Part shown: piece after piece, positions 1-58,810 of the stretch
How positions within the stretch are numbered: the stretch's first letter is position 1
How the letters are laid out: each line of letters begins with the position of its first letter
Program-made: the position numbers and the translations under genes
Assembly (NCBI GenBank): GCA_029244935.1
Contig: JAQWQF010000003.1
Span: 1 to 58,810, forward strand
Source: Methylophilaceae bacterium
Lineage (GTDB): Bacteria > Pseudomonadota > Gammaproteobacteria > Burkholderiales > Methylophilaceae
Length of the DNA: 58,810 nucleotides
Reading direction: 5' to 3'
The notes under the pieces: generated by a model
The model's database searches: none
What the model was told of the DNA's origin: nothing
What the model saw: the letters and a program-made list of their open reading frames with translations, nothing else

Positions 1-269
1 GTTAATGGGGTGGTTGTTATATCTAGACTAGAAACTTCTGGAATAAGAAATGGGAGTTTCGATAAAATGTGACCTAACCTAAATTCTTTTTCTCTTCGTG
101 GGGTTTGTTTTTCTCTTGGTGAAGAATTTCTAAACTGGTCAGCAACAATAGTAACTCCCATGGATTCTGCTCTCATGCTCTGTCTAACTGCATTACATAG
201 GACTAGGTAACCTGCAAAATCATTCGTTACTGGCGCATACTTAAGGTCATAATAAATATTAAGTTTCAT
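1..269 (-). CDS. Partial third copy of the tandem 300-aa paralogue family (N-terminal part only)
   Basis: Reading leftward from an ATG at 267-269, an open frame runs off the left edge, giving about 89 N-terminal residues. It starts like its two paralogues at 1047-1949 and 1952-2857, with the same N-terminal YYD motif, the VADQ motif and the HILSKLPFLIPEV block. The DNA is almost identical to 2589-2857 apart from one short patch near 117-131 and the first codons. Its ATG overlaps the stop of the dioxygenase gene (ATGA overlap), so it is the fourth gene of the same operon. Function unknown; by context probably surface polysaccharide assembly (inference). Confidence 0.8.
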   Translation of the reverse strand, partial: MKLNIYYDLKYAPVTNDFAGYLVLCNAVRQSMRAESMGVTIVADQFRNSSPREKQTPRREKEFRLGHILSKLPFLIPEVSSLDITTTPL

Positions 270-1036
270 TCGTCAGACTTAACCAATAAAGTAAATTCAA
301 TACTTGTACGGGTATTTTTTTCAGTAGAAAATCCACCGTGTAAAAGGTCATCATTAAATATTATAAAAGTTCCACATTCGCCAATCAAATTATTAATCTT
401 TAGTTTATATTTCTTCTCATCTAAATTTCCTTTCATTAATCCATCTCTTTCTTCATAAGAAACATCATATTTTTCTTTATGTGAACCTTTCACATACCTA
501 AAACCTGTATTTTTGTCATTATGCAAAGAGAACCAGACCTTTACTCTTTTAATTTTAAAGTCTGTTGTTGGTGCTGAGAATTTATTTAAGGGATGGTAAA
601 ACCATGAATCACAATGAAGTGGAGCTCCATCTAAATAAGGTTTTGGCCTACAAATTCTGAAATCTATACCAGGGTATCCTAAATTAATTGCATCAAGAAT
701 TCTAGACCAATCTAGTTGTTCAGATAATGCACTAAAGAAACTAGTTGATGTTAATTTTGTTACTAATTCCTTGCAGATGTGTCTGTTATTTAACGTCCAT
801 ATTTCATTATGAGCGCCACTTTTAGCTATTTGAGTTTCATGGTATTTGTCTATCGCCAAATCTGGATTGGCACTAGCTTTATCATATTTTGATAGGACTT
901 TTATATATTGGGATTTAATCACTTCTTGAAAAACTTCGAGATCTTTTTTCGTAAGGCACCCGATACCAATACCTGATTCGCCACTGGCATCAGATAACAA
1001 TTTTTCAAACTGATAATCAGCGTATGTCTCGGTCAT
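266..1036 (-). CDS. PhyH-family Fe(II)/2-oxoglutarate-dependent dioxygenase
   Basis: A 256-residue protein with the iron-binding facial triad of the phytanoyl-CoA dioxygenase family: His141-x-Asp143 in the segment LHCDSW and a distal His233 in LLHGGF. Arg243, ten residues later, is placed to bind 2-oxoglutarate. A Gly-Ser-His motif (GSHKEKY, about 184-190) is also typical of the fold. The family hydroxylates small molecules or sugar/lipid moieties; the substrate cannot be read from sequence. It lies between two members of an unknown tandem family, 10 bp after one and overlapping the next by 4 bp, so it probably acts on the same product, perhaps a surface glycan (inference). Confidence 0.8.
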   Translation of the reverse strand: MTETYADYQFEKLLSDASGESGIGIGCLTKKDLEVFQEVIKSQYIKVLSKYDKASANPDLAIDKYHETQIAKSGAHNEIWTLNNRHICKELVTKLTSTSFFSALSEQLDWSRILDAINLGYPGIDFRICRPKPYLDGAPLHCDSWFYHPLNKFSAPTTDFKIKRVKVWFSLHNDKNTGFRYVKGSHKEKYDVSYEERDGLMKGNLDEKKYKLKINNLIGECGTFIIFNDDLLHGGFSTEKNTRTSIEFTLLVKSDE

Positions 1037-1046
1037 AATTATTTAT

Positions 1047-1949
1047 TTATAAGTTGAGAGCTTTTAAAATTATATCGGCATTATCATCATCCCAAATTAG
1101 ATGTTGATTGGGGCCTGCCCATTTTAAATCTTCCCCATAATCAATCAAAAAAGATTTTTTATGACATTCTACTGTGGCTTCAACTGTCGCCGCAATCCAC
1201 TTAAATAGAATATATGGACAGTCTGAATGAATCATCGGGGCGTTAGCCCCATGATTAACAACTAAATTATTAATAGCTTTTTCCGATAGAGCTAGCCTTA
1301 TATCATGATCAAATGCTGCAGGTTCAAATACTTCCCAATCATATTTAGTGAACAGCTTATTCGTCAGGCAATCTTCAAAATCAGGGATAACAATTGGTCT
1401 AAATCTTAATCTTTTTAATTCTTGGTAAACCTTATACCATTCGTCTAAATTAGAATTTCTTACGCTCAAATTATAGGATGTTCTAAGTTGAATCGTTATT
1501 ACATCATCACCAAATAAATTATCTACAAAAAATTTAGCCTGCTCAGAAGCCCTATAAGGCCTTAAATTAATATCTTCTTGCCCATAAAATTCATGAAGGA
1601 AGCCATCTGAATAGGGGATTTGATTTAAGTCATCTTCACGCCCAGGATAGCGAAAAGGAAATGTTGGACGTTTAATTTCTGTTAATGGGGTGGTTGTTAT
1701 ATCTAGACTTTCAACTTCTGGAATAAGAAAAGGCAGCTTCGATAAAATGTGAGCTACTTTAAATTTCATTTCACTTTCTGGACGGTTTTCTTCCCTTGCT
1801 GTCCTTTTTCTATATTGGTCAGCAACGATAGTAATCCCCATAGATTCTACCCCCATCTTTTGCCTAACTGCATTGGCGAGCACTAAATAGGACGCAAAAT
1901 TAAAACTCGCTGGCGCATAGTTCATGTCATAGTAAACATTAAGTTTCAT
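1047..1949 (-). CDS. Tandem-family protein, copy 2 (unknown; possible glycosyltransferase-like)
   Basis: A 300-residue soluble protein without signal peptide or membrane segment. Blocks shared with the 301-residue neighbour include the N-terminal YYD motif, ITTTPLTEIK, a GDDVITI strand followed by LRTS, RNSNLDEWYKVYQELK, a PDF-x-DC motif, SDCPYILFKW and a C-terminal PNQH-x-IW-acidic-acidic-DNAD segment. A strand with LR, then a strand with VIPDF, then a SPY-like loop recalls GT-B or O-fucosyltransferase-like folds, but no signature confirms it. The gene starts 2 bp after its paralogue ends and is clearly more diverged from the flanking copies than they are from each other at the N terminus. 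Surface-glycan role is inference. Confidence 0.75.
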   Translation of the reverse strand: MKLNVYYDMNYAPASFNFASYLVLANAVRQKMGVESMGITIVADQYRKRTAREENRPESEMKFKVAHILSKLPFLIPEVESLDITTTPLTEIKRPTFPFRYPGREDDLNQIPYSDGFLHEFYGQEDINLRPYRASEQAKFFVDNLFGDDVITIQLRTSYNLSVRNSNLDEWYKVYQELKRLRFRPIVIPDFEDCLTNKLFTKYDWEVFEPAAFDHDIRLALSEKAINNLVVNHGANAPMIHSDCPYILFKWIAATVEATVECHKKSFLIDYGEDLKWAGPNQHLIWDDDNADIILKALNL

Positions 1950-1951
1950 AT

Positions 1952-2857
1952 TTATAAATTTAGCGCCTTTAAAATTGTATCGGCATTATCATCTTCCCAA
2001 ATTATATGCTGATTGGGGGCTGCCCATTTAAAATTATCCCCATAATCCATTAAAAAGTTGTGTTTATGGTGCTCTACTGAAGTCGAACTTACTGTATCTG
2101 TTACCCACTTAAATAATATGTAAGGGCAGTCTGAATGACAAAGTGGATAGGCAACCCCACTATTAATAGCAAGATTATTAATGGCTTTTTCTTGCAGGGC
2201 TAACCTTAAATCAAAATCAAATGATCCCGGTGTAAATACTTCCCAGTCATACTTGGTGTAAAGCTTTTCCCGCATGCAATCATCAAAATCAGGAATGACT
2301 ACGGGTCTAAATTTGGATTGTTTTAATTCTTGGTAAACTTTATACCATTCGTCTAAATTAGAGTTTCTATCGGCTTTAAAATGCGAGGTTCTAAGTGAGA
2401 TTGTTATCACATCATCGCCAAATAAATTATTTATAAAAAATTTAGCCTGCTCAGTAGCTCTAAACGGCCTTAAATTAATACCTTCTTGTCCATAAAATGG
2501 ATGAAGATATGTATTGAGATAAGGTATTTGTTTTTGATCATCTGGACGACCAGGATATCCTCCAGGAAATGCTGGCAATTTAATTTCTGTTAATGGGGTG
2601 GTTGTTATATCTAGACTAGAAACTTCTGGAATAAGAAATGGGAGTTTCGATAAAATGTGACCTAACCTAAATTCTTTTTCTCTTCGTGGGGTTTGTTTTT
2701 CTCTTGTAGACCACTCTCTAAACTGGTCAGCAACAATAGTAACTCCCATGGATTCTGCTCTCATGCTCTGTCTAACTGCATTACATAGGACTAGGTAACC
2801 TGCAAAATCATTCGTTACTGGCGCATACTTAAGGTCGTAGTAAACATTTAAACGCAT
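1952..2857 (-). CDS. Tandem-family protein, copy 1 (unknown; possible glycosyltransferase-like)
   Basis: A 301-residue paralogue of the protein at 1047-1949, sharing all conserved blocks (VADQ, HILSKLPFLIPEV, ITTTPLTEIK, GDDVITI, RNSNLDEWYKVYQELK, SDCPYILFKW, PNQH-x-IW). It is the first gene of the leftward operon; its ATG at 2855-2857 has an AGGA ribosome site a few bases upstream. The first 90 codons are nearly identical in DNA to the partial copy at the left edge, pointing to recent duplication or gene conversion. No signal peptide. Similar proteins are, as I recall, found in polysaccharide islands of marine bacteria; the enzyme activity is not known to me. Confidence 0.75.
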   Translation of the reverse strand: MRLNVYYDLKYAPVTNDFAGYLVLCNAVRQSMRAESMGVTIVADQFREWSTREKQTPRREKEFRLGHILSKLPFLIPEVSSLDITTTPLTEIKLPAFPGGYPGRPDDQKQIPYLNTYLHPFYGQEGINLRPFRATEQAKFFINNLFGDDVITISLRTSHFKADRNSNLDEWYKVYQELKQSKFRPVVIPDFDDCMREKLYTKYDWEVFTPGSFDFDLRLALQEKAINNLAINSGVAYPLCHSDCPYILFKWVTDTVSSTSVEHHKHNFLMDYGDNFKWAAPNQHIIWEDDNADTILKALNL

Positions 2858-3002
2858 TCAAACATCCTGTTATAGTGGAATTTATCATCATCATCGTTGC
2901 CGCTAAGAGCTTGAAAATAATAATATAATGTCAATATAACATTGTACTAGACATGGCGCTGGAAAACAGAATGAACTTTAATTTTGTAAAGTGTAAATAT
3001 AC

Positions 3003-3122
3003 TTAACGCTTTTTACTGTTTTTTAACTCGATGTTTCTAAATTCTAGAACAGTCATTACTGCACCGACTATTGCAAGAACAAAGCAGAAAAAACCTACGA
3101 AGAATAATAATGAACTATCCAT
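3003..3122 (-). CDS. Small single-pass membrane protein (39 aa), third gene of a tiny-protein operon
   Basis: The likely product starts at the ATG at 3120-3122, which has an AAAGGA ribosome site 7-8 bases upstream; a longer reading from 3185 lacks one and overlaps the preceding gene. The 39 residues hold one hydrophobic helix (about 4-27) followed by a charged tail ending KNSKKR, so the C terminus is probably cytoplasmic. It begins 2 bp after the stop of the 57-residue gene at 3125-3298, so the two are surely cotranscribed. I do not recognise the family; it resembles small accessory subunits of transporters or oxidases only in size and shape. Confidence 0.6.
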   Translation of the reverse strand: MDSSLLFFVGFFCFVLAIVGAVMTVLEFRNIELKNSKKR

Positions 3123-3124
3123 GA

Positions 3125-3298
3125 TTAGTCCTTTCTTGCTATTAATTTGAAATAAATAGCAAAAGTTAAAATTGATGGAATCCATGTTGCTGTAAATAAC
3201 GCTTCAGTCTGGTTGCCGACGCTAAACCAAAGATAAGAAGTTGTAAAAAATGCAACTGCCACTGAAATTAAAATACATATGTCTGCTGTTTTAATCAT
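3125..3298 (-). CDS. Small two-helix membrane protein (57 aa), second gene of a tiny-protein operon
   Basis: An ATG at 3296-3298 opens a 57-codon frame that stops at 3125-3127. An AAAGGT ribosome site lies about 8 bases upstream. The protein begins MIKTADICILISVAVAFFTT and has two hydrophobic stretches (about 5-25 and 34-52) joined by a short polar loop (VGNQTE), ending in KLIARKD. It sits 21 bp after the 62-residue gene and 2 bp before the 39-residue gene, all on the minus strand and all membrane proteins. That spacing with good ribosome sites makes it a real gene despite its size. Function unknown. Confidence 0.6.
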   Translation of the reverse strand: MIKTADICILISVAVAFFTTSYLWFSVGNQTEALFTATWIPSILTFAIYFKLIARKD

Positions 3299-3319
3299 AA
3301 TTAAACCTTTATTTAAAAA

Positions 3320-3508
3320 TTAATTTTCATTCCAAAAAGCCCATGAAGCTATCAAAAGGAGAATCACTGCTAATGAAGCATGAGCTCTTATACTTGTTTC
3401 TTGAGGTAGCTCTATTAAAAATGGGACTATATCAATTATGCCGAGTAGAAGCCAAATTACTGCTAATATTGCTAGGAAAATTGCAACCTGCCCAATTTTT
3501 CTTTTCAT
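3320..3508 (-). CDS. Small two-helix membrane protein (62 aa), first gene of a tiny-protein operon
   Basis: A 62-residue protein starting MKRKIGQ, with two hydrophobic helices (about 7-32 and 43-58) around a polar loop (PQETSIRAHA), ending AFWNEN. The ATG at 3506-3508 has an AAAGGA ribosome site about 8 bases upstream. It is the promoter-proximal gene of three tiny membrane-protein genes, transcribed divergently from the proteorhodopsin gene across a 329-bp non-coding gap. I do not recognise the family. A link to the photosystem is possible from position only. Confidence 0.65.
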   Translation of the reverse strand: MKRKIGQVAIFLAILAVIWLLLGIIDIVPFLIELPQETSIRAHASLAVILLLIASWAFWNEN

Positions 3509-3837
3509 ATAATCCTTTTTTTATTAGATAAATAACTTATTGAATATAATGCTTACTAATATTAAGTACGCTAATTAAATCAGTTTAAGATTATGCTTGA
3601 GACATATTTGATGTCAAGCCAAACATTATTTTTTGCTAAATTATTTTAATTTAGAAGAGACTTTTAATTAATAGTTCATTCCTAAATTGCAATGAACTAA
3701 ATATTAGGTAAAATGTCTATACACGATATATTTAGATTTAAGAATAATGTATATTATTCATTAGTGTACTAAGTAGATATTTTTAGCAATTATCTATATT
3801 TTTTAACTAGTAATTTTTTTAAACAGGGGAGTTTTAT
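3509..3837. promoter_or_regulatory. Divergent promoter region between the tiny-protein operon and proteorhodopsin
   Basis: This is the only stretch over 300 bases without a gene. It is very AT-rich and must hold the start signals of both flanking units. A perfect 9-bp inverted repeat (TAGTTCATT at 3672-3680, AATGAACTA at 3691-3699, 10-bp spacer) has no T-run, so it is better read as an operator than a terminator. A possible sigma-70 promoter toward the opsin overlaps it: TTGCAA at 3687-3692 and TAAAAT at 3709-3714, 16 bp apart. The opsin has a strong AGGGGAG ribosome site at 3825-3831. Which element is used is not provable here. Confidence 0.4.
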
Positions 3838-4521
3838 ATGTTAGATCCAAATGATTTCGTCGGGGTAAGCTTCTGGCTTTTATCGGCGGCTATGGTAGCG
3901 GCAACGTTTTTTTTCTGGGTAGAAAGAGACAGAGCCGAAGGTAAATGGAAAACATCACTTACAGTTGCTGCAATGGTTACAGGTATAGCAGCAATTCATT
4001 ATTTTTATATGAGAGGTGTGTGGATCAGTACAGGTGATTCACCTACAGTATTTAGATACGTCGATTGGTTGTTAACAGTTCCACTTCAGATTGTCGAATT
4101 CTACTTAATATTAGCAGCAATTGCGGTGGTTGCAGTGTCTGTATTTTGGCGGTTACTTATCGCTTCAGTAGTTATGTTAGTAGCTGGTTATCTTGGTGAA
4201 GTTGGCACAGTAGGTGTTTGGTCTGGTTTCACAGTAGGGATGATCGCTTGGTTATACATTATCTATGAAGTATTTGCAGGTGAAGCTAGCCAAATTAGTG
4301 AAAGCAAGGGAACAGTCGCAAGTAAAAAAGCTTTTAATGCTTTAAGAATTATTGTTACTGTTGGTTGGGCTATTTATCCAATAGGCTACTACATGGGTTA
4401 TGCTGGAAATACAGACGCAGGTACTTTAAACCTTGTCTATAACCTAGCTGACTTTGTTAATAAGATAGCATTTGGAGTAGTTATATGGGCTGCAGCAACA
4501 TCGGGTTCCAAAGCTAGATAA
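3838..4521 (+). CDS. Proteorhodopsin, light-driven proton pump (blue-type Gln tuning residue)
   Basis: A 227-residue seven-helix opsin that uses retinal to pump protons out across the inner membrane. The key residues are in place: His54 (HYFYMRG), and Asp76, Thr80 and Glu87 in RYVDWLLTVPLQIVEFYLIL, forming the DTE pump motif; Lys209 in LADFVNKIAFG binds retinal. The residue matching position 105 of the reference proteorhodopsin is Gln84, which in this family goes with blue absorption, Leu giving green. The usual N-terminal signal segment is missing, so the protein starts right before helix A. It has a strong ribosome site and its own terminator, which suggests high, separate expression. Retinal would come from the downstream crt-blh operon. 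Confidence 0.97.
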   Translation: MLDPNDFVGVSFWLLSAAMVAATFFFWVERDRAEGKWKTSLTVAAMVTGIAAIHYFYMRGVWISTGDSPTVFRYVDWLLTVPLQIVEFYLILAAIAVVAVSVFWRLLIASVVMLVAGYLGEVGTVGVWSGFTVGMIAWLYIIYEVFAGEASQISESKGTVASKKAFNALRIIVTVGWAIYPIGYYMGYAGNTDAGTLNLVYNLADFVNKIAFGVVIWAAATSGSKAR

Positions 4522-4548
4522 AGTTTTTGGTACTTGAATATTAGCTAT

Positions 4549-4581
4549 AAAAAACGCGTCAGAAATGGCGCGTTTTTTTTT
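4549..4581 (+). terminator. Rho-independent terminator between the two opsin genes
   Basis: A hairpin with arms AAAAAACGCG (4549-4558) and CGCGTTTTTTTT (4569-4580) around a 10-base loop, running into a T tract. It lies 27 bases after the proteorhodopsin stop and only about 13 bases before the ribosome site (AGGAGA) of the second opsin. It should end most proteorhodopsin transcripts, leaving the second opsin and crt genes to read-through or an unseen promoter. Confidence 0.85.
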
Positions 4582-4604
4582 AAAAGTACAATCCAGGAGA
4601 TAAG

Positions 4605-5342
4605 ATGGAGGCAGTAAATTTCAACTTAGTTTATAACTCATTGTCTTTTGCTATAGCAACATTTGGTGCGAGTACTGTTTTTTTCTTTGCTCAACGCTCT
4701 CAAGTTGCTCCAGCATATAAAACAGCTATGACTTTGTCAGGCTTAGTATGCTTAATTGCTTTTTATCATTACATAAGAATGTTTGAAAGCTTTAATGATG
4801 CTTTTACATTAATATATGGAGAAGTTGAAGTAACAGGCTCACAATTTAATATTGCTTATCGATATGTTGGATGGTTACTAACCGTACCTTTGCTATTACT
4901 TGAATTAGTTCTTGTAATGCGATTAAGTAAAGAGGAAACATTTTCTAGGGGTACAAAACTTACTGTTGCAGCCATACTAATGGTTATTTTAGGGTACCCT
5001 GGTGAAGGGATGGTTGATGTTGGTCAATTGAATGATCGCTGGATGTATTGGTTGCTAGCAATGATTCCATTTTTATATATTCTTTATAGTTTGGTTGTAG
5101 GACTCGCAAATTCAATTACTAAGCAACCAAAAAATGTTCAAGGATTGGTAAGTAATGCAAGGTGGTTACTTATTATTTCATGGACTTTCTATCCAATAAT
5201 ATATTTAGTTCCAATGATTTACCCGGAGGCATCTTATATAAACATCCAGGTTGGTTATACAATTGCCGATGTAGTCTCAATTGGTATGTTTGGTGTGATG
5301 ATTTATATGATTGCTCAACGTAAATCAGATGCAGGGGCGTAA
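4605..5342 (+). CDS. Lysine-less type-1 opsin homologue (retinal Lys replaced by Ile, proton-acceptor Asp by Gly)
   Basis: A 245-residue seven-helix opsin closer in pattern to xanthorhodopsin-like than to proteorhodopsin. Kept: His55 (FYHYIRM), TM3 RYV-x-WLLTVPL with Thr93 and Glu100, the TM6 pocket (Trp193, Tyr196, Pro197) and TM7 Asp222. Lost: the proton acceptor is Gly89 (codon GGA, 4869-4871) and the residue at the retinal-lysine position in ADVVSIGMFG is Ile226 (codon ATT, 5280-5282). It therefore cannot form the Schiff base or pump by the known mechanism. The frame is intact, with a good AGGAGA ribosome site, and the gene leads the crtE-blh operon. Lysine-less opsins have, as I recall, been reported (called opsin-related proteins or Rh-noK). 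The role here, whether partner, retinal/carotenoid binding or sensing, is unknown. Confidence 0.93.
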   Translation: MEAVNFNLVYNSLSFAIATFGASTVFFFAQRSQVAPAYKTAMTLSGLVCLIAFYHYIRMFESFNDAFTLIYGEVEVTGSQFNIAYRYVGWLLTVPLLLLELVLVMRLSKEETFSRGTKLTVAAILMVILGYPGEGMVDVGQLNDRWMYWLLAMIPFLYILYSLVVGLANSITKQPKNVQGLVSNARWLLIISWTFYPIIYLVPMIYPEASYINIQVGYTIADVVSIGMFGVMIYMIAQRKSDAGA

Positions 5343-5393
5343 TCAAATTGAAATTATTGGTTAAAAAAGACAGCTATATAAAAGGTTTTATAG

Positions 5394-6374
5394 TTGAATA
5401 AGATTATGAAAAATAATTCTTGGGGCGAATCATTTACACCACCCGAAGCAGATAAATTTTTAGATACTGTTAAAAATGAATTTGCTAAAAGCTTTGAGGT
5501 AGAAGATAAATTTTTATCTGCTTGGTTAAATCATCATGGAGAATCTCAAGGTAAATGGCTACGAGCGAGACTTGCATTAGCAACAGGTGGTTTATTAGGT
5601 CTATCCAGTCAAACATCTATAAATTGGGCAGTAGTATGCGAATTAATTCATAGTGCGTCACTACTCCACGATGATGTATGTGATCAAGATTCTCTTAGAA
5701 GAGGGCAAAGTAGTGTCTGGAAAGCATACGGTATATCTGCAGCGATTTGCACAGGTGATTATTTGATTGCAGAGTCATTTAGAAAGATTACTGAAATTGA
5801 GGAGGGCTGGCATCAAACAATTTTGCTGAAATTGTTATCTTGTTCAGTTAAGGAAATCATTTTTGGACAATCTAAAGATGTTAGTTTTGATGTGCTTGAT
5901 ATGTCATGGGATGAGTACATGAAAATGGTAATTAATAAAACATCGCCATTTATAGCATTACCAATGATGGGAATGTTCAAATGTAGGGAATGTTCAATTG
6001 ATGAATGTGATGGGCTTCAAAAAGCATCAAATTACTTAGGTTTGTCTTATCAGTATTTAAATGATGTTGAAAATTTAGTAGGGATTAACCAAGATATTTT
6101 TTCAGATATTTATAAAAGCCATCCAAATGCGATGCTTATTAAGATCTTAGAAAAGTTAGATCTACAGAATAAGTTAAAAATAAAAAAAGAGCCAAAACTA
6201 CTAATTAATTATATTGATAAAAAATCTATCTTAGTGCAAAAAAGTAATATAAATAATTTACTTGAAAATGCGAGAAATCAATTTCATAGAGTTCCTAATG
6301 TTGTTCAGCCTGTTTTGATATCTATTGAAGATGAAATTAATGAGAGATTAGAGAGTCTTATGGAAGGCAGATAA
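5394..6374 (+). CDS. crtE: Geranylgeranyl diphosphate synthase (polyprenyl synthetase family), carotenoid operon
   Basis: A 326-residue polyprenyl synthetase making the C20 precursor for phytoene. The GKWLRARL block (53-60) and the first aspartate motif DDVCD (93-97, followed by RRG) fit the family. The second motif, usually DDxxD, is NDVEN (223-227), with its first and last Asp both replaced by Asn, and the following Lys-rich loop is also altered. The best start is TTG at 5394 with AAAGG 8 bases upstream; an ATG at 5406 is the alternative. It follows the lysine-less opsin by 51 bp and overlaps crtI by 1 base. Since it heads an otherwise complete pathway it is probably active despite the odd motif (inference). 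Confidence 0.88.
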   Translation: MNKIMKNNSWGESFTPPEADKFLDTVKNEFAKSFEVEDKFLSAWLNHHGESQGKWLRARLALATGGLLGLSSQTSINWAVVCELIHSASLLHDDVCDQDSLRRGQSSVWKAYGISAAICTGDYLIAESFRKITEIEEGWHQTILLKLLSCSVKEIIFGQSKDVSFDVLDMSWDEYMKMVINKTSPFIALPMMGMFKCRECSIDECDGLQKASNYLGLSYQYLNDVENLVGINQDIFSDIYKSHPNAMLIKILEKLDLQNKLKIKKEPKLLINYIDKKSILVQKSNINNLLENARNQFHRVPNVVQPVLISIEDEINERLESLMEGR

Positions 6375-7840
6375 TGAAGAGTGTAGCAATTATTGGTGGG
6401 GGGTTAGGGGGAATAGCATCAGCAATTCGCTTTAAATCTAGGGGTTACGAGGTCTCCTTGTATGAAAGATTAGATGAGCTTGGTGGACGTGCTCAAAAAT
6501 TTAGTAAAGATGGTTATATTCACGACGCAGGACCAACAGTAATAACAGCACCATACTTATTCAAAGAATTATTTACTCTTCTAAATGAAAATATCGATAA
6601 TTATGTAACATTCAAACCATTAGATCCTTGGTATAGGTTTTATTTTAATGATGGAACAGGTTTTGATTATGGGCCTAATAGAAAAGGAATGCTTGAACAA
6701 ATTGATCAAATATCACCAAAGGATGTTGACGGATATTTAAGAATGCTAAAACGAGCTGAGGAAATATTTGAGTTGGGTTACGAGAAACTTGCTAGTGAGC
6801 CATTTACTAGAATTTTAAAAATGGTACGTTACGGACCAGACATTATTCGATTAGGAGGATACAAGTCAGTCTATAGTTTTGTTTCTAAATACTTAGAGCA
6901 CCCAAATTTAAGGCAAGCTTTTTCAATTCAGCCATTATTAGTCGGTGGCAATCCTTTTACGACATCTTCAATTTATGCATTGATTCATGCATTAGAACAA
7001 AAGTGGGGAATATCATTTGTTATGGGAGGAACTAATCATCTTGTAAAAGAGCTAAAAAATCTTATGCAGAGGAACGGTATAAATATTCATTATCAGTATG
7101 ACGTTGATGAATTTATTACCAATAAAAATTCAGTACAAAGTATTAAGTTTTTAAATGGGAAAGAAATAAGATCCGATATTGTAGTAAGTAATGCCGATCC
7201 AATTCAGGTTAATAGTGAATTTCTCAGAAATAGTAAAATATCATGGCACAACCAGATACTAAAAAAATATGCCAAACATTCAATGGGCTTATTTGTATTA
7301 TTTTTTGGTTCAAAAAAACAATATAAAAATGTTGCTCATCATACTATCTGGATGGGACCTAGATATAAGGAATTATTAGATGATATTTTTGATAAGCATC
7401 ATTTGGCTGAAGATTTCTCAATATATCTTCATCGCCCTACAGCTACTGATTCCTCATTCGCACCAGAAGGTCATGATTCATATTATGCACTAGTACCAGT
7501 TCCAAATTTAAAGGGAAATTACAACTGGCATGAAATTAAAGAGAGCTTTTCTGAGAAGATATTAGCTTCATTAGATAAAACTATAATGCCAGGTATATTA
7601 ACTAATGCACTTTCTAAATTCAGTATGACACCAGTAGACTTTAAGAATAATTATCGAACGCCCTATGGAAGTGGCTTTTCTATAGCACCAATCCTGACGC
7701 AATCAGCATGGTTTAGGACACACAATCAGGATGACAAATATAAAAATTTATTTTATGTTGGTGCAGGGACTCATCCAGGAGCAGGTATACCTGGTGTATT
7801 AAATTCAGCAAAAGTAGTCGACAACATAATTCATTTATGA
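6374..7840 (+). CDS. crtI: Phytoene desaturase
   Basis: A 488-residue FAD-dependent desaturase that turns phytoene into lycopene. The N terminus carries the dinucleotide-binding GGGLGG motif (8-13) with an acidic strand end (ER, about 31-32) and the GGRAQ segment. The C terminus has the family signature GAGTHPGAGIPGV. Length matches bacterial CrtI. The start codon overlaps the crtE stop (TAATG) and its stop overlaps the crtB start (ATGA), so translation is coupled. Membrane-associated enzyme of the operon that supplies beta-carotene, and hence retinal, to the neighbouring rhodopsin. Confidence 0.96.
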   Translation: MKSVAIIGGGLGGIASAIRFKSRGYEVSLYERLDELGGRAQKFSKDGYIHDAGPTVITAPYLFKELFTLLNENIDNYVTFKPLDPWYRFYFNDGTGFDYGPNRKGMLEQIDQISPKDVDGYLRMLKRAEEIFELGYEKLASEPFTRILKMVRYGPDIIRLGGYKSVYSFVSKYLEHPNLRQAFSIQPLLVGGNPFTTSSIYALIHALEQKWGISFVMGGTNHLVKELKNLMQRNGINIHYQYDVDEFITNKNSVQSIKFLNGKEIRSDIVVSNADPIQVNSEFLRNSKISWHNQILKKYAKHSMGLFVLFFGSKKQYKNVAHHTIWMGPRYKELLDDIFDKHHLAEDFSIYLHRPTATDSSFAPEGHDSYYALVPVPNLKGNYNWHEIKESFSEKILASLDKTIMPGILTNALSKFSMTPVDFKNNYRTPYGSGFSIAPILTQSAWFRTHNQDDKYKNLFYVGAGTHPGAGIPGVLNSAKVVDNIIHL

Positions 7841-8691
7841 AAAATCAAGCCCAAATTATCAAAAAATACGGTAAGACCTTTTACTGGGCATCCTTTTTTC
7901 TTGAAAAAAAGTTTAAGTTAAGATTGTTTTCTATTTATGCTTTCTGTAGAGAAATTGATGACATGGTCGATAATAAAAAAGAAAAAGATAATTACATAAA
8001 AAAAAATTTTCAAAAAAAAATAGAAGGGTTTAAGGGTTCAAAAAAAAGCATAAATTCATCCAAAGAGATAATAGGTCAATTTATTTTAGGACAAAAAGGC
8101 GATTTATCTCATAAACAACCAAAGTCACTTAATGAGCTCACTATCTATTGCTACCGAGTTGCTGGGATTGTTGGATTGATGGTTTGTGATGCACTTAATG
8201 TAAAAGATATTAAAATAAGGCACTATGCGATTGATTTAGGTATTGCGATGCAATTAACAAACATATGTAGGGATATAAAAGAAGATTCACATATGGGTCG
8301 AGTATATTTGCCGCAAAACCTAGTTGGAAAATTAAAAGCAGGCGAGGTAGAGTTTCCTAATGAAAATGACTATAAAAAAATTAAGGTGTGTCAAAATAAG
8401 TTGTTAAAAATAGCTGATGATTATTATGCTAGTGCAGAACATGCAATTCCATTTTTACCAGGAAGAACATCACTAGCAATAAAAATAGCAGCTAAACTCT
8501 ACCAAGCCATTGGAAAAAAAATTATCAATAATGATATTTCGTATTTAAAAGGTAGAGCATTTATTACTAAATATGAAAAATTAAAAATAACCTTAACTAA
8601 CATTATCTCAATAAATAAAACCCCTACAAAGATTAACACTCATAATAAGAGATTACATGCTGCTATTATGAATTTACCGGGGGCTCATTAG
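7837..8691 (+). CDS. crtB: Phytoene synthase
   Basis: A 284-residue squalene/phytoene synthase joining two geranylgeranyl diphosphates head to head to give phytoene. Both Mg-binding aspartate motifs are visible: DDMVD (41-45) and DIKED (146-150), the latter followed by the family segment GRVYLP. The gene overlaps crtI by 4 bp and is followed one base later by the TTG start of the cyclase. Codon use is extremely A-rich, with lysine runs, like the rest of this operon. The order crtE-I-B-Y-blh is common for proteorhodopsin-linked retinal clusters. Confidence 0.96.
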   Translation: MKNQAQIIKKYGKTFYWASFFLEKKFKLRLFSIYAFCREIDDMVDNKKEKDNYIKKNFQKKIEGFKGSKKSINSSKEIIGQFILGQKGDLSHKQPKSLNELTIYCYRVAGIVGLMVCDALNVKDIKIRHYAIDLGIAMQLTNICRDIKEDSHMGRVYLPQNLVGKLKAGEVEFPNENDYKKIKVCQNKLLKIADDYYASAEHAIPFLPGRTSLAIKIAAKLYQAIGKKIINNDISYLKGRAFITKYEKLKITLTNIISINKTPTKINTHNKRLHAAIMNLPGAH

Positions 8692-8692
8692 A

Positions 8693-9829
8693 TTGAATAA
8701 AAAATTTGATATTGTTGTTATAGGCGCAGGACTTTCAAGTTTAATGTTTTTATCAAGGTACATTCATAATAATAAAAATCAGTCTATTTTATTGATTGAA
8801 AAAAATAAGAAAAGAAATATCAATCAGACTTTTTGTATTTGGCAGGGTCCTGACTTAATTGATATAAAAAAATTATATAATTTAAGAGCAAGGCATGTAT
8901 GGAATAAAATACGGGTGTCATATGGAGATGAAAATGTTGATAAAGATATTGCTCCATATTCCTATGAATGCTTTGATGGTAATGAAACTCTTACAAATTT
9001 ATTAAATCAGTGCAAAGGAAAAATTACATTTAGACGAGGGTTGGACGTAAAAAAAATTAAGAATCATAAAGATTCAGTTGAAATTATTACTAGCAAAGGA
9101 TCTATAAAAACTAAATATGTTATTGATAGTCGAAATAAAATTTCAAAGAAGCAGTATGCATATGCTCCTAATCTCCATCAGGCATTTATTGGTAATGAAA
9201 TAATAGTTGAAAAAGAAAAATTTAATCCTGACTTGCTCACACTAATGAAATTTTCTAGAAATAAAAAAGATATTGAATTTACTTATATTCTTCCTTTTTC
9301 TAAGAAAAAAGCTTTAGTTGAGACAACATTATTTGCAAAGAACCCATCTCTTAATAATATTCAAAAAATACATAATCAGTCACTTATAAAACATAGTAAA
9401 TTTAGGTCTATTAAAAAAGAAAGCGGAATTCTGCCAATGATTTTAGGTAGAAATTATATCGATAATAATATTATACCTATTGGTTTATCTGCAGGTATGG
9501 CAAGGCCATCTACTGGGTATTCAATGATGAGGATTGCTCAATGGATTAATTCTATAGAAAATCATAAAATTGAGAGTGATAATATTAAGCGATTTGAATT
9601 TAGGCCAAATAAACTACTAGAATGGTTCGATAGTATTTTTCTTACCGTATGTTATTTTTGGCCTCAAAAAGCACCTATATTATTTATGAGATTGTTTAGC
9701 AATGCTGATATTAAATCTATTATTAGATTTATGTCTGATGCCCCTACAATAAGAGATATTATTTTTATAATCTTGAGTATGCCCAAAAAACTTATGATTC
9801 ATGGCCTTATTAAAAAATATGTTAAATAA
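8693..9829 (+). CDS. crtY: Lycopene beta-cyclase
   Basis: A 378-residue flavoprotein of the CrtY type, converting lycopene to beta-carotene. It starts with a Rossmann motif (DIVVIGAGLSSLMF) and has the TFCIW segment near residue 46 that CrtY proteins use in place of simple oxidoreductase motifs. The start is TTG at 8693, one base after the crtB stop; no ATG lies nearby in frame. The 3' end overlaps the blh start. Lys/Asn/Ile-rich composition reflects the low GC content of the operon. Confidence 0.92.
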   Translation: MNKKFDIVVIGAGLSSLMFLSRYIHNNKNQSILLIEKNKKRNINQTFCIWQGPDLIDIKKLYNLRARHVWNKIRVSYGDENVDKDIAPYSYECFDGNETLTNLLNQCKGKITFRRGLDVKKIKNHKDSVEIITSKGSIKTKYVIDSRNKISKKQYAYAPNLHQAFIGNEIIVEKEKFNPDLLTLMKFSRNKKDIEFTYILPFSKKKALVETTLFAKNPSLNNIQKIHNQSLIKHSKFRSIKKESGILPMILGRNYIDNNIIPIGLSAGMARPSTGYSMMRIAQWINSIENHKIESDNIKRFEFRPNKLLEWFDSIFLTVCYFWPQKAPILFMRLFSNADIKSIIRFMSDAPTIRDIIFIILSMPKKLMIHGLIKKYVK

Positions 9830-10703
9830 AGTAATTATTCATCAGCAGATATTTATTATATTTTCATTATTTATATTAATCATTAATTTTTTTTCAAACA
9901 TTATCAATAGCTACACTAATTATTTAATCTGGATAGCCCTTTTTTTTGTCAGCACACTTGGTGTTAGTCATGGTGCATTAGATGGTAAATTAATATGGCG
10001 AGGAATAAATAAAAATTTCCAAAGAATTATCTTATTCACTTTATATTTAATTTTGGTATTGTTAGGTTGGTCTCTATGGGTTAGTTATCCCTCAATTGGA
10101 TTATCAGTATTACTTATTATGTCAATTTTTCATTTTGGTAATTCTGATTTAAAATTTCTTAAATTATCTGACATAAATATTAGGTTGTCTTGGGGTTTCG
10201 GTATGACTTTCATGCCAATTTTATTTAAACGAGAGGTAGTTGATTCAATTTTTTACAATTTAATCGGAATCAATATACCTGATTTCTTGATGGTTATTAT
10301 TTATTGTATTTTAATTCTCAGTATCATCAGGATATATTTTAGTCTCATAAATAATGTTATCAATTCCAAAGCGAATGTAGTTTGGTTTAGAGATAAAAAT
10401 GTATTATTGATTCTTGAACTTACATCTCTAGTTATTCTCTCGTGCTTTACCCATCCGTTTATTTGGTTTGCAATTTACTTTTGTGGGTTACATGGAATTC
10501 GTTCTTTAATTGATTCTAATTTCAATTGGAAAATTGATCTAAAATGGCTTTCTTTATTTACTCTTCCAGTATTGGTATTTATTGGATTTACGTATGGAAG
10601 ATATTGGAATGTAAATTCATATTCCTTAATATTTCCTGTTTTAGGATCTTTGACTATTGCTCATATGTCGTTACCTTCTCTATTGAAATTTATAAAAAGA
10701 TAG
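9801..10703 (+). CDS. blh: Beta-carotene 15,15'-dioxygenase, Brp/Blh family (retinal-forming)
   Basis: A 300-residue polytopic membrane protein that cleaves beta-carotene into two retinals. The four iron-ligand histidines of the family can be placed: His57 in GVSHGALDG, His111 in FHFGNSD, His218 in the segment FTHPF and His231 in GLHGIRSL. It has about seven hydrophobic helices. The ATG at 9801 overlaps crtY by 29 bp; an in-frame ATG at 9819 would give an 11-bp overlap and is equally possible. As the last gene of the carotenoid operon it completes retinal synthesis for the proteorhodopsin. Confidence 0.94.
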   Translation: MALLKNMLNKVIIHQQIFIIFSLFILIINFFSNIINSYTNYLIWIALFFVSTLGVSHGALDGKLIWRGINKNFQRIILFTLYLILVLLGWSLWVSYPSIGLSVLLIMSIFHFGNSDLKFLKLSDINIRLSWGFGMTFMPILFKREVVDSIFYNLIGINIPDFLMVIIYCILILSIIRIYFSLINNVINSKANVVWFRDKNVLLILELTSLVILSCFTHPFIWFAIYFCGLHGIRSLIDSNFNWKIDLKWLSLFTLPVLVFIGFTYGRYWNVNSYSLIFPVLGSLTIAHMSLPSLLKFIKR

Positions 10704-10711
10704 GCCAATTT

Positions 10712-11695
10712 TTACTCTATTATTTTATTAATTTTTTGTGCCATCATAAGTCCAGCCTCAAAAGCATTTTCAACTCTCCCATGAGTTAACCAGTCTCCAC
10801 AAGAGGCAAGCCTATTATCATAATCTATGAGTAAATCTGATTTAGTCTGCCTACTTATATTTGCATATCGCCAAGCTTGAAGGTCAATATGCTCTGCAAT
10901 ACTAGTATCTTTACCTATAATTCTTGATGTTTCATTGTTTAGATAAGTAATAATGCTTTGAGGATCGTCAGATAAATGATCTTCAGCCCATGCATTTGTT
11001 GAGTTAATTAACATTGAAAATGATTGTTTTCTGTCTGGTTTAGAGTTATTAATGGATATCCAACTTATATCTGCATCTCTTATAAGAGCTGAATCCCATA
11101 ATAATGAAATAGGCTTCTTAAATCCAAGCATTAAGGAAAAACAACCTACCATTTTTCTAGTAAGCAAATCATTATGATATTTAAAGTATGTTGGGAGAAT
11201 TTCTGCTGACTGAATTGGGGGAGCAGTTGATATGACCCAATCAAATCTTCCTAAATTATTTGAATTATTATCAAATAACTCCCAATTATTAGTGTTACGA
11301 ACTATTTTATTTACTTTAGTATTTAATTTTATATTAAGTTCCTTGGATAAATATTGAGCAATTGAATTCATCCCAGGGGCACCAACATAATGTGGATATT
11401 CTGCGTTCCAAGTAATAATCCTTAATATCTTATTATCTATGAATTCGGCAAAGCGAGCATCCCAGCGTTTGATTATATTTTTTTTGATTAATGGTTTGAT
11501 GAAATTCTTAAAATTTGTACCTTTAGCGGTAAAAAATTGAGCACCATGATCAAACTCATATGGTGGAGAGCGACGTAAAGCCATTCTTCCACCTACGCCG
11601 CGGCTTTTTTCAAAGATTGATACTGCAGCAATTTTTTTAAGATTTTGTGCAATGGCTATAGATGAAATTCCTGCACCAACAATAGCAATTCTCAT
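10712..11695 (-). CDS. Renalase-like FAD-dependent amine oxidase/oxidoreductase
   Basis: A 327-residue flavoprotein with an N-terminal FAD-binding motif (GAGISS, 7-12), an acidic FEKSRGVGGRM segment and a conserved FDHGAQFFTA block that marks the bacterial renalase-like group. The C terminus has the usual flavin-contacting GDW-x4-GRVENAFEAG stretch. The family includes oxidases of dihydro-NAD(P) isomers, but the substrate here is not shown. It converges on blh with only 8 bp between stops, so it is not part of the crt operon, though it could be mistaken for a carotenoid desaturase by its fold. Confidence 0.82.
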   Translation of the reverse strand: MRIAIVGAGISSIAIAQNLKKIAAVSIFEKSRGVGGRMALRRSPPYEFDHGAQFFTAKGTNFKNFIKPLIKKNIIKRWDARFAEFIDNKILRIITWNAEYPHYVGAPGMNSIAQYLSKELNIKLNTKVNKIVRNTNNWELFDNNSNNLGRFDWVISTAPPIQSAEILPTYFKYHNDLLTRKMVGCFSLMLGFKKPISLLWDSALIRDADISWISINNSKPDRKQSFSMLINSTNAWAEDHLSDDPQSIITYLNNETSRIIGKDTSIAEHIDLQAWRYANISRQTKSDLLIDYDNRLASCGDWLTHGRVENAFEAGLMMAQKINKIIE

Positions 11696-11702
11696 TTTTA
11701 TT

Positions 11703-11780
11703 TTATTTCTTAAAGAATAACCAGATAATGATGCCTATTACTATAAGTATCATTCCGATTATATTTATATCCATTAACAT
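11703..11780 (-). CDS. Candidate 25-aa single-helix membrane microprotein
   Basis: An ATG at 11778-11780 opens a 25-codon frame ending at 11703, beginning MLMDINIIGMILIVIGIII and ending WLFFKK. It is one hydrophobic helix with a positive tail, and an AGGTG ribosome site lies about 6 bases upstream. It fills the gap between tRNA-Ser and the flavoprotein gene, 7 bp from the latter's start on the same strand. Chance cannot be excluded at this length; no family recognised. Confidence 0.4.
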   Translation of the reverse strand: MLMDINIIGMILIVIGIIIWLFFKK

Positions 11781-11831
11781 TTTTTGCACCTAGTTTAATT
11801 ATTATATGAAAAATAAATAATATTAAAATAT

Positions 11832-11924
11832 TGGCGGAGAGCGAGGGATTCGAACCCTCGATACAGGTTTAACCCGTATGCTTCCTTAGCAGGGAAGTGC
11901 TTTCGACCACTCAGCCAGCTCTCC
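11832..11924 (-). tRNA. tRNA-Ser (GCT anticodon)
   Basis: Read on the minus strand, the 93-base gene starts GGAGAGCTGGCTGAG and ends CGCTCTCCGCCA with CCA encoded. The anticodon stem CTTCC/GGAAG holds the loop CTGCTAA, so the anticodon is GCT, reading AGC/AGU serine codons. A long variable arm, GCATACGGG pairing with CCTGTATC, is typical of class II serine tRNAs. It follows lysC, an order I associate with Betaproteobacteria. Confidence 0.96.
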
Positions 11925-11974
11925 TAGTTATAACGGCGTAACGATACTTCAAATGAACTGAAAAATCAATGAGA

Positions 11975-13201
11975 CTAAGCTTTCTCTAATTCAAATATTT
12001 TATGTAGTGCTTTGACTGCCCGATCGAGCATCTTTTCTTCTACAATAATTGAAATTTTAATCTCACTTGTCGATATAGTGCTTATGTTAATACCTTCATC
12101 TGAGAGTGTCTTAAACATTTTACTTGCTATACCTGCATGGGACCTCATCCCAACACCAACAAGAGATAGTTTTGCAATTTTCTCATCGCTAATAATCTCT
12201 CTTGGGTGAATTATCCCTTTAACCTTTGTATCAATAATTTCTAATGTGGTTTTTAAATCTCTTTTATTTATCGTAAATGTGAAGTCTGTAGTGCCATCCT
12301 TACTAACATTCTGAATAATCATATCAACGTCAATATTGGCATCAGCAATAGGACCTAAAATTTGATAAGCAATACCTGGGGTGTCGGGTACCCCAAGAAC
12401 ATTGATTTCAGCTTCATCCCGATTAAAAGCTATTCCAGAGATTATTGGTTCTTCCATTTTTTCATCTTCCTCAAAGGTGATAATTGTTCCTTCTCCATAA
12501 GCATCAAAGCTGGATAGGACTCGGAGTTTAACTTTATACTTTCCGGCAAATTCAACAGAACGTGTCTGTAAAACTTTTGAGCCTAAGCTCGCCATCTCAA
12601 GCATTTCTTCAAAAGTAATTGATTTTAGTCTTCTAGCCTCTTTTACAACACGAGGGTCTGTAGTATAAATTCCATCTACGTCTGTATAAATTTGACATTC
12701 ATCTGCATTAATTGCTGCTGCAATAGCTACTGCTGTAGTGTCTGACCCACCTCTACCTAGAGTAGTAATATTTCCAATTTCATCAACACCTTGGAATCCT
12801 GCAATTACAACAACATTGCCAGCGTCTAAATCCTGTCTAATAGCCTTCTCATCAATTTTTAGAATCCTTGCTTTAGTGTGAGCTTGGTCTGTTAGAATTT
12901 TTATTTGGTAACCTGAATAACTTTTAGCAGGTATACCTATATTTATTAAGGCTAAAGCAGTTAATCCAGCTGTAACCTGTTCTCCTGTAGAGACTATAGC
13001 GTCTAATTCTCTTGGATCAGGTGACTCCATCATTTCTTCTGCAAGTCCAATTAACTTATTTGTTTCTCCAGACATGGCAGACACCACCACAATAATTTGG
13101 TGCCCTTCTTTTTTAAATTTTTCAACTCTATCTGCCACGGCATTAATACGATCGCCGTTTGCTACAGAGGTACCCCCAAATTTTTGAACAATTAAAGACA
13201 T
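11975..13201 (-). CDS. lysC: Aspartate kinase
   Basis: A 408-residue aspartokinase catalysing the first step of Lys, Thr and Met synthesis. The N terminus has the signature VQKFGGTSVA (5-14). The catalytic domain covers about 1-250, and two ACT domains in the C-terminal third probably bind lysine and/or threonine for feedback control. Length fits the single-polypeptide monofunctional class; an internal start producing a small regulatory subunit is known in some relatives but not evident here. It starts 4 bp after the alaS stop, so the two are cotranscribed. Confidence 0.97.
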   Translation of the reverse strand: MSLIVQKFGGTSVANGDRINAVADRVEKFKKEGHQIIVVVSAMSGETNKLIGLAEEMMESPDPRELDAIVSTGEQVTAGLTALALINIGIPAKSYSGYQIKILTDQAHTKARILKIDEKAIRQDLDAGNVVVIAGFQGVDEIGNITTLGRGGSDTTAVAIAAAINADECQIYTDVDGIYTTDPRVVKEARRLKSITFEEMLEMASLGSKVLQTRSVEFAGKYKVKLRVLSSFDAYGEGTIITFEEDEKMEEPIISGIAFNRDEAEINVLGVPDTPGIAYQILGPIADANIDVDMIIQNVSKDGTTDFTFTINKRDLKTTLEIIDTKVKGIIHPREIISDEKIAKLSLVGVGMRSHAGIASKMFKTLSDEGINISTISTSEIKISIIVEEKMLDRAVKALHKIFELEKA

Positions 13202-13205
13202 AAAT

Positions 13206-15830
13206 TTATTTACTTAGATTTTTTTGAACATTCGCCATCGCAGTGTCGATCATTGATATATTAGTTCCGCCAGCCATTGCCATATTTTTTCTTCCCCCGC
13301 CTTTTCCGCTAACTGACTCACCAAGAAATTTTGCAATTTCACCAGCATCGACCTCGCTAGTTAAATCATCAGTAACACCCACAGCAAATGAGGCTTTACC
13401 TTCATTAATAGAGGCTAATATTATAACGGCTGTTTTAAGTTTTTTCTTTAAATTATCAATCATTTCTCGAAGTTCATTCGGGCCCTGGTTATCTAATTTT
13501 TTTGCCAAATAAGAAAATGATTTTATTTTTATAGCTTGGCCTAGTAATTCATCACCCTCAGAGCTTGCAAGCTTAGATCTCAATTGATAAATTAATTTTT
13601 CACTGTCTTTAATTTGAATTAAAAGTTGTTCTGTTTTCGTAATAATTTCATTTGGACTTGCGTTTAATCTTTTTGATAGGCTTTCTATTACAGTATTTTT
13701 TTCTTTTAGCATATTTAAAATATTGACACCTGTTGTAGCTTCTATACGACGAACCCCTGAGGATATTCCTGACTCAGATTGAATTTTAAATAAGCAAATA
13801 TCTCCTGTTTTTTGGACGTGCGTGCCTCCGCATAGCTCTCTGCTGTTCCCAATATCTAGTACACGCACTTTTTCTCCATATTTTTCTCCAAATAGCATCA
13901 TAGCGCCTTCTTCTTGCGCTTCTTTTATATCCATTAGCCTAGTTTCGGTATTTTGATTCTTCATTATTTCACTATTTACGATGTCTTCAATTTGGTTAAT
14001 TTCATCAAGTGATAATGATTTTGGGTGTGAAAAATCAAACCGTGTTCTTACTGCTGATACCAGTGATCCTTTTTGTTCCACATGATCACCTAGAATAATT
14101 TTTAATGCCTTATGAAGTAGATGAGTTGCTGAATGATTTCTTTTAATATCATCTCTATTTTTAACATTAACATTGGCATGTATTGTTTCATCTATTTTAA
14201 TAGTTCCACTGATTACTTTGCCCCAGTGACCAAATACCCCTTCTTTTATTTTATAAGTGTCTAAAACTTTAAATGCCCCAGCTTTTGATTCTAGCATTCC
14301 AATATCACCGACTTGCCCACCTGATTCAGCATAAAAAGGAGTTTCATCTAGTATTACTAAGCCTTCCTCATTTATCTTAAGTTCAGTCACTATCTCATCA
14401 TCTTTGAATGTTGCATTCACCTTAGCTTTAGATTCTGTTCTATCATAGCCCACAAAAATAGTTGCTTTCCCACTATAGTCTAAGGAGACTTTATTTTTAA
14501 ATTTGCCAGCTTCGCGAGCCCGACTTTTTTGAATATTCATAGATGCATTAAATTCATCTTCGTTAACTATAATATTCTTTTCTCTGCAAATATCCCCTGT
14601 TAAATCTAAAGGGAATCCAAAAGTATCATGAAGTTTGAAGGCAAATTCTCCTGAAAGAAGCTTTAACTTTTTGTTGGTGATATGCTTAATTTCTTCTTCA
14701 AGGCTACTCATACCATTTTCAATTGTTTCAAAGAAGCGTTCTTCCTCCATTTTAATTTCAGATTCTATCTTTTTAGATTGTGAGTCTTTAATTGGATAGG
14801 CAACTCCCATTGTTGAATTTAATACAGCTACTAATTTATAAAAGAATGGTTCTCTAACCTTTAACTTATAACCATGTCTAATTGCTCGACGAATTATTCT
14901 TCTTAAAACATACCCTCGGCCCTCATTTGAAGGAATAACTCCATCATTAATTAAGTATGTAGTCGCACGAATGTGGTCAGCTAAAACTTTTAATGATGGA
15001 TGGTTTAGGTCCTTAGTGTTTGTGAGTGATGCTGCATTTTTGATAAGCACTTGAAATGTATCAATTTCATAGTTTGAATGCACACTCTGAAGTATAGCTG
15101 TAATTCTTTCTAGTCCCATCCCAGTATCAACTGAGGGTTTCGGTAGTGGGTGCATTACACCATTTTCATCACGATTAAATTGCATAAATACTAAATTCCA
15201 TATTTCTATGAAACGATCACCATCTTCATCCTTCGAACCCGGGGGTCCTCCTTTAATGCCTTTGCCATGATCATAAAATATTTCACTGCATGGACCACAT
15301 GGCCCAGTATCTCCCATCATCCAGAAATTATCAGAGGCATATTTAGTTCCTTTGTTGTCGCCAATACGAATAATTTTTTCATCTAACAACCCAATTTTAT
15401 TTGACCAAATTTTGTAGGCTTCTTCATCATCAGCGTATATAGTTACCAGTAATTTTTCTTCAGGAATTTGATATATGTTAGTTAGCAGATCCCATGCATA
15501 AGTTATAGCTTCTTCTTTGAAGTAATCCCCAAAACTAAAATTTCCTAGCATCTCAAAGAAGGTATGGTGCCGGGCGGTATAACCAACATTTTCTAGGTCG
15601 TTATGTTTTCCTCCGGCTCGCACGCATTTTTGACTTGATGCAGCTTTAACATAATTTCTTTGCTCTAACCCAAGGAAAGTATCTTTAAATTGATTCATAC
15701 CTGCATTTGTAAAAAGAAGAGTTGGGTCTTCATGAGGAACTAAGCTACTAGATTCAACAATATGATGCTTTTGCTCTCTAAAGTAGCTTAAAAAAGTTGA
15801 CCTTATTTGATGACTAGTTAATTTTTTCAT
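13206..15830 (-). CDS. alaS: Alanine--tRNA ligase
   Basis: An 874-residue class II synthetase of normal length. The start region has RSTFLSYF and the class II motif 1 area; GPCGPCSEIFYDHG marks the catalytic core. The editing domain carries the zinc-binding pattern HSATHLLH and CGGTHV (about 555-670). The C-terminal coiled coil and glycine-rich DHHA1 domain (SGKGGGRKNMAMAGG, about 840-855) completes it. The gene overlaps recX by 4 bp and precedes lysC. Confidence 0.98.
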   Translation of the reverse strand: MKKLTSHQIRSTFLSYFREQKHHIVESSSLVPHEDPTLLFTNAGMNQFKDTFLGLEQRNYVKAASSQKCVRAGGKHNDLENVGYTARHHTFFEMLGNFSFGDYFKEEAITYAWDLLTNIYQIPEEKLLVTIYADDEEAYKIWSNKIGLLDEKIIRIGDNKGTKYASDNFWMMGDTGPCGPCSEIFYDHGKGIKGGPPGSKDEDGDRFIEIWNLVFMQFNRDENGVMHPLPKPSVDTGMGLERITAILQSVHSNYEIDTFQVLIKNAASLTNTKDLNHPSLKVLADHIRATTYLINDGVIPSNEGRGYVLRRIIRRAIRHGYKLKVREPFFYKLVAVLNSTMGVAYPIKDSQSKKIESEIKMEEERFFETIENGMSSLEEEIKHITNKKLKLLSGEFAFKLHDTFGFPLDLTGDICREKNIIVNEDEFNASMNIQKSRAREAGKFKNKVSLDYSGKATIFVGYDRTESKAKVNATFKDDEIVTELKINEEGLVILDETPFYAESGGQVGDIGMLESKAGAFKVLDTYKIKEGVFGHWGKVISGTIKIDETIHANVNVKNRDDIKRNHSATHLLHKALKIILGDHVEQKGSLVSAVRTRFDFSHPKSLSLDEINQIEDIVNSEIMKNQNTETRLMDIKEAQEEGAMMLFGEKYGEKVRVLDIGNSRELCGGTHVQKTGDICLFKIQSESGISSGVRRIEATTGVNILNMLKEKNTVIESLSKRLNASPNEIITKTEQLLIQIKDSEKLIYQLRSKLASSEGDELLGQAIKIKSFSYLAKKLDNQGPNELREMIDNLKKKLKTAVIILASINEGKASFAVGVTDDLTSEVDAGEIAKFLGESVSGKGGGRKNMAMAGGTNISMIDTAMANVQKNLSK

Positions 15831-16249
15831 ATATATTCAAATGACTTACCAGATAGAATTTTCTGGATAATAAATGGATCAATTCCTCTTCCCTGAAGAA
15901 ACCTTATCTGTTTAACTTTTTCTTGATTATCAATAGGAAGGCCTTTGAATTTTTTTTCCCATATTTTTTGTGCCAGTGAAAACTCTTCTGATCTTATAGA
16001 ATCGATTGCATGACTGATAATCAGATCATTTACCCCTTTTGTCCTTAATTCATGGGCAATCTTCTTAATACCAAATTTATTCTTCCTTGAGAAAATAAAT
16101 TGTTCAGTAAAACGTTTGTCAGATAACCATGAGTCTTTTTCAAGCTCGCTAAGCATATCTTCAATATCGTCTTTTTCTATATCAAGAGATTCTGCATAAA
16201 CTGAAATCTTTTTTCTAAGCTCAGCCCTAGAATATTCTCGTTTCCCCAA
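15827..16249 (-). CDS. recX: RecX regulatory protein
   Basis: A 140-residue, highly charged, helical protein of the RecX family, made of three-helix repeats, which binds RecA filaments and limits their growth. Motifs such as WLSDKRF and the SRKNKFGIKKIAHELR stretch are typical. It lies 43 bp downstream of recA and overlaps alaS by 4 bp (ATGA). The family length is 140-160 residues, so it is complete. Confidence 0.92.
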   Translation of the reverse strand: MGKREYSRAELRKKISVYAESLDIEKDDIEDMLSELEKDSWLSDKRFTEQFIFSRKNKFGIKKIAHELRTKGVNDLIISHAIDSIRSEEFSLAQKIWEKKFKGLPIDNQEKVKQIRFLQGRGIDPFIIQKILSGKSFEYI

Positions 16250-16292
16250 ATAATAAAGTGCTCTTTTTTTTAAGGAAATTAGTGGATGTTGA

Positions 16293-17342
16293 TTAGGTTT
16301 CGTCAGTTTCTATTTTCCCCTCATCTGTTTCTTCGGTAACTTCTTCAGCTTCAGTTAATATTGAATTATTACGAATCGCATCTTCTATTTCTTTAGATAT
16401 GTCTGGATTCTCTTTTAGGTACTCACGCACATTATCCTTACCTTGCCCAATTTTTTCGCCTTTGTAGGCGTACCAGGAACCAGATTTTTCTATTAGATCT
16501 AGATTAACACCTTGATCAATAATTTCACCCTCTAAAGAAATCCCTTCTCCATAAAGCACATCAAAAACAGCTTGTCTAAAGGGTGGTGCAACTTTATTTT
16601 TTACTACTTTAACTCTTGTTTCTGCACCAATGATTTCATCTCCTTTCTTGATAGCACCAATACGACGAATGTCTAACCTCACAGAGGCGTAGAATTTAAG
16701 AGCATTACCACCTGTTGTAGTTTCTGGATTACCAAACATTACGCCGATCTTCATTCTTATTTGATTGATAAATATAAGCATAGTGTTTGTTTTTTGAATA
16801 GTACCTGTTAGCTTTCGAAGTGCTTGTGACATTAGTCTTGCTTGCAGGCCCATATGGGAATCACCCATATCGCCTTCGATTTCAGCTCTAGGCGTTAGGG
16901 CAGCAACAGAATCGATAACAATAATATCAACTGAACCACTTCTAACAAGCATCTCTGTGATTTCTAGGGCTTGCTCTCCAGTATCTGGCTGAGATACTAA
17001 TAAATCTTCAATATTAACTCCTAATTTAGCAGCATATTGAGTATCAAGTGCATGCTCTGCATCTATAAATGCTGCTGTTCCACCTGTTTTTTGAAGCTCT
17101 GCGATGACTGACAATGTTAAGGATGTTTTACCTGACGATTCTGGCCCATATACCTCAACTACTCGACCACGAGGTAATCCACCGATTCCTAGGGCAATAT
17201 CAAGCCCTAATGATCCAGTTGATATAGACTGGATGCCCTGAACGACTTGGGTGCCATCCATTCTCATAACTGAGCCTTTTCCAAACTGCTTATCGATTTG
17301 AGCTAATGCTGAATCTAATGCTTTTTTCTTATTTTCATCCAT
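16293..17342 (-). CDS. recA: Recombinase RecA
   Basis: A 349-residue RecA with Walker A GPESSGKT (65-72), the conserved [11 protein letters not shown] segment, loop L1/L2 residues and the [20 protein letters not shown] region. Its C terminus is acidic ([12 protein letters not shown]), as in most RecA proteins. It drives homologous recombination and, where LexA is present, SOS induction. Downstream lies recX, upstream the CinA-type gene; the cinA-recA-recX order is widespread in bacteria. No clear LexA box was seen in the 44-bp upstream gap. Confidence 0.99.
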
Positions 17343-17386
17343 TTCTTATGTGCCTTTTATTATGTGCTATTTAACGTCTAATTATT

Positions 17387-17887
17387 TCATATTTGAGGGT
17401 TCAAAGTAAGCTTCAATAGTGTATTTAATATAAATAGAACCGCCTTAGTTCTAATCATACTTCTATCCCCAGGAAAATTCGCATGGTAATTGAATATAAT
17501 GCCTTTTTTATTGCTTATGGCAAAAAAAACGGTGCCAACTGGTTTTAATTCTGATCCACCATCTGGTCCTGCTATCCCTGTAATGCTGATGCTTAAATTA
17601 CCCGCTCCATTTGATATTGCACCAATTGCCATCTCATCTGCGGTTTCTTGGCTTACAGCACCATAATTGTCTAATGTTAACGATTTAACGTCTAAACAAT
17701 CTATTTTCGCTTTATTACTATATGTAATAAATCCTCGCTCAAACCAAAGTGAGCTTCCTGGAATATCAGTAATTGATTGAGCTAATAATCCCCCAGTACA
17801 TGATTCAGCGGTAATTAATAAATAATCATTTGCTAAACACTGTTTACCAAGCGCTTCTGAGAGAGAATAAATTTCCTTAGAGTACAT
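17387..17887 (-). CDS. pncC: CinA C-terminal-domain protein, nicotinamide-nucleotide amidase
   Basis: A 166-residue stand-alone CinA-C domain, the enzyme that deamidates nicotinamide mononucleotide in NAD recycling. Signature segments are TAESCTGGLLA (about 27-37), PGSS, and GIAGPDGGSELKPVGTV (about 104-120). The N-terminal MoaB-like half of full CinA proteins is absent, which is normal in proteobacterial PncC/YgaD. It overlaps pgpA by 11 bp at its start and lies 44 bp upstream of recA. Confidence 0.93.
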   Translation of the reverse strand: MYSKEIYSLSEALGKQCLANDYLLITAESCTGGLLAQSITDIPGSSLWFERGFITYSNKAKIDCLDVKSLTLDNYGAVSQETADEMAIGAISNGAGNLSISITGIAGPDGGSELKPVGTVFFAISNKKGIIFNYHANFPGDRSMIRTKAVLFILNTLLKLTLNPQI

Positions 17888-18350
17888 AGGCTGTTATTTG
17901 ATAAATAATTAATGCCATTAATGCTGCAGCAATATCATCAATCATAATTCCAAAACCACCAGAAAATTTTTCTTCTACCCATGAGATGGGATATGGTTTC
18001 CAGATATCAAAGATTCTAAATAATATAAATACATAAATTAGCTGGTATAAATTTAGTGGACTAATTAAAACTAACAACAATAGAAAAGCAGCTATCTCAT
18101 CAATTACAATGCAGGATGGATCTTTTTGTTTTAATGATTTACTGGTTACAGTTGATGACCAAATACCAAGAGAGAAAATTAGTACAACAAATAAGATTTG
18201 AAAAGAAATATTTATAGGATTAATGATCAAAAAAATTGGGATGGCAACCAAAGTCCCAAGGGTGCCAGGTGCTTTTTTATGTAACCCAGAACCAAATCCT
18301 AGAGCTAGCATATGATGGATATTCTTTAGAAGAAAATTTTTATTCAGCAA
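17877..18350 (-). CDS. pgpA: Phosphatidylglycerophosphatase A
   Basis: A 157-residue membrane enzyme that dephosphorylates phosphatidylglycerol phosphate to phosphatidylglycerol. Family hallmarks are GFGSGLHKKAPGTLGTL (about 18-34) near the N terminus, DPSCIVIDEIAAF in the middle and the FDIWKPYPI loop followed by GGFGIMIDDIAA. Three or four hydrophobic helices are seen. It overlaps thiL and the CinA-C gene by 11 bp each, the thiL-pgpA-cinA block being common in Beta- and Gammaproteobacteria. Confidence 0.95.
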   Translation of the reverse strand: MLNKNFLLKNIHHMLALGFGSGLHKKAPGTLGTLVAIPIFLIINPINISFQILFVVLIFSLGIWSSTVTSKSLKQKDPSCIVIDEIAAFLLLLVLISPLNLYQLIYVFILFRIFDIWKPYPISWVEEKFSGGFGIMIDDIAAALMALIIYQITAYVL

Positions 18351-19287
18351 AGTGGTTGTATCCTTTTTCTTTATAATTTAAAAGTTCTCCATCTGACTTT
18401 ATAATATCTATATTTTTTCTTTTAGTCATTGAACCTATATGACTTATTTTAATTTTATTAACAACTGAAAATTCAATTATTTTTTTGTAGCTACTTTTTG
18501 GGGCAGTAAGTAATAGCTGGTAATCATCTCCTCCGCTTAATACTAAGGGATACGACTTATTTTCCCTTATCCATAGAGGCATGGGGAGACTCTCTAAATA
18601 AATATTTGCACCTAGTGCTGACTTATTTAGAATATGATTTAAATCAGGAACTAGTCCATCCGATAGATCAATTGCACTATTGCATAGTGTTGCTAGTTTA
18701 TTCATATCAACCTTAATTGGCTGAGGCTTTTCTAACGCTTTTATTGCATTTCTTATGAGAGTCTTAGGAGCATTAAAATTATTTTTTTTAAACTTTAAAC
18801 CTAAAGCAGGAAGTCCTAACTTGCCTGTTACCCAAATATCATCATTTGGTTTTGCATTACTTCTAAGTAGTACATTCTTTTTTAATACTTCTCCAATAAT
18901 GCAAATACTAATAGATAAACTGCCCTTTGAAGTATCCCCACCTATTAATTCAACTCCATAATTTTTAGCGCACTTAAAAAAGCCTTTAGAAAATTTTTTA
19001 ATCCATGACTGATTAGCTGATGGAATAGATATAGACAAGAGTGCGTATTTTGGATTGCCTCCCATAGCTAAAATATCAGAAACGTTAACTGCTAAGGATT
19101 TCCATCCTAAATTTTCTGAATCTGTATCTGATAGAAAGTGGGTATTAATATTAAGTGTATCTTGAGATATTACCCAGAATTCTTTTTTATTTTTCTCAAA
19201 TAATGCAGCATCATCCCCAATACCTAAAAAAATTGAAGAGGGTATTTTTTTAAAATTTTTTTCGATAATTTGAAATTCTTTTAACAT
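18340..19287 (-). CDS. thiL: Thiamine-monophosphate kinase
   Basis: A 315-residue ATP-dependent kinase producing thiamine diphosphate. The N-terminal FLGIGDDAALFE (about 20-31) carries Mg/ATP-binding acidic residues, followed by SDILAMGGNPKYAL and GGDTSKG segments typical of the PurM/ThiL fold. The C-terminal half holds IDLSDGL and LSGGDDYQLL. It is the second gene of the mog-thiL-pgpA-cinA cluster, 7 bp after mog and overlapping pgpA by 11 bp. Confidence 0.96.
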   Translation of the reverse strand: MLKEFQIIEKNFKKIPSSIFLGIGDDAALFEKNKKEFWVISQDTLNINTHFLSDTDSENLGWKSLAVNVSDILAMGGNPKYALLSISIPSANQSWIKKFSKGFFKCAKNYGVELIGGDTSKGSLSISICIIGEVLKKNVLLRSNAKPNDDIWVTGKLGLPALGLKFKKNNFNAPKTLIRNAIKALEKPQPIKVDMNKLATLCNSAIDLSDGLVPDLNHILNKSALGANIYLESLPMPLWIRENKSYPLVLSGGDDYQLLLTAPKSSYKKIIEFSVVNKIKISHIGSMTKRKNIDIIKSDGELLNYKEKGYNHFAE

Positions 19288-19294
19288 AACTAAC

Positions 19295-19870
19295 TTATTT
19301 CTTTTTTGGTCTGAATGATTTCACTATAGACTCATTTGTTTCTATAAATGGAGCTCCTATTAAATCTAAACAATACGGGATTGCTGAAAAAATTCCTGGA
19401 ACAATTATATTGTTATGTTCATCCTTTAGACCTTCTAGCGTTTGCTGAATTGACTTTGGTTGTCCTGGGAGATTTACGATCAATGTTTTTTTCCTAATTA
19501 CTGCAGTTTGTCTTGAAAGTATTGCAGTAGGAACAAAATTTAAGCTGATTTGACGCATTTGCTCTCCAAAACCAGGCATTACTTTATCACTGATGCTTAA
19601 TGTTGCTTCGGGTGTAATATCTCTAGGAGATGGACCAGTGCCACCTGTTGTAAAAATAAGATCACATTTTTTTACATCCGAAAAAAGAACCAATGCCTTT
19701 TTTACAAGTTCAATCTCATCATTAATTAGAATACTTTCTATAGTAAATCTATCAATTAGCGCTTTCTCTAACCAATCAGTCAGTGAGGGAATTCCTTGAT
19801 CTTTATAGATCCCTGCTGAAGCCCGATCACTTATTGAAATTAAACCAATTTTAATGAATCTTTTATCCAA
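19295..19870 (-). CDS. mog: Molybdopterin adenylyltransferase (Mog/MoaB family)
   Basis: A 191-residue protein of the MoCF family. The signature TTGGTGPSPRDITPEAT (about 94-110) binds molybdopterin, and SISDRASAG near the N terminus (13-21) is characteristic of Mog rather than MoaB. It adenylates molybdopterin before molybdenum insertion. The remaining Mo-cofactor genes are not in the window. It starts the mog-thiL-pgpA-cinA cluster and is divergent from the exported PDZ-domain gene at 19928. Confidence 0.9.
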   Translation of the reverse strand: MDKRFIKIGLISISDRASAGIYKDQGIPSLTDWLEKALIDRFTIESILINDEIELVKKALVLFSDVKKCDLIFTTGGTGPSPRDITPEATLSISDKVMPGFGEQMRQISLNFVPTAILSRQTAVIRKKTLIVNLPGQPKSIQQTLEGLKDEHNNIIVPGIFSAIPYCLDLIGAPFIETNESIVKSFRPKKK

Positions 19871-19927
19871 TTTTAAGTCTCTTGTATAATTATATAAATA
19901 ATCTTATCACCTTCATCAAGGATCATT

Positions 19928-20668
19928 ATGCTTAAATCAATTGCCTCATACTTTTTTCTTGCCCTTTTTTTTATTTCGTCATCTGCAACAGCAGAAAATA
20001 TTTTTGAAAAAAATTATCAATCTCAGAGTCCAAAAGGCTTTAAATCTTTCTCCGAAAATCCTCAACCTAAAGTTATGAGGGGGTGGGAAAAGGAATCAGA
20101 CAACATAAAAATGTTAGAGAATGGATTTGATTTGATGGGAACTTCGGGTTTTGTAGGGAAGAATGTACCTCCAAGTTTAGCACTTGAACATGCTGAAAGG
20201 ATTAAAGCAGATATGGTTTTAATATACGATAGGCAAATTAATGAAAATACGCGTGCTTCAAAAATTCAAAAAGCCAGAGCAAAGGCAAGAGAAGCTAACC
20301 GTATTAAAAAACAAGGAGAGATAACTGAAATCATTATTACTGAAGAAGATCTGGCTGATTCAAATGCTAAATATGATTTTTATCTAACATACTGGGTCAA
20401 ATTACCTAAGCCTACATTTGGTACACATTTTATTAAATTGATCACCGATAATGATGATGATAAAGGCGTTCAAGTGATTGCAGTTATTAAGGAATCTGCC
20501 GCCGCTGTTGCTGGAATCAAGAGAGGCGATAACATCACTTCTATCAATGGGGCCGAAGTGAATTCTCCGGATGACCTAATTAAAATTATCCAAAAAAATA
20601 AAGGAAAATCAATTAATGTTGCCTTTGAAAGAGGCGGAGAATCAATTAAAGTTTCTGTCTCATTGTAA
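19928..20668 (+). CDS. Exported PDZ-domain protein of unknown function
   Basis: A 246-residue protein with a clear Sec signal peptide (hydrophobic 4-18, cleavage near SATA-EN). The middle region (about 45-160) has an Arg/Lys/Ala-rich helical stretch (SKIQKARAKAREANR). The last 80 residues form a PDZ domain with the pattern GVQVIAVIKESAAAVAGIKRG and a SINGAEV strand. No protease domain is present, so it is not a DegP-type protease; it may act as a periplasmic adaptor or scaffold (inference). It is transcribed alone and its end overlaps the convergent darP gene by 9 bp. Confidence 0.8.
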   Translation: MLKSIASYFFLALFFISSSATAENIFEKNYQSQSPKGFKSFSENPQPKVMRGWEKESDNIKMLENGFDLMGTSGFVGKNVPPSLALEHAERIKADMVLIYDRQINENTRASKIQKARAKAREANRIKKQGEITEIIITEEDLADSNAKYDFYLTYWVKLPKPTFGTHFIKLITDNDDDKGVQVIAVIKESAAAVAGIKRGDNITSINGAEVNSPDDLIKIIQKNKGKSINVAFERGGESIKVSVSL

Positions 20669-21157
20669 TTTATTAACAATGGCTTTGATAACTTGAAAAA
20701 GTTGTCTGTACGATTTTGGCGGTTTGTTTAAGGCTTTTTCTTTGATACTGTTTTGGATGAGCTGCCTAACAGTTTGATTTTCAGAAGACGAGTACATAGA
20801 TATAAACTCAGTGATTGCTTCTTTATCGCTTATTAGTTTATCGCGCCATTTTTCAATGTAATGATCTAACTGTATTCCTTTTTGGGAGTTAGTTCTTAAT
20901 TGTTCCATAACAATATATGCTTCTGTTAAGTCTATTGCTCTCAAGAGTTTACCTAAGTATTGGACCTGCCTTTTTTTTGCAGAATTTGATTTTATGGCCT
21001 TAAGATCATTTATAGCTTGTTGAATATTTTGAGGAAAGTTAAATCTTTTTATTTCATCAGCACCCATCTCTGAGATATATCGACCAAGTGCTTGAATCTT
21101 CTTAGAGTCTTTTTTTAATTCAGTTTTACTAATTATATTGGGCTCTAGCGAATCCAT
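20660..21157 (-). CDS. darP: DarP/YjgA family ribosome-associated protein (DUF615)
   Basis: A 165-residue, strongly charged helical protein of the YjgA family, now called DarP, which assists late 50S subunit assembly. Recognisable stretches are SKTELKKDSKKIQALG near the N terminus, KRQVQYLGKLLR in the middle and PPKSYRQLFQ near the C terminus. It is divergent from pmbA, its usual genomic partner, 65 bp away, and convergent with the PDZ gene. Confidence 0.93.
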   Translation of the reverse strand: MDSLEPNIISKTELKKDSKKIQALGRYISEMGADEIKRFNFPQNIQQAINDLKAIKSNSAKKRQVQYLGKLLRAIDLTEAYIVMEQLRTNSQKGIQLDHYIEKWRDKLISDKEAITEFISMYSSSENQTVRQLIQNSIKEKALNKPPKSYRQLFQVIKAIVNKLQ

Positions 21158-21222
21158 CTTTATGGTTAAATACCTTTTTCCATCTAAGTTTCTGTATCAT
21201 ATCATTTTTAGTTAGTTTTTTT

Positions 21223-22566
21223 ATGCAAACTCAGATCTTAAAATTTACACATGCGAAGCTCTCGGACCTTGTAGATAAGGCTCTAAAAGCTGCTAAAAGT
21301 AATGGTGCTACTAGTGCAGAAGCTGAAATTAGCATCTCAACGGGTAAGAACGTTTCTGTGCGACTTGGTAATCTCGAGACGCTAGAACATAACAATGATA
21401 AAAGCTTAACATTGACTGTGTATGTTGGTCAGCGCCGAGGTGTTGCATCAACATCTGATTTTAGTAGTAATGCCATAGACGACTGTGTAAAAGCTGCATG
21501 CCAAATTGCAAAATATACATCAGAAGATTATGCTTTTGGGCTTCCAGAACAATCACAATTTGCAACTAATGTTAAAGATTTAGATTTATTTCATAAGTGG
21601 GAAGAAGATGAATCAATAATGATTGAGCAAGCATTATGCTGTGAAGATTCTGCCCTTTCTTATGACGAAAAAATAGAGAATTCTGAAGGAGCACAGATGA
21701 GCTGCAGTGAATCTATGTTTGTTTATGCAAATTCATCTGGTTTTACAGGTGGCTTTCCTTCATCAAGGTTTTCTTTGGGGTGCTCTGTTGTTGCAAAAGA
21801 TAACAAGGGAATGCAAAGAGATAGTGTTTATAGCTCAGTTAGATGTTTAGGTGACCTTAAGGACTCAACGTTAATTGGTCATGAGGTTGCTCGGCGTGTT
21901 CTAAAAAGACTTAACCCTAAGCCTATTAAAACAGGTAAATATGCAGTTATTTTTGAAGCTCCAATTGCAACTTCATTTATTTCTAGTTTAGTATCAGCGA
22001 TATCTGGAGGAAATTTGTATCGTGAAACATCATTTCTATTAGGGTCTATTGGTTCAAAAATAGCCTCTGACGCACTTACAATTCTAGAGAATCCATTTTT
22101 ACCTAGAGGTAACGCAAGTACTTATTTTGATGATGAAGGAGTAAAAGTTGAACCTAGGATTCTAGTTGAGAAGGGCGTACTAAATGGTTATTTTTTATCA
22201 ACTTATTCTGCTAGAAGGTTAAATATGCATAGCACTGGAAATGCTGGAGGTGCACATAACCTAATGGTTCAGTCTTCTGGTAGTGGTTTAGAGCAACTTA
22301 TTAAAAATATGGGAACAGGATTGATTGTCACAGAGCTTCTTGGTCATGGAGTTAATATGGTAACGGGAGACTATTCTCGTGGGGCAGCAGGCCTTTGGGT
22401 AGAAGCAGGTGAAATAAAACATGCAGTTGAAGAAATAACAATTGCAGGAAATCTAAAGGCGATGCTTAGAGATGTTGTAGCTATTGGAGATGATACATAT
22501 AAAAATAGCTCTAGATATACAGGATCTATTTTAGTGTCTGAGATGATGATTGCATCAAATAACTAA
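21223..22566 (+). CDS. pmbA: Metalloprotease-related protein PmbA (TldE)
   Basis: A 447-residue TldD/TldE family protein. PmbA is the subunit lacking the HExxxH zinc site of TldD and together with it processes peptides such as microcins and degrades unfolded peptides. Visible family features are GRNLETLE-like N-terminal strands, the GGNLYRETSFLLG region and the C-terminal GHGVNMVTGDYSRGAAGLWVE stretch. No HExxxH is seen, as expected. It sits in the classical darP/pmbA divergent pair. Confidence 0.95.
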   Translation: MQTQILKFTHAKLSDLVDKALKAAKSNGATSAEAEISISTGKNVSVRLGNLETLEHNNDKSLTLTVYVGQRRGVASTSDFSSNAIDDCVKAACQIAKYTSEDYAFGLPEQSQFATNVKDLDLFHKWEEDESIMIEQALCCEDSALSYDEKIENSEGAQMSCSESMFVYANSSGFTGGFPSSRFSLGCSVVAKDNKGMQRDSVYSSVRCLGDLKDSTLIGHEVARRVLKRLNPKPIKTGKYAVIFEAPIATSFISSLVSAISGGNLYRETSFLLGSIGSKIASDALTILENPFLPRGNASTYFDDEGVKVEPRILVEKGVLNGYFLSTYSARRLNMHSTGNAGGAHNLMVQSSGSGLEQLIKNMGTGLIVTELLGHGVNMVTGDYSRGAAGLWVEAGEIKHAVEEITIAGNLKAMLRDVVAIGDDTYKNSSRYTGSILVSEMMIASNN

Positions 22567-22573
22567 CTAAAAA

Positions 22574-23338
22574 TTACTTTGCTAATACAACCTTATCATT
22601 AGAGCCTTCATCTATGTATGGCTCAAAGCTCGATTCAGCTGTATCTTCGTAATTAATTTCGCTAGTAGATTTATCGTTGACTAGTGCTTCTCTATATTGC
22701 ATATATGCATCTCTTTGAAAAGCATAAGGATCTAATGAGGCACTACCTAAAATATCTGACGCATTAAGAAGTTCAGCGCGTTTATCAACAATCTGAACTA
22801 TCCTTAATTGGTTCCGAGTTCGGGGAGGGTCAACATAACTAATTGGATCAAATAAAATTGTATCTGTTGCTAGACCTGCCCCATCTCTAAGAGACGATGG
22901 CCCAAGAAAAGGAAGAACTAAATATGCTCCATGACCAATACCATAATGACCCAGAGTTTGCCCAAAATCTTCTTTTCTTCGTTCGCCACCATTCATGGTA
23001 TGAACATCAATAAAGCCGACAATACCTATCGTAGAATTCAATAATACTCGACCTGAATCATGAACTGCATGATTTATTTTTAGTTGGAGTAAATCATTAA
23101 TTACAGTAATAACATCACGAATATTGTTGTAGAAGTTATTAACACCTTTTACCGCGAAATTAGGCATGACAGCTTTGTAACCTTTTGCAACTGGCTTCAT
23201 AATTGCCCCATCAACTGAATCATTGAAGCTATAGATAGCACGATTCATACTCTCAAGAGGGTCATTATCTTCTAATGCAGAACCTATGGCTGGAGTCATA
23301 AAAGCTAATACTAAAATGTATTTGATAAATTTATTCAT
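22574..23338 (-). CDS. mlaA: MlaA family outer-membrane phospholipid transport protein, lacking a lipobox
   Basis: A 254-residue MlaA (VacJ) homologue. The core block DPLESMNRAIYSFND (about 27-41), KPVAKGY, NFYNNIRD and the FGQTLGHYGIGHGAYLVLPFLGPS segment are diagnostic. MlaA removes misplaced phospholipids from the outer leaflet and passes them to the Mla pathway. Oddly, the N terminus (MNKFIKYILVLAFMTPAIGSALED) has a normal signal peptide with no cysteine, so it cannot be lipid-anchored as in most gammaproteobacterial homologues. It converges on pmbA with 7 bp between stops; no other mla genes are adjacent. Confidence 0.93.
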   Translation of the reverse strand: MNKFIKYILVLAFMTPAIGSALEDNDPLESMNRAIYSFNDSVDGAIMKPVAKGYKAVMPNFAVKGVNNFYNNIRDVITVINDLLQLKINHAVHDSGRVLLNSTIGIVGFIDVHTMNGGERRKEDFGQTLGHYGIGHGAYLVLPFLGPSSLRDGAGLATDTILFDPISYVDPPRTRNQLRIVQIVDKRAELLNASDILGSASLDPYAFQRDAYMQYREALVNDKSTSEINYEDTAESSFEPYIDEGSNDKVVLAK

Positions 23339-23432
23339 ATATGTAAATCATTATCCCAGAGTGTTGTATTTAAGTCTATAAGTAATAAAAACTTGGCCTT
23401 CTTATGGTATTTTTTGTTGTTTTTATGCAACA

Positions 23433-24848
23433 TTATTTCTTTGATGAATAAATATCTAAAGCCTTTATTCTTTGCTCAGAATGATTAACTATTGGCATTG
23501 GATAATCTACCCCTAGATTAATTTTTCGACCTATTAAAGCACCTTTTTTTACCTCCCAAGGCTCGTGAATTTCACTTGCAGATAAAGTACTGATTTCTGG
23601 TACATACTTCTTAATAAATTTACCCTCTGAGTCAAATTTTTTGGATTGTAGAGTTGGGTTAAAAATTCGAAACCATGGCTGGGCATCACAACCAGTTGAC
23701 GCAGCCCATTGCCAACCACCATTATTAGCTGAAAAGTCGAAATCAATTAATTTCTCTGCAAAATAAGCTTCTCCCCACCTCCAGTCTATTAATAAGTCTT
23801 TCACCAGAAATGAAGCTGCTATCATTCTTAATCTATTATGCATAAAACCAGTTGTATTTAATTGTCGCATTGCAGCATCAATTATTGGGTAGCCAGTCAT
23901 TCCCTCTTTCCAGGCCATGAAATATTCAGGGTTATTTTCAAATTTAAGATCGTTATATTTTAATTTGAAAGCTTTACCTTCATTTATGTGCGGGAAATTA
24001 AATAAAATTTGAAAATAAAAGTCTCGCCATATTAATTCACTTAGCCAAACAGAGGCGCCTTCCGATGAGGCCTCTAATGCGACTTTTGCTAGTTCCCTTA
24101 TTGAGACTGTTCCAAACCGATTATGGACTGATAAGTAAGAAATGCCTTTTATGCTTGGGAAATTTCTTTTAATTCCGTAATCATGAATTCTTTTTTTAAA
24201 GTCATCAATTAATAATTTCCCTCCATCTTCTCCTATTGGGATTGGTAAACTTTTTAAATTTGATTCTTTAAATCCAATATCTTCAAGTTTCAGCATAGAC
24301 ATTGGATTAAGTTTTGCATAATTTTTGCTTAATGCTTCACAGTCAAATTGATTAATTCCTTCAAAAAATATTTTCTTAAGGTGACTATTTTTGTATGGTG
24401 TAAAAACACTATAAGGAGTTCCGGACTGAGTTAAAATTTCATTTTCTTCGAAAAGAACCTGATCTTTATATTGAAAGCATTCTATTTTTAATTTGTTAAT
24501 TATTTCAGTATCTCTTTTTCTTGCGTATGCTTCGTAATCTTTATTTATGTATAGGGAATCACATTCATAATCCTTTATAAGTTCTGGAATTATTTCCTTA
24601 GGATCTCCATATTTAACAATTAGATCTGAATCAAATTTATTAAGTTGTTTTTTTATTTGAAGGAGTGACTCCCAAATAAACTCGACTCTTTGATCTTTTT
24701 TATTTTCAAGGGCTTGTAAAATATTTGAATCAAAAATAAATGTGCAATGAACAGAAGTGGACTCATTGAGCGCATGGAACAGGGCGGCATTATCATATAA
24801 TCTGAGATCCCTTCTTAGCCATAACAAGCTTTTATTAAATTTATTCAC
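23433..24848 (-). CDS. phrB: Deoxyribodipyrimidine photolyase (CPD class I)
   Basis: A 471-residue cryptochrome/photolyase protein that repairs UV pyrimidine dimers with blue light using FAD. The N-terminal antenna domain starts LLWLRRDLRLYDNAALFHAL (9-28). The FAD domain has WLSELIWRDFYFQIL, GYPIIDAAMRQLNTTGFMHN and the C-terminal NNGGWQWAASTGCDAQPWFRIFNP region (written here in parts), with FDSEGKFI(K)KYVPE. These fit class I CPD photolyases. It overlaps rlmH by 8 bp. A photolyase fits a sunlit surface-water lifestyle, as does the rhodopsin locus. Confidence 0.93.
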   Translation of the reverse strand: MNKFNKSLLWLRRDLRLYDNAALFHALNESTSVHCTFIFDSNILQALENKKDQRVEFIWESLLQIKKQLNKFDSDLIVKYGDPKEIIPELIKDYECDSLYINKDYEAYARKRDTEIINKLKIECFQYKDQVLFEENEILTQSGTPYSVFTPYKNSHLKKIFFEGINQFDCEALSKNYAKLNPMSMLKLEDIGFKESNLKSLPIPIGEDGGKLLIDDFKKRIHDYGIKRNFPSIKGISYLSVHNRFGTVSIRELAKVALEASSEGASVWLSELIWRDFYFQILFNFPHINEGKAFKLKYNDLKFENNPEYFMAWKEGMTGYPIIDAAMRQLNTTGFMHNRLRMIAASFLVKDLLIDWRWGEAYFAEKLIDFDFSANNGGWQWAASTGCDAQPWFRIFNPTLQSKKFDSEGKFIKKYVPEISTLSASEIHEPWEVKKGALIGRKINLGVDYPMPIVNHSEQRIKALDIYSSKK

Positions 24849-25302
24849 GATGATAAGGATGATTGTTTAATATTGAAAAAGATCGATAGAGTTGTTCAGC
24901 AAGAAATATCTTTACTAGGTGATGAGGGAGCGTCATTCGAGATAAACTTAAAGTAGATGAAGACTTATTAACTACTGATGAGTCAAGACCATCTGCACCA
25001 CCAATAACAAATGTAATTGATGAAAAGTTTTCTATCCAGTTTGACATTTTTTCTGAAAATTCTTTGGAAGAGTATAATCTTCCACTCTCTTCTAAAGCAA
25101 TTAAATAAGTATCCTTAGTATGATTAAGTAATTTCTTACCTTCTTCTTTCTTTTTTTGATAAATAGAATCAAATTTCGTTTCAGACTTTATTTCGATCCA
25201 TTCTAATGAACATTGGCGCTCTATTCTTGTTGTGTAGGCAACTAATGACTCTGATACCCACTGAGGGGGTTTATTTCCAACTGATAATATTCTAATTTTC
25301 AC
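24841..25302 (-). CDS. rlmH: 23S rRNA (pseudouridine1915-N3)-methyltransferase RlmH
   Basis: A 153-residue SPOUT methyltransferase. The knot region has FVIGGADGLD (about 98-107), and the C-terminal LSRMTLPHHL and EQLYRS..NNHPYHRE motif is invariant in RlmH. It methylates pseudouridine 1915 in helix 69 of 23S rRNA. It follows rsfS by 15 bp; the rsfS-rlmH pairing is conserved in most bacteria. Confidence 0.97.
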   Translation of the reverse strand: MKIRILSVGNKPPQWVSESLVAYTTRIERQCSLEWIEIKSETKFDSIYQKKKEEGKKLLNHTKDTYLIALEESGRLYSSKEFSEKMSNWIENFSSITFVIGGADGLDSSVVNKSSSTLSLSRMTLPHHLVKIFLAEQLYRSFSILNNHPYHRE

Positions 25303-25317
25303 GAGGATTAAAAGCGC

Positions 25318-25644
25318 TCAGCTTCCAGACCATAATTCTTCTAAATTATAATATGCTCGGGTTGGTGGTGTCATGATATGGACAATAATATCCCCTATAT
25401 CTACTAATACCCAGCTACCTTCTTCTTCTCCCTCAATACCAATCACCTCAATATCAATTTCTTTCATTTTTTCTGCTACGTTTCTTGCAAGAGCTTTGGT
25501 TTGTCTGGAGGAGCTTGCACTTGCAATAATCATGAAGTCTGCGACCGAGGTAAGCTTCCTTACGTCAATGGATATTACATCAAAGGCTTTAATATCCTCT
25601 AATGCTAACGTAATTTTCTTTTCTATATTTTTAACTGAGACCAA
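25318..25644 (-). CDS. rsfS: Ribosomal silencing factor RsfS
   Basis: A 108-residue RsfS (Iojap) protein that binds L14 and blocks subunit joining when nutrients are scarce. The conserved segments are SVADFMIIASASSSRQ (about 32-47), EGEEEGSWVLVD and DIIVHIMTPPTRAYYNLEELW. The only plausible start is TTG at 25642-25644, 9 bp after the panD stop, with no clear ribosome site, so translation may be coupled to panD. It lies directly upstream of rlmH. Confidence 0.94.
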   Translation of the reverse strand: MVSVKNIEKKITLALEDIKAFDVISIDVRKLTSVADFMIIASASSSRQTKALARNVAEKMKEIDIEVIGIEGEEEGSWVLVDIGDIIVHIMTPPTRAYYNLEELWSGS

Positions 25645-25652
25645 GTTTAGAT

Positions 25653-26033
25653 TTAGGCTGCTTGTATTGCAATAGAATGCTTACTTATCGTAATTTCATT
25701 CTTATTATTAACATAGACAAGAAGTGGCTGATATTTTGGTAATTCTTGCTCATTGTAATTTCCATAAGTAGCAATAATTAACATATCGCCAGGATTTGCT
25801 TTATGAGCTGCGGCGCCATTAATGGAAATAATTCCAGAATTCTTTTCTGCAGAGATAGCATAAGTAGTAAAACGCTCACCATTTGTGATGTTATATATAT
25901 TAATTTGTTCGTATTCGCTGATATTTGCAGCTTCAAGTAGCTTTATATCAATAGCGCATGAGCCCTCATACTCTAGTTCAGAGTTTGTAACCGTTACTCG
26001 GTGTAATTTGGATTTAAGCATTACTCTTTGCAT
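25653..26033 (-). CDS. panD: Aspartate 1-decarboxylase
   Basis: A 126-residue pyruvoyl enzyme making beta-alanine for pantothenate. The self-cleavage site is Gly24-Ser25 in YEGSCAID, and [10 protein letters not shown] and [12 protein letters not shown] are family signatures. The start ATG at 26031-26033 gives [12 protein letters not shown], the usual N terminus. It lies 34 bp downstream of panC and 8 bp before rsfS, completing a panB-panC-panD run. Confidence 0.96.
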
Positions 26034-26067
26034 ATATTTAAATTCTCTTTAAAATCGATCATTATAA

Positions 26068-26907
26068 TCAGTTAGGCTGACCTATGCAAAATTCTATGCT
26101 GTCAATTAATCGGACACCTTTGAATATACCTGCACCCAAAATTACAAGCTGACTGTCTTTATATGATGGTTCACTAAGGTCAGAAATTTTTCTGATTTCA
26201 ATATATTCAATATCCCAACCCAGACTTTCTAAGTGTTTTATATTGTCACCAATTATACTTTTCTTATTATGACCAGATTTTGCTTGATTAACAATATTTT
26301 GGAGTGCTTTATAAAGATTTGCGGCATTAATTAAGTTTTCTTTTGTAAATAAATTATTACGTGAACTCATTGCTAAACCATCCTTATTCCTTATTGTCTC
26401 ACCTCCAATAATCTTTATTTTAGGGTAATTATGTTTGGCAAAGTGTCTAACTAAAAAAAGCTGTTGATAATCTTTTTTACCAAAAATAACTGATTTTGGC
26501 ATTAGCAAATTAAATAATTTATCAATTATAGTAATAACACCATTGAAGTGGCCTGGCCTAAATTTTCCGCAAAGATCATTTGAAATCGGAGGTAGGTCAT
26601 ATAAATTATTTGTATGCTCAGGATAAATTTCCTTTAAATTTGGCATAAAAAGAATTAAATTTTTATATTGTTCAAGCAGTTTAATGTCTCTATCAGGGGT
26701 TCTTGGGTAGCTTTCTAAATCTTTACTTGAGTTAAATTGAGCAGGGTTAACAAAAATAGAAACAACAACAGTTTTAGAGATTGATATAGCTTTATCAACA
26801 AGGCTTAAGTGCCCCTCATGAAGATTGCCCATAGTAGGAACAAATGCAATATTTTCTTTATTGAGAAGTAATTCATGAATGTCTCGGATGGTTTCTACTT
26901 TATCCAT
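26068..26907 (-). CDS. panC: Pantothenate synthetase
   Basis: A 279-residue enzyme that joins pantoate and beta-alanine using ATP. The nucleotide-binding MGNLHEGHLSL (about 26-36), the SIFVNPAQF block, GKKDYQQLFLVR and the KMSKS-like segment DGLAMSSRN are all clear. It overlaps panB by 8 bp and precedes panD. Confidence 0.97.
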   Translation of the reverse strand: MDKVETIRDIHELLLNKENIAFVPTMGNLHEGHLSLVDKAISISKTVVVSIFVNPAQFNSSKDLESYPRTPDRDIKLLEQYKNLILFMPNLKEIYPEHTNNLYDLPPISNDLCGKFRPGHFNGVITIIDKLFNLLMPKSVIFGKKDYQQLFLVRHFAKHNYPKIKIIGGETIRNKDGLAMSSRNNLFTKENLINAANLYKALQNIVNQAKSGHNKKSIIGDNIKHLESLGWDIEYIEIRKISDLSEPSYKDSQLVILGAGIFKGVRLIDSIEFCIGQPN

Positions 26908-27634
26908 CAGTGATTTTTTTAGTACTCTCGATAAATTTTATAATTGCAGTCATACAAGATATAGGTTTATTAGAAAATTTATCCTTTTTTACTTTAAAAA
27001 ATTTAGAAGTTACACCAATTAGATCATAGATAATCTCAACATTTCCGGTACATAAATTTGACGAACGAAAGGCAATAGTTGGAATAGTTAATTTTTCTGT
27101 TAATAATTTATCTGTTTCACTTCCCATCATTGAAAGCACTATCATTTGAGCTCCATTACCCTCTAACGCTTTTGCTATTTTTAAGGATTTCTCTGAATCT
27201 ACTTTAGTTGATGGCTTATTCATTGTCTGCGGGATATAACCAATATGTGCACAAATTTTTATCTTATTTTCTGATAAGAACTTGACGATAGCAAACATGG
27301 AAGTACCGCCCTCTATTTTTATCATATCTGCGCCTGCATTGATTAAGGCCCTTGCATTTAATAATGCTTCATTTTTAGTTTTTAATGCTGATAGAGGCAT
27401 ATCTGAAATAATAGGCAGGGTACTGGATCCAAGCCTTACTGCACGGGTGTGGTAGATTATTTCATCTATAGTTACTTTCCTTGTATTTTTTTCTCCCTTT
27501 ATAACAATACCTAATGAATCACCGACCAGAGCTGCATCACATTTACATCTTTCTAATAAGTTCGAAAATGTGGCGTCATAACAGGTAATTATAGAAATTT
27601 TTTTCTTTTTTAATAATACATTTATTCTGTTCAT
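26900..27634 (-). CDS. panB: 3-methyl-2-oxobutanoate hydroxymethyltransferase
   Basis: A 244-residue PanB, which makes ketopantoate from ketoisovalerate and methylene-tetrahydrofolate. YDATFSNLLERCKCDAALVG and GDSLGIVIKG (about 37-46) hold the metal and substrate residues; DMPLSA and KIEGG follow. It is about 20 residues shorter than the usual 263, mostly in the C-terminal half, a shortening common in streamlined genomes. It overlaps the kinase gene (4 bp) and panC (8 bp). Confidence 0.95.
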   Translation of the reverse strand: MNRINVLLKKKKISIITCYDATFSNLLERCKCDAALVGDSLGIVIKGEKNTRKVTIDEIIYHTRAVRLGSSTLPIISDMPLSALKTKNEALLNARALINAGADMIKIEGGTSMFAIVKFLSENKIKICAHIGYIPQTMNKPSTKVDSEKSLKIAKALEGNGAQMIVLSMMGSETDKLLTEKLTIPTIAFRSSNLCTGNVEIIYDLIGVTSKFFKVKKDKFSNKPISCMTAIIKFIESTKKITDG

Positions 27635-28278
27635 ATTAATTTTGGATTAAAGTATTCTCTTACGCTTGAGATTTGATTTATTCTTTCAATCAACATTTCT
27701 AATGCTGACTTATCCTCTAAAATATCAAGATCTTGATTATTAACAATTAATACATTTGAGCTATGATTATTATGAAAATAATTGCTATAAGATTCTGCAA
27801 TTCTCTCAAGGTATTCAGTTGTAATTCTTCGCTCAAATTTAATATTTCTTTTTTCAACACGATATCTTAATAGATCAACTGGGGTTTGAAGATAGATAAC
27901 TAGATCCGGAACAGGAGCCTTTAGCTCTAAATGCTTATAGATTTGATGGTAAAGTTTATATTCGTCGTTATCCAGGTTTAATTTTGCGAAGATGGGGTCT
28001 TTTTGCAAAAAGAAATCTGAAATTACACCATTTCTAAAGAAATCCTTTTGTTTTAATTCAGTAATTTGATTAGCCCTCTGAAAAAGAAAGAAAAGTTGAG
28101 TAGGGAGCGCATAATGCTTCATATCTTCATAGAATTTGGGTAGAAATGGATTTCTTTCAGCTTTTTCAGAAAACATATGAGCATGAAATTGATTTGCTAG
28201 TAGTTTTGCTAAGGTAGATTTACCAGAGCCAATTGGGCCTTCAACAACAATATATGGATATTTGTTAAAAATATTCAA
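27631..28278 (-). CDS. Deoxynucleoside kinase (deoxyadenosine/deoxyguanosine kinase family)
   Basis: A 215-residue P-loop kinase with Walker A GPIGSGKST (15-23) and a FERRITTEYLERIA-type lid region. The segment EKAERNPFLPKFYEDM and FFLFQRA fit the deoxynucleoside kinase family, which salvages deoxynucleosides. It lies in translational coupling with folK upstream and panB downstream (4-bp overlaps each). The exact nucleoside cannot be read from sequence. Confidence 0.9.
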   Translation of the reverse strand: MNIFNKYPYIVVEGPIGSGKSTLAKLLANQFHAHMFSEKAERNPFLPKFYEDMKHYALPTQLFFLFQRANQITELKQKDFFRNGVISDFFLQKDPIFAKLNLDNDEYKLYHQIYKHLELKAPVPDLVIYLQTPVDLLRYRVEKRNIKFERRITTEYLERIAESYSNYFHNNHSSNVLIVNNQDLDILEDKSALEMLIERINQISSVREYFNPKLI

Positions 28279-28757
28279 ATTGAAACCTTTTTGATATTTT
28301 GCATGGTTAACCCTGATATAAGGTCCTTCACTGAACCATATTTAGGAATTTGAATTATAGGTGAAATTTCTAAAAGGGGTACTAACACAAATAATCTCTC
28401 ATGCATCCTTGGGTGAGGAATAATTAATGATTCACTTATTAATATTAAATCATCAAACAACAAGATATCAAGGTCTAATGTTCTTGGACCATTCTTTTCT
28501 TTTCTAATCCTTCCAAATTTAAGTTCAATATCAAGTAACTTAATAAGTAGATCATTATAATTTATTGTTGAAGAAATTTGTACAACTGCATTAATAAAGT
28601 TTGGTTGATCTAAAAAACCAACAGGGGAGGTCTCATATAAGCTTGAGGTAGCTATGATATTGATATCATTTATTTCTTCAATTAAATTAATGGCATCCTT
28701 AATTTTTTGTTGAGGATCATCTATGTTACTTCCTAGACCAATAAATATATTATGCAT
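28275..28757 (-). CDS. folK: 2-amino-4-hydroxy-6-hydroxymethyldihydropteridine pyrophosphokinase
   Basis: About 160 residues of the FolK family, which pyrophosphorylates the pterin for folate synthesis. The signature is IFIGLGSNIDDP at the start, YETSPVGFLDQPNFINAVV in the middle and GPRTLDLDILLF, which binds ATP and pterin. The ATG at 28755-28757 gives the usual short N terminus; an upstream in-frame ATG at 28776-28778 adds seven residues and overlaps pcnB by 29 bp. Neither has a strong ribosome site. The pcnB-folK pairing is classic. Confidence 0.95.
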   Translation of the reverse strand: MHNIFIGLGSNIDDPQQKIKDAINLIEEINDINIIATSSLYETSPVGFLDQPNFINAVVQISSTINYNDLLIKLLDIELKFGRIRKEKNGPRTLDLDILLFDDLILISESLIIPHPRMHERLFVLVPLLEISPIIQIPKYGSVKDLISGLTMQNIKKVSI

Positions 28758-29985
28758 TTTTTTTAAAGTGCTGTTCATGTGTTAATTGATTTTTCTTATT
28801 CTCATCTGCCTCTACAAAATTTATCCACCAAGATGCTGTATTTTTAAGTGCTTTATCCTTTAAGTTTCTAAGTAATAAAAAGTCATATGCTGCTCTAAAT
28901 CTAGGATGTTTAGATAGACGGTGTACTCTTTTTGGGTTTAAATTTTCAAATCGTGGTTGAAGTCGCCATATTTCAGACATAGTAATAGCAAATCTTTTTT
29001 GAATTGGGAATATTTTTGACTGCTTTAGAAGTGTATTATCAATTGCCTCATTTAGTGCTGTTGAAGGGTGAATATTTTTAGTATTTTTGTTCCATGTTAA
29101 TTCAACGTCTGGCCATAAAAAAACTGCTAGAAGAAAGCCTGGGTTAATAGATTTATTATTTAATATTCTATAGTCAGTATTAACAAGTCCTTGGTTTATA
29201 AATTCATATGATTCTGTACCAAGTATAGCTGGAAAATATTTATGAGCTAATAGAAATTTTTTGAATAGAGCCATACTCTTAACTCCATGACCAGTTAAAA
29301 ATAATTTCATAATTTCATCAAACAGTCTGGAGTAGGGAACTTTATCTAGGAGTGATAGCGATTGATTAATATGGTCAGTTAATAATTTATTTAAGGGCAT
29401 GCCTAGCTTAGCTGAAAAACGAATAGCCCTTAGAATTCTTATCGGATCCTCATCAAATCGAATTTTTGGATCCCCAATTAGATTCAGCTGTTTTTTTTGA
29501 ATGTCCTTGATTCCACCATAGAAATCAATTAATTTATTTCTTACTGGATCATAATACAACGCATTGCAGGTGAAGTCTCTTCTAGCTGCGTCTTCTTTTA
29601 TAGAGCCAAATTCGTTGTCCTTATATACTCCATTCTTCATTTTAATTTTATTTTGAGGTGGTGATCTAAACGTAGATACTTCTATTGTTTCAAAATGCTT
29701 AATTACATGAACAATTTGAAACCTACGTCCAATAATTCTTGATTTTGTAAAAATTGAGCGCACTTCTTCGGGGGTAGCATTTGTTGCAATATCAAAATCT
29801 TTTGGTTTCTGACCAATTAAAATATCTCTAATTGCACCTCCTACAATAAAGGCATCAAATTTATTATTTATAAGTGTCTCAATTATTTCGATTGCAAATG
29901 GACTGATTAAGTTGTGATCAATTCTTGTAGGACTAAAGTAGGTGCCTATCTTTTTTTTAATAACGTTAAGAAAATTACCGGTCAT
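28750..29985 (-). CDS. pcnB: Poly(A) polymerase I
   Basis: A 411-residue class II nucleotidyltransferase. FIVGGAIRDILIGQKPKDFDIATNA (in parts, about 44-68) has the GG and DFD motifs of the catalytic core. RRDFTCNALYYDP and RFDEDPIRILRAIRFSAKLG are shared with CCA-adding enzymes; the partner folK and the length favour poly(A) polymerase, which adds 3' tails to RNAs for decay. Its end overlaps folK by at least 7 bp. Confidence 0.9.
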   Translation of the reverse strand: MTGNFLNVIKKKIGTYFSPTRIDHNLISPFAIEIIETLINNKFDAFIVGGAIRDILIGQKPKDFDIATNATPEEVRSIFTKSRIIGRRFQIVHVIKHFETIEVSTFRSPPQNKIKMKNGVYKDNEFGSIKEDAARRDFTCNALYYDPVRNKLIDFYGGIKDIQKKQLNLIGDPKIRFDEDPIRILRAIRFSAKLGMPLNKLLTDHINQSLSLLDKVPYSRLFDEIMKLFLTGHGVKSMALFKKFLLAHKYFPAILGTESYEFINQGLVNTDYRILNNKSINPGFLLAVFLWPDVELTWNKNTKNIHPSTALNEAIDNTLLKQSKIFPIQKRFAITMSEIWRLQPRFENLNPKRVHRLSKHPRFRAAYDFLLLRNLKDKALKNTASWWINFVEADENKKNQLTHEQHFKKNA

Positions 29986-29997
29986 GAATTGATAGTA

Positions 29998-30543
29998 CTA
30001 AATATTTTTTTTCCAGAAAATATCATTAATATTTTTGGACTTGTTGAAGTGTCGACCTAATACGAAAAGAAAATCTGACAATCTATTGATATATTTTAGA
30101 GAGACTTCATTTACTTTATCACTTTGATTTAGTTTAAATAAATTCCTTTCTACTCTCCTACATGTGGTTCTGGCTAGATGAGTATAAGCAGATATCTTAG
30201 ACCCTCCAGGTAGAATAAATTCTTTTAAGGGAGGGAGCTCTTTATTTATTATATCAATATTAGACTCTAGAAATTCAACTTTTGATATTGTTAGTTTTAT
30301 AAAGTTTGGGATAGAAAGTTCACCCCCTATATCAAATAAATCATGTTGTATCCTTTTAAGCCATTCTGATTCTTTCACTGGGATTTCTTCACTAAGAATT
30401 ATCCCAATAACAGCATTAAGCTCATCAATACTCCCTAACCCTTCAATTCTTGAGTTAAATTTATCTATTCTGGAGCCATCACCTAATCCAGTTTTACCGT
30501 CGTCACCAGTTTTTGTATAAATTTTTGTTAGTCTATTTGCCAT
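29998..30543 (-). CDS. Cob(I)yrinic acid a,c-diamide / cobalamin adenosyltransferase (PduO type)
   Basis: A 181-residue adenosyltransferase of the PduO family. TKIYTKTGDDGKTGLGDGSR (6-25) is the ATP-binding start of the family, and R-x-CRRVERNL near 132-139 forms the active site. It makes adenosylcobalamin. No other cobalamin gene lies nearby, and B12 use in such small genomes often rests on salvage (inference). It starts the leftward operon running to rlmH/phrB and is divergent from murI by 62 bp. Confidence 0.93.
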   Translation of the reverse strand: MANRLTKIYTKTGDDGKTGLGDGSRIDKFNSRIEGLGSIDELNAVIGIILSEEIPVKESEWLKRIQHDLFDIGGELSIPNFIKLTISKVEFLESNIDIINKELPPLKEFILPGGSKISAYTHLARTTCRRVERNLFKLNQSDKVNEVSLKYINRLSDFLFVLGRHFNKSKNINDIFWKKNI

Positions 30544-30605
30544 ATTTTTCCTTAAACTTATTGTACATTAACCTTCTTTATCTAAAGCCTTTATAATGAC
30601 CTAAA

Positions 30606-31409
30606 ATGAATAAATCTTTTCCTATTGGTATTTTCGATTCTGGCGTTGGAGGCCTTTCTGTTCTTCAAAGAATTAATTCTAAACTACCGAATGAATCTTT
30701 GGTTTATGTGGCTGACTCAATAAATGCGCCTTATGGAACCAAAGATGACTCTTTTATAATAGATCGATCAATTTCTATCGTCGACTTTTTAGTTGCAAAC
30801 CATCAAATAAAATTGTTAGTTATTGCTTGTAATACAGCAACAGCCTCTTCTATAGGTAAATTAAGGGAAATTTATGATTTTCCTATTATAGGGATGGAGC
30901 CAGCAATAAAACCTGCTAATGAAGCTTCTAAAAGTAAAAAAGTCGGTATTTTGGCAACAGAAGGAACAATTAATAGCTCAAAATTTTCAGCACTTCTCGA
31001 CTCTTATTCTGGTGAAACACAGTTTTTTACACAACCTTGTATTGGTCTAGTAGAGCTTATCGAGCGTGGACAGATTGACTCTCATGAAGTAATTTCCTTG
31101 CTAAAAAAAAATTTAATACCATTGCTAGAGCATAATGTTGATGTTGTTGTTTTAGGTTGTACTCACTATATTTTTATTAAAAAAATTGTTGAGAATTTTT
31201 TTAATAGTGAAATTACTATTATTGAAACGGGTGACGCAGTAGCAATGCAAACCCAAAGAGTATTGAAAGAATTTAATCTTGAGAGCGATAATCTTATTGG
31301 TCACCATACGATTTACAGCAACAGCAAAAATTCAAATATGAATTCAATTGTAAGTTCATTATTAGGTGACTATGACTTTCTGTATGACTTTCAATCTAAT
31401 TGGTGTTAG
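30606..31409 (+). CDS. murI: Glutamate racemase
   Basis: A 267-residue enzyme supplying D-glutamate for peptidoglycan. The N-terminal IGIFDSGVGGLSVL (7-20) is diagnostic. The two catalytic cysteines are in VIACNTATASS (about 78-88) and LGCTHY (about 184-189). It stands alone on the plus strand between the divergent cobalamin gene and the convergent ilvE. Confidence 0.97.
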   Translation: MNKSFPIGIFDSGVGGLSVLQRINSKLPNESLVYVADSINAPYGTKDDSFIIDRSISIVDFLVANHQIKLLVIACNTATASSIGKLREIYDFPIIGMEPAIKPANEASKSKKVGILATEGTINSSKFSALLDSYSGETQFFTQPCIGLVELIERGQIDSHEVISLLKKNLIPLLEHNVDVVVLGCTHYIFIKKIVENFFNSEITIIETGDAVAMQTQRVLKEFNLESDNLIGHHTIYSNSKNSNMNSIVSSLLGDYDFLYDFQSNWC

Positions 31410-31474
31410 ATAATTTTAGCTGATTAGTATTTTTCGTTATACAGAAATGAAGAGCTAAAAGATATTATTATTAG

Positions 31475-32410
31475 CTAATCAATGTGACTTAACCAATGAC
31501 TGTATTTTTTATTGTTTCCCTTAACCGCTTCAAAGTATATCGATTGAATTTCATTTGTAATCTGACCTCGAACTCCACCTCCAATAACTCTTTTATCTAA
31601 TTGGCGAATAGGGGTTACTTCTGCAGCTGTTCCAGTAAAAAATGCCTCATCTGCTGTATATATCTCATCTCGAGTAATATTTCTTTCGACGATTTCAATC
31701 CCTAAATCTTTAGCAATTGTAATTACTGAATCTCTAGTAATTCCTTCAAGAGCACTAGTTAATGATGGAGTTAAAAGCTTTCCATTTTTAATAATAAAAA
31801 TATTTTCTCCAGACCCTTCAGCAACAAAGCCTTGTGTGTCTAACAATAAGGCCTCATCATAACCGTCCGTAGTTGCTTCTTGATGAGCAAGGATTGAGTT
31901 TAGGTAGTTACCATTAGCTTTGGCCTTGCACATAGTGCTATTTATATGGTGCCTAGAAAAAGAAGAAGTTTTAACAGTAATACCTTTTTCTAAAGCTTCT
32001 TGACCCATATATGCGCCCCAGCTCCATGCAGCAACAATTAGGTGAGTTGTAAGTGTTGTTGCAGAAATACCCATAGCCTCAGACCCATAAAATGCCATTG
32101 GTCTAATATAAGCCGACTTTAAGTTATTTTTTCGTACTGCTATTTTTTGAGCTTTGTTTACAGTTTCTTTGTCATAGGGTATTTTCATCCCAACAATGTG
32201 CGCGGAATTGAATAACCTTTTTGTATGATCTTCAAGTCTAAATATGGCGGTGCCAGTTTTTGTCTCATAGGCTCTTACACCCTCAAATACACCTAATCCG
32301 TAATGAAGGGTGTGAGTTAAAACATGAGTTTTAGCATCGCGCCATGGAACTAATTTATTATTAAACCAAATAAATCCATCTCTATCGTCCATTGATTGTG
32401 GAATTGACAT
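31475..32410 (-). CDS. ilvE: Branched-chain amino-acid aminotransferase
   Basis: A 311-residue PLP-dependent fold-type IV aminotransferase for Ile, Leu and Val. HTLHYGLGVFEGVRAY near residue 34-49 is the family N-terminal block, KANGNYLNSILA holds the catalytic Lys, and AEGSGENIF with EVTPIRQLDKR completes the cofactor site. It is the usual length, monocistronic, with a weak upstream ribosome site (AAAGGAAA), divergent from the sco gene. Confidence 0.97.
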   Translation of the reverse strand: MSIPQSMDDRDGFIWFNNKLVPWRDAKTHVLTHTLHYGLGVFEGVRAYETKTGTAIFRLEDHTKRLFNSAHIVGMKIPYDKETVNKAQKIAVRKNNLKSAYIRPMAFYGSEAMGISATTLTTHLIVAAWSWGAYMGQEALEKGITVKTSSFSRHHINSTMCKAKANGNYLNSILAHQEATTDGYDEALLLDTQGFVAEGSGENIFIIKNGKLLTPSLTSALEGITRDSVITIAKDLGIEIVERNITRDEIYTADEAFFTGTAAEVTPIRQLDKRVIGGGVRGQITNEIQSIYFEAVKGNNKKYSHWLSHID

Positions 32411-32508
32411 ATTTTTCCTTTAAATATAATTCTTAACAATTCGTTTAAGCGTTTATTTTGACACAAGATAACATGATAAAATAAATAATTATTTTTTTGA
32501 AACTCATT

Positions 32509-33084
32509 ATGCGTAATTACCTATTATTTTTATCTCTAATTTTTTTTCTATTTTCTTGTTCAAAAGCCCCTGATTTAAAGTTTAATGGCTCAGATATTAC
32601 TGAGGCTAGATTAAATTCCTCCTTTGAATTGACTTCTCATTTAGGTAAGAGTACTAAGATACAAGACTTTGAGGGGAAGGTGGTGGCAATTTTCTTTGGA
32701 TTCACATATTGCCCAGATATTTGTCCAACTACGATGCATGAGCTCAAGACTATAAAAGATTCATTAGGGGATGATAGGGATAAGTTACAAGTTATCTTTG
32801 TGTCCCTTGATCCAGAGAGAGATACTATAAAACTAATGGAGAAATATGTTCCTTCGTTTGATTCCTCCTTTATCGGGCTAACTGGTTCAGCCGGTAATAT
32901 AAAAAAAATAGCGAGTCAATATAAGGTTTTTTATCAAAAAGTTGGGGATGGAAAAAATTATACGATTGACCATTCGTCGGCCATCTATTTAATTGATAAA
33001 AAAGGAAATATCCGAGTGCGCCACACATATGGATCATCTCAAGCAATGATTATCAGTGACATTCGGTCGCTCATATCAATCTAG
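32509..33084 (+). CDS. SCO1/SenC family lipoprotein, copper chaperone for cytochrome oxidase
   Basis: A thioredoxin-fold lipoprotein of about 191 residues that delivers copper to the CuA centre of cytochrome c oxidase. Copper ligands are the CPDIC motif (GFTYCPDICPTTMHEL) and a distal His in IDHSSAIYLID. The ATG at 32509 gives a signal peptide with lipobox LFSC; the longer TTG start at 32497 is less likely. Its end overlaps the convergent YgjP gene by 9 bp. No other oxidase gene is close. Confidence 0.93.
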   Translation: MRNYLLFLSLIFFLFSCSKAPDLKFNGSDITEARLNSSFELTSHLGKSTKIQDFEGKVVAIFFGFTYCPDICPTTMHELKTIKDSLGDDRDKLQVIFVSLDPERDTIKLMEKYVPSFDSSFIGLTGSAGNIKKIASQYKVFYQKVGDGKNYTIDHSSAIYLIDKKGNIRVRHTYGSSQAMIISDIRSLISI

Positions 33085-33798
33085 ATGATAAAGTTGCAAG
33101 CCTACCAATTTAAGTTGTTTTTGTGCTTCATTGTAGCTCGGAAAAATTTCACCAACTAAACTCCAAAATTGTTGCGAATGATCCATGAATTTTAGATGAG
33201 AAAGTTCGTGGCAAATAACATAATCAATAATGGTAGCAGTTGATTGAATGAGCCTCCAATTTAGCCTTACTTCTTTTTTACTGTTACATGATCCCCATTT
33301 AGTTTTTGCATTTGATAGCAAAACCTTATTTGGAAATAGATTATTCTTTTTTGAGTAAAAATTTACTCTTTTCATAAAGTAATCAAGCGCATATTTCTTG
33401 AGCCAATCAATGAAATATTTTTTTAATTTATCTTCCTTGCTGATATCGTTAAATGATATAAAGCATGAATTATTTTTTAGGTATATTTTATTTTCTCCCT
33501 CAGAAATCTTGAATATAACTTTTTCTCCAAGCAGATTAAATTCATGACAATTCCTGAGGAAAAATGGTGGGACTTTTATCTTGATAAGGTTTAATTTAGA
33601 TTTGATCCATTTTTCTTTTGAAAAAATTACTTTTTTTATATGATTTTTTGAAACAAATATTGGGGCATTAACAATTAATCCATTTTTGGTAATTCTTAAA
33701 CCAATAGAGCGTCTATATTTTCTTATTAATAAATAGCTAATTGAACTACCATCAAGTAAATCGATAGACTCTGTCGATTTAAATTGAGCCTTAAGCAT
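33076..33798 (-). CDS. YgjP-like M48-family metal-dependent hydrolase (DUF45)
   Basis: A 240-residue protein of the WLM/YgjP group. The zinc motif HELSH followed by KFMDHSQQFW (about 198-212) is present, preceded by WGSCNSKKEVRLNWRLIQ, a family signature. The N-terminal half is beta-rich and basic. Members are predicted cytoplasmic metalloproteases with an uncertain role; I give no more specific function. It overlaps plsC by 8 bp at its start. Confidence 0.88.
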   Translation of the reverse strand: MLKAQFKSTESIDLLDGSSISYLLIRKYRRSIGLRITKNGLIVNAPIFVSKNHIKKVIFSKEKWIKSKLNLIKIKVPPFFLRNCHEFNLLGEKVIFKISEGENKIYLKNNSCFISFNDISKEDKLKKYFIDWLKKYALDYFMKRVNFYSKKNNLFPNKVLLSNAKTKWGSCNSKKEVRLNWRLIQSTATIIDYVICHELSHLKFMDHSQQFWSLVGEIFPSYNEAQKQLKLVGLQLYHLD

Positions 33799-34501
33799 TG
33801 AATTTTATCATTTCATTTTCTATCCAATTTTTAACAGCACTATTTAACTCTTCAGAAGTTTTTCCTTTGGATGAAATAGGTTTTCCAATAGATACTTTAA
33901 TTACTCCTGGCTTCTTTATAAATGAATTCTTGGGCCAATATAATCCAGCATTATGGGCAACCGGTACAATATCTGTACTGGATTTTATAGCAAACCATGC
34001 TCCTCCAATATGATATTTACCAACGTCTCCTGGTTTTATGCGCGTTCCTTCTGGAAATATTACTATCCAAAAACCCTTTTTTATTCGATCAATTCCTTGG
34101 GTAAGCATTTGCTCTAATGATTTTTTCCCTGCTTTACGATCTATTGCAATCGGAGATGTCATAGCTAAACCCCAGCCAAAAAATGGTACCCATAATAATT
34201 CTCTTTTAAGAACCCATACTTGTGGTGGGAATATTTTTTGAAAGGCTAAAGTTTCCCATGCTGATTGATGCTTAGAAAGAATTAGAGATGGATGTTTAGG
34301 TATATTTTTTAAGCCATTAACTTTAAAATTAAGATTGCAAGTTATCTTCAACCATGAAAGCATTATTTTTGCCCACAATGATATATATTGATATCGGGTG
34401 TGAGCTTTAAATGGAATAAGAAATAATATTGAAATCGTAAAAGGAATTGTAAACAACCACATACCTAATTGAAACATTAGTGACCTAATAATTAGCATCA
34501 T
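33791..34501 (-). CDS. plsC: 1-acyl-sn-glycerol-3-phosphate acyltransferase
   Basis: A 236-residue PlsC-type acyltransferase making phosphatidic acid. The catalytic HX4(D/E) motif is seen as LSKHQSAWET (about 72-81), and FPEGTR (149-154) binds the glycerol phosphate. A hydrophobic N-terminal helix anchors it in the membrane. The glyQ-glyS-gmhB-plsC order is a common betaproteobacterial arrangement; gene spacing is 6 bp to gmhB. Confidence 0.95.
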   Translation of the reverse strand: MMLIIRSLMFQLGMWLFTIPFTISILFLIPFKAHTRYQYISLWAKIMLSWLKITCNLNFKVNGLKNIPKHPSLILSKHQSAWETLAFQKIFPPQVWVLKRELLWVPFFGWGLAMTSPIAIDRKAGKKSLEQMLTQGIDRIKKGFWIVIFPEGTRIKPGDVGKYHIGGAWFAIKSSTDIVPVAHNAGLYWPKNSFIKKPGVIKVSIGKPISSKGKTSEELNSAVKNWIENEMIKFNA

Positions 34502-34506
34502 AATAT

Positions 34507-35046
34507 TTAATATTTCTCTATTATGGCTTCTGCAGCCTCAAATAAGTCATCAAAGATCATGGTATTTTTTGGATATTTTTTTTGAAGCAATGTTTCTTCG
34601 CCATTACCTGTTTTAACTAATATAGGTTGAGCACCAATTTTTTTATATGCCTGAAGATCTCTTATTGAATCGCCCACGGCAGGAATTTTTTTTAATGAAA
34701 TTGAGAATCTTTTACTAATTTCTTCGTACATTCCAATATCTGGTTTTCTACATTTGCAGTTATCTTCGTCTGTATGAGGACAATAGAAAATTGCATCAAT
34801 AGATCCACCTAATTGCCCAAGCATTTTTATCATTTTTCCATGTATTAGATTCAGATTATCAAAGTCAAACAGGCCACGACCAATACCTGATTGATTTGTT
34901 GCGATAACAACATAAAATCCATGTTGATTGAGTAAGGTAATAGCCTCCAAGCTCTTTGGAATAGGAATCCATTCATTAGGATTTTTTATATGATTAATGT
35001 TGTCCTGATTAATTACTCCGTCACGATCTAATATAACAATCTTCAT
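34507..35046 (-). CDS. gmhB: D-glycero-beta-D-manno-heptose 1,7-bisphosphate 7-phosphatase
   Basis: A 179-residue HAD phosphatase for the LPS heptose pathway. The catalytic DRDGVINQD (7-15) is the HAD motif, ATNQSGIGRG is motif II, and the zinc-binding CPHTDEDNCKC (about 91-101) is typical of GmhB and HisB-N. PAVGDSIRDLQA carries motif IV. It overlaps glyS by 4 bp. Its presence implies heptose-containing LPS, provided the rest of the pathway exists elsewhere. Confidence 0.95.
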   Translation of the reverse strand: MKIVILDRDGVINQDNINHIKNPNEWIPIPKSLEAITLLNQHGFYVVIATNQSGIGRGLFDFDNLNLIHGKMIKMLGQLGGSIDAIFYCPHTDEDNCKCRKPDIGMYEEISKRFSISLKKIPAVGDSIRDLQAYKKIGAQPILVKTGNGEETLLQKKYPKNTMIFDDLFEAAEAIIEKY

Positions 35047-37127
35047 GAGTTTGAAACTTTTGAGATATCAGCTACACAATTTAATATTTCATGTAACTTT
35101 ATTAAAAGATTGTGACGGTTATTTTTTATATCGATTTGTTTGTCGTTAACCATTACCTCATTGAAAAAATTATCAATCGGTGTTTTTAGATCGACCAAAC
35201 CCTTTAAGGCTTCAACGTAATTATTCTCTTTAAGATATTTCTTAATGATTGGCATTTGCTTATTTAATGATTTATAAAGCTCTAGCTCCTGAGGCTCTTT
35301 AAGCAGAGAGGGTATAACTTCCGTATTATTTGTCACCTCATATTTCTTAAGTATATTAGAGACGCGCTTGTTTGCTGCTGCCAGTTCTTGGGATTCATCA
35401 AGCGAGGAAAAAATTCTAATTGCTTCAATCTTCTCAACGATATTATGAAGATGAGCTGGACTGAATGACATAACTGCATCAATTTCTTGTGAGCGATAAT
35501 TTTTATCTTTTAGATAGTTAACCAATCTTTCATCAATAAACTTTTTTAAGTCGTCTACCTTTTCTGCAGAAGTTTTAGGCATAAATTTTTCAATTAACTC
35601 TTTAACATTAAGTGAAAGATTATTCTCTGCTATGAGTCTTATTATACCAATCGCATTTCTTCTTAGTCCAAAAGGATCTTTAACCCCAGTTGGTTTTTCG
35701 TTAATTGAGAATAAGCTAATTAAGGTTTCAAATTTATCGGCTAGAGCAAAGGATACCCCTAATATACTTCTTGGTAATGTATCTCCTGAAAATTTTGGTT
35801 TGTAGTGGTCTTCTATGGCATCCGCAATACTTTTATTCTCATTTGAGTTAAGAGCATAGTACCTTCCCATTATTCCTTGTAGCTCTGGAAACTCTCCAAC
35901 CATTAAACTCACCAAATCAGCTTTTGCTAAAAGAGCAATTCTATCAAAATCTTTAAAGTCTCCAATAGCTTGTTCTTTGTATATATACTCATGAATTCTA
36001 GCTACCCTTTTAGCTCTATCTGACTGCGAGCCTAATTTATTATGATAAATAATTTTATCAAGCTTATGGGACATTTCAATCAAAGTGCTTTTCTTATCTT
36101 GCTTAAAAAAGAATTCAGCATCTGCAAGTCGTGGGCGTATAACTTTTTCATTGCCCTCTATAATTAGTTTTGGATTGACTGGGGTAAGGTTTGAAACTAT
36201 TAGAAATTGATTAGTAAGTTTATTATCAGAATCTATAATAGGGAAATACTTTTGGTTTGATTTCATAGTAAGTATTAAACATTCTTGAGGGACATCTAAG
36301 TATTTACTTTCAAACTCACCAATTAATATATTTGGCATTTCAACTAATGCAGTTACCTCCTCTATTAGGTCATCATCACATATAGCTAAAACATTTTTTT
36401 TGAGTGATTGTGTCGCTATATTAATAGCTTTTTGAATGAAATTTTTTCTTTTTTCAAAGCTAGCAATTACATTACCTTCTTTTAAAAGTTTGCTTTCATA
36501 GTCATCAGCATGATGAAGTTCTATTGTATTATTTTTTGACTCAAATCTATGGCCGATTGAAGTTCTTGTGGATTTAATTCCAAGAACAGTAGCATTAATC
36601 AGTTTGTTACCATAAAGAATAACCAAATTTTTAGCTGGCCTCACAAAGTTAACTGTTTCCCATCCATCACTTAATTGGTATGTCATTACTTTTTTTATGG
36701 GAAGCTTAATAAGGGAATCTAGGATAAGGCTTTCTATAATCTCATATAATTTTTTACCAACAATATTTTTTTCTATATATAGAGTGTCTTCTTTAGTAAT
36801 AATTTCTGAGAGAGATGACTCTTTATTTCCAATGGACTCTAGTTTCTTTATTAATGCTTGTTGAGGATTTTCATTTAAATCGAAACCTATTTTCTTTGGC
36901 ATAAGTTTAATTAGTTTCTTTTCTGTCTTAGCTTCAGATAAGACTTTGGTAATTTTTACACCTAATCTTCTTGGTGAGCTATATACCTGAAATTCTGATG
37001 TTGTAATTAGTTTGTGGTTAGTCAGACCTTCGAAAATATATTTTCCAAAACTTTCCCCAAGTTGTTTTTGTGATAGAGGGGGTAGTTCTTCGGTAACAAT
37101 TTCTATTAGTAGATTCTCATCAATCAT
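35043..37127 (-). CDS. glyS: Glycine--tRNA ligase beta subunit
   Basis: A 694-residue beta chain of the alpha2beta2 bacterial glycyl-tRNA synthetase. It begins with [12 protein letters not shown] (6-17), the family start, and has [12 protein letters not shown] near 490 plus the C-terminal DALR/anticodon-like domain. It overlaps glyQ by 8 bp and gmhB by 4 bp. Lengths and order match the standard glyQ-glyS pair. Confidence 0.97.
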
Positions 37128-38034
37128 TATTAAGTTGATCCGTTACTTCTTTTGCATGAACAAGGTTTGCTAATGGAAAGCCAAGTTTTTTTCTGCTGTC
37201 TAGATATGATGCTGCAACTTCACGAGAAATTTTCCTGATCTTAGCAATGTAGTCTGCCCTTTCTGTAACACTAATTACACCTCTTGCATCAAGTAGATTA
37301 AAAGTATGTGCAGCCTTTAAGACTTGCTCGTATGCTGGTAAAGCTAGGGATTTTGTAACTAGATTGCTTGCTTGCTTCTCATATGCTTCGAATGCAGTTA
37401 GGAGGAATTTGGCGTCGCTGTGTTCAAAGTTATATGCACTTTGTTCTATTTCATTTTGTAGAAAAACATCGCCATATTTTAAATCATCAGTCCATTGTAT
37501 GTCATATATGCTATCAACGTTTTGTATGTACATAGCTAATCTCTCTATTCCATATGTGATTTCCCCAGTTATTGGCTTACATGCTATCCCCCCGACCTGT
37601 TGAAAATAGGTAAATTGTGTAATTTCCATACCATTTAACCATACTTCCCATCCTAAGCCCCAGGCACCCAATGTCGGGTTCTCCCAGTTATCTTCTACCA
37701 ATCTCACATCATTTTCTTTTAAGTTGAAACCTAAATTTTCTAGTGATCCCATGTATAAATCTACAATATCCTCTGGTGAAGGCTTAAGCACCACTTGAAA
37801 TTGATAATAATGTTGCAGTCGGTTGGGATTTTCTCCATAACGACCATCTTTAGGTCGGCGGCTTGGTTGAACGTAAGCAGCCTTCCATGGCTCTGGTCCT
37901 AAAGACCTTAAAAATGTAGCAGTATGAGATGTTCCGGCACCTACTTCCATATCATAAGGCTGGATAAGCGCACACCCCTTATCTGCCCAATATTTTTGGA
38001 GATTAAGAATAATTTCTTGAAATGTAAGTTTCAT
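37120..38034 (-). CDS. glyQ: Glycine--tRNA ligase alpha subunit
   Basis: A 304-residue catalytic alpha subunit. [20 protein letters not shown] near the start (in parts) and [19 protein letters not shown] are diagnostic, followed by the class II segments [20 protein letters not shown]. It is followed by glyS with an 8-bp overlap and preceded by lnt 70 bp upstream. It is slightly larger than the usual bare form but complete. Confidence 0.98.
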
Positions 38035-38104
38035 AATATTAATTGTATTTTCAATTCGTCATTTTACTGTTTTTTTGTGCCACATCAAAGAAAGCATATA
38101 TCTT

Positions 38105-39595
38105 TTATTTTTTGAACTTAACAATAAATAGTATGTATAAAAGACACAAAATAATAAGTGGATAATTTCCATATTTACTAAATGGAGTGCTTCCTTTATA
38201 ACCCTGAACAATACCATCTAATGAACCTACCTGATGCTGTGGCAATGAACTTATAAGCCTACCATTTTTGTCGATAATAGCAGTTACGCCAGTATTGGTA
38301 GCTCTTAGCATCATTCTTTGAGCCTCCATTGCTCTGGCTTGTGATATTTGAAGGTGTTGACTAGCGGCGATTGATTTCCCATACCAAGCATCATTACTAA
38401 GATTTACTAATATTGTTGCTTCTGGTAGAGATTTAATAATTTCATAGCCAAAAACATCTTCATAGCAGATATTTAACCCTAGCTTTTGATCGCTTACAGC
38501 AATTGGTGGCTGAATTTCTGATCCTCTGGATAAATTACTAAATGGTATTCTTAACCAATTCTCATAGATATAACCAATTAGTTTTTCAAATGGGATAAAT
38601 TCTCCAAAAGGGACTAAATGATGTTTTCTGTAATACTGCATTGGAGCAGATCCAATTGATACTGCACTGTTATAAAATTTTCCATTATCTTTTTCAATCA
38701 CCCCAAGAATAACGTCCCCATTATTTTTAATCGCATGACTCCTTACCTTATTAAGATAGCCATTGGGTATTTGATGAAGCATCAGAGGAATTGATGTCTC
38801 AGGAAGAATAATTAATGAGGAGTTAGAGCTTTTTACTAAGTTCATATACATTTGAAGATTCTCTTCCAAGAAATTATTATCCCATTTTTTATCTTGAGAG
38901 ATATTTCCTTGGATGAGACTGACTTTTAATGGACTATTAATTTTACCAACCCATGAAATATTTTTTAGTAATTCACCCCCCACCCAAATAAGAATTAAAA
39001 ATAAAAATAGAAAAATAGATTCTCTACAATATTTCATCGTAAAAATTCTTAATATAATTATTATAGATAGAAGAACACAAAAAGTAACTCCATGTATTCC
39101 TGTGATAGAAATGTATCCAGCTAAAGAGCTATTTGGAATTTGACTGTACCCAAGAGATAACCATGGAAATCCTGTAAAAATTACCCCTCTGAACCATTCA
39201 GTAAGTGTAAAAAAAGCTGGTATAAAAAATAAACTTGAATAATATTTTTTATAGAAAGTAAGTGGGTAGAAGAATAAAGATAAAAATATGCACAAAATGA
39301 ATGTAGAGAGAGCGGCAAAGAAAAAATTCATTTGCCCGTATTGGTTTAAGCAAATTACAAGCCAATAGATCCCTGACAAGAAAAATCCAAGCCCAAAAAC
39401 TAAAGCATGTTGATTTTCTTCTTTATTTCTTTTTATTATTACTAATAAGGCAGCAACAGAGATGAAGATTACAACAGGGAAATTAAACGGAGCGAATGAA
39501 AAAACACTTAACCCCCCTAATAAAAAAGAGAAGCTAAGTGATAGAAGAGTTTTTTTTTCAACGAGACTACTTGATACCATAAAGCAATTGTACAT
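38105..39595 (-). CDS. lnt: Apolipoprotein N-acyltransferase
   Basis: A 496-residue inner-membrane enzyme that adds the third acyl chain to lipoproteins. Several hydrophobic helices fill the first 215 residues; the C-terminal half is a nitrilase-like domain with the Glu-Lys-Cys triad, Glu in LPETSIPLM, Lys in YRKHHLVPFGEFIP and Cys in NICYEDVFG. A second Met at residue 6 is an alternative start. It belongs to the corC-ybeY-phoH-miaB-lnt block. Confidence 0.95.
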   Translation of the reverse strand: MYNCFMVSSSLVEKKTLLSLSFSFLLGGLSVFSFAPFNFPVVIFISVAALLVIIKRNKEENQHALVFGLGFFLSGIYWLVICLNQYGQMNFFFAALSTFILCIFLSLFFYPLTFYKKYYSSLFFIPAFFTLTEWFRGVIFTGFPWLSLGYSQIPNSSLAGYISITGIHGVTFCVLLSIIIILRIFTMKYCRESIFLFLFLILIWVGGELLKNISWVGKINSPLKVSLIQGNISQDKKWDNNFLEENLQMYMNLVKSSNSSLIILPETSIPLMLHQIPNGYLNKVRSHAIKNNGDVILGVIEKDNGKFYNSAVSIGSAPMQYYRKHHLVPFGEFIPFEKLIGYIYENWLRIPFSNLSRGSEIQPPIAVSDQKLGLNICYEDVFGYEIIKSLPEATILVNLSNDAWYGKSIAASQHLQISQARAMEAQRMMLRATNTGVTAIIDKNGRLISSLPQHQVGSLDGIVQGYKGSTPFSKYGNYPLIILCLLYILFIVKFKK

Positions 39596-39619
39596 TGCTT
39601 TATTTTTTATTGAATCCTA

Positions 39620-40027
39620 TTAAAAAATATTATTTTGTTTTTTAATGTCGAACTGGGTGCCTTCAGTTAAGTTTGATTCATTTATATTATTCATAAATGT
39701 TACTGATTCAACGAATCCATCAATTATATCGAGCTCTGTTGTAGGAAAATATGTTCCAGACTCATCTGTATTCAGGTTGTGATAATACCAGGTGCTAGCA
39801 ATAATGTTATTAGATGACTGCATCTTGATATTTATTTTTTTTGCAGGTTCGCCTATTAGTGCGATGATCTCATCAGTAGTAAGTATGCCTACTACATCTA
39901 CGAATTCATAATAAAGAGAAGGTAGCTCATCGACTATTGGGGTATCGTTGGATTGGGGTTTTTCACTGTGATGCTGAGAAAATATCATATTTGATATAAG
40001 TAATAGGCTAATAAAAAGTATTCGCAT
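39620..40027 (-). CDS. Small exported protein of unknown function
   Basis: About 135 residues after an ATG at 40025-40027, starting with a signal peptide MRILFISLLLISNMIFSQ. The longer reading from TTG at 40081 lacks a ribosome site and would push the signal peptide inside the protein, so I prefer the shorter one. The mature part has a His-rich start (QHHSEK), a TTDEIIALIGEPAK block (about 50-63) that resembles the SmpA/OmlA-like outer-membrane assembly fold, and WYYHNL. It lies between corC and lnt. Function not assigned. Confidence 0.7.
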   Translation of the reverse strand: MRILFISLLLISNMIFSQHHSEKPQSNDTPIVDELPSLYYEFVDVVGILTTDEIIALIGEPAKKINIKMQSSNNIIASTWYYHNLNTDESGTYFPTTELDIIDGFVESVTFMNNINESNLTEGTQFDIKKQNNIF

Positions 40028-40084
40028 AATAAATTTTTCCTTTAAAAGATGTACGAGCAAATGATGAGCCGATAAGTTCAATTT

Positions 40085-40915
40085 TTAGGACTCATTATTG
40101 TCGGCAAGAGTAATTTTTATAACTATAGAGTGAATTTGTCTACTATCTGATCGAAGTACTCGAACTTCAAAAGCGTCAAATGAAGTTGTCTCATCTTTGC
40201 TTGGTAGGTATCCAAAATGATGTGTTACTAACCCTCCAATAGTAGAAAATTCCTCATCGCTATAATTTGTTCCAAAGTAGTCATTAAAATCATTAATTCC
40301 AGTTGAAGCCTTTACTCTAAACTCTCTTTCTTTATCTTCAATAATATTATCCTCTGTTTCGTCATAATCAAATTCATCTTCAATATCTCCCACAATTTGT
40401 TCTAAAACGTCTTCAATAGTAACCATTCCGCTTACACCTCCATATTCGTCAACTACTATTGCAATATGGTTACGATTACTACGAAATTCTTTTAATAGAA
40501 CATTTAATCTCTTCGATTCTGGTATAAAAATAGCAGGCCTTAATTTGTCACGTAATTCAAATTCATCTCCAGCTATGTATCTTAGTAAGTCCTTTGCTAA
40601 TAAAATCCCTAAAACATCATTAACATCATTCTCAATGACTGGAAATCGCGAGTGCGCCGTTTCAATAACATATGGAATAAATTCCTCAGGTTTCTTTGTA
40701 ATATCAATAAAACCAATTTGTGATCTCGGAATCATAATATCTCTTACTTGCATTTCAGAAACATTAAGGACTCCTTCTAGCATTGTGAGTGAATCAGAAT
40801 CTATTATGCGTTCATCAAAAGCTGCCTTTATAATTTCAGAGACTTGTTCTTTGGTTTGCGGTTTGAATAAAAGATTTCTAATCTTGTTGAATATTGGAGT
40901 TTTTTTATTTTTCAT
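40085..40915 (-). CDS. corC: HlyC/CorC family transporter-associated CBS protein
   Basis: A 276-residue cytoplasmic CBS-pair protein with a C-terminal transporter-associated domain. The first block MQVRDIMIPRSQI (53-65) and VVDEYGGVSGMVTIEDVLEQIVG (in parts) are diagnostic; the acidic tail after EDEFDYDET links to the CorC_HlyC domain. It lacks the membrane domain of larger HlyC proteins, as is normal for CorC/YbeX. Proposed roles are magnesium/cobalt efflux or ribosome-related; unproven. It is 4 bp after ybeY. Confidence 0.94.
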   Translation of the reverse strand: MKNKKTPIFNKIRNLLFKPQTKEQVSEIIKAAFDERIIDSDSLTMLEGVLNVSEMQVRDIMIPRSQIGFIDITKKPEEFIPYVIETAHSRFPVIENDVNDVLGILLAKDLLRYIAGDEFELRDKLRPAIFIPESKRLNVLLKEFRSNRNHIAIVVDEYGGVSGMVTIEDVLEQIVGDIEDEFDYDETEDNIIEDKEREFRVKASTGINDFNDYFGTNYSDEEFSTIGGLVTHHFGYLPSKDETTSFDAFEVRVLRSDSRQIHSIVIKITLADNNES

Positions 40916-40919
40916 TTAA

Positions 40920-41369
40920 TTACATTATATTTGAAGTGTATGGATTAGGAAAACCAAGCTTATTTAATACTCTAACTTCTTTAGCCTCCATTTTTTTTGC
41001 ATCATCGTCATTTTCATGGTCATAACCAACTAAATGCAGGTATCCATGAATGATAAGGTGGGCATAATGTGAAATTATTTCTTTATTTTGTTCTTTGGCT
41101 TCGGCTTTGATAATTGGATGACACAAAACAAGATCTCCAACCAAGGGTTTGTCATCAATCAAGAAAGATAAAACATTAGTAGGTTTATCGATATTTCTAT
41201 ATTGATTATTAAGCTCTGCAGATTCATTTTTAGAAACTAGTCTTATCGTAATAAATGATTCTTTTGTAGCTATCTCAGATAACCATAATTTACAGTCTTT
41301 TACTTTAATTATTTTAGTGCAGTTTAATGTGTCCTGAATCTTCAGTTGTATATTTTCTGTATGTGACAT
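40920..41369 (-). CDS. ybeY: Endoribonuclease YbeY, 16S rRNA maturation factor
   Basis: A 149-residue metalloprotein. The zinc motif H-x3-H-x5-H is seen in IIHGYLHLVGYDHEND (about 108-123), with TNVLSF upstream. YbeY takes part in 3' maturation of 16S rRNA and in ribosome quality control. It sits 2 bp from phoH and precedes corC, the standard miaB-phoH-ybeY-corC-lnt order. Confidence 0.96.
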   Translation of the reverse strand: MSHTENIQLKIQDTLNCTKIIKVKDCKLWLSEIATKESFITIRLVSKNESAELNNQYRNIDKPTNVLSFLIDDKPLVGDLVLCHPIIKAEAKEQNKEIISHYAHLIIHGYLHLVGYDHENDDDAKKMEAKEVRVLNKLGFPNPYTSNIM

Positions 41370-41371
41370 AA

Positions 41372-42310
41372 TTATTTATCGGAAAATTTTTCGTATGCAT
41401 TAATAATTTTTTGGACTAATGGATGTCTAACTACATCATCTGATTTAAATTGAGTAAATTCAATTCCTTTAATATTTGTAAGAATTTTTTGTATCTCAAT
41501 TAAGCCACTAAGTTGCCCCTTTGCTAGATCAATTTGTGTTATGTCCCCAGTGATAACAGCTTTGGTTCCAAAACCAATTCTTGTTAAGAACATTTTCATT
41601 TGTTCCGGAGTAGTATTTTGTGCTTCATCAAGAATTATAAAACTTTGATTTAAAGTTCTTCCACGCATATAGGCAAGGGGAGCTACTTCTAAAATCCCTT
41701 TTTCAAACAATTTTGTAACAATGTCATATCCAGCTAAATCATATAATGCGTCATATAAAGGACGAAGATAAGGATCAACCTTTTGAGCTAAATCACCGGG
41801 TAAAAATCCTAATCGTTCACCCGCCTCTACAGCAGGCCTAACAAGAACAATACGCTTCACTTTTTCTTTATTTAATGCATCTACTGCTGACGCAACTGCT
41901 AGATAAGTTTTACCAGTTCCAGCTGGACCAATGCCAAAATTGATATCATGTTTCTGAATATTTTGTAGATAAGAAATCTGACGAGGAGTTCTACCTTGTA
42001 AATCAGTTTTTTTGGTTAAGAGCTGAGGTGATTCGTTAAGTTGACCTGGGGAAACTTTGTTCACTTCAACCATCAATAACTGAATATCTTCTTGGGATAT
42101 AGGGCTACTTGCTCTTTGGTAAAAACTTTCAATTAATTGTGAAGCAAGTGTTAATTCTTTCTTATTACCATTTAGAGTGAAAATTGAGCCTTTTCTTGAT
42201 ATTGCAATATCAAATCCAACAGCAATTTGTTTTAAATTTTCATCAAGCACACCACATAAATTAGCAAGTCTCTTATTATCATTATCTGGTAAATTTAAAT
42301 TAACTTTCAT
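41372..42310 (-). CDS. ybeZ: PhoH-like ATPase (YbeZ)
   Basis: A 312-residue P-loop ATPase. Walker A GPAGTGKT is near residue 127, and RPAVEAGERLGFLPGDL is the family block; FIILDEAQNTT is Walker B. An N-terminal KH-like region (about 1-75) is present. The gene overlaps miaB by 4 bp. The protein probably works with YbeY in rRNA processing (known association of the families). Confidence 0.95.
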   Translation of the reverse strand: MKVNLNLPDNDNKRLANLCGVLDENLKQIAVGFDIAISRKGSIFTLNGNKKELTLASQLIESFYQRASSPISQEDIQLLMVEVNKVSPGQLNESPQLLTKKTDLQGRTPRQISYLQNIQKHDINFGIGPAGTGKTYLAVASAVDALNKEKVKRIVLVRPAVEAGERLGFLPGDLAQKVDPYLRPLYDALYDLAGYDIVTKLFEKGILEVAPLAYMRGRTLNQSFIILDEAQNTTPEQMKMFLTRIGFGTKAVITGDITQIDLAKGQLSGLIEIQKILTNIKGIEFTQFKSDDVVRHPLVQKIINAYEKFSDK

Positions 42311-43635
42311 GAGGTAATAGGTTCAATTTGTAAGTTCTTTGAATTAGCATGAGCTATTTTTACATTTACGAACTTGTTGAGTAAGCCTGAATTTGCATTG
42401 GTCTCAACGATACGGTTATTATCTGTTTTACCCAACAAGATGTTTTTATTTTTCTTTGAGAAATGATCAAAGAGGACTCTCTGATTAGTTCCTTGCATTA
42501 ATTCGGTATAAGCTTTTCCTTGCAACATATTTAGGCTTTGAAGTTTTTCAAGGCGCTGTTGTTTTATTTTATTAGGAATATTATCATCAATGTAAGATGC
42601 CGGGGTTCCTGGTCTTGGACTATATAAAAAACTAAAGCTGTAATCAAACTCAAGGTCCTTCATTAATTTTATTGTCGACTCAAATTCTTTGTCTGTTTCA
42701 TTAGGAAATCCTATAATAAAGTCTGAGGTTAGTGAGATTTCTGGGCAAATTTTTCTAATTTTACGTATTATTGATCTATATTCTAATGTTGTGTAATTTC
42801 TTTTCATTGCTGACAGAACTCTATCTGATCCAGACTGTATAGGTAAATGTATAGTTTTTGCAAGCTTATCAATACTGCTGAAGCAGTTAATTAAGCTATC
42901 ACTCATTTCATTGGGGTGGCTTGTAGTAAAGCGGATACGCTTTATTTCTTTGATCTCTGCAACGTATTCTAGTAAGAGCGCGAAATCGGCGATATCACCA
43001 TTACTCATTTCTCCACGGTAAGCATTAACATTTTGTCCAAGTAAAGTAATTTCACATACCCCGTTGAATGTTAACCTAACTATCTCATTTAGAATTCCTT
43101 CTAAAGGCCTAGATATCTCTTCACCTCTAGTGAACGGAACAACGCAAAAAGAGCAATATTTACTGCAACCTTCCATAATCGAAACAGAAGCAGATACATG
43201 ATTTTTATTTATTATTGGAAGATAATCAAATTTTTCGATTTCTGGGAATGAGATATCAATTTGTGGTTTACCAGAACTTTCTCTTTTGCTAAGTAACTCT
43301 GAAACTCTATGAAGCGATTGGGGCCCAAAAACAAGATCTACATAAGGCGCTCTTTTAATAATATTCTCGCCTTCCTGACTAGCAACACAACCACCTACTG
43401 CTATTCTAAGTGCTGGATTTTTCTCTTTTAACTCTCGGAATCGCCCAAGATCGCTAAAAACCTTTACTTCTGCTTTTTCTCTAATTGAACAAGTATTCAA
43501 AATAATTAGATCTGCATCTTCGGGGGCTGATGTTTCTGTAAGCTGGATATTTTTACTTAAAACACCTCCAATTTTTTCAGAATCATATTCATTCATTTGG
43601 CAGCCAAATGTTTTTATATAGTATTTATTTGACAT
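42307..43635 (-). CDS. miaB: tRNA-2-methylthio-N6-dimethylallyladenosine synthase
   Basis: A 442-residue radical-SAM methylthiotransferase. It starts KTFGCQMNEYDSEK, the N-terminal UPF0004 domain with its cluster cysteines, then has the radical-SAM CxxxCxxC as CSKYCSFC (about 156-163). The C-terminal TRAM domain closes the protein. It modifies A37 of tRNAs reading UNN codons. It is first in the miaB-phoH-ybeY-corC-lnt block. Confidence 0.97.
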   Translation of the reverse strand: MSNKYYIKTFGCQMNEYDSEKIGGVLSKNIQLTETSAPEDADLIILNTCSIREKAEVKVFSDLGRFRELKEKNPALRIAVGGCVASQEGENIIKRAPYVDLVFGPQSLHRVSELLSKRESSGKPQIDISFPEIEKFDYLPIINKNHVSASVSIMEGCSKYCSFCVVPFTRGEEISRPLEGILNEIVRLTFNGVCEITLLGQNVNAYRGEMSNGDIADFALLLEYVAEIKEIKRIRFTTSHPNEMSDSLINCFSSIDKLAKTIHLPIQSGSDRVLSAMKRNYTTLEYRSIIRKIRKICPEISLTSDFIIGFPNETDKEFESTIKLMKDLEFDYSFSFLYSPRPGTPASYIDDNIPNKIKQQRLEKLQSLNMLQGKAYTELMQGTNQRVLFDHFSKKNKNILLGKTDNNRIVETNANSGLLNKFVNVKIAHANSKNLQIEPITS

Positions 43636-43735
43636 TAAATTACATTAAATTTTTTCATAAACGACATTATAGCTTTATATCAGAAATTTTTAGCTGATTC
43701 TGTATATAGTGACTTTAATAGAGTAACATTTTGTA

Positions 43736-45112
43736 ATGGAAAACTTCCCTATATTCATAGATATCGGATCCAAGCCAGTTATTGTAGTTGGCGGAGGGAC
43801 TATAGCGTTAAGAAAAGTTATTTTGCTATCAAAAGCTAATCCGAAAATAACTGTTATTTCTGAGAATATCTGTCTCGAACTTAGAGAGTTATTAAAAAAA
43901 CACCGTGGTAAATTTATTAAAAAAAGCTTTAGCGAGAAGGATATAAAAAATCCTATCTTAATTATTGCTGCTACAAATAATATTAAAGTTAATAAAGAAA
44001 TATATCGTGTAGCTAATAAAAGAAATATACCAATAAATGTTGTGGATCAACCTAAGCTTTGTTCTTTTACGATGGGATCAATTATAGAGAGGGATGCATT
44101 AGTCATAGCAATAACGAGTGGAGGAAAGGCCCCAGTACTAGCACGAATTTTAAGAGAGAAAATTGAAGCCTTCATTCCAGCCTCATATGCAGGACTTGTA
44201 AATTATGTAGGAGACTTAAGGAAGCTCGTTAAGAAAAATATTAGATCAGGAAATAAGAGAAGAATATTTTGGGAAAATTTTTTTGAAAGTAATTTTATAG
44301 ATAAATTTAATTCTAAAAAAAATAATCCCTCTAAAAAAGTCTTTACTAATCTTATTAAAAAACAAAATTCTATGAATTATGGTGAGGTATTTCTTGTTGG
44401 AGCAGGACCTGGAGAAAGAGATCTTTTAACATTAAGAGCGCTCCATTTAATGCAGAAATGTGATGTTTGTATTTATGATAATTTGGTCTCAGATGATATT
44501 TTAGAGCTTGTTAGGCGTGACGCTGAAATGGTATATGCAGGTAAAAAAAGGGATCAGCATACAATCCCTCAAGATAAAATTAATAAATTTTTAGTGGCAT
44601 ATGCAAAGCAAGGGAAAAGAGTCCTTAGACTTAAAGGCGGAGATCCTTTTATATTTGGACGAGGAGGGGAGGAAATTGAAAGCTTAATGAAGAATAAGAT
44701 AGCTTTTCAGGTAGTTCCTGGAATATCTGCTGCTAACGGCATCTCTTCATATGCTGGGATTCCGCTTACGCATCGAGATCACGCTCAAAGCTGTTTATTT
44801 TTAACCGGCCACTTTAAAGAAGGTGCGATTGACTTTGATTGGCCTAAACTTATTGTTGAAAAACAAACACTAGTTGTTTATATGGGCCTTCTGAGTCTTG
44901 GAGATTTGATCCGTAATCTTACAATACATGGCATGCTTAAAGAAATGCCAATTGCTGTAATCGAAAATGGAACAACAGCGAATCAAAAAGTAGTTGTTGG
45001 CACACTTAGGAATATAAGATCAAAGGTCTCTAGAACCAGGATTAAGTCTCCAGCATTAATTATTATTGGAACTGTAGTGAATCTAAGAGACCAGTTAAAT
45101 TGGTTTAATTAG
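43736..45112 (+). CDS. cysG: Siroheme synthase (CysG)
   Basis: A 458-residue fused protein. The N-terminal part (1-200) is precorrin-2 dehydrogenase/ferrochelatase with a NAD motif VVGGGTIALRK (17-27). The C-terminal part (about 218-458) is the SAM-dependent uroporphyrinogen III methyltransferase with VGAGPGERDLLTLRA and RLKGGDPFIFGRG. Together they make siroheme for sulfite/nitrite reductase. Its stop lies 3 bp from the stop of the convergent sensor kinase gene. Confidence 0.97.
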   Translation: MENFPIFIDIGSKPVIVVGGGTIALRKVILLSKANPKITVISENICLELRELLKKHRGKFIKKSFSEKDIKNPILIIAATNNIKVNKEIYRVANKRNIPINVVDQPKLCSFTMGSIIERDALVIAITSGGKAPVLARILREKIEAFIPASYAGLVNYVGDLRKLVKKNIRSGNKRRIFWENFFESNFIDKFNSKKNNPSKKVFTNLIKKQNSMNYGEVFLVGAGPGERDLLTLRALHLMQKCDVCIYDNLVSDDILELVRRDAEMVYAGKKRDQHTIPQDKINKFLVAYAKQGKRVLRLKGGDPFIFGRGGEEIESLMKNKIAFQVVPGISAANGISSYAGIPLTHRDHAQSCLFLTGHFKEGAIDFDWPKLIVEKQTLVVYMGLLSLGDLIRNLTIHGMLKEMPIAVIENGTTANQKVVVGTLRNIRSKVSRTRIKSPALIIIGTVVNLRDQLNWFN

Positions 45113-45115
45113 TTA

Positions 45116-46444
45116 TTAACCAAGGTTTAATGGGATTGTTAATTTAGCCTCTAGACCACCTTCTTCAAGATTGATTAGCTCTAGTTTGCCCCAATGAGCC
45201 TTAGCAATTTGATCTGCAATAGTTAATCCTAGACCAGAGCCCCCGGAGTTCCCCCTAGCTATATCAACTCTTTGGAAGGGCTCTAATAGACGTTTCTTTT
45301 CATCTTCGGGGATACCTGGCCCTTCATCGATAACGCTAATTGAAAAACTCTCTTCATGAAGTATAGCTACAACCTTAACATCACCTTTAGTATAGAAAAA
45401 TGCATTATTAATTAGGTTATCAAGACATCTTTTGAATGCCAATATTCTTAAATCGACAAATAATTTCTTAGGGATATCAACTTTTTTATTTGTTTTTCTC
45501 AGCTTAAAGCTATGCCCTGTTCTTTGATGTTTTAATTGCATTTCTTTAAGGAGTTTTCCTAGATTTACACTGGTTATTGGTTCATCCTCAAAACCCCTTG
45601 CAAAATCTAGGAATTGATTAATGATTTCATTTATTTCAGCAATATCCTGCTCCATACTTTCTTTAGTATCTTTAGATTTTTCAGGTAGCATCTCAGAGGC
45701 AAGCCTAAGTCTTGTTAATGGAGTTCTAATATCATGAGAAACGCTGGCGAGCAAAAATCTTCTATTTTGGTTAATTTTTTCTAAATTATCTGACATTTCA
45801 TTAAATGCCTCACTAACAGCATTGAATTCAGTAACGCTATCACTAGGTAATCGCTTTATAGCTTGACCAAATCGAATTTTATCCACCCCATCAATTAACC
45901 TATTTATTGGCCTACTTATTCTTTGGGTTACTAAGTAGGCTACGGCAATAGCTAAACCTAAAATAATTAATCCCCACCCAATCCAATGAAGAGGAAATGG
46001 ACGATCAATAATCTCCCTTGGAATTACTACCCAAAAAAGATCACTATCAATTTCAAAACTTACCCATATACCCGGAATATCATAATGATTAACTGTAATC
46101 ATTGTGCCTTGTGGTAATGTTTGGGCAATTTTCATTGTAACTAGCTGTAGAAATGGGTCATTTGGTATGTCTTCTAAGGGCTCGAAATAGTATGCTGGAT
46201 AAATACGTACGTCACCCATTCCTGAGAGTTGGCTTAATAGCTTTATTCTTTTATTAGATGCTGCAGCCTCAATAGATGCTTTTGTAAAATTTACAATAGT
46301 AATAATTTCTTGAGCCATTGATTTTGCTCTTGGCTCTCTTTCAAAATAATCAAATATTTTTAACGAGATAACTTGAGACAGAATAAGTAGTACTGAAATT
46401 ATCAATGTAAATCTTGCAAGAAGGCTGGAAGGAAGAAGCTTCAA
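45116..46444 (-). CDS. EnvZ-like sensor histidine kinase
   Basis: A 442-residue membrane histidine kinase. Two hydrophobic helices (about 9-29 and 152-172) bracket a periplasmic sensor domain, followed by a HAMP segment, an H-box ASVSHDIRTPLTRLRLASEM, an N-box NLINNAFFYTKG, and G1 DEGPGIP and G2 GGSGLGL. The H-box with RLRLASEM is EnvZ-like. It is the partner of the response regulator immediately upstream, 0 bp apart. EnvZ relatives sense osmolarity; the actual signal here is unknown. Confidence 0.93.
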   Translation of the reverse strand: MKLLPSSLLARFTLIISVLLILSQVISLKIFDYFEREPRAKSMAQEIITIVNFTKASIEAAASNKRIKLLSQLSGMGDVRIYPAYYFEPLEDIPNDPFLQLVTMKIAQTLPQGTMITVNHYDIPGIWVSFEIDSDLFWVVIPREIIDRPFPLHWIGWGLIILGLAIAVAYLVTQRISRPINRLIDGVDKIRFGQAIKRLPSDSVTEFNAVSEAFNEMSDNLEKINQNRRFLLASVSHDIRTPLTRLRLASEMLPEKSKDTKESMEQDIAEINEIINQFLDFARGFEDEPITSVNLGKLLKEMQLKHQRTGHSFKLRKTNKKVDIPKKLFVDLRILAFKRCLDNLINNAFFYTKGDVKVVAILHEESFSISVIDEGPGIPEDEKKRLLEPFQRVDIARGNSGGSGLGLTIADQIAKAHWGKLELINLEEGGLEAKLTIPLNLG

Positions 46445-47161
46445 TTATTTAGCGGCACCATCTGGGTTAAAAATATAACCGAATCCCCATTTTGTTTGAA
46501 TAAAGTCTGGTTTGTTGGGATCTTCCTCAACTAATCTTCTAAGCCGAGAAATTTGTACGTCAATACTTCGGTCATATACATCAAGCTCTTTTCTTTTTGA
46601 AAGCCGCATAATTTGATCGCGAGATAGAGGCTGCATAGGGCGCTCAGCAAAAACTTTTAATAAATCAAATTCACCAGTAGTAATTGAAATTTCAATATCT
46701 TTTTTATACAGACTTCTTTGTTCAATATTAAAAGTGTAATCACCAAATTTAACTATTTTATTCTTAGATATAACCTTAGTATTATCTTGTCTCCTCAGTA
46801 TCGCGGTTATTCTCGCTAGAAGCTCCCTAGGATTAAAGGGTTTTGGGAGGTAGTCATCAGCCCCCATCTCCAATCCAACAATTCTATCAACTTCATCTCC
46901 TTTTGCAGTAAGCATAATTATTGGGATTGTATTTTCATTTACTCTCAATCTTTGACAAATATTTAAGCCAGTTTCATCTGGCATCATTACATCAAGAACA
47001 ATAAGGCTGATATCATTATTTTTTAAAACTGTATCTAGAGATTTTCCGCTGTCAGCTGTTATTGTAGACAGACCTTGATCTGAGAGGTACTTTGCTGTTA
47101 GCTCTCTAATTCGAGGGTCATCATCTACCAGGACAATTAACTGCTCTTTGTTTTCTGTCAT
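46445..47161 (-). CDS. ompR: OmpR-family response regulator
   Basis: A 238-residue regulator. The receiver domain has DDD near the start, the phospho-acceptor Asp in IVLDVMMPDETG (about 53-64), a T at LTAKG and a K at LPKPF. The C-terminal winged-helix domain has RSIDVQISRLRRLVEEDPNKP and the WGFGYIF end typical of OmpR. It heads the two-gene operon with the EnvZ-like kinase. A palindrome at 47233-47250 in the upstream divergent region may be its autoregulatory site. Confidence 0.93.
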   Translation of the reverse strand: MTENKEQLIVLVDDDPRIRELTAKYLSDQGLSTITADSGKSLDTVLKNNDISLIVLDVMMPDETGLNICQRLRVNENTIPIIMLTAKGDEVDRIVGLEMGADDYLPKPFNPRELLARITAILRRQDNTKVISKNKIVKFGDYTFNIEQRSLYKKDIEISITTGEFDLLKVFAERPMQPLSRDQIMRLSKRKELDVYDRSIDVQISRLRRLVEEDPNKPDFIQTKWGFGYIFNPDGAAK

Positions 47162-47232
47162 ATTATTATCGTTTTAAATATGCATTAATATTTTGATTTT
47201 ACTATTTTAACCTTAATTCATAGTTAATGTAA

Positions 47233-47250
47233 TGTTACAATTTTGTAACA
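47233..47250. promoter_or_regulatory. Palindrome between ompR and the EF-hand gene (candidate operator)
   Basis: TGTTACAA at 47233-47240 and TTGTAACA at 47243-47250 form a perfect 8-bp inverted repeat with a 2-bp spacer. The half-motif TTGTAA recurs at 47264-47269, 21 bp after the copy at 47243, about two helix turns. It has no T-run, so it is not a terminator. OmpR sites often contain GTAACA/GTTACA-type half-sites; binding by this regulator is inference. Confidence 0.5.
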
Positions 47251-47331
47251 ATTTAGGTGCAATTTGTAATATTAAGTTTACAATTGATTAGCATACTTAC
47301 TGTCCACTTAAAAAAAGATTGCATAACTCGT

Positions 47332-47817
47332 ATGGTATCTAATTTTAATAAAATATTGATTATTATAGGTTTATTTGTAACAAGCACTACCTATAGTGAA
47401 GTAAAAACAAGTCAAAAACAAAAAATAGATGAAGAATCAGCCAAATTACAACAAATCCATGATGCTTTAACAGAATTTTCTCAATCTGATGGAAAAAATA
47501 GCATTATTTATCAGCAAAAGCTAAGAGAGATGTTAGATAGTGTAGAACACCGTTTTCTTTCGTGTGATACTGACAATGATCAAACCCTAGATGTCTTTGA
47601 AACTACCCAATGCCTACCTCAGGTTGCAAGGCAGTTTCGTAGGGTCGATATAGATAATGACAATGTAATTACATTAGATGAAATTTCTATTATGGCTAGA
47701 AAATTTGCTGAAAAAAGGAAGATTACTGAGATTTTAACTGCAGAAGATTTAAATTCACCTTCAAAAATTATTTCCTTTGAGAAGCACGACGAAGTTAAAC
47801 AAGAATCCCCACTTTAA
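47332..47817 (+). CDS. Exported EF-hand calcium-binding protein
   Basis: About 161 residues from the ATG at 47332, which places a signal peptide (MVSNFNKILIIIGLFVTS) at the N terminus; an upstream start at 47257 is unlikely. After a helical stretch come two EF-hand loops, DTDNDQTLDVFE and DIDNDNVITLDE, each with Asp at 1, 3 and 5 and Glu at 12. It therefore likely binds two calcium ions outside the cytoplasm. Divergent from the ompR-envZ operon and probably controlled by the same region. Role unknown. Confidence 0.85.
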   Translation: MVSNFNKILIIIGLFVTSTTYSEVKTSQKQKIDEESAKLQQIHDALTEFSQSDGKNSIIYQQKLREMLDSVEHRFLSCDTDNDQTLDVFETTQCLPQVARQFRRVDIDNDNVITLDEISIMARKFAEKRKITEILTAEDLNSPSKIISFEKHDEVKQESPL

Positions 47818-47850
47818 TTCGTAAGTATTTTGGGATAAAATCCCAACCTC

Positions 47851-48963
47851 ATGATAGAAATAGTCTCTAGTAATACTTTTCATAGCCTTTCATTACCAAA
47901 TGTCGACAACATGTCGCATAATCCATTTTTAGATATAAAATTTTTTCTAGCATTAGAGGATTCAAATTCCATTGGCAAGGATACTGGTTGGATAGCATTC
48001 CCAATTGTTGCTAAAAATAATAACGAAACTGTAGGCTTCATGCCAATTTTCCTTAAGGAGCATTCATATGGAGAGTATGTTTTTGATTGGTCATGGGCAG
48101 AAGCTTTTCATCAACATGGTCTAAATTACTACCCTAAGATGTTATGTGGAATTCCATTTACTCCGATAACAGGGCCAAGAATTATCGCTCAAGATATAGA
48201 AGTAAAAAAATTACTTATCAAGGCTCTTGAAAAAATATTAGAGGATCATGGTATTTCATCATGCCATATTTTATTTCCTGATATTGATGATCATTTATTA
48301 CTAAATGAAAGTGGCTGGTTATCAAGGCATGGAGTTCAATTCAAATGGCAGAATAAGAATTATAGTAATTTTGATGATTTCCTAATAACCTTAACTCACA
48401 ACAAAAGAAAAAAAATAAAGCAAGAGCGAAAGAAAATAAAAAATAGTAATATTATTATTACTCAAAAAACTGGAGACAAAATTAAAGCCGAAGATATTAA
48501 TTTTTTTTACGAATGCTACTGCAATACCTATAGAGATCATCATTCAACTCCATATTTGACTAATAATTTTTTTCTCCAAATACTAGAAGTAATGCCTCAA
48601 AAATTATTATTAATAGAGGCTGAGTTTGAAAATAAAAAAGTGGCATCCGCTTTTAACATAATAGGAAAAGACACTCTTTATGGAAGGTACTGGGGAGCTC
48701 TTAAATATATCCCAGGGCTTCATTTTGAATTATGTTATTACCAAGGACAAGAATTTTGTATTAATGAAAAATTAAAGTTTTTTGAGGGAGGTGCCCAGGG
48801 AGAGCACAAATTAGCCCGAGGTTTTGAGCCTTTCTCAACGTATTCAAATCATTATATTTCCAACCCAGAGTTTAAAATAGCTATTGAAGGTTTTTTGAAA
48901 ACTGAATCGGAAAAAATTCATGAATATTCGAGTGAGTTAGATGATCGAAAGCCATTCAAATAA
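47851..48963 (+). CDS. COG3146/DUF482 GNAT-like acyltransferase
   Basis: A 370-residue protein of the group annotated as peptidoglycan-biosynthesis-type GNAT acetyltransferases (COG3146), related to FemAB-type folds. Signature segments are HNPFLD, FDWSWAEAFHQHGLNYYPK (in parts), PFTPITGPR and the C-terminal FEGGAQGEHKLARGFEP. No signal peptide. The substrate is not known. It follows the EF-hand gene by 33 bp on the same strand; a joint transcript is possible. Confidence 0.9.
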   Translation: MIEIVSSNTFHSLSLPNVDNMSHNPFLDIKFFLALEDSNSIGKDTGWIAFPIVAKNNNETVGFMPIFLKEHSYGEYVFDWSWAEAFHQHGLNYYPKMLCGIPFTPITGPRIIAQDIEVKKLLIKALEKILEDHGISSCHILFPDIDDHLLLNESGWLSRHGVQFKWQNKNYSNFDDFLITLTHNKRKKIKQERKKIKNSNIIITQKTGDKIKAEDINFFYECYCNTYRDHHSTPYLTNNFFLQILEVMPQKLLLIEAEFENKKVASAFNIIGKDTLYGRYWGALKYIPGLHFELCYYQGQEFCINEKLKFFEGGAQGEHKLARGFEPFSTYSNHYISNPEFKIAIEGFLKTESEKIHEYSSELDDRKPFK

Positions 48964-48972
48964 GTTGAATAG

Positions 48973-49179
48973 TTAATCAACTATTAAGCTCACAAATGAA
49001 CTTAATAGAAAAAGTAATAAGAAAATTAATATAAATCCAATGATTAAAAAATATTTAACTCCATTCTCCTCAATAAATTTTTCATCTTGATTAAATTTAT
49101 TATTGTTTTGTACGCCAAAAAATGCAGCTAATACACTTTGTATAATACGAATAATTTTCATGAAAGTATCATATCTCAT
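48973..49179 (-). CDS. DUF2970 family small membrane protein
   Basis: A 68-residue protein (62 if it starts at the second Met, 49161) with the family pattern IIRIIQSVLAAFFGVQNNNK at the N terminus and one strong hydrophobic helix at the C terminus (about 44-66). DUF2970 proteins are short, single-pass and of unknown function, frequent in Beta- and Gammaproteobacteria. The gene converges on the acyltransferase gene, 9 bp apart. Confidence 0.78.
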   Translation of the reverse strand: MRYDTFMKIIRIIQSVLAAFFGVQNNNKFNQDEKFIEENGVKYFLIIGFILIFLLLFLLSSFVSLIVD

Positions 49180-49290
49180 TTAAGCTAATTTTTAAATTTG
49201 TGTTGTTGATTCATATACCAAAATGAACGACTTCTAAACCTCTTCCATTAACTACTTATAATTTTTGTAGTAATATTGAGTTATAACTAT

Positions 49291-49316
49291 CAATTATTAT
49301 CAATTATTATCAATTG
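49291..49316. repeat. Short AT-rich tandem repeat upstream of the glycosyltransferase-like gene
   Basis: The 10-mer CAATTATTAT occurs twice in tandem (49291-49310) followed by a partial third copy (CAATTG). It lies directly in front of the gene at 49323, covering the place where a ribosome site would be expected. Confidence 0.6.
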
Positions 49317-49322
49317 TTTATC

Positions 49323-50042
49323 ATGCTAGATATAAATTTTGTATTTTTTCATGTAGGAGATGTTGAGCAACCTAGATTGCTGGTAAAGACCATTAGAAAA
49401 TTTAATCCTAATTCAAATATTTATTTTATTACTGATAATGAGACCGAGAGTATTGATAGTGTAACTGATACTTTTAGGATTGAATGTGACAGAGAAAATC
49501 TAATGACATCAAGATTAATAGGTTTTAGTCAATTAAAGTTGAACAAACCTGCTGTATATTTAGATACTGACATTCTTATAACTCAACCAATAACTTTAGA
49601 TTTATTTCTAGGACATGATGTTTATTTATGCTTACGATCTCATCAAAAAGAAGGTCTGATAGATACAACTTTTCGAGGACTGGATCTCTCTGAATACTCT
49701 GGAAGAACATTTGGTGAGATATACCCATTTTTAGCATGTTTTACCTATACTAAAGATTATCATTTTTGGGAAGATTGCTTGGCAATTCTTATGTCTTTAG
49801 ATAAGAAATTTCATTTTTGGTATGGAGATCAAGAAGCACTTAGAATTATTAGTGATTCTAAGAAATATGATATGGGGTACATAGATGAAAGTGTTATTTG
49901 TACCTTGCCGGAATTTGCAACAAAACAAGAAGCGTCTTACTCTATTCATTTTAAGGGCAAAGGGAGAAAGAAAAAAATGCTTAAGGTGGCAGAATTTATT
50001 TTACGTGATAAATCAAAAGATGGTGGTGATGGAGAGATTTGA
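49323..50042 (+). CDS. Glycosyltransferase-like protein (nucleotide-diphospho-sugar transferase fold)
   Basis: A 239-residue protein from the ATG at 49323; an upstream TTG at 49314 is possible. The pattern AVYLDTDILITQP (DxD-type metal site, about 78-90) resembles GT-A fold enzymes such as GT8/GT32 or related sugar transferases, and FWYGDQEAL fits too. The substrate is unknown. The C terminus (SKDGGDGEI) is encoded partly by the antisense strand of tRNA-Met: the coding region runs 22 bp into the tRNA's 3' end. The normal end may therefore have been lost. There is no strong ribosome site. Confidence 0.72.
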   Translation: MLDINFVFFHVGDVEQPRLLVKTIRKFNPNSNIYFITDNETESIDSVTDTFRIECDRENLMTSRLIGFSQLKLNKPAVYLDTDILITQPITLDLFLGHDVYLCLRSHQKEGLIDTTFRGLDLSEYSGRTFGEIYPFLACFTYTKDYHFWEDCLAILMSLDKKFHFWYGDQEALRIISDSKKYDMGYIDESVICTLPEFATKQEASYSIHFKGKGRKKKMLKVAEFILRDKSKDGGDGEI

Positions 50043-50097
50043 ACTCTCGACCTCAGCATTATGAATGCTGCGCTCTAACCAACTGAGCTACATCACC
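50021..50097 (-). tRNA. tRNA-Met (CAT anticodon, probably elongator)
   Basis: On the minus strand the 77-base gene begins GGTGATGTAGCTCAGTTGG and ends CTCCATCACCACCA with CCA encoded. The anticodon stem GCAGCA/TGCTG encloses the loop TTCATAA, so the anticodon is CAT. The paired first base and the general sequence match elongator tRNA-Met rather than the initiator; tRNA-Ile2 with a modified C34 cannot be fully excluded. Its 3' end overlaps the end of the convergent glycosyltransferase-like gene. Confidence 0.93.
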
Positions 50098-50152
50098 GTA
50101 TAGTCAACAGCGTGAGATTATATTTTTATAAAGACATAAAGTCAAAGATTGA

Positions 50153-51238
50153 TCAGACATTAAAACGAAAATGCATTACGTCACCATCTTTAACTATATA
50201 ATCTTTTCCTTCTAACCTCATCTTTCCTGCTTCTTTTGATTTTAATTCACCTTTGTATTTAGTGAAGTCATCAAAACTTATTACCTCCGCACGAATAAAA
50301 CCTTTTTCAAAGTCAGTATGAATAACACCTGCTGCTTCTGGTGCGGTAGCCCCAATTTTGACAGTCCATGCTCTAACTTCTTTTATTCCTGCCGTGAAGT
50401 ATGTTTGTAACCCAAGTAATTGATATGCATTTCGAATGACCCTATTTAGCCCTGGTTCATCTAGATTTAATTCGGAAAGAAATAATAGTTTTTCATCGTC
50501 TTCTAACTCAGAAATATCCGATTCTATTTTTGCGCAAACGGTTACAACTGGACAATTCATTGAGTCAGCATAACTATTTAGCTCATTAAGTAATGAATTA
50601 TTTTTAAAACCTTTCTCATCGACATTGGCTAAAAACATAATAGGCTTTATTGTAATTAGACAGAGGGGCTTAATTAATGCTAGTTCATCATTATCGAGAT
50701 TTAAACTAATTGCGAGGACCCCTTTATTAAAACAATCTTGAAGTTTTTGATAAATTTGGAGAAGTTTGATTGCCTCCTTATCACCTGACTTTGATTTTTT
50801 AGATTCTCTGCCGACAGCTTTTTCTAAGGTTTCCATGTCAGCAAGAATTAATTCAGTATTAATTGTTTCTACATCAGATAGTGGGTTGATTGTATTTGAG
50901 ACATGAATAATATTTTCATCATTAAAGCATCGAACAACATGCATGATGGCATCAGTTTCTCTTATATTGGCTAAGAATTTATTGCCTAATCCCTCTCCTT
51001 TAGAGGCTCCAGCAACTAATCCTGCAATATCAACAAATTCTACAATGGCAGGCTGAATCTTTTCTGGGTTAACAATACCTGAAAGGGAACCAATTCTCTC
51101 ATCAGGCACTTCTACAATGCCAACGTTAGGTTCTATTGTGCAAAATGGATAGTTTGATGCTTCAATACCAGCTTTAGTTATGGCATTAAAAATTGTAGAT
51201 TTTCCTACGTTAGGTAGTCCAACAATTCCACATTTCAT
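50153..51238 (-). CDS. ychF: Redox-regulated ATPase YchF (OBG family)
   Basis: A 361-residue YchF/OLA1 P-loop ATPase. G1 is GLPNVGKST (6-14), the switch region follows, G3 is [18 protein letters not shown], and the specificity loop FLANVDEKG replaces NKxD, giving ATP rather than GTP preference. The C-terminal TGS-like domain is present ([14 protein letters not shown]). It follows pth by 19 bp in the prs-rplY-pth-ychF block. Confidence 0.97.
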
Positions 51239-51257
51239 AAGGTAATCCTAAAAAATT

Positions 51258-51830
51258 CTAATTTGAATGAAGATTAAGCATGGCTTTATCAAACTCACCC
51301 GTTGTTAGTAAAGAAAAGATTTTATAGCTATTAAAAATACTATCTTCTATATTCTTCATTTCATGCTTTATTGGAGCTTTTAAGACAAAGTTTGTTACTA
51401 AATTTTTGTCGCCTGGATGACCTATTCCAATTCTTAGGCGCCAAAAATTATTTGACTGTAGTGAGGTGATAATACTTTTTAGACCATTATGTCCGCCATG
51501 ACCACCACCTAACTTTAATTTAATATTTCCTGGCTCAATATCTAATTCGTCATGTATAACAAGTATTTCTTCGGGTTCAATTTTGTAGTACTTTGATAGT
51601 GCTGAAATTGATAAACCACTATCATTCATGAAGGTATTAGGCTTTAGGAAGTAATAATCACTATCTTCAGTGTATTTAGCAAAACTACCTTTGAACTTTG
51701 ATGATTTTTTAAGTGTTAGTTTATGATTTTTTGCGATGAAATCTACCCACCAAAACCCTGCATTATGCCGAGTTTTTTTATAGCTTTCTCCAGGATTACC
51801 AAGACCAACAAAAAGTTTAATTTTACGCAT
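51258..51830 (-). CDS. pth: Peptidyl-tRNA hydrolase
   Basis: A 190-residue Pth that frees tRNA from dropped-off peptides. VGLGNPGESYKKTRHNAGF contains Asn and the catalytic His (about 21), followed by KPNTFMNDSG and HDELD, and GGHGGHNGLKS. It is a normal length, downstream of rplY with a terminator-like hairpin between them. Confidence 0.97.
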   Translation of the reverse strand: MRKIKLFVGLGNPGESYKKTRHNAGFWWVDFIAKNHKLTLKKSSKFKGSFAKYTEDSDYYFLKPNTFMNDSGLSISALSKYYKIEPEEILVIHDELDIEPGNIKLKLGGGHGGHNGLKSIITSLQSNNFWRLRIGIGHPGDKNLVTNFVLKAPIKHEMKNIEDSIFNSYKIFSLLTTGEFDKAMLNLHSN

Positions 51831-51838
51831 TATAAAAT

Positions 51839-51868
51839 AAAGCGCTCTTGGTGGAGCGCTTTTTTATT
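51839..51868 (-). terminator. Hairpin terminator after rplY
   Basis: The arms AAAGCGCTC (51839-51847) and GAGCGCTTT (51854-51862) make a stable 9-bp hairpin with a six-base loop, with T-rich flanks on both strands. On the minus strand the T stretch after it fits termination of rplY transcription before pth, only about 10 bases from the pth start. It may leave some read-through to pth-ychF. Confidence 0.65.
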
Positions 51869-51872
51869 TTAC

Positions 51873-52610
51873 CTATTTATTAGGTTTGTCGGATGAATCT
51901 TCTGCTGAACCTTCACTATCTTTAGATTCTTTTCCTTCTCCACCACCTTCAGCACCTTCAGCACCTTCTTCGCCTTCAGTACCTTCTTCACCTTCAGCAC
52001 CTTCTTCTCCTTCTTCAGGAGTAATGACTTCCTCTACAACAACTTTAGGTTTAGATACAGACGTTATGATTGGATCATTTTCTTCAGATAATCCAGTTAG
52101 CTCAACACCTTCTGGAACATTTACCTCGGATAAATGAATTGAATCTCCTATCGATAAATTAATTAAATCAACCTCAATGTAAGCTGGTAAGTCTTTTGGA
52201 AGACATGAAATATCTACGTCGATCATAATATGAGAAACAATTCCTCCTTCTAATTTAACTCCTGGGGCTACCTCTTGATTTAAGAAGTGGAATGGTATCT
52301 TAGCGTTTAGTTTTTTATTTTCATCAATTCGTTGAAAATCAATGTGTAGAATGTTATCTCTGACTGGATGCAGTTGATAGTCCCTAAGAAGAACTTTTTC
52401 GCTTTTTCCATCAATATTCAATGAAAGAATCGAGGCATGAAATGCTTCGTGCTTAAATTTCATCATAAGCTCTTTACTATCTAGCTCAATACTTTTTGCT
52501 TCATCTTTACCGCCGTATAGAATTCCAGGTGTTTTGCCTGAATGTCGAAGACGGCGGCTCGCACCCGTTCCTTTCAACAAACGTTCAATTGCTGTTATTT
52601 CAATTTTCAT
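51873..52610 (-). CDS. rplY: 50S ribosomal protein L25 (TL5/CTC type) with acidic repeat tail
   Basis: A 245-residue L25 of the long TL5/CTC type. Residues 1-95 form the 5S-rRNA-binding domain (LKGTGASRRLRHSGKTPGIL), 100-185 the beta-domain (FHFLNQEVAPGVKLEGG), and the last 60 residues are an acidic, low-complexity tail dominated by repeats of EEG/AEG. Repeat-coding DNA lies at 51945-52016. The start has an AGGAG site 8 bases upstream. The tail is much richer in Glu/Gly than in relatives I recall, and could be length-variable. Confidence 0.96.
   Translation of the reverse strand: MKIEITAIERLLKGTGASRRLRHSGKTPGILYGGKDEAKSIELDSKELMMKFKHEAFHASILSLNIDGKSEKVLLRDYQLHPVRDNILHIDFQRIDENKKLNAKIPFHFLNQEVAPGVKLEGGIVSHIMIDVDISCLPKDLPAYIEVDLINLSIGDSIHLSEVNVPEGVELTGLSEENDPIITSVSKPKVVVEEVITPEEGEEGAEGEEGTEGEEGAEGAEGGGEGKESKDSEGSAEDSSDKPNK
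51945..52016 (-). repeat. Low-complexity repeat coding the acidic tail of L25
   Basis: Imperfect repeats based on ACCTTC(A/T)(G/T)C (plus strand) tile this stretch, encoding runs of Glu-Glu-Gly and Ala-Glu-Gly. They could expand or shrink by slippage, always in units of three bases so the frame is kept. Confidence 0.75.
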
Positions 52611-52627
52611 TAGTACACTCCTAAAAA

Positions 52628-52651
52628 AATAGACCCGCGACCAGGTCTATT
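52628..52651 (-). terminator. Hairpin terminator after prs
   Basis: On the minus strand AATAGACC, an eight-base loop, then GGTCTATT and a T-run (TTTTTTT) form a rho-independent terminator between prs and rplY. A further small palindrome, ATTGGC/GCCAAT at 52658-52675, sits between it and the prs stop. It would separate rplY, which has its own ribosome site, from prs transcription or act as an attenuator. Confidence 0.75.
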
Positions 52652-52679
52652 CGTTGTATTGGCAGTCTAGCCAATTAAA

Positions 52680-53636
52680 TTAATCCATAAACAATGAACT
52701 CACAGAATCCTCATGACTAATTCGCTTAATGGTTTCTGCTAAAATTTCCGCCACAGACACCTGTCTGATTCTTTTAGAATTTTTAGCATCCTGAGAAAGC
52801 GTAATTGTATCAGTAATTACAATTTCATCAAGTTGTGATTTATTAATCAAATCAATGGCAGAGCCAGAGAATATTGGGTGAGTTGCATATGCGACTACTT
52901 TTTTTGCCCCTTGTTTTTTTAATGCAACTGCAGCCTCACTTAATGTGTTTGCAGTGTCAACGATATCGTCGATAATTACACACGTTCTATCTTTAACATC
53001 TCCAATAATGTTCATTACTTCAGAAACGTTGGGTTTTGGACGCCTTTTATCGATAATTGCTAAATCAGAACCTAGAATTTTTGCACAAGCTCTTGCCCTA
53101 ACTACTCCACCAACATCTGGTGAAACTATAACTACGTCTTTATAGTTTTGCTTGTTAAGGTCTTCTAGTAATACGGGTGTAGCATAAATATTGTCAACCG
53201 GTATATCAAAAAATCCCTGTATTTGGTCTGAATGTAAATCCATAGTCAGAAGTCGGTTTACTCCTACACTAGTCAACATATTCGCTACTACCTTAGCCGT
53301 AATTGCAACTCTTGCTGATCTCGGCCTTCTATCCTGTCTGGAATAGCCTAAGTAAGGAATAGCTGCAGTAATTCTAGCCGCTGAGGAACGTCTTAGCGCA
53401 TCTACCATGACCATAATTTCCATTAAGTTGTCATTTGTAGGCTCACTTGTGGACTGTAGAACAAAGACATCTTTACCTCGAACATTTTCAAGTAGCTCGA
53501 CGGTAGTTTCTCCATCACTGAAATGCCCCACACTTGCCTTACCTAGTTTCATATTTAAATGTGAAGAAACTTTCTCTGCTAGGTCAAAATTCGCATTTCC
53601 AGTAAAAACCATTAATGATTTAGTATTCAAGGGCAT
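52680..53636 (-). CDS. prs: Ribose-phosphate pyrophosphokinase
   Basis: A 318-residue PRPP synthase feeding purine, pyrimidine, NAD, His and Trp synthesis. It has the [10 protein letters not shown] ribose-phosphate/ATP segment, [14 protein letters not shown] and the PRPP loop [12 protein letters not shown] (about 218-229). Length and features are standard. It follows tRNA-Gln by 15 bp on the same strand. Confidence 0.98.
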
Positions 53637-53651
53637 TCATCCTTGTTAAAT

Positions 53652-53728
53652 TGGCTGGGGAGGAAGGATTCGAACCTTCGCATGCATGGATCAAAACCAT
53701 GTGCCTTAACCAGCTTGGCGACTCCCCA
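53652..53728 (-). tRNA. tRNA-Gln (TTG anticodon)
   Basis: The 77-base minus-strand gene begins TGGGGAGTCGCCAAG and ends CCTTCCTCCCCAGCCA with CCA encoded. The anticodon stem CATGG/CCATG holds the loop TTTTGAT, anticodon TTG, reading CAA and by wobble CAG. It lies between ispE and prs, an arrangement I associate with Betaproteobacteria. Confidence 0.96.
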
Positions 53729-53729
53729 A

Positions 53730-54593
53730 TTAATCGGTCAAGTAAAAAGGGTGTACCGATAAACCCTTAACTGCATAAATTTCTATATTTTCTGGCTTCA
53801 ATCGTTTAATTTCTTGAGACTGAATATTATTTTTTGGTCTTAAAAAAATACCTGACCCACTTCCTGACATTTTGGCATAACCAAATCTTTTCATCCAGTC
53901 CATCAGCAAAGATACGCTCAAAAATTTCTTAATTACTATATCTTCAAGGTCGTTATCAATAAATTCATGTTTTTTTAAGTCGAATGAGGACGCTATTTTC
54001 AACGGATTTACATTTTTTGTCAATTTAAAAGAGGTAAATATTGAGCCTGTTGAAATTGCAATATCTGGAACCGCGACCACATAATGAAATTCAGGTATAG
54101 ATATAGGGAAAAGTTGATCTCCAATACCTTCAACCCATGCATTCTCTCCAAAAATGAAAAAAGGGACATCTGCCCCTAATTTTATACCTATCTGCATCAA
54201 TTTATGTTTTGATAAACCAAGGTGACATATTTTATTAAGTGCCATTAAAGTAGTAGCAGCGTCAGAGCTCCCCCCCCCAAGACCAGCACCAATTGGTATT
54301 TTTTTTATAATTTCTATATCAACACCAATAGGCGTTTTATCTAGAAGAAGTTTGCATGCTTTATAAACAATGTCATTTTCTTTAGATATTAATGGATTAC
54401 TATTTTTAATGTTAATTTGATTATCATCTCTAATTCTTATGAATATTTCATCATAAAGATTTACAAATTGAAATACACTTTGAAGATTATGGTAGCCATC
54501 CACTCTTTTATCTTTTATTTTAAGGAATAGGTTTAACTTAGCTGGAGCCAAAAACTTAGTAAATGGTAAATCTAAATTAATATTAGCTTTCAT
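53730..54593 (-). CDS. ispE: 4-diphosphocytidyl-2-C-methyl-D-erythritol kinase
   Basis: A 287-residue GHMP kinase of the non-mevalonate isoprenoid pathway. APAKLNLFLKI (17-27) and the ATP-binding PIGAGLGGGSSDAATTL (about 95-111) are diagnostic, with MSGSGSGIFL near the C terminus. Its product path leads to the prenyl diphosphates used by crtE far upstream in this window. It overlaps lolB by 4 bp. Confidence 0.97.
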   Translation of the reverse strand: MKANINLDLPFTKFLAPAKLNLFLKIKDKRVDGYHNLQSVFQFVNLYDEIFIRIRDDNQINIKNSNPLISKENDIVYKACKLLLDKTPIGVDIEIIKKIPIGAGLGGGSSDAATTLMALNKICHLGLSKHKLMQIGIKLGADVPFFIFGENAWVEGIGDQLFPISIPEFHYVVAVPDIAISTGSIFTSFKLTKNVNPLKIASSFDLKKHEFIDNDLEDIVIKKFLSVSLLMDWMKRFGYAKMSGSGSGIFLRPKNNIQSQEIKRLKPENIEIYAVKGLSVHPFYLTD

Positions 54594-55147
54594 ATTTTTA
54601 AGTCATTGATAAAAATTTTAAGACTAATGTTGCCTTTGGTGTACTCAACCATTTTTGGAGTTTTGCGAATATTATCTTGAATTCCGCTAAATCTTATAGT
54701 CCAACCATCAAAGCTAATTGAAACATTTTGATTTTTAGTAAGTTCTTCGGGAGGAGACAATAAAAACTTTTTAAGTATAAAAACATTATCACTGCTACCA
54801 AATATATGCTTTATAACATTTTTAGTTTCTTTCGAATGGGAGGGGGATTCGAAAGAAATTTTTCTTGGAGATTCCGTTAAGGAAACTTTAGCTATGATAC
54901 TATTGAACGGATCATATATTTCAACAGCATCATGACCATTCATGGATACCCAGCGCATTCTTCCTGATAAGCCTTTTTCTTTTACGTACAAAAATATTTT
55001 TCCAGAAAGATGGAAATTCTTAATTTTAGGTATTTCTAATCTTTCTTTGTATTCACTGTAATTTAATGGAATATCATTTTTTGATTGTTGGATATTGGCG
55101 CAACCAATAATTATTGGAAGTAAAAATAGAATAAGAACAATTTTCAT
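54590..55147 (-). CDS. lolB: Outer-membrane lipoprotein insertion protein LolB
   Basis: A 185-residue LolB with a signal peptide and lipobox IIGC (Cys16). The family segments FHLSGKIFLYVKEKGLSGRMRW and later GWTIRFSG are present. LolB takes lipoproteins from LolA and inserts them in the outer membrane. The order lolB-ispE-tRNA-Gln-prs is, as I recall, characteristic of Betaproteobacteria. An exact 18-bp tandem repeat sits in the 27-bp gap in front of it. Confidence 0.93.
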   Translation of the reverse strand: MKIVLILFLLPIIIGCANIQQSKNDIPLNYSEYKERLEIPKIKNFHLSGKIFLYVKEKGLSGRMRWVSMNGHDAVEIYDPFNSIIAKVSLTESPRKISFESPSHSKETKNVIKHIFGSSDNVFILKKFLLSPPEELTKNQNVSISFDGWTIRFSGIQDNIRKTPKMVEYTKGNISLKIFINDLKI

Positions 55148-55150
55148 TTA

Positions 55151-55186
55151 TTAAGCTATTTTAATCTATTAAGCTATTTTAATCTA
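55151..55186. repeat. Exact 18-bp tandem duplication at the junction of the TPR gene and lolB
   Basis: The 18-base unit TTAAGCTATTTTAATCTA occurs twice with no mismatch (55151-55168 and 55169-55186). The copy nearest the TPR gene includes the last codons and stop of that gene; the other lies in the short gap in front of lolB. It looks like a recent slippage duplication. Confidence 0.9.
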
Positions 55187-56874
55187 TTTTGAGTTTCAGA
55201 AATTACAGTATTATTAGGATATTTTTCTAATGAATTTTTCAATATTTTTTTTGCTTCTTCTTTTTTTCCTTGTTTCCATAGTATCTCTCCAAGATGCGCT
55301 GCAATCTCTGGATCTTCTTGAACATCAAATGCTTTTTTAACAAACTGAAAAGCTAAATCTAAATTACCAAGTCTAAAATATACCCATCCCATACTGTCAA
55401 GAATGTAATGGTTTCTGGGCTCTATAGATAGTGCTATTTCAATATATTTCTTTGCGTCCTTAAGTTTAAAACCCCTATCCGCATAGGAATACCCTAGGGC
55501 ATTGTAGGCTAGGGCATAGTCAGGTTTTAGTTTAATTGCTTCTTTGAGAAGTTGTTCGGATAATATTTTGTTTCCAAGTCTGTCAGATAGCATCGCGTAA
55601 TCAAATTTAAATTGCGGGGAGTTTTGAAAATTATTTTCTTCTTTCTTCATAAGATCAAGACTCTCTGTTTTTCTTTCATTGTTATAAAGAAGTGATGTTT
55701 TAAATTGAAGAATTTTTAAGCGTTCTGGTTCAGGTAAATTTTTATAAACCTCAAGGGAGGAAATAGCATTATCTATAGATTCTTTTTCTGAAATAAATTG
55801 TGCGGCTAAAAGTTTTGACTCAAGAAAAAACTCTCCTGAATTAATTTTATTTAAATATTCAATCGAATCGTTAAATTTGCCTCTTTCATAATATATCTTT
55901 GCTAAATAAATAAAAATTTGGGGAGGATTTTGATAGCCCCTTTCTAAAGCTTGATTAAAGTATGTTTCTGCGAGATTTGAATCATTTAACTCTATCGAAA
56001 GAAGTGCAACTGTTAAACTAATTTCAGGTGAAGCTAATGAGCTATTTACGAGCTTTAGGAATTCTTTTTTTGCAGCATCATAATCTTTTAAATTTGTTAA
56101 TGATTTTGCATATTCCAGTCTGACCCCATTTGATTTAGGATTTTTTTGTAGATAGGATCGATAAAAAACTATAGCCTTTTCTGGTGAGCTTCTTGAAAGA
56201 ATGTGACCTCTAAAAAGTGCAGCTGTTTCCCAACCCGGCTTTATTTTATCTACAATATCTAGTTGGGTTTCAGCTAATTTTTTGTCCCTAGCCATAAAAG
56301 CGGCATGAGCTATAGAAAAATGTGCCTCAGCCAAACCCTCATAAGGTCTTGCTATTTCAATTACAAATCTTAAGGCATTTTTTTTATTTTCTACTTTGGA
56401 TAAAATACTATTAAGGTATACAAATCCATTTGCACGGGTATCTTCTTCATTTTTTAATAGTTTTTCTATTAATGGCTTAGCCTTTGTTAGATTTCCACTT
56501 GCAATGAATAACTCTGCCAGAACTTGTTCAGCAGCTACAGAGTCCTTATCTAATCGTCGCCATACATCCGCTGAATCCATTGCAAGTCGACCATTTCTTG
56601 CTCGTCCTGCAACGTCTGTAGCTCTCTGGGCTAGTGATACATCCTTAGTTAACTTAGCTAGGTCTAGATAAAGATGACCGGCTGAATTAAAGTCTCCTCT
56701 TTGGGAAGCGATTTCAGCTAGTAAAAATTTATAAACAAATTCAGCATTAGAATTTTGGATAGTAGCTGGTTTATTTTCATCGAATGTACCAGTTTCTATG
56801 GCATAAACATTATTGAATATGGATATAAAAAGGAAAAAAACTAACAAAAGGTTTATAAATTTATTTTTTATCAT
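55174..56874 (-). CDS. Exported tetratricopeptide-repeat protein
   Basis: A 566-residue protein with a signal peptide (MIKNKFINLLLVFFLFISIF, cleavage near residue 25) followed by many TPR motifs over most of the length. Examples are ALAYNALGYSYADRG and HYILDSMGWVYFRLGN near the C terminus, and SAGHLYLDLAKLTKDVSLA near the N terminus. TPR proteins of this size upstream of lolB occur in many Beta- and Gammaproteobacteria as unassigned genes. It probably scaffolds a periplasmic or outer-membrane complex (inference). It begins a leftward operon, divergent from the ABC gene. Confidence 0.9.
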   Translation of the reverse strand: MIKNKFINLLLVFFLFISIFNNVYAIETGTFDENKPATIQNSNAEFVYKFLLAEIASQRGDFNSAGHLYLDLAKLTKDVSLAQRATDVAGRARNGRLAMDSADVWRRLDKDSVAAEQVLAELFIASGNLTKAKPLIEKLLKNEEDTRANGFVYLNSILSKVENKKNALRFVIEIARPYEGLAEAHFSIAHAAFMARDKKLAETQLDIVDKIKPGWETAALFRGHILSRSSPEKAIVFYRSYLQKNPKSNGVRLEYAKSLTNLKDYDAAKKEFLKLVNSSLASPEISLTVALLSIELNDSNLAETYFNQALERGYQNPPQIFIYLAKIYYERGKFNDSIEYLNKINSGEFFLESKLLAAQFISEKESIDNAISSLEVYKNLPEPERLKILQFKTSLLYNNERKTESLDLMKKEENNFQNSPQFKFDYAMLSDRLGNKILSEQLLKEAIKLKPDYALAYNALGYSYADRGFKLKDAKKYIEIALSIEPRNHYILDSMGWVYFRLGNLDLAFQFVKKAFDVQEDPEIAAHLGEILWKQGKKEEAKKILKNSLEKYPNNTVISETQNRLK

Positions 56875-57055
56875 ATGTGTAGTATATATTTAGTAATTAG
56901 CTATTTTATGCTCAAGTTTAGACTATAATTCATTTGCTTGAATATTTACCTATAAATGACTGCATTTTTTGCATATAATTCATTCTTGTTTAAATATTTT
57001 ATATGAACTTTTTAAATTACAAGACTCTATTTAATGTATCAATCACGGAACAATT

Positions 57056-58006
57056 ATGGCCCTTAATAATAACTCAAAGGTCACACATACTTTAGAAGCA
57101 AAAGATTTATCCAGATTATTTGGCATAAATCATGCAGTAAAGAATGTTACATTTCATCTAAATAAGGGCGAAGTGTTAGGTTTTTTAGGACCAAACGGCG
57201 CAGGAAAATCAACAACAATGAGAATGCTCACTGGTAACTTGGCACCTACAGAAGGTTCTATCAGAGTCTGCGGCATCGATATTGTTGAGAGACCAAAAGA
57301 AGCTAAAAGCAATATTGGCTATCTTCCAGAAATGAGACCTCTTTATAAAGAATTAACTGTTGACGAGTTTCTCACAATTGCAGCAAGACTTCATAACGTC
57401 AACTCAAGAAATATTAGGAAAGCTGTCGAAGCGGCTAAAGATAAATGTGGTCTTGGGCACATGAGTAAAAGATTAATTGAAAATTTATCTAATGGATACC
57501 AACAAAGAGTAGGTATAGCTCAAGCAATTATTCATGAGCCAGAAATTGTTATACTAGATGAGCCAACTGTTGGCCTAGACCCAATACAAATCAGAGAAAT
57601 TAGGAAGCTTATTAAGGACATTGGGAAGAAGCATAGCGTAATTTTATCAACACATATTCTGCCAGAAGTTGAAATGGTCTGTGATCGTGTACAGATTATC
57701 GATAAAGGTAGTCTAGTTTTTCATGGTTCGATTGATGATTTAAGGCAACAGAGAAAAGGGAATAAATTATTAGTTGGCTTATCAAAACCTCCAGTGACTA
57801 AAGAAATTTTATCAATAGAGGGAGTTTCATTGGTAGAGAAAGTCGAGCATGGAATGTTTAGAATCCATATTAAGAGTGATTACATTCCGGCTGAAGAAAT
57901 TGTTGCCATATCGATAAAAAAAGGCTGGGGTCTATTTCATATTGCCCCAGATATTACAAGTTTAGAAGATATTTTCGTTCAATTGACTCAGATGCAACCT
58001 AAATAA
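57056..58006 (+). CDS. ABC transporter ATP-binding protein, GldA/CcmA-like
   Basis: A 316-residue ABC-2-type ATPase. Walker A GPNGAGKST (45-53), signature LSNGYQQRVGIAQ (about 144-156), Walker B IVILDEPTVGLDP (about 164-176) and a H-loop LSTHIL are complete. The C-terminal extension of roughly 95 residues is typical of the GldA/NosF-like group. It sits with a permease (58029) and a third gene at the right edge (GldF-GldG-like pattern). Not tied to gliding here; the substrate is unknown. Confidence 0.93.
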   Translation: MALNNNSKVTHTLEAKDLSRLFGINHAVKNVTFHLNKGEVLGFLGPNGAGKSTTMRMLTGNLAPTEGSIRVCGIDIVERPKEAKSNIGYLPEMRPLYKELTVDEFLTIAARLHNVNSRNIRKAVEAAKDKCGLGHMSKRLIENLSNGYQQRVGIAQAIIHEPEIVILDEPTVGLDPIQIREIRKLIKDIGKKHSVILSTHILPEVEMVCDRVQIIDKGSLVFHGSIDDLRQQRKGNKLLVGLSKPPVTKEILSIEGVSLVEKVEHGMFRIHIKSDYIPAEEIVAISIKKGWGLFHIAPDITSLEDIFVQLTQMQPK

Positions 58007-58028
58007 AAATTAAGGCTTATCAAAAACT

Positions 58029-58775
58029 ATGATTATTAATATCGCTAGAAAAGAATTAAAAACTGTTTTTGCGTCTCCGATGGGGTGGATCATTTTATCT
58101 CTTTTAATGGGTGGTTTTGGGTGGATGTATTCAGACGGAGTAGATAACTATTTTCAGGTTATGTCAGGATCGATTCGTCCGGCTGAAAGAGTAGGCGTTA
58201 CTATATTTGTTGGACAAACTGTTTATGGAGCAGCTAATTTCCTAATGACTGTAGCTACACCTTTATTAACAATGAGATTAATTAGCGAGGAAAGAAGAAA
58301 TCAAACATTACCATTCCTATTTAGTGCGCCAATCACATTAACCGAAATAGTATTAGGTAAGTTCTTAGGCCTAATAATATTTTTAGGTATTTTGGTTGTA
58401 TATATTTTTGTTATGTTATCAACACTAAATATCTGGGCGGATATTGATTTTGGCTACTTGTTGGGAAATTCTTTTGGATTAATGTTGTTAGTAGGTAGTT
58501 TTTCTGCATTGGGCATATACTTTTCAAGCCTCACTAATCAGCCAATTATTGCTGCAATCCTAAGTTTCATTGCTCTATTTGCAATGGGAGTCTTATCCAC
58601 TTACTTTGCGAGTGATCCTAATCATTGGTTTCATTATATATCGCTAAATAATCACTACCAATCATTTACAAGGGGCGTTATTGATAGTTCTGATGTAATT
58701 TATTTTATTTTGTTTATTGCAACATTTTTAACCCTGACGATTCGTCGATTAGATTCAGATAGATTGAGTGGGTAA
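58029..58775 (+). CDS. ABC-2 transporter permease, GldF-like
   Basis: A 248-residue permease with six hydrophobic helices. The N terminus MIINIARKELKTVFASPMGWI and the RLISEERRNQTLPFLFSAPI block (in parts) are diagnostic of the GldF/NosY-like permease family. It follows the ATPase by 22 bp. Its partner would be a GldG-like substrate-binding/auxiliary protein, whose start is seen at the right edge. Confidence 0.93.
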   Translation: MIINIARKELKTVFASPMGWIILSLLMGGFGWMYSDGVDNYFQVMSGSIRPAERVGVTIFVGQTVYGAANFLMTVATPLLTMRLISEERRNQTLPFLFSAPITLTEIVLGKFLGLIIFLGILVVYIFVMLSTLNIWADIDFGYLLGNSFGLMLLVGSFSALGIYFSSLTNQPIIAAILSFIALFAMGVLSTYFASDPNHWFHYISLNNHYQSFTRGVIDSSDVIYFILFIATFLTLTIRRLDSDRLSG

Positions 58776-58783
58776 CTATATTT

Positions 58784-58810
58784 ATGAAAATTAATAAAAA
58801 ACTAAAATTA
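58784..58810 (+). CDS. Start of the next gene of the ABC operon (GldG-like expected, truncated by window edge)
   Basis: An ATG at 58784 opens a frame giving MKINKKLKL up to the window end, 8 bases after the permease stop. The basic start fits a membrane or exported protein; a GldG-like auxiliary protein is expected from the usual operon layout. Only nine codons are visible, so the identity is an inference from context. Confidence 0.4.

Follow-up and report, generated by a model that had tools for sequence, protein, structure and literature searches.

A conserved opsin without the retinal lysine heads the retinal-synthesis genes in one clade of Methylophilaceae

The question

Why should a bacterium keep, directly in front of its genes for retinal synthesis, an opsin that has lost both the lysine that holds retinal and the acid that takes the Schiff-base proton? 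The question is raised by a gene of a Methylophilaceae bacterium (GCA_029244935.1, contig JAQWQF010000003.1), found in a stretch of 58,810 nucleotides that was analysed as a whole and is called the window here. The comparisons described below indicate that this is an authentic, selected and, as judged from its sequence, non-pumping opsin, belonging to a kind that is known but unexplained.

The opsin gene and its diagnostic residues

The gene (4605..5342, forward strand) encodes 245 amino acids and was assigned to the xanthorhodopsin type from its open frame, a Pfam match, an alignment to xanthorhodopsin (3ddl) and a fold model. A ribosome-binding site, AGGAG at 4595..4599 on the same strand, was read from the sequence 5' of the ATG. 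The Pfam model Bac_rhodopsin (PF01036) matches residues 14-236 (2e-32), and the closest solved relative by sequence is 3ddl (4.7e-61). In the alignment to 3ddl, the proton-acceptor Asp of TM3 falls on Gly89 (codon GGA, 4869-4871) and the retinal Lys of TM7 on Ile226 (codon ATT, 5280-5282), and none of the lysines that the protein does have (39, 109, 118, 173, 176 and 240) is at a pocket position. The first-pass annotation, a reading of the window's sequence that preceded this work, was therefore right about both replacements as well as about the absence of a frameshift and the good ribosome site. A lysine masked by a sequence error or by a slip of the alignment was ruled out by the 3ddl alignment and by the 13 genomes found to carry the gene: a read error would have had to alter two bases to turn Lys into ATT, and it would not explain why both residues are missing from 12 other genomes as well.

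Twelve of the 13 lysine-less copies have Ile at site 226 and one has Leu; at site 89, 11 have Gly and two have Ser. Asp and Lys are present, by contrast, in 27 of 27 close relatives. The same annotation had held that everything else of a working opsin was kept. This stands for His55, Thr93, Trp193, Tyr196, Pro197 and Asp222, which are found, like Arg86, in all 13 copies, but it does not stand fully for the carboxylate donor of TM3, since site 100 is Glu in the window opsin and in 10 of the 13 copies and Gln in the other three. Trp149, also present in 13/13, occupies the position of Gly156, the residue that opens the antenna site in xanthorhodopsin, and with Trp in place of this Gly a carotenoid antenna of the xanthorhodopsin type is unlikely.

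Nor is the change confined to the two residues of the retinal chemistry, as had been proposed. The 13 lysine-less and 27 Lys-bearing rows have no residue in common at 18 sites (83, 89, 135, 137, 141, 142, 148, 162, 169, 187, 189, 201, 206, 207, 210, 211, 225 and 226), including Ala225->Ser and Trp148->Tyr, although the sites in loops with gaps vary with the alignment and with which rows have a letter at them. Many of the 18 (135, 137, 141, 142, 206, 207, 210 and 211) lie in loops that, by the topology of the family, are presumably extracellular. Such changes may have altered the surface of the protein or closed the proton exit.

An AlphaFold2 model made with 36 related sequences (pLDDT 88.9, pTM 0.85) predicts the seven-helix fold of type 1 rhodopsins, with a TM score of 0.94 to psXR (9wfa). 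In the PDB it is matched best, at TM 0.89-0.94 on the query, by psXR 9wfa, xanthorhodopsin 3ddl, Kin4B8 and Gloeobacter rhodopsin, and xanthorhodopsins are thus the nearest solved relatives both by sequence and by fold. Taking these observations together, we consider it almost certain that the window opsin is at once derived from xanthorhodopsins, of the published Rh-noK kind discussed below, and blind to light through a Schiff base.

Distribution of the lysine-less opsin

The genus concerned, which we take to be the marine OM43 lineage of methylotrophs (lineage name as in PMC6794327), was represented by 31 genomes. Thirteen of them have a proteorhodopsin of the window type, and all 13 also have the lysine-less second opsin, with an open frame in every case. 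Another 13 have a second opsin that bears the Lys, one of them (G004) as a fragment that covers the Lys site but not the Asp site, and five have neither opsin. The window-type proteorhodopsin was not found in the 13 Lys-bearing genomes, only five of which are single contigs. Where both genes occur they are adjacent in 12 of 13 genomes, and in the remaining one they lie on two contig ends. At one locus, L034:11773-15991 (FRAM18_bin317), the frames of crtI, crtY and blh are each broken into several pieces and crtB is matched only in part, perhaps through sequencing errors, while both opsins are open.

A second genus of the Methylophilaceae (g15 hereafter), which from the gene order described in PMC6794327 is probably Ca. 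Methylopumilus, retains Lys and Asp in 13/13 second-opsin rows. Two of its loci are irregular, through real decay or assembly error: L076 combines a proteorhodopsin that has an in-frame internal gap with a second opsin bearing Gln at the Glu100 site, and in L077 a stop breaks the second opsin. A loss common to all second opsins of the family was rejected, given that Lys is kept in the 13 g15 rows and in 12/12 further full rows of the genus. The conservation that the first-pass annotation had proposed to look for in Methylophilaceae consequently holds in part: relatives within the clade keep the gene order and both substitutions, but other close Methylophilaceae retain Asp and Lys, and the loss therefore belongs to one clade of the genus.

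A wider search returned 37 loci in genome_contigs, namely 11 lysine-less, 23 with Lys, two cut before the site and one proteorhodopsin. The 11 lysine-less loci, labelled Methylophilaceae, Methylophilales, Nitrosomonadales or Methylobacillus, are all among the 13 genomes of the genus and are not additional cases. No relative of the lysine-less opsin was found in viral_contigs or phages, and a viral or phage origin was rejected on this ground. The same type of tandem, with Asp and Lys intact, is present in two gammaproteobacterial genomes (one of them Cellvibrionales bacterium UBA4435) among the 112 of the family search at E 1e-40.

The neighbouring pump, a conserved hairpin and the retinal genes

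The gene upstream (3838..4521, forward strand) encodes a proteorhodopsin of 227 amino acids (Pfam Bac_rhodopsin, 8.7e-48) with the Asp-Thr-Glu pump motif and the TM7 Lys, and the pump-motif residues are intact in the proteorhodopsins of all 13 lysine-less genomes. It has Gln at the colour-tuning (blue-tuning) site; so do the other proteorhodopsins of the 13 genomes and the two gammaproteobacterial ones, and the second opsins of these genomes have Leu there. In the window genome, of 1.25 Mb and 95 percent complete, two genes match the Pfam opsin model.

Downstream, all on the forward strand, follow genes for a crtE-like polyprenyl (GGPP) synthase (5394..6374; Pfam polyprenyl_synt, 1.2e-38), a phytoene desaturase of the crtI family (6374..7840; TIGR02734, 530 bits), a crtB-like squalene/phytoene synthase (7837..8691; SQS_PSY, 1.8e-48), a crtY-like lycopene cyclase (8693..9829; Lycopene_cycl, 6.5e-37) and the retinal-making beta-carotene 15,15'-dioxygenase Blh (9801..10703; TIGR03753, 137 bits; Pfam BCD, 1e-22). 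Pfam agrees with all five assignments and the NCBIfam cut-offs are passed by crtI and blh, the crtE-, crtB- and crtY-like genes scoring under those of the NCBIfam models listed for them. The arrangement that had been read from the window, a proteorhodopsin with the complete motif beside an opsin that leads crtE-crtI-crtB-crtY-blh, is thereby borne out. Elsewhere in the window, on the reverse strand, are an amine-oxidase-like flavoprotein gene convergent with blh (10712-11695), two similar adjoining genes of about 300 codons beside a PhyH-like dioxygenase (1047-2857), one of which (1050-1949) matched no Pfam family, and a gene of the DNA photolyase family (23433-24848).

Between the two opsins is a terminator-like hairpin (4550..4581, forward strand) with a stem of 12 pairs (4550-4561/4566-4577) and a GAAA loop, running into a T tract. 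All 12 pairs are kept in the 12 tandems compared, with none broken, while the rest of the spacer largely drifts; this is conservation without covariation, no pair having changed on both sides. The hairpin was not among the sites returned by a generic scan for promoters and terminators, whose hits were no more than chance gives (40 promoter-like sites where 44.1 were expected and three terminator-like where 3.2 were) and which probably missed it because much of the T tract sits within the stem. A different hairpin followed by T is found between the proteorhodopsin and the second opsin in the 12 g15 rows compared, where the spacer of L077 as taken includes the start of its broken gene. The spacer of L054, one of the two gammaproteobacterial tandems, has an inverted repeat followed by T that was recognised by eye.

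Since the hairpin separates the two opsins, the lysine-less one heads the retinal operon, and since a conserved element of this kind sets the proteorhodopsin apart, the two proteins should not be expected in equal amounts. From this arrangement we infer that the pump would be transcribed mostly alone and the second opsin together with the retinal operon, in smaller amount.

Origin and probable exchange

In a tree of 51 second opsins, from which columns 89 and 226 were left out, the 13 lysine-less rows form one clade (99/99). The two gammaproteobacterial second opsins group with three Lys-bearing OM43 opsins (99/98), and the deep forks of the tree are weak (67/65 and 76/56). In a second tree, of 38 proteorhodopsins with a midpoint root, the two gammaproteobacterial sequences and those from the lysine-less genomes are one set (98/94) and the g15 ones are placed elsewhere. 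Both gammaproteobacterial loci (L054:9164-16031 and L082) have a proteorhodopsin followed by a Lys-bearing opsin of the xanthorhodopsin type, and L054 continues with crtE-I-B-Y-blh. The proteorhodopsin of L054 is 78 percent identical to that of the window, a likeness that points to transfer of the cassette between classes.

As these trees are read here, the lysine-less opsin is derived from a pump opsin with Lys and Asp by one loss at the base of the clade. The simplest reading of the whole would be that a tandem of two working opsins was exchanged between the two classes and that one loss then followed in OM43, an order that is tentative given the low support of the deep forks. Exchange on a smaller scale is suggested by L038 (AH-578-I23), whose lysine-less gene shares about 92 percent of its DNA letters with that of L039 and 78-79 percent with the window's, whereas its flanks (proteorhodopsin, crtE and crtI) are 87-89 percent identical to the window (3838-10700) and 84, 65 and 70 percent to L039. 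This locus seems to be a mosaic in which the opsin gene was exchanged by itself.

Selection on the gene and on the retinal pocket

The lysine-less genes (13 rows) have a ratio omega, estimated in IQ-TREE under GY+F3X4, of 0.076, compared with 0.048 in the proteorhodopsins of the same genomes (13 rows) and 0.034 in the Lys-bearing relatives of the genus (12 rows). For g15 it is 0.061 for the second opsin and 0.040 for the proteorhodopsin (10 rows each, of 13 and 12). Median pairwise NG86 values, taken from pairs with dS of 0.05-1.5, are 0.099 for the lysine-less genes (38/78 pairs), 0.064 for their proteorhodopsins (72/78) and 0.037 for the Lys-bearing genes of the genus (44/66), and 0.059 and 0.065 for the second opsin (33/45) and proteorhodopsin (43/45) of g15. 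The lysine-less gene is under strong purifying selection, which by point estimates is somewhat weaker than that on the working pump of the genus. With this omega and 13/13 frames open, the gene passes the dN/dS check against a decaying pseudogene that had been suggested for it.

For the retinal pocket we used 22 sites, counted without positions 89 and 226, that were mapped from bacteriorhodopsin numbering and matched by motif. Among the 13 lysine-less copies, 20 of these 22 sites never vary, compared with 108 of 210 outside the pocket (p 0.0002). By parsimony only two of 255 changes fall in the pocket, which makes up 22 of 234 sites, where 24 are expected; the chance of two or fewer is 4e-9. 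A pocket relaxed after loss of the retinal chemistry was accordingly rejected, and together with the predicted fold this upholds the earlier claim that fold and pocket are kept. The 27 Lys-bearing relatives have seven of 335 changes in the pocket, which does not differ from the lysine-less clade (p 0.31). Hence the pocket is not relaxed, yet it is not tighter than in pumps, and the comparison shows no constraint above the usual that would prove a ligand. Moreover, the sites that are invariant in a set of 35 Lys-bearing rows are unchanged in the lysine-less clade at 13 of 15 pocket positions and at 42 of 53 others, so that core packing suffices as an explanation. The changes that did occur are mostly near the Schiff base: sites 89 and 226 and Ala225->Ser in all copies, Tyr56->His in four and Glu100->Gln in three. 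Pocket site 127 is changed in one copy.

In the lysine-less and Lys-bearing sets alike, conservation is highest in helices A, B and C. Helices A and B have about 0.4 changes per site, D and E about 1.3. Conservation of A, the AB loop and B does not differ between the two sets (Fisher p 0.30), and a faster change of helix C in the lysine-less clade (12 versus 7 changes, p 0.098) is not significant. PMC12805836 lists Asn17, Ser20, Phe21, Tyr32, Tyr93, Thr123 and Tyr137 as lipid-groove residues of the actinorhodopsin pentamer. Five of these seven are matched in the lysine-less opsin by residues that are invariant in 13/13 copies (Asn11, Ser14, Phe15, Tyr87 and Tyr131); Tyr32 corresponds to Phe26 and Thr123 to a variable site. 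The five are also invariant across all 51 second-opsin rows, except one cut frame. As the Lys-bearing relatives share both the conserved helices A and B and the conserved groove, neither is special to the lysine-less form.

Possible functions

We tentatively favour, with a probability of about 0.4, a role as a light-blind accessory protomer in oligomers with the proteorhodopsin or with itself. Deprived of the retinal-holding Lys and of the proton-taking acid, the protein would be a seven-helix protomer that keeps the fold, the conserved first helices, the inter-protomer groove and a pocket that is unrelaxed but vacant. Its action would run through oligomers, most likely ones that include the cell's proteorhodopsin or lie next to it, and in this way it might tune how the pump assembles or the membrane around the pump. 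Because the gene heads the crt-blh operon behind the hairpin, the protein would be made in step with retinal synthesis and not with the pump.

Several of the observations above are consistent with this accessory role: Gly/Ser89 and Ile/Leu226 in all 13 copies against Asp and Lys in 27/27 relatives, a single clade in which omega is 0.076 beside 0.048 and 0.034 for the working opsins, adjacency in 12 of 13 genomes, a predicted xanthorhodopsin-type fold, slowly changing helices A and B, and five invariant groove contacts that correspond to those described for actinorhodopsin. The lysine-less opsin also accompanies the proteorhodopsin in 13 of 13 genomes of the genus and no such proteorhodopsin was found in the 13 Lys-bearing ones, although only five of the latter are single contigs, and the pairing represents one evolutionary event, so 13 against 0 are not 13 independent observations. 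A regulatory multimer with the neighbouring pump has already been suggested for Rh-noK, according to PMC10308929. On the other side, Lys-bearing relatives keep helices A and B and the groove equally well, the hairpin speaks against equal amounts of the two opsins, and the g15 genomes and the two gammaproteobacteria have both opsins and yet kept the Lys.

The same groove could instead serve lipids. If light function had become surplus, the pump being supplied by the proteorhodopsin, the protein might persist as a light-independent phospholipid scramblase or a structural membrane protein whose homo-oligomer keeps the inter-protomer lipid groove. A retinal-free pentamer of actinorhodopsin, a relative in the family, is reported to scramble lipids (PMC12805836), and the actinorhodopsin contacts Asn17, Ser20, Phe21, Tyr93 and Tyr137 are the ones that map to invariant residues here. 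We nevertheless regard this as doubtful, given that these residues are just as invariant in the Lys-bearing relatives, that the Tyr32 and Thr123 contacts are unmatched, and that a frozen retinal pocket is not predicted by it. That paper knows no sequence motif for the activity and also gives PtqPR, another bacterial rhodopsin, as a scramblase, so the neighbouring pump may itself have this activity.

Alternatively, retinal or an apocarotenoid might be held non-covalently. The protein would then be a reservoir or would hand the ligand over from Blh to the proteorhodopsin apoprotein, the loss of Lys and Asp keeping the ligand from being trapped. The rarity of pocket changes (2/255 on 22 of 234 sites, 4e-9) and the place of the gene at the head of the crt-blh operon favour this, and since Rh-noK reportedly binds retinal again when the Lys is reintroduced (PMC10308929), the pocket would still fit retinal. 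We consider it rather unlikely all the same: constraint on the pocket is no higher than in pumps (7/335), packing alone could account for it with 42/53 other invariant sites kept beside 13/15 in the pocket, and Trp149 argues against a xanthorhodopsin-type carotenoid antenna. Its narrower form, in which non-covalent retinal is passed from Blh to the proteorhodopsin apoprotein, is by a little the less probable of the two; were it true, the opsin would have turned from a user of its pigment into a chaperone for it. If any of these three leading readings is true, a bacterial opsin has a role that is independent of retinal or binds it non-covalently.

An improbable alternative is a receptor or sensor for a stimulus other than light, as proposed for lysine-less opsin-related proteins of haloarchaea by Becker 2016 (PMC4915679). 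It could account for the 18 separating positions, many of which are presumably extracellular by the topology of the family, but the neighbours are the proteorhodopsin and carotenoid genes, with no transducer among the window genes tested. Finally, a decaying pseudogene or sequence error is scarcely credible and already fails, for despite an omega about twice that of the genus's Lys-bearing relatives (0.076 versus 0.034) and loss of Glu100 in 3/13 copies, the frames of all 13 genomes are open, omega is far below 1, the pocket is frozen and the change of Lys to ATT took two bases.

Comparison with known systems

The xanthorhodopsin-type structures (3ddl, Gloeobacter rhodopsin 6nwd, psXR 9wfa, and Kin4B8 7ytb and 8i2z) have 45-48 percent identity to the window opsin in structural alignment, with TM scores of 0.89-0.94, and differ from it in that the window opsin lacks the Lys and Asp and has Trp149 for Gly156. 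Among opsins without the lysine, the closest in description is Rh-noK of marine betaproteobacteria, which is related to xanthorhodopsin and stands in tandem with a proteorhodopsin (PMC10308929, citing Yamauchi et al. 2019, Photochem Photobiol, doi 10.1111/php.13114), in some cases also beside retinal-synthesis genes (PMC10308929, PMC7714340). The published protein is reported to bind retinal and pump when its lysine is restored (PMC10308929), and Rh-noK accounts for about 600 of 5,558 microbial rhodopsin genes (PMC7714340). The expectation of the first-pass annotation that lysine-less opsins had been described before was correct. The window opsin resembles Rh-noK in its relation to xanthorhodopsin, the missing TM7 Lys and the proteorhodopsin tandem, and nothing in the published descriptions through which they were matched separates the two. 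A demonstrated role for a bacterial lysine-less opsin was not found in the literature searched, which was mostly outside subscription journals.

The xantho-like second opsin of Ca. Methylopumilus has Trp156 and lies between the proteorhodopsin and the retinal cluster, as described by Salcher et al. 2019 (PMC6794327). It shares with the window opsin the exchange of Gly for Trp at position 156 and this location. The same paper gives the DxxxK motif in both rhodopsins and credits marine OM43 with the xantho-like gene alone, a picture that fits the Lys-bearing members of the genus but not the 13 that have a proteorhodopsin and a lysine-less opsin.

The flotillin-associated rhodopsins, as presented in PMC10308929, are likewise an additional paralog in streamlined aquatic bacteria, and most of the freshwater ones are without the lysine. 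However, they belong to the proteorhodopsin family and have a flotillin neighbour, whereas the window opsin is of the xanthorhodopsin type with crt-blh neighbours. The opsin-related proteins of haloarchaea (Becker 2016, PMC4915679) are type 1 and also lack the retinal lysine, in another domain of hosts.

Measured against these systems, the kind itself is known, and what is new is the clade-wide selection, the frozen pocket, the hairpin and the Lys-bearing tandems. The lysine-less clade offers a clean natural case, in which a single loss can be set beside working-form relatives in the same gene order and the pocket is frozen without its chemistry.
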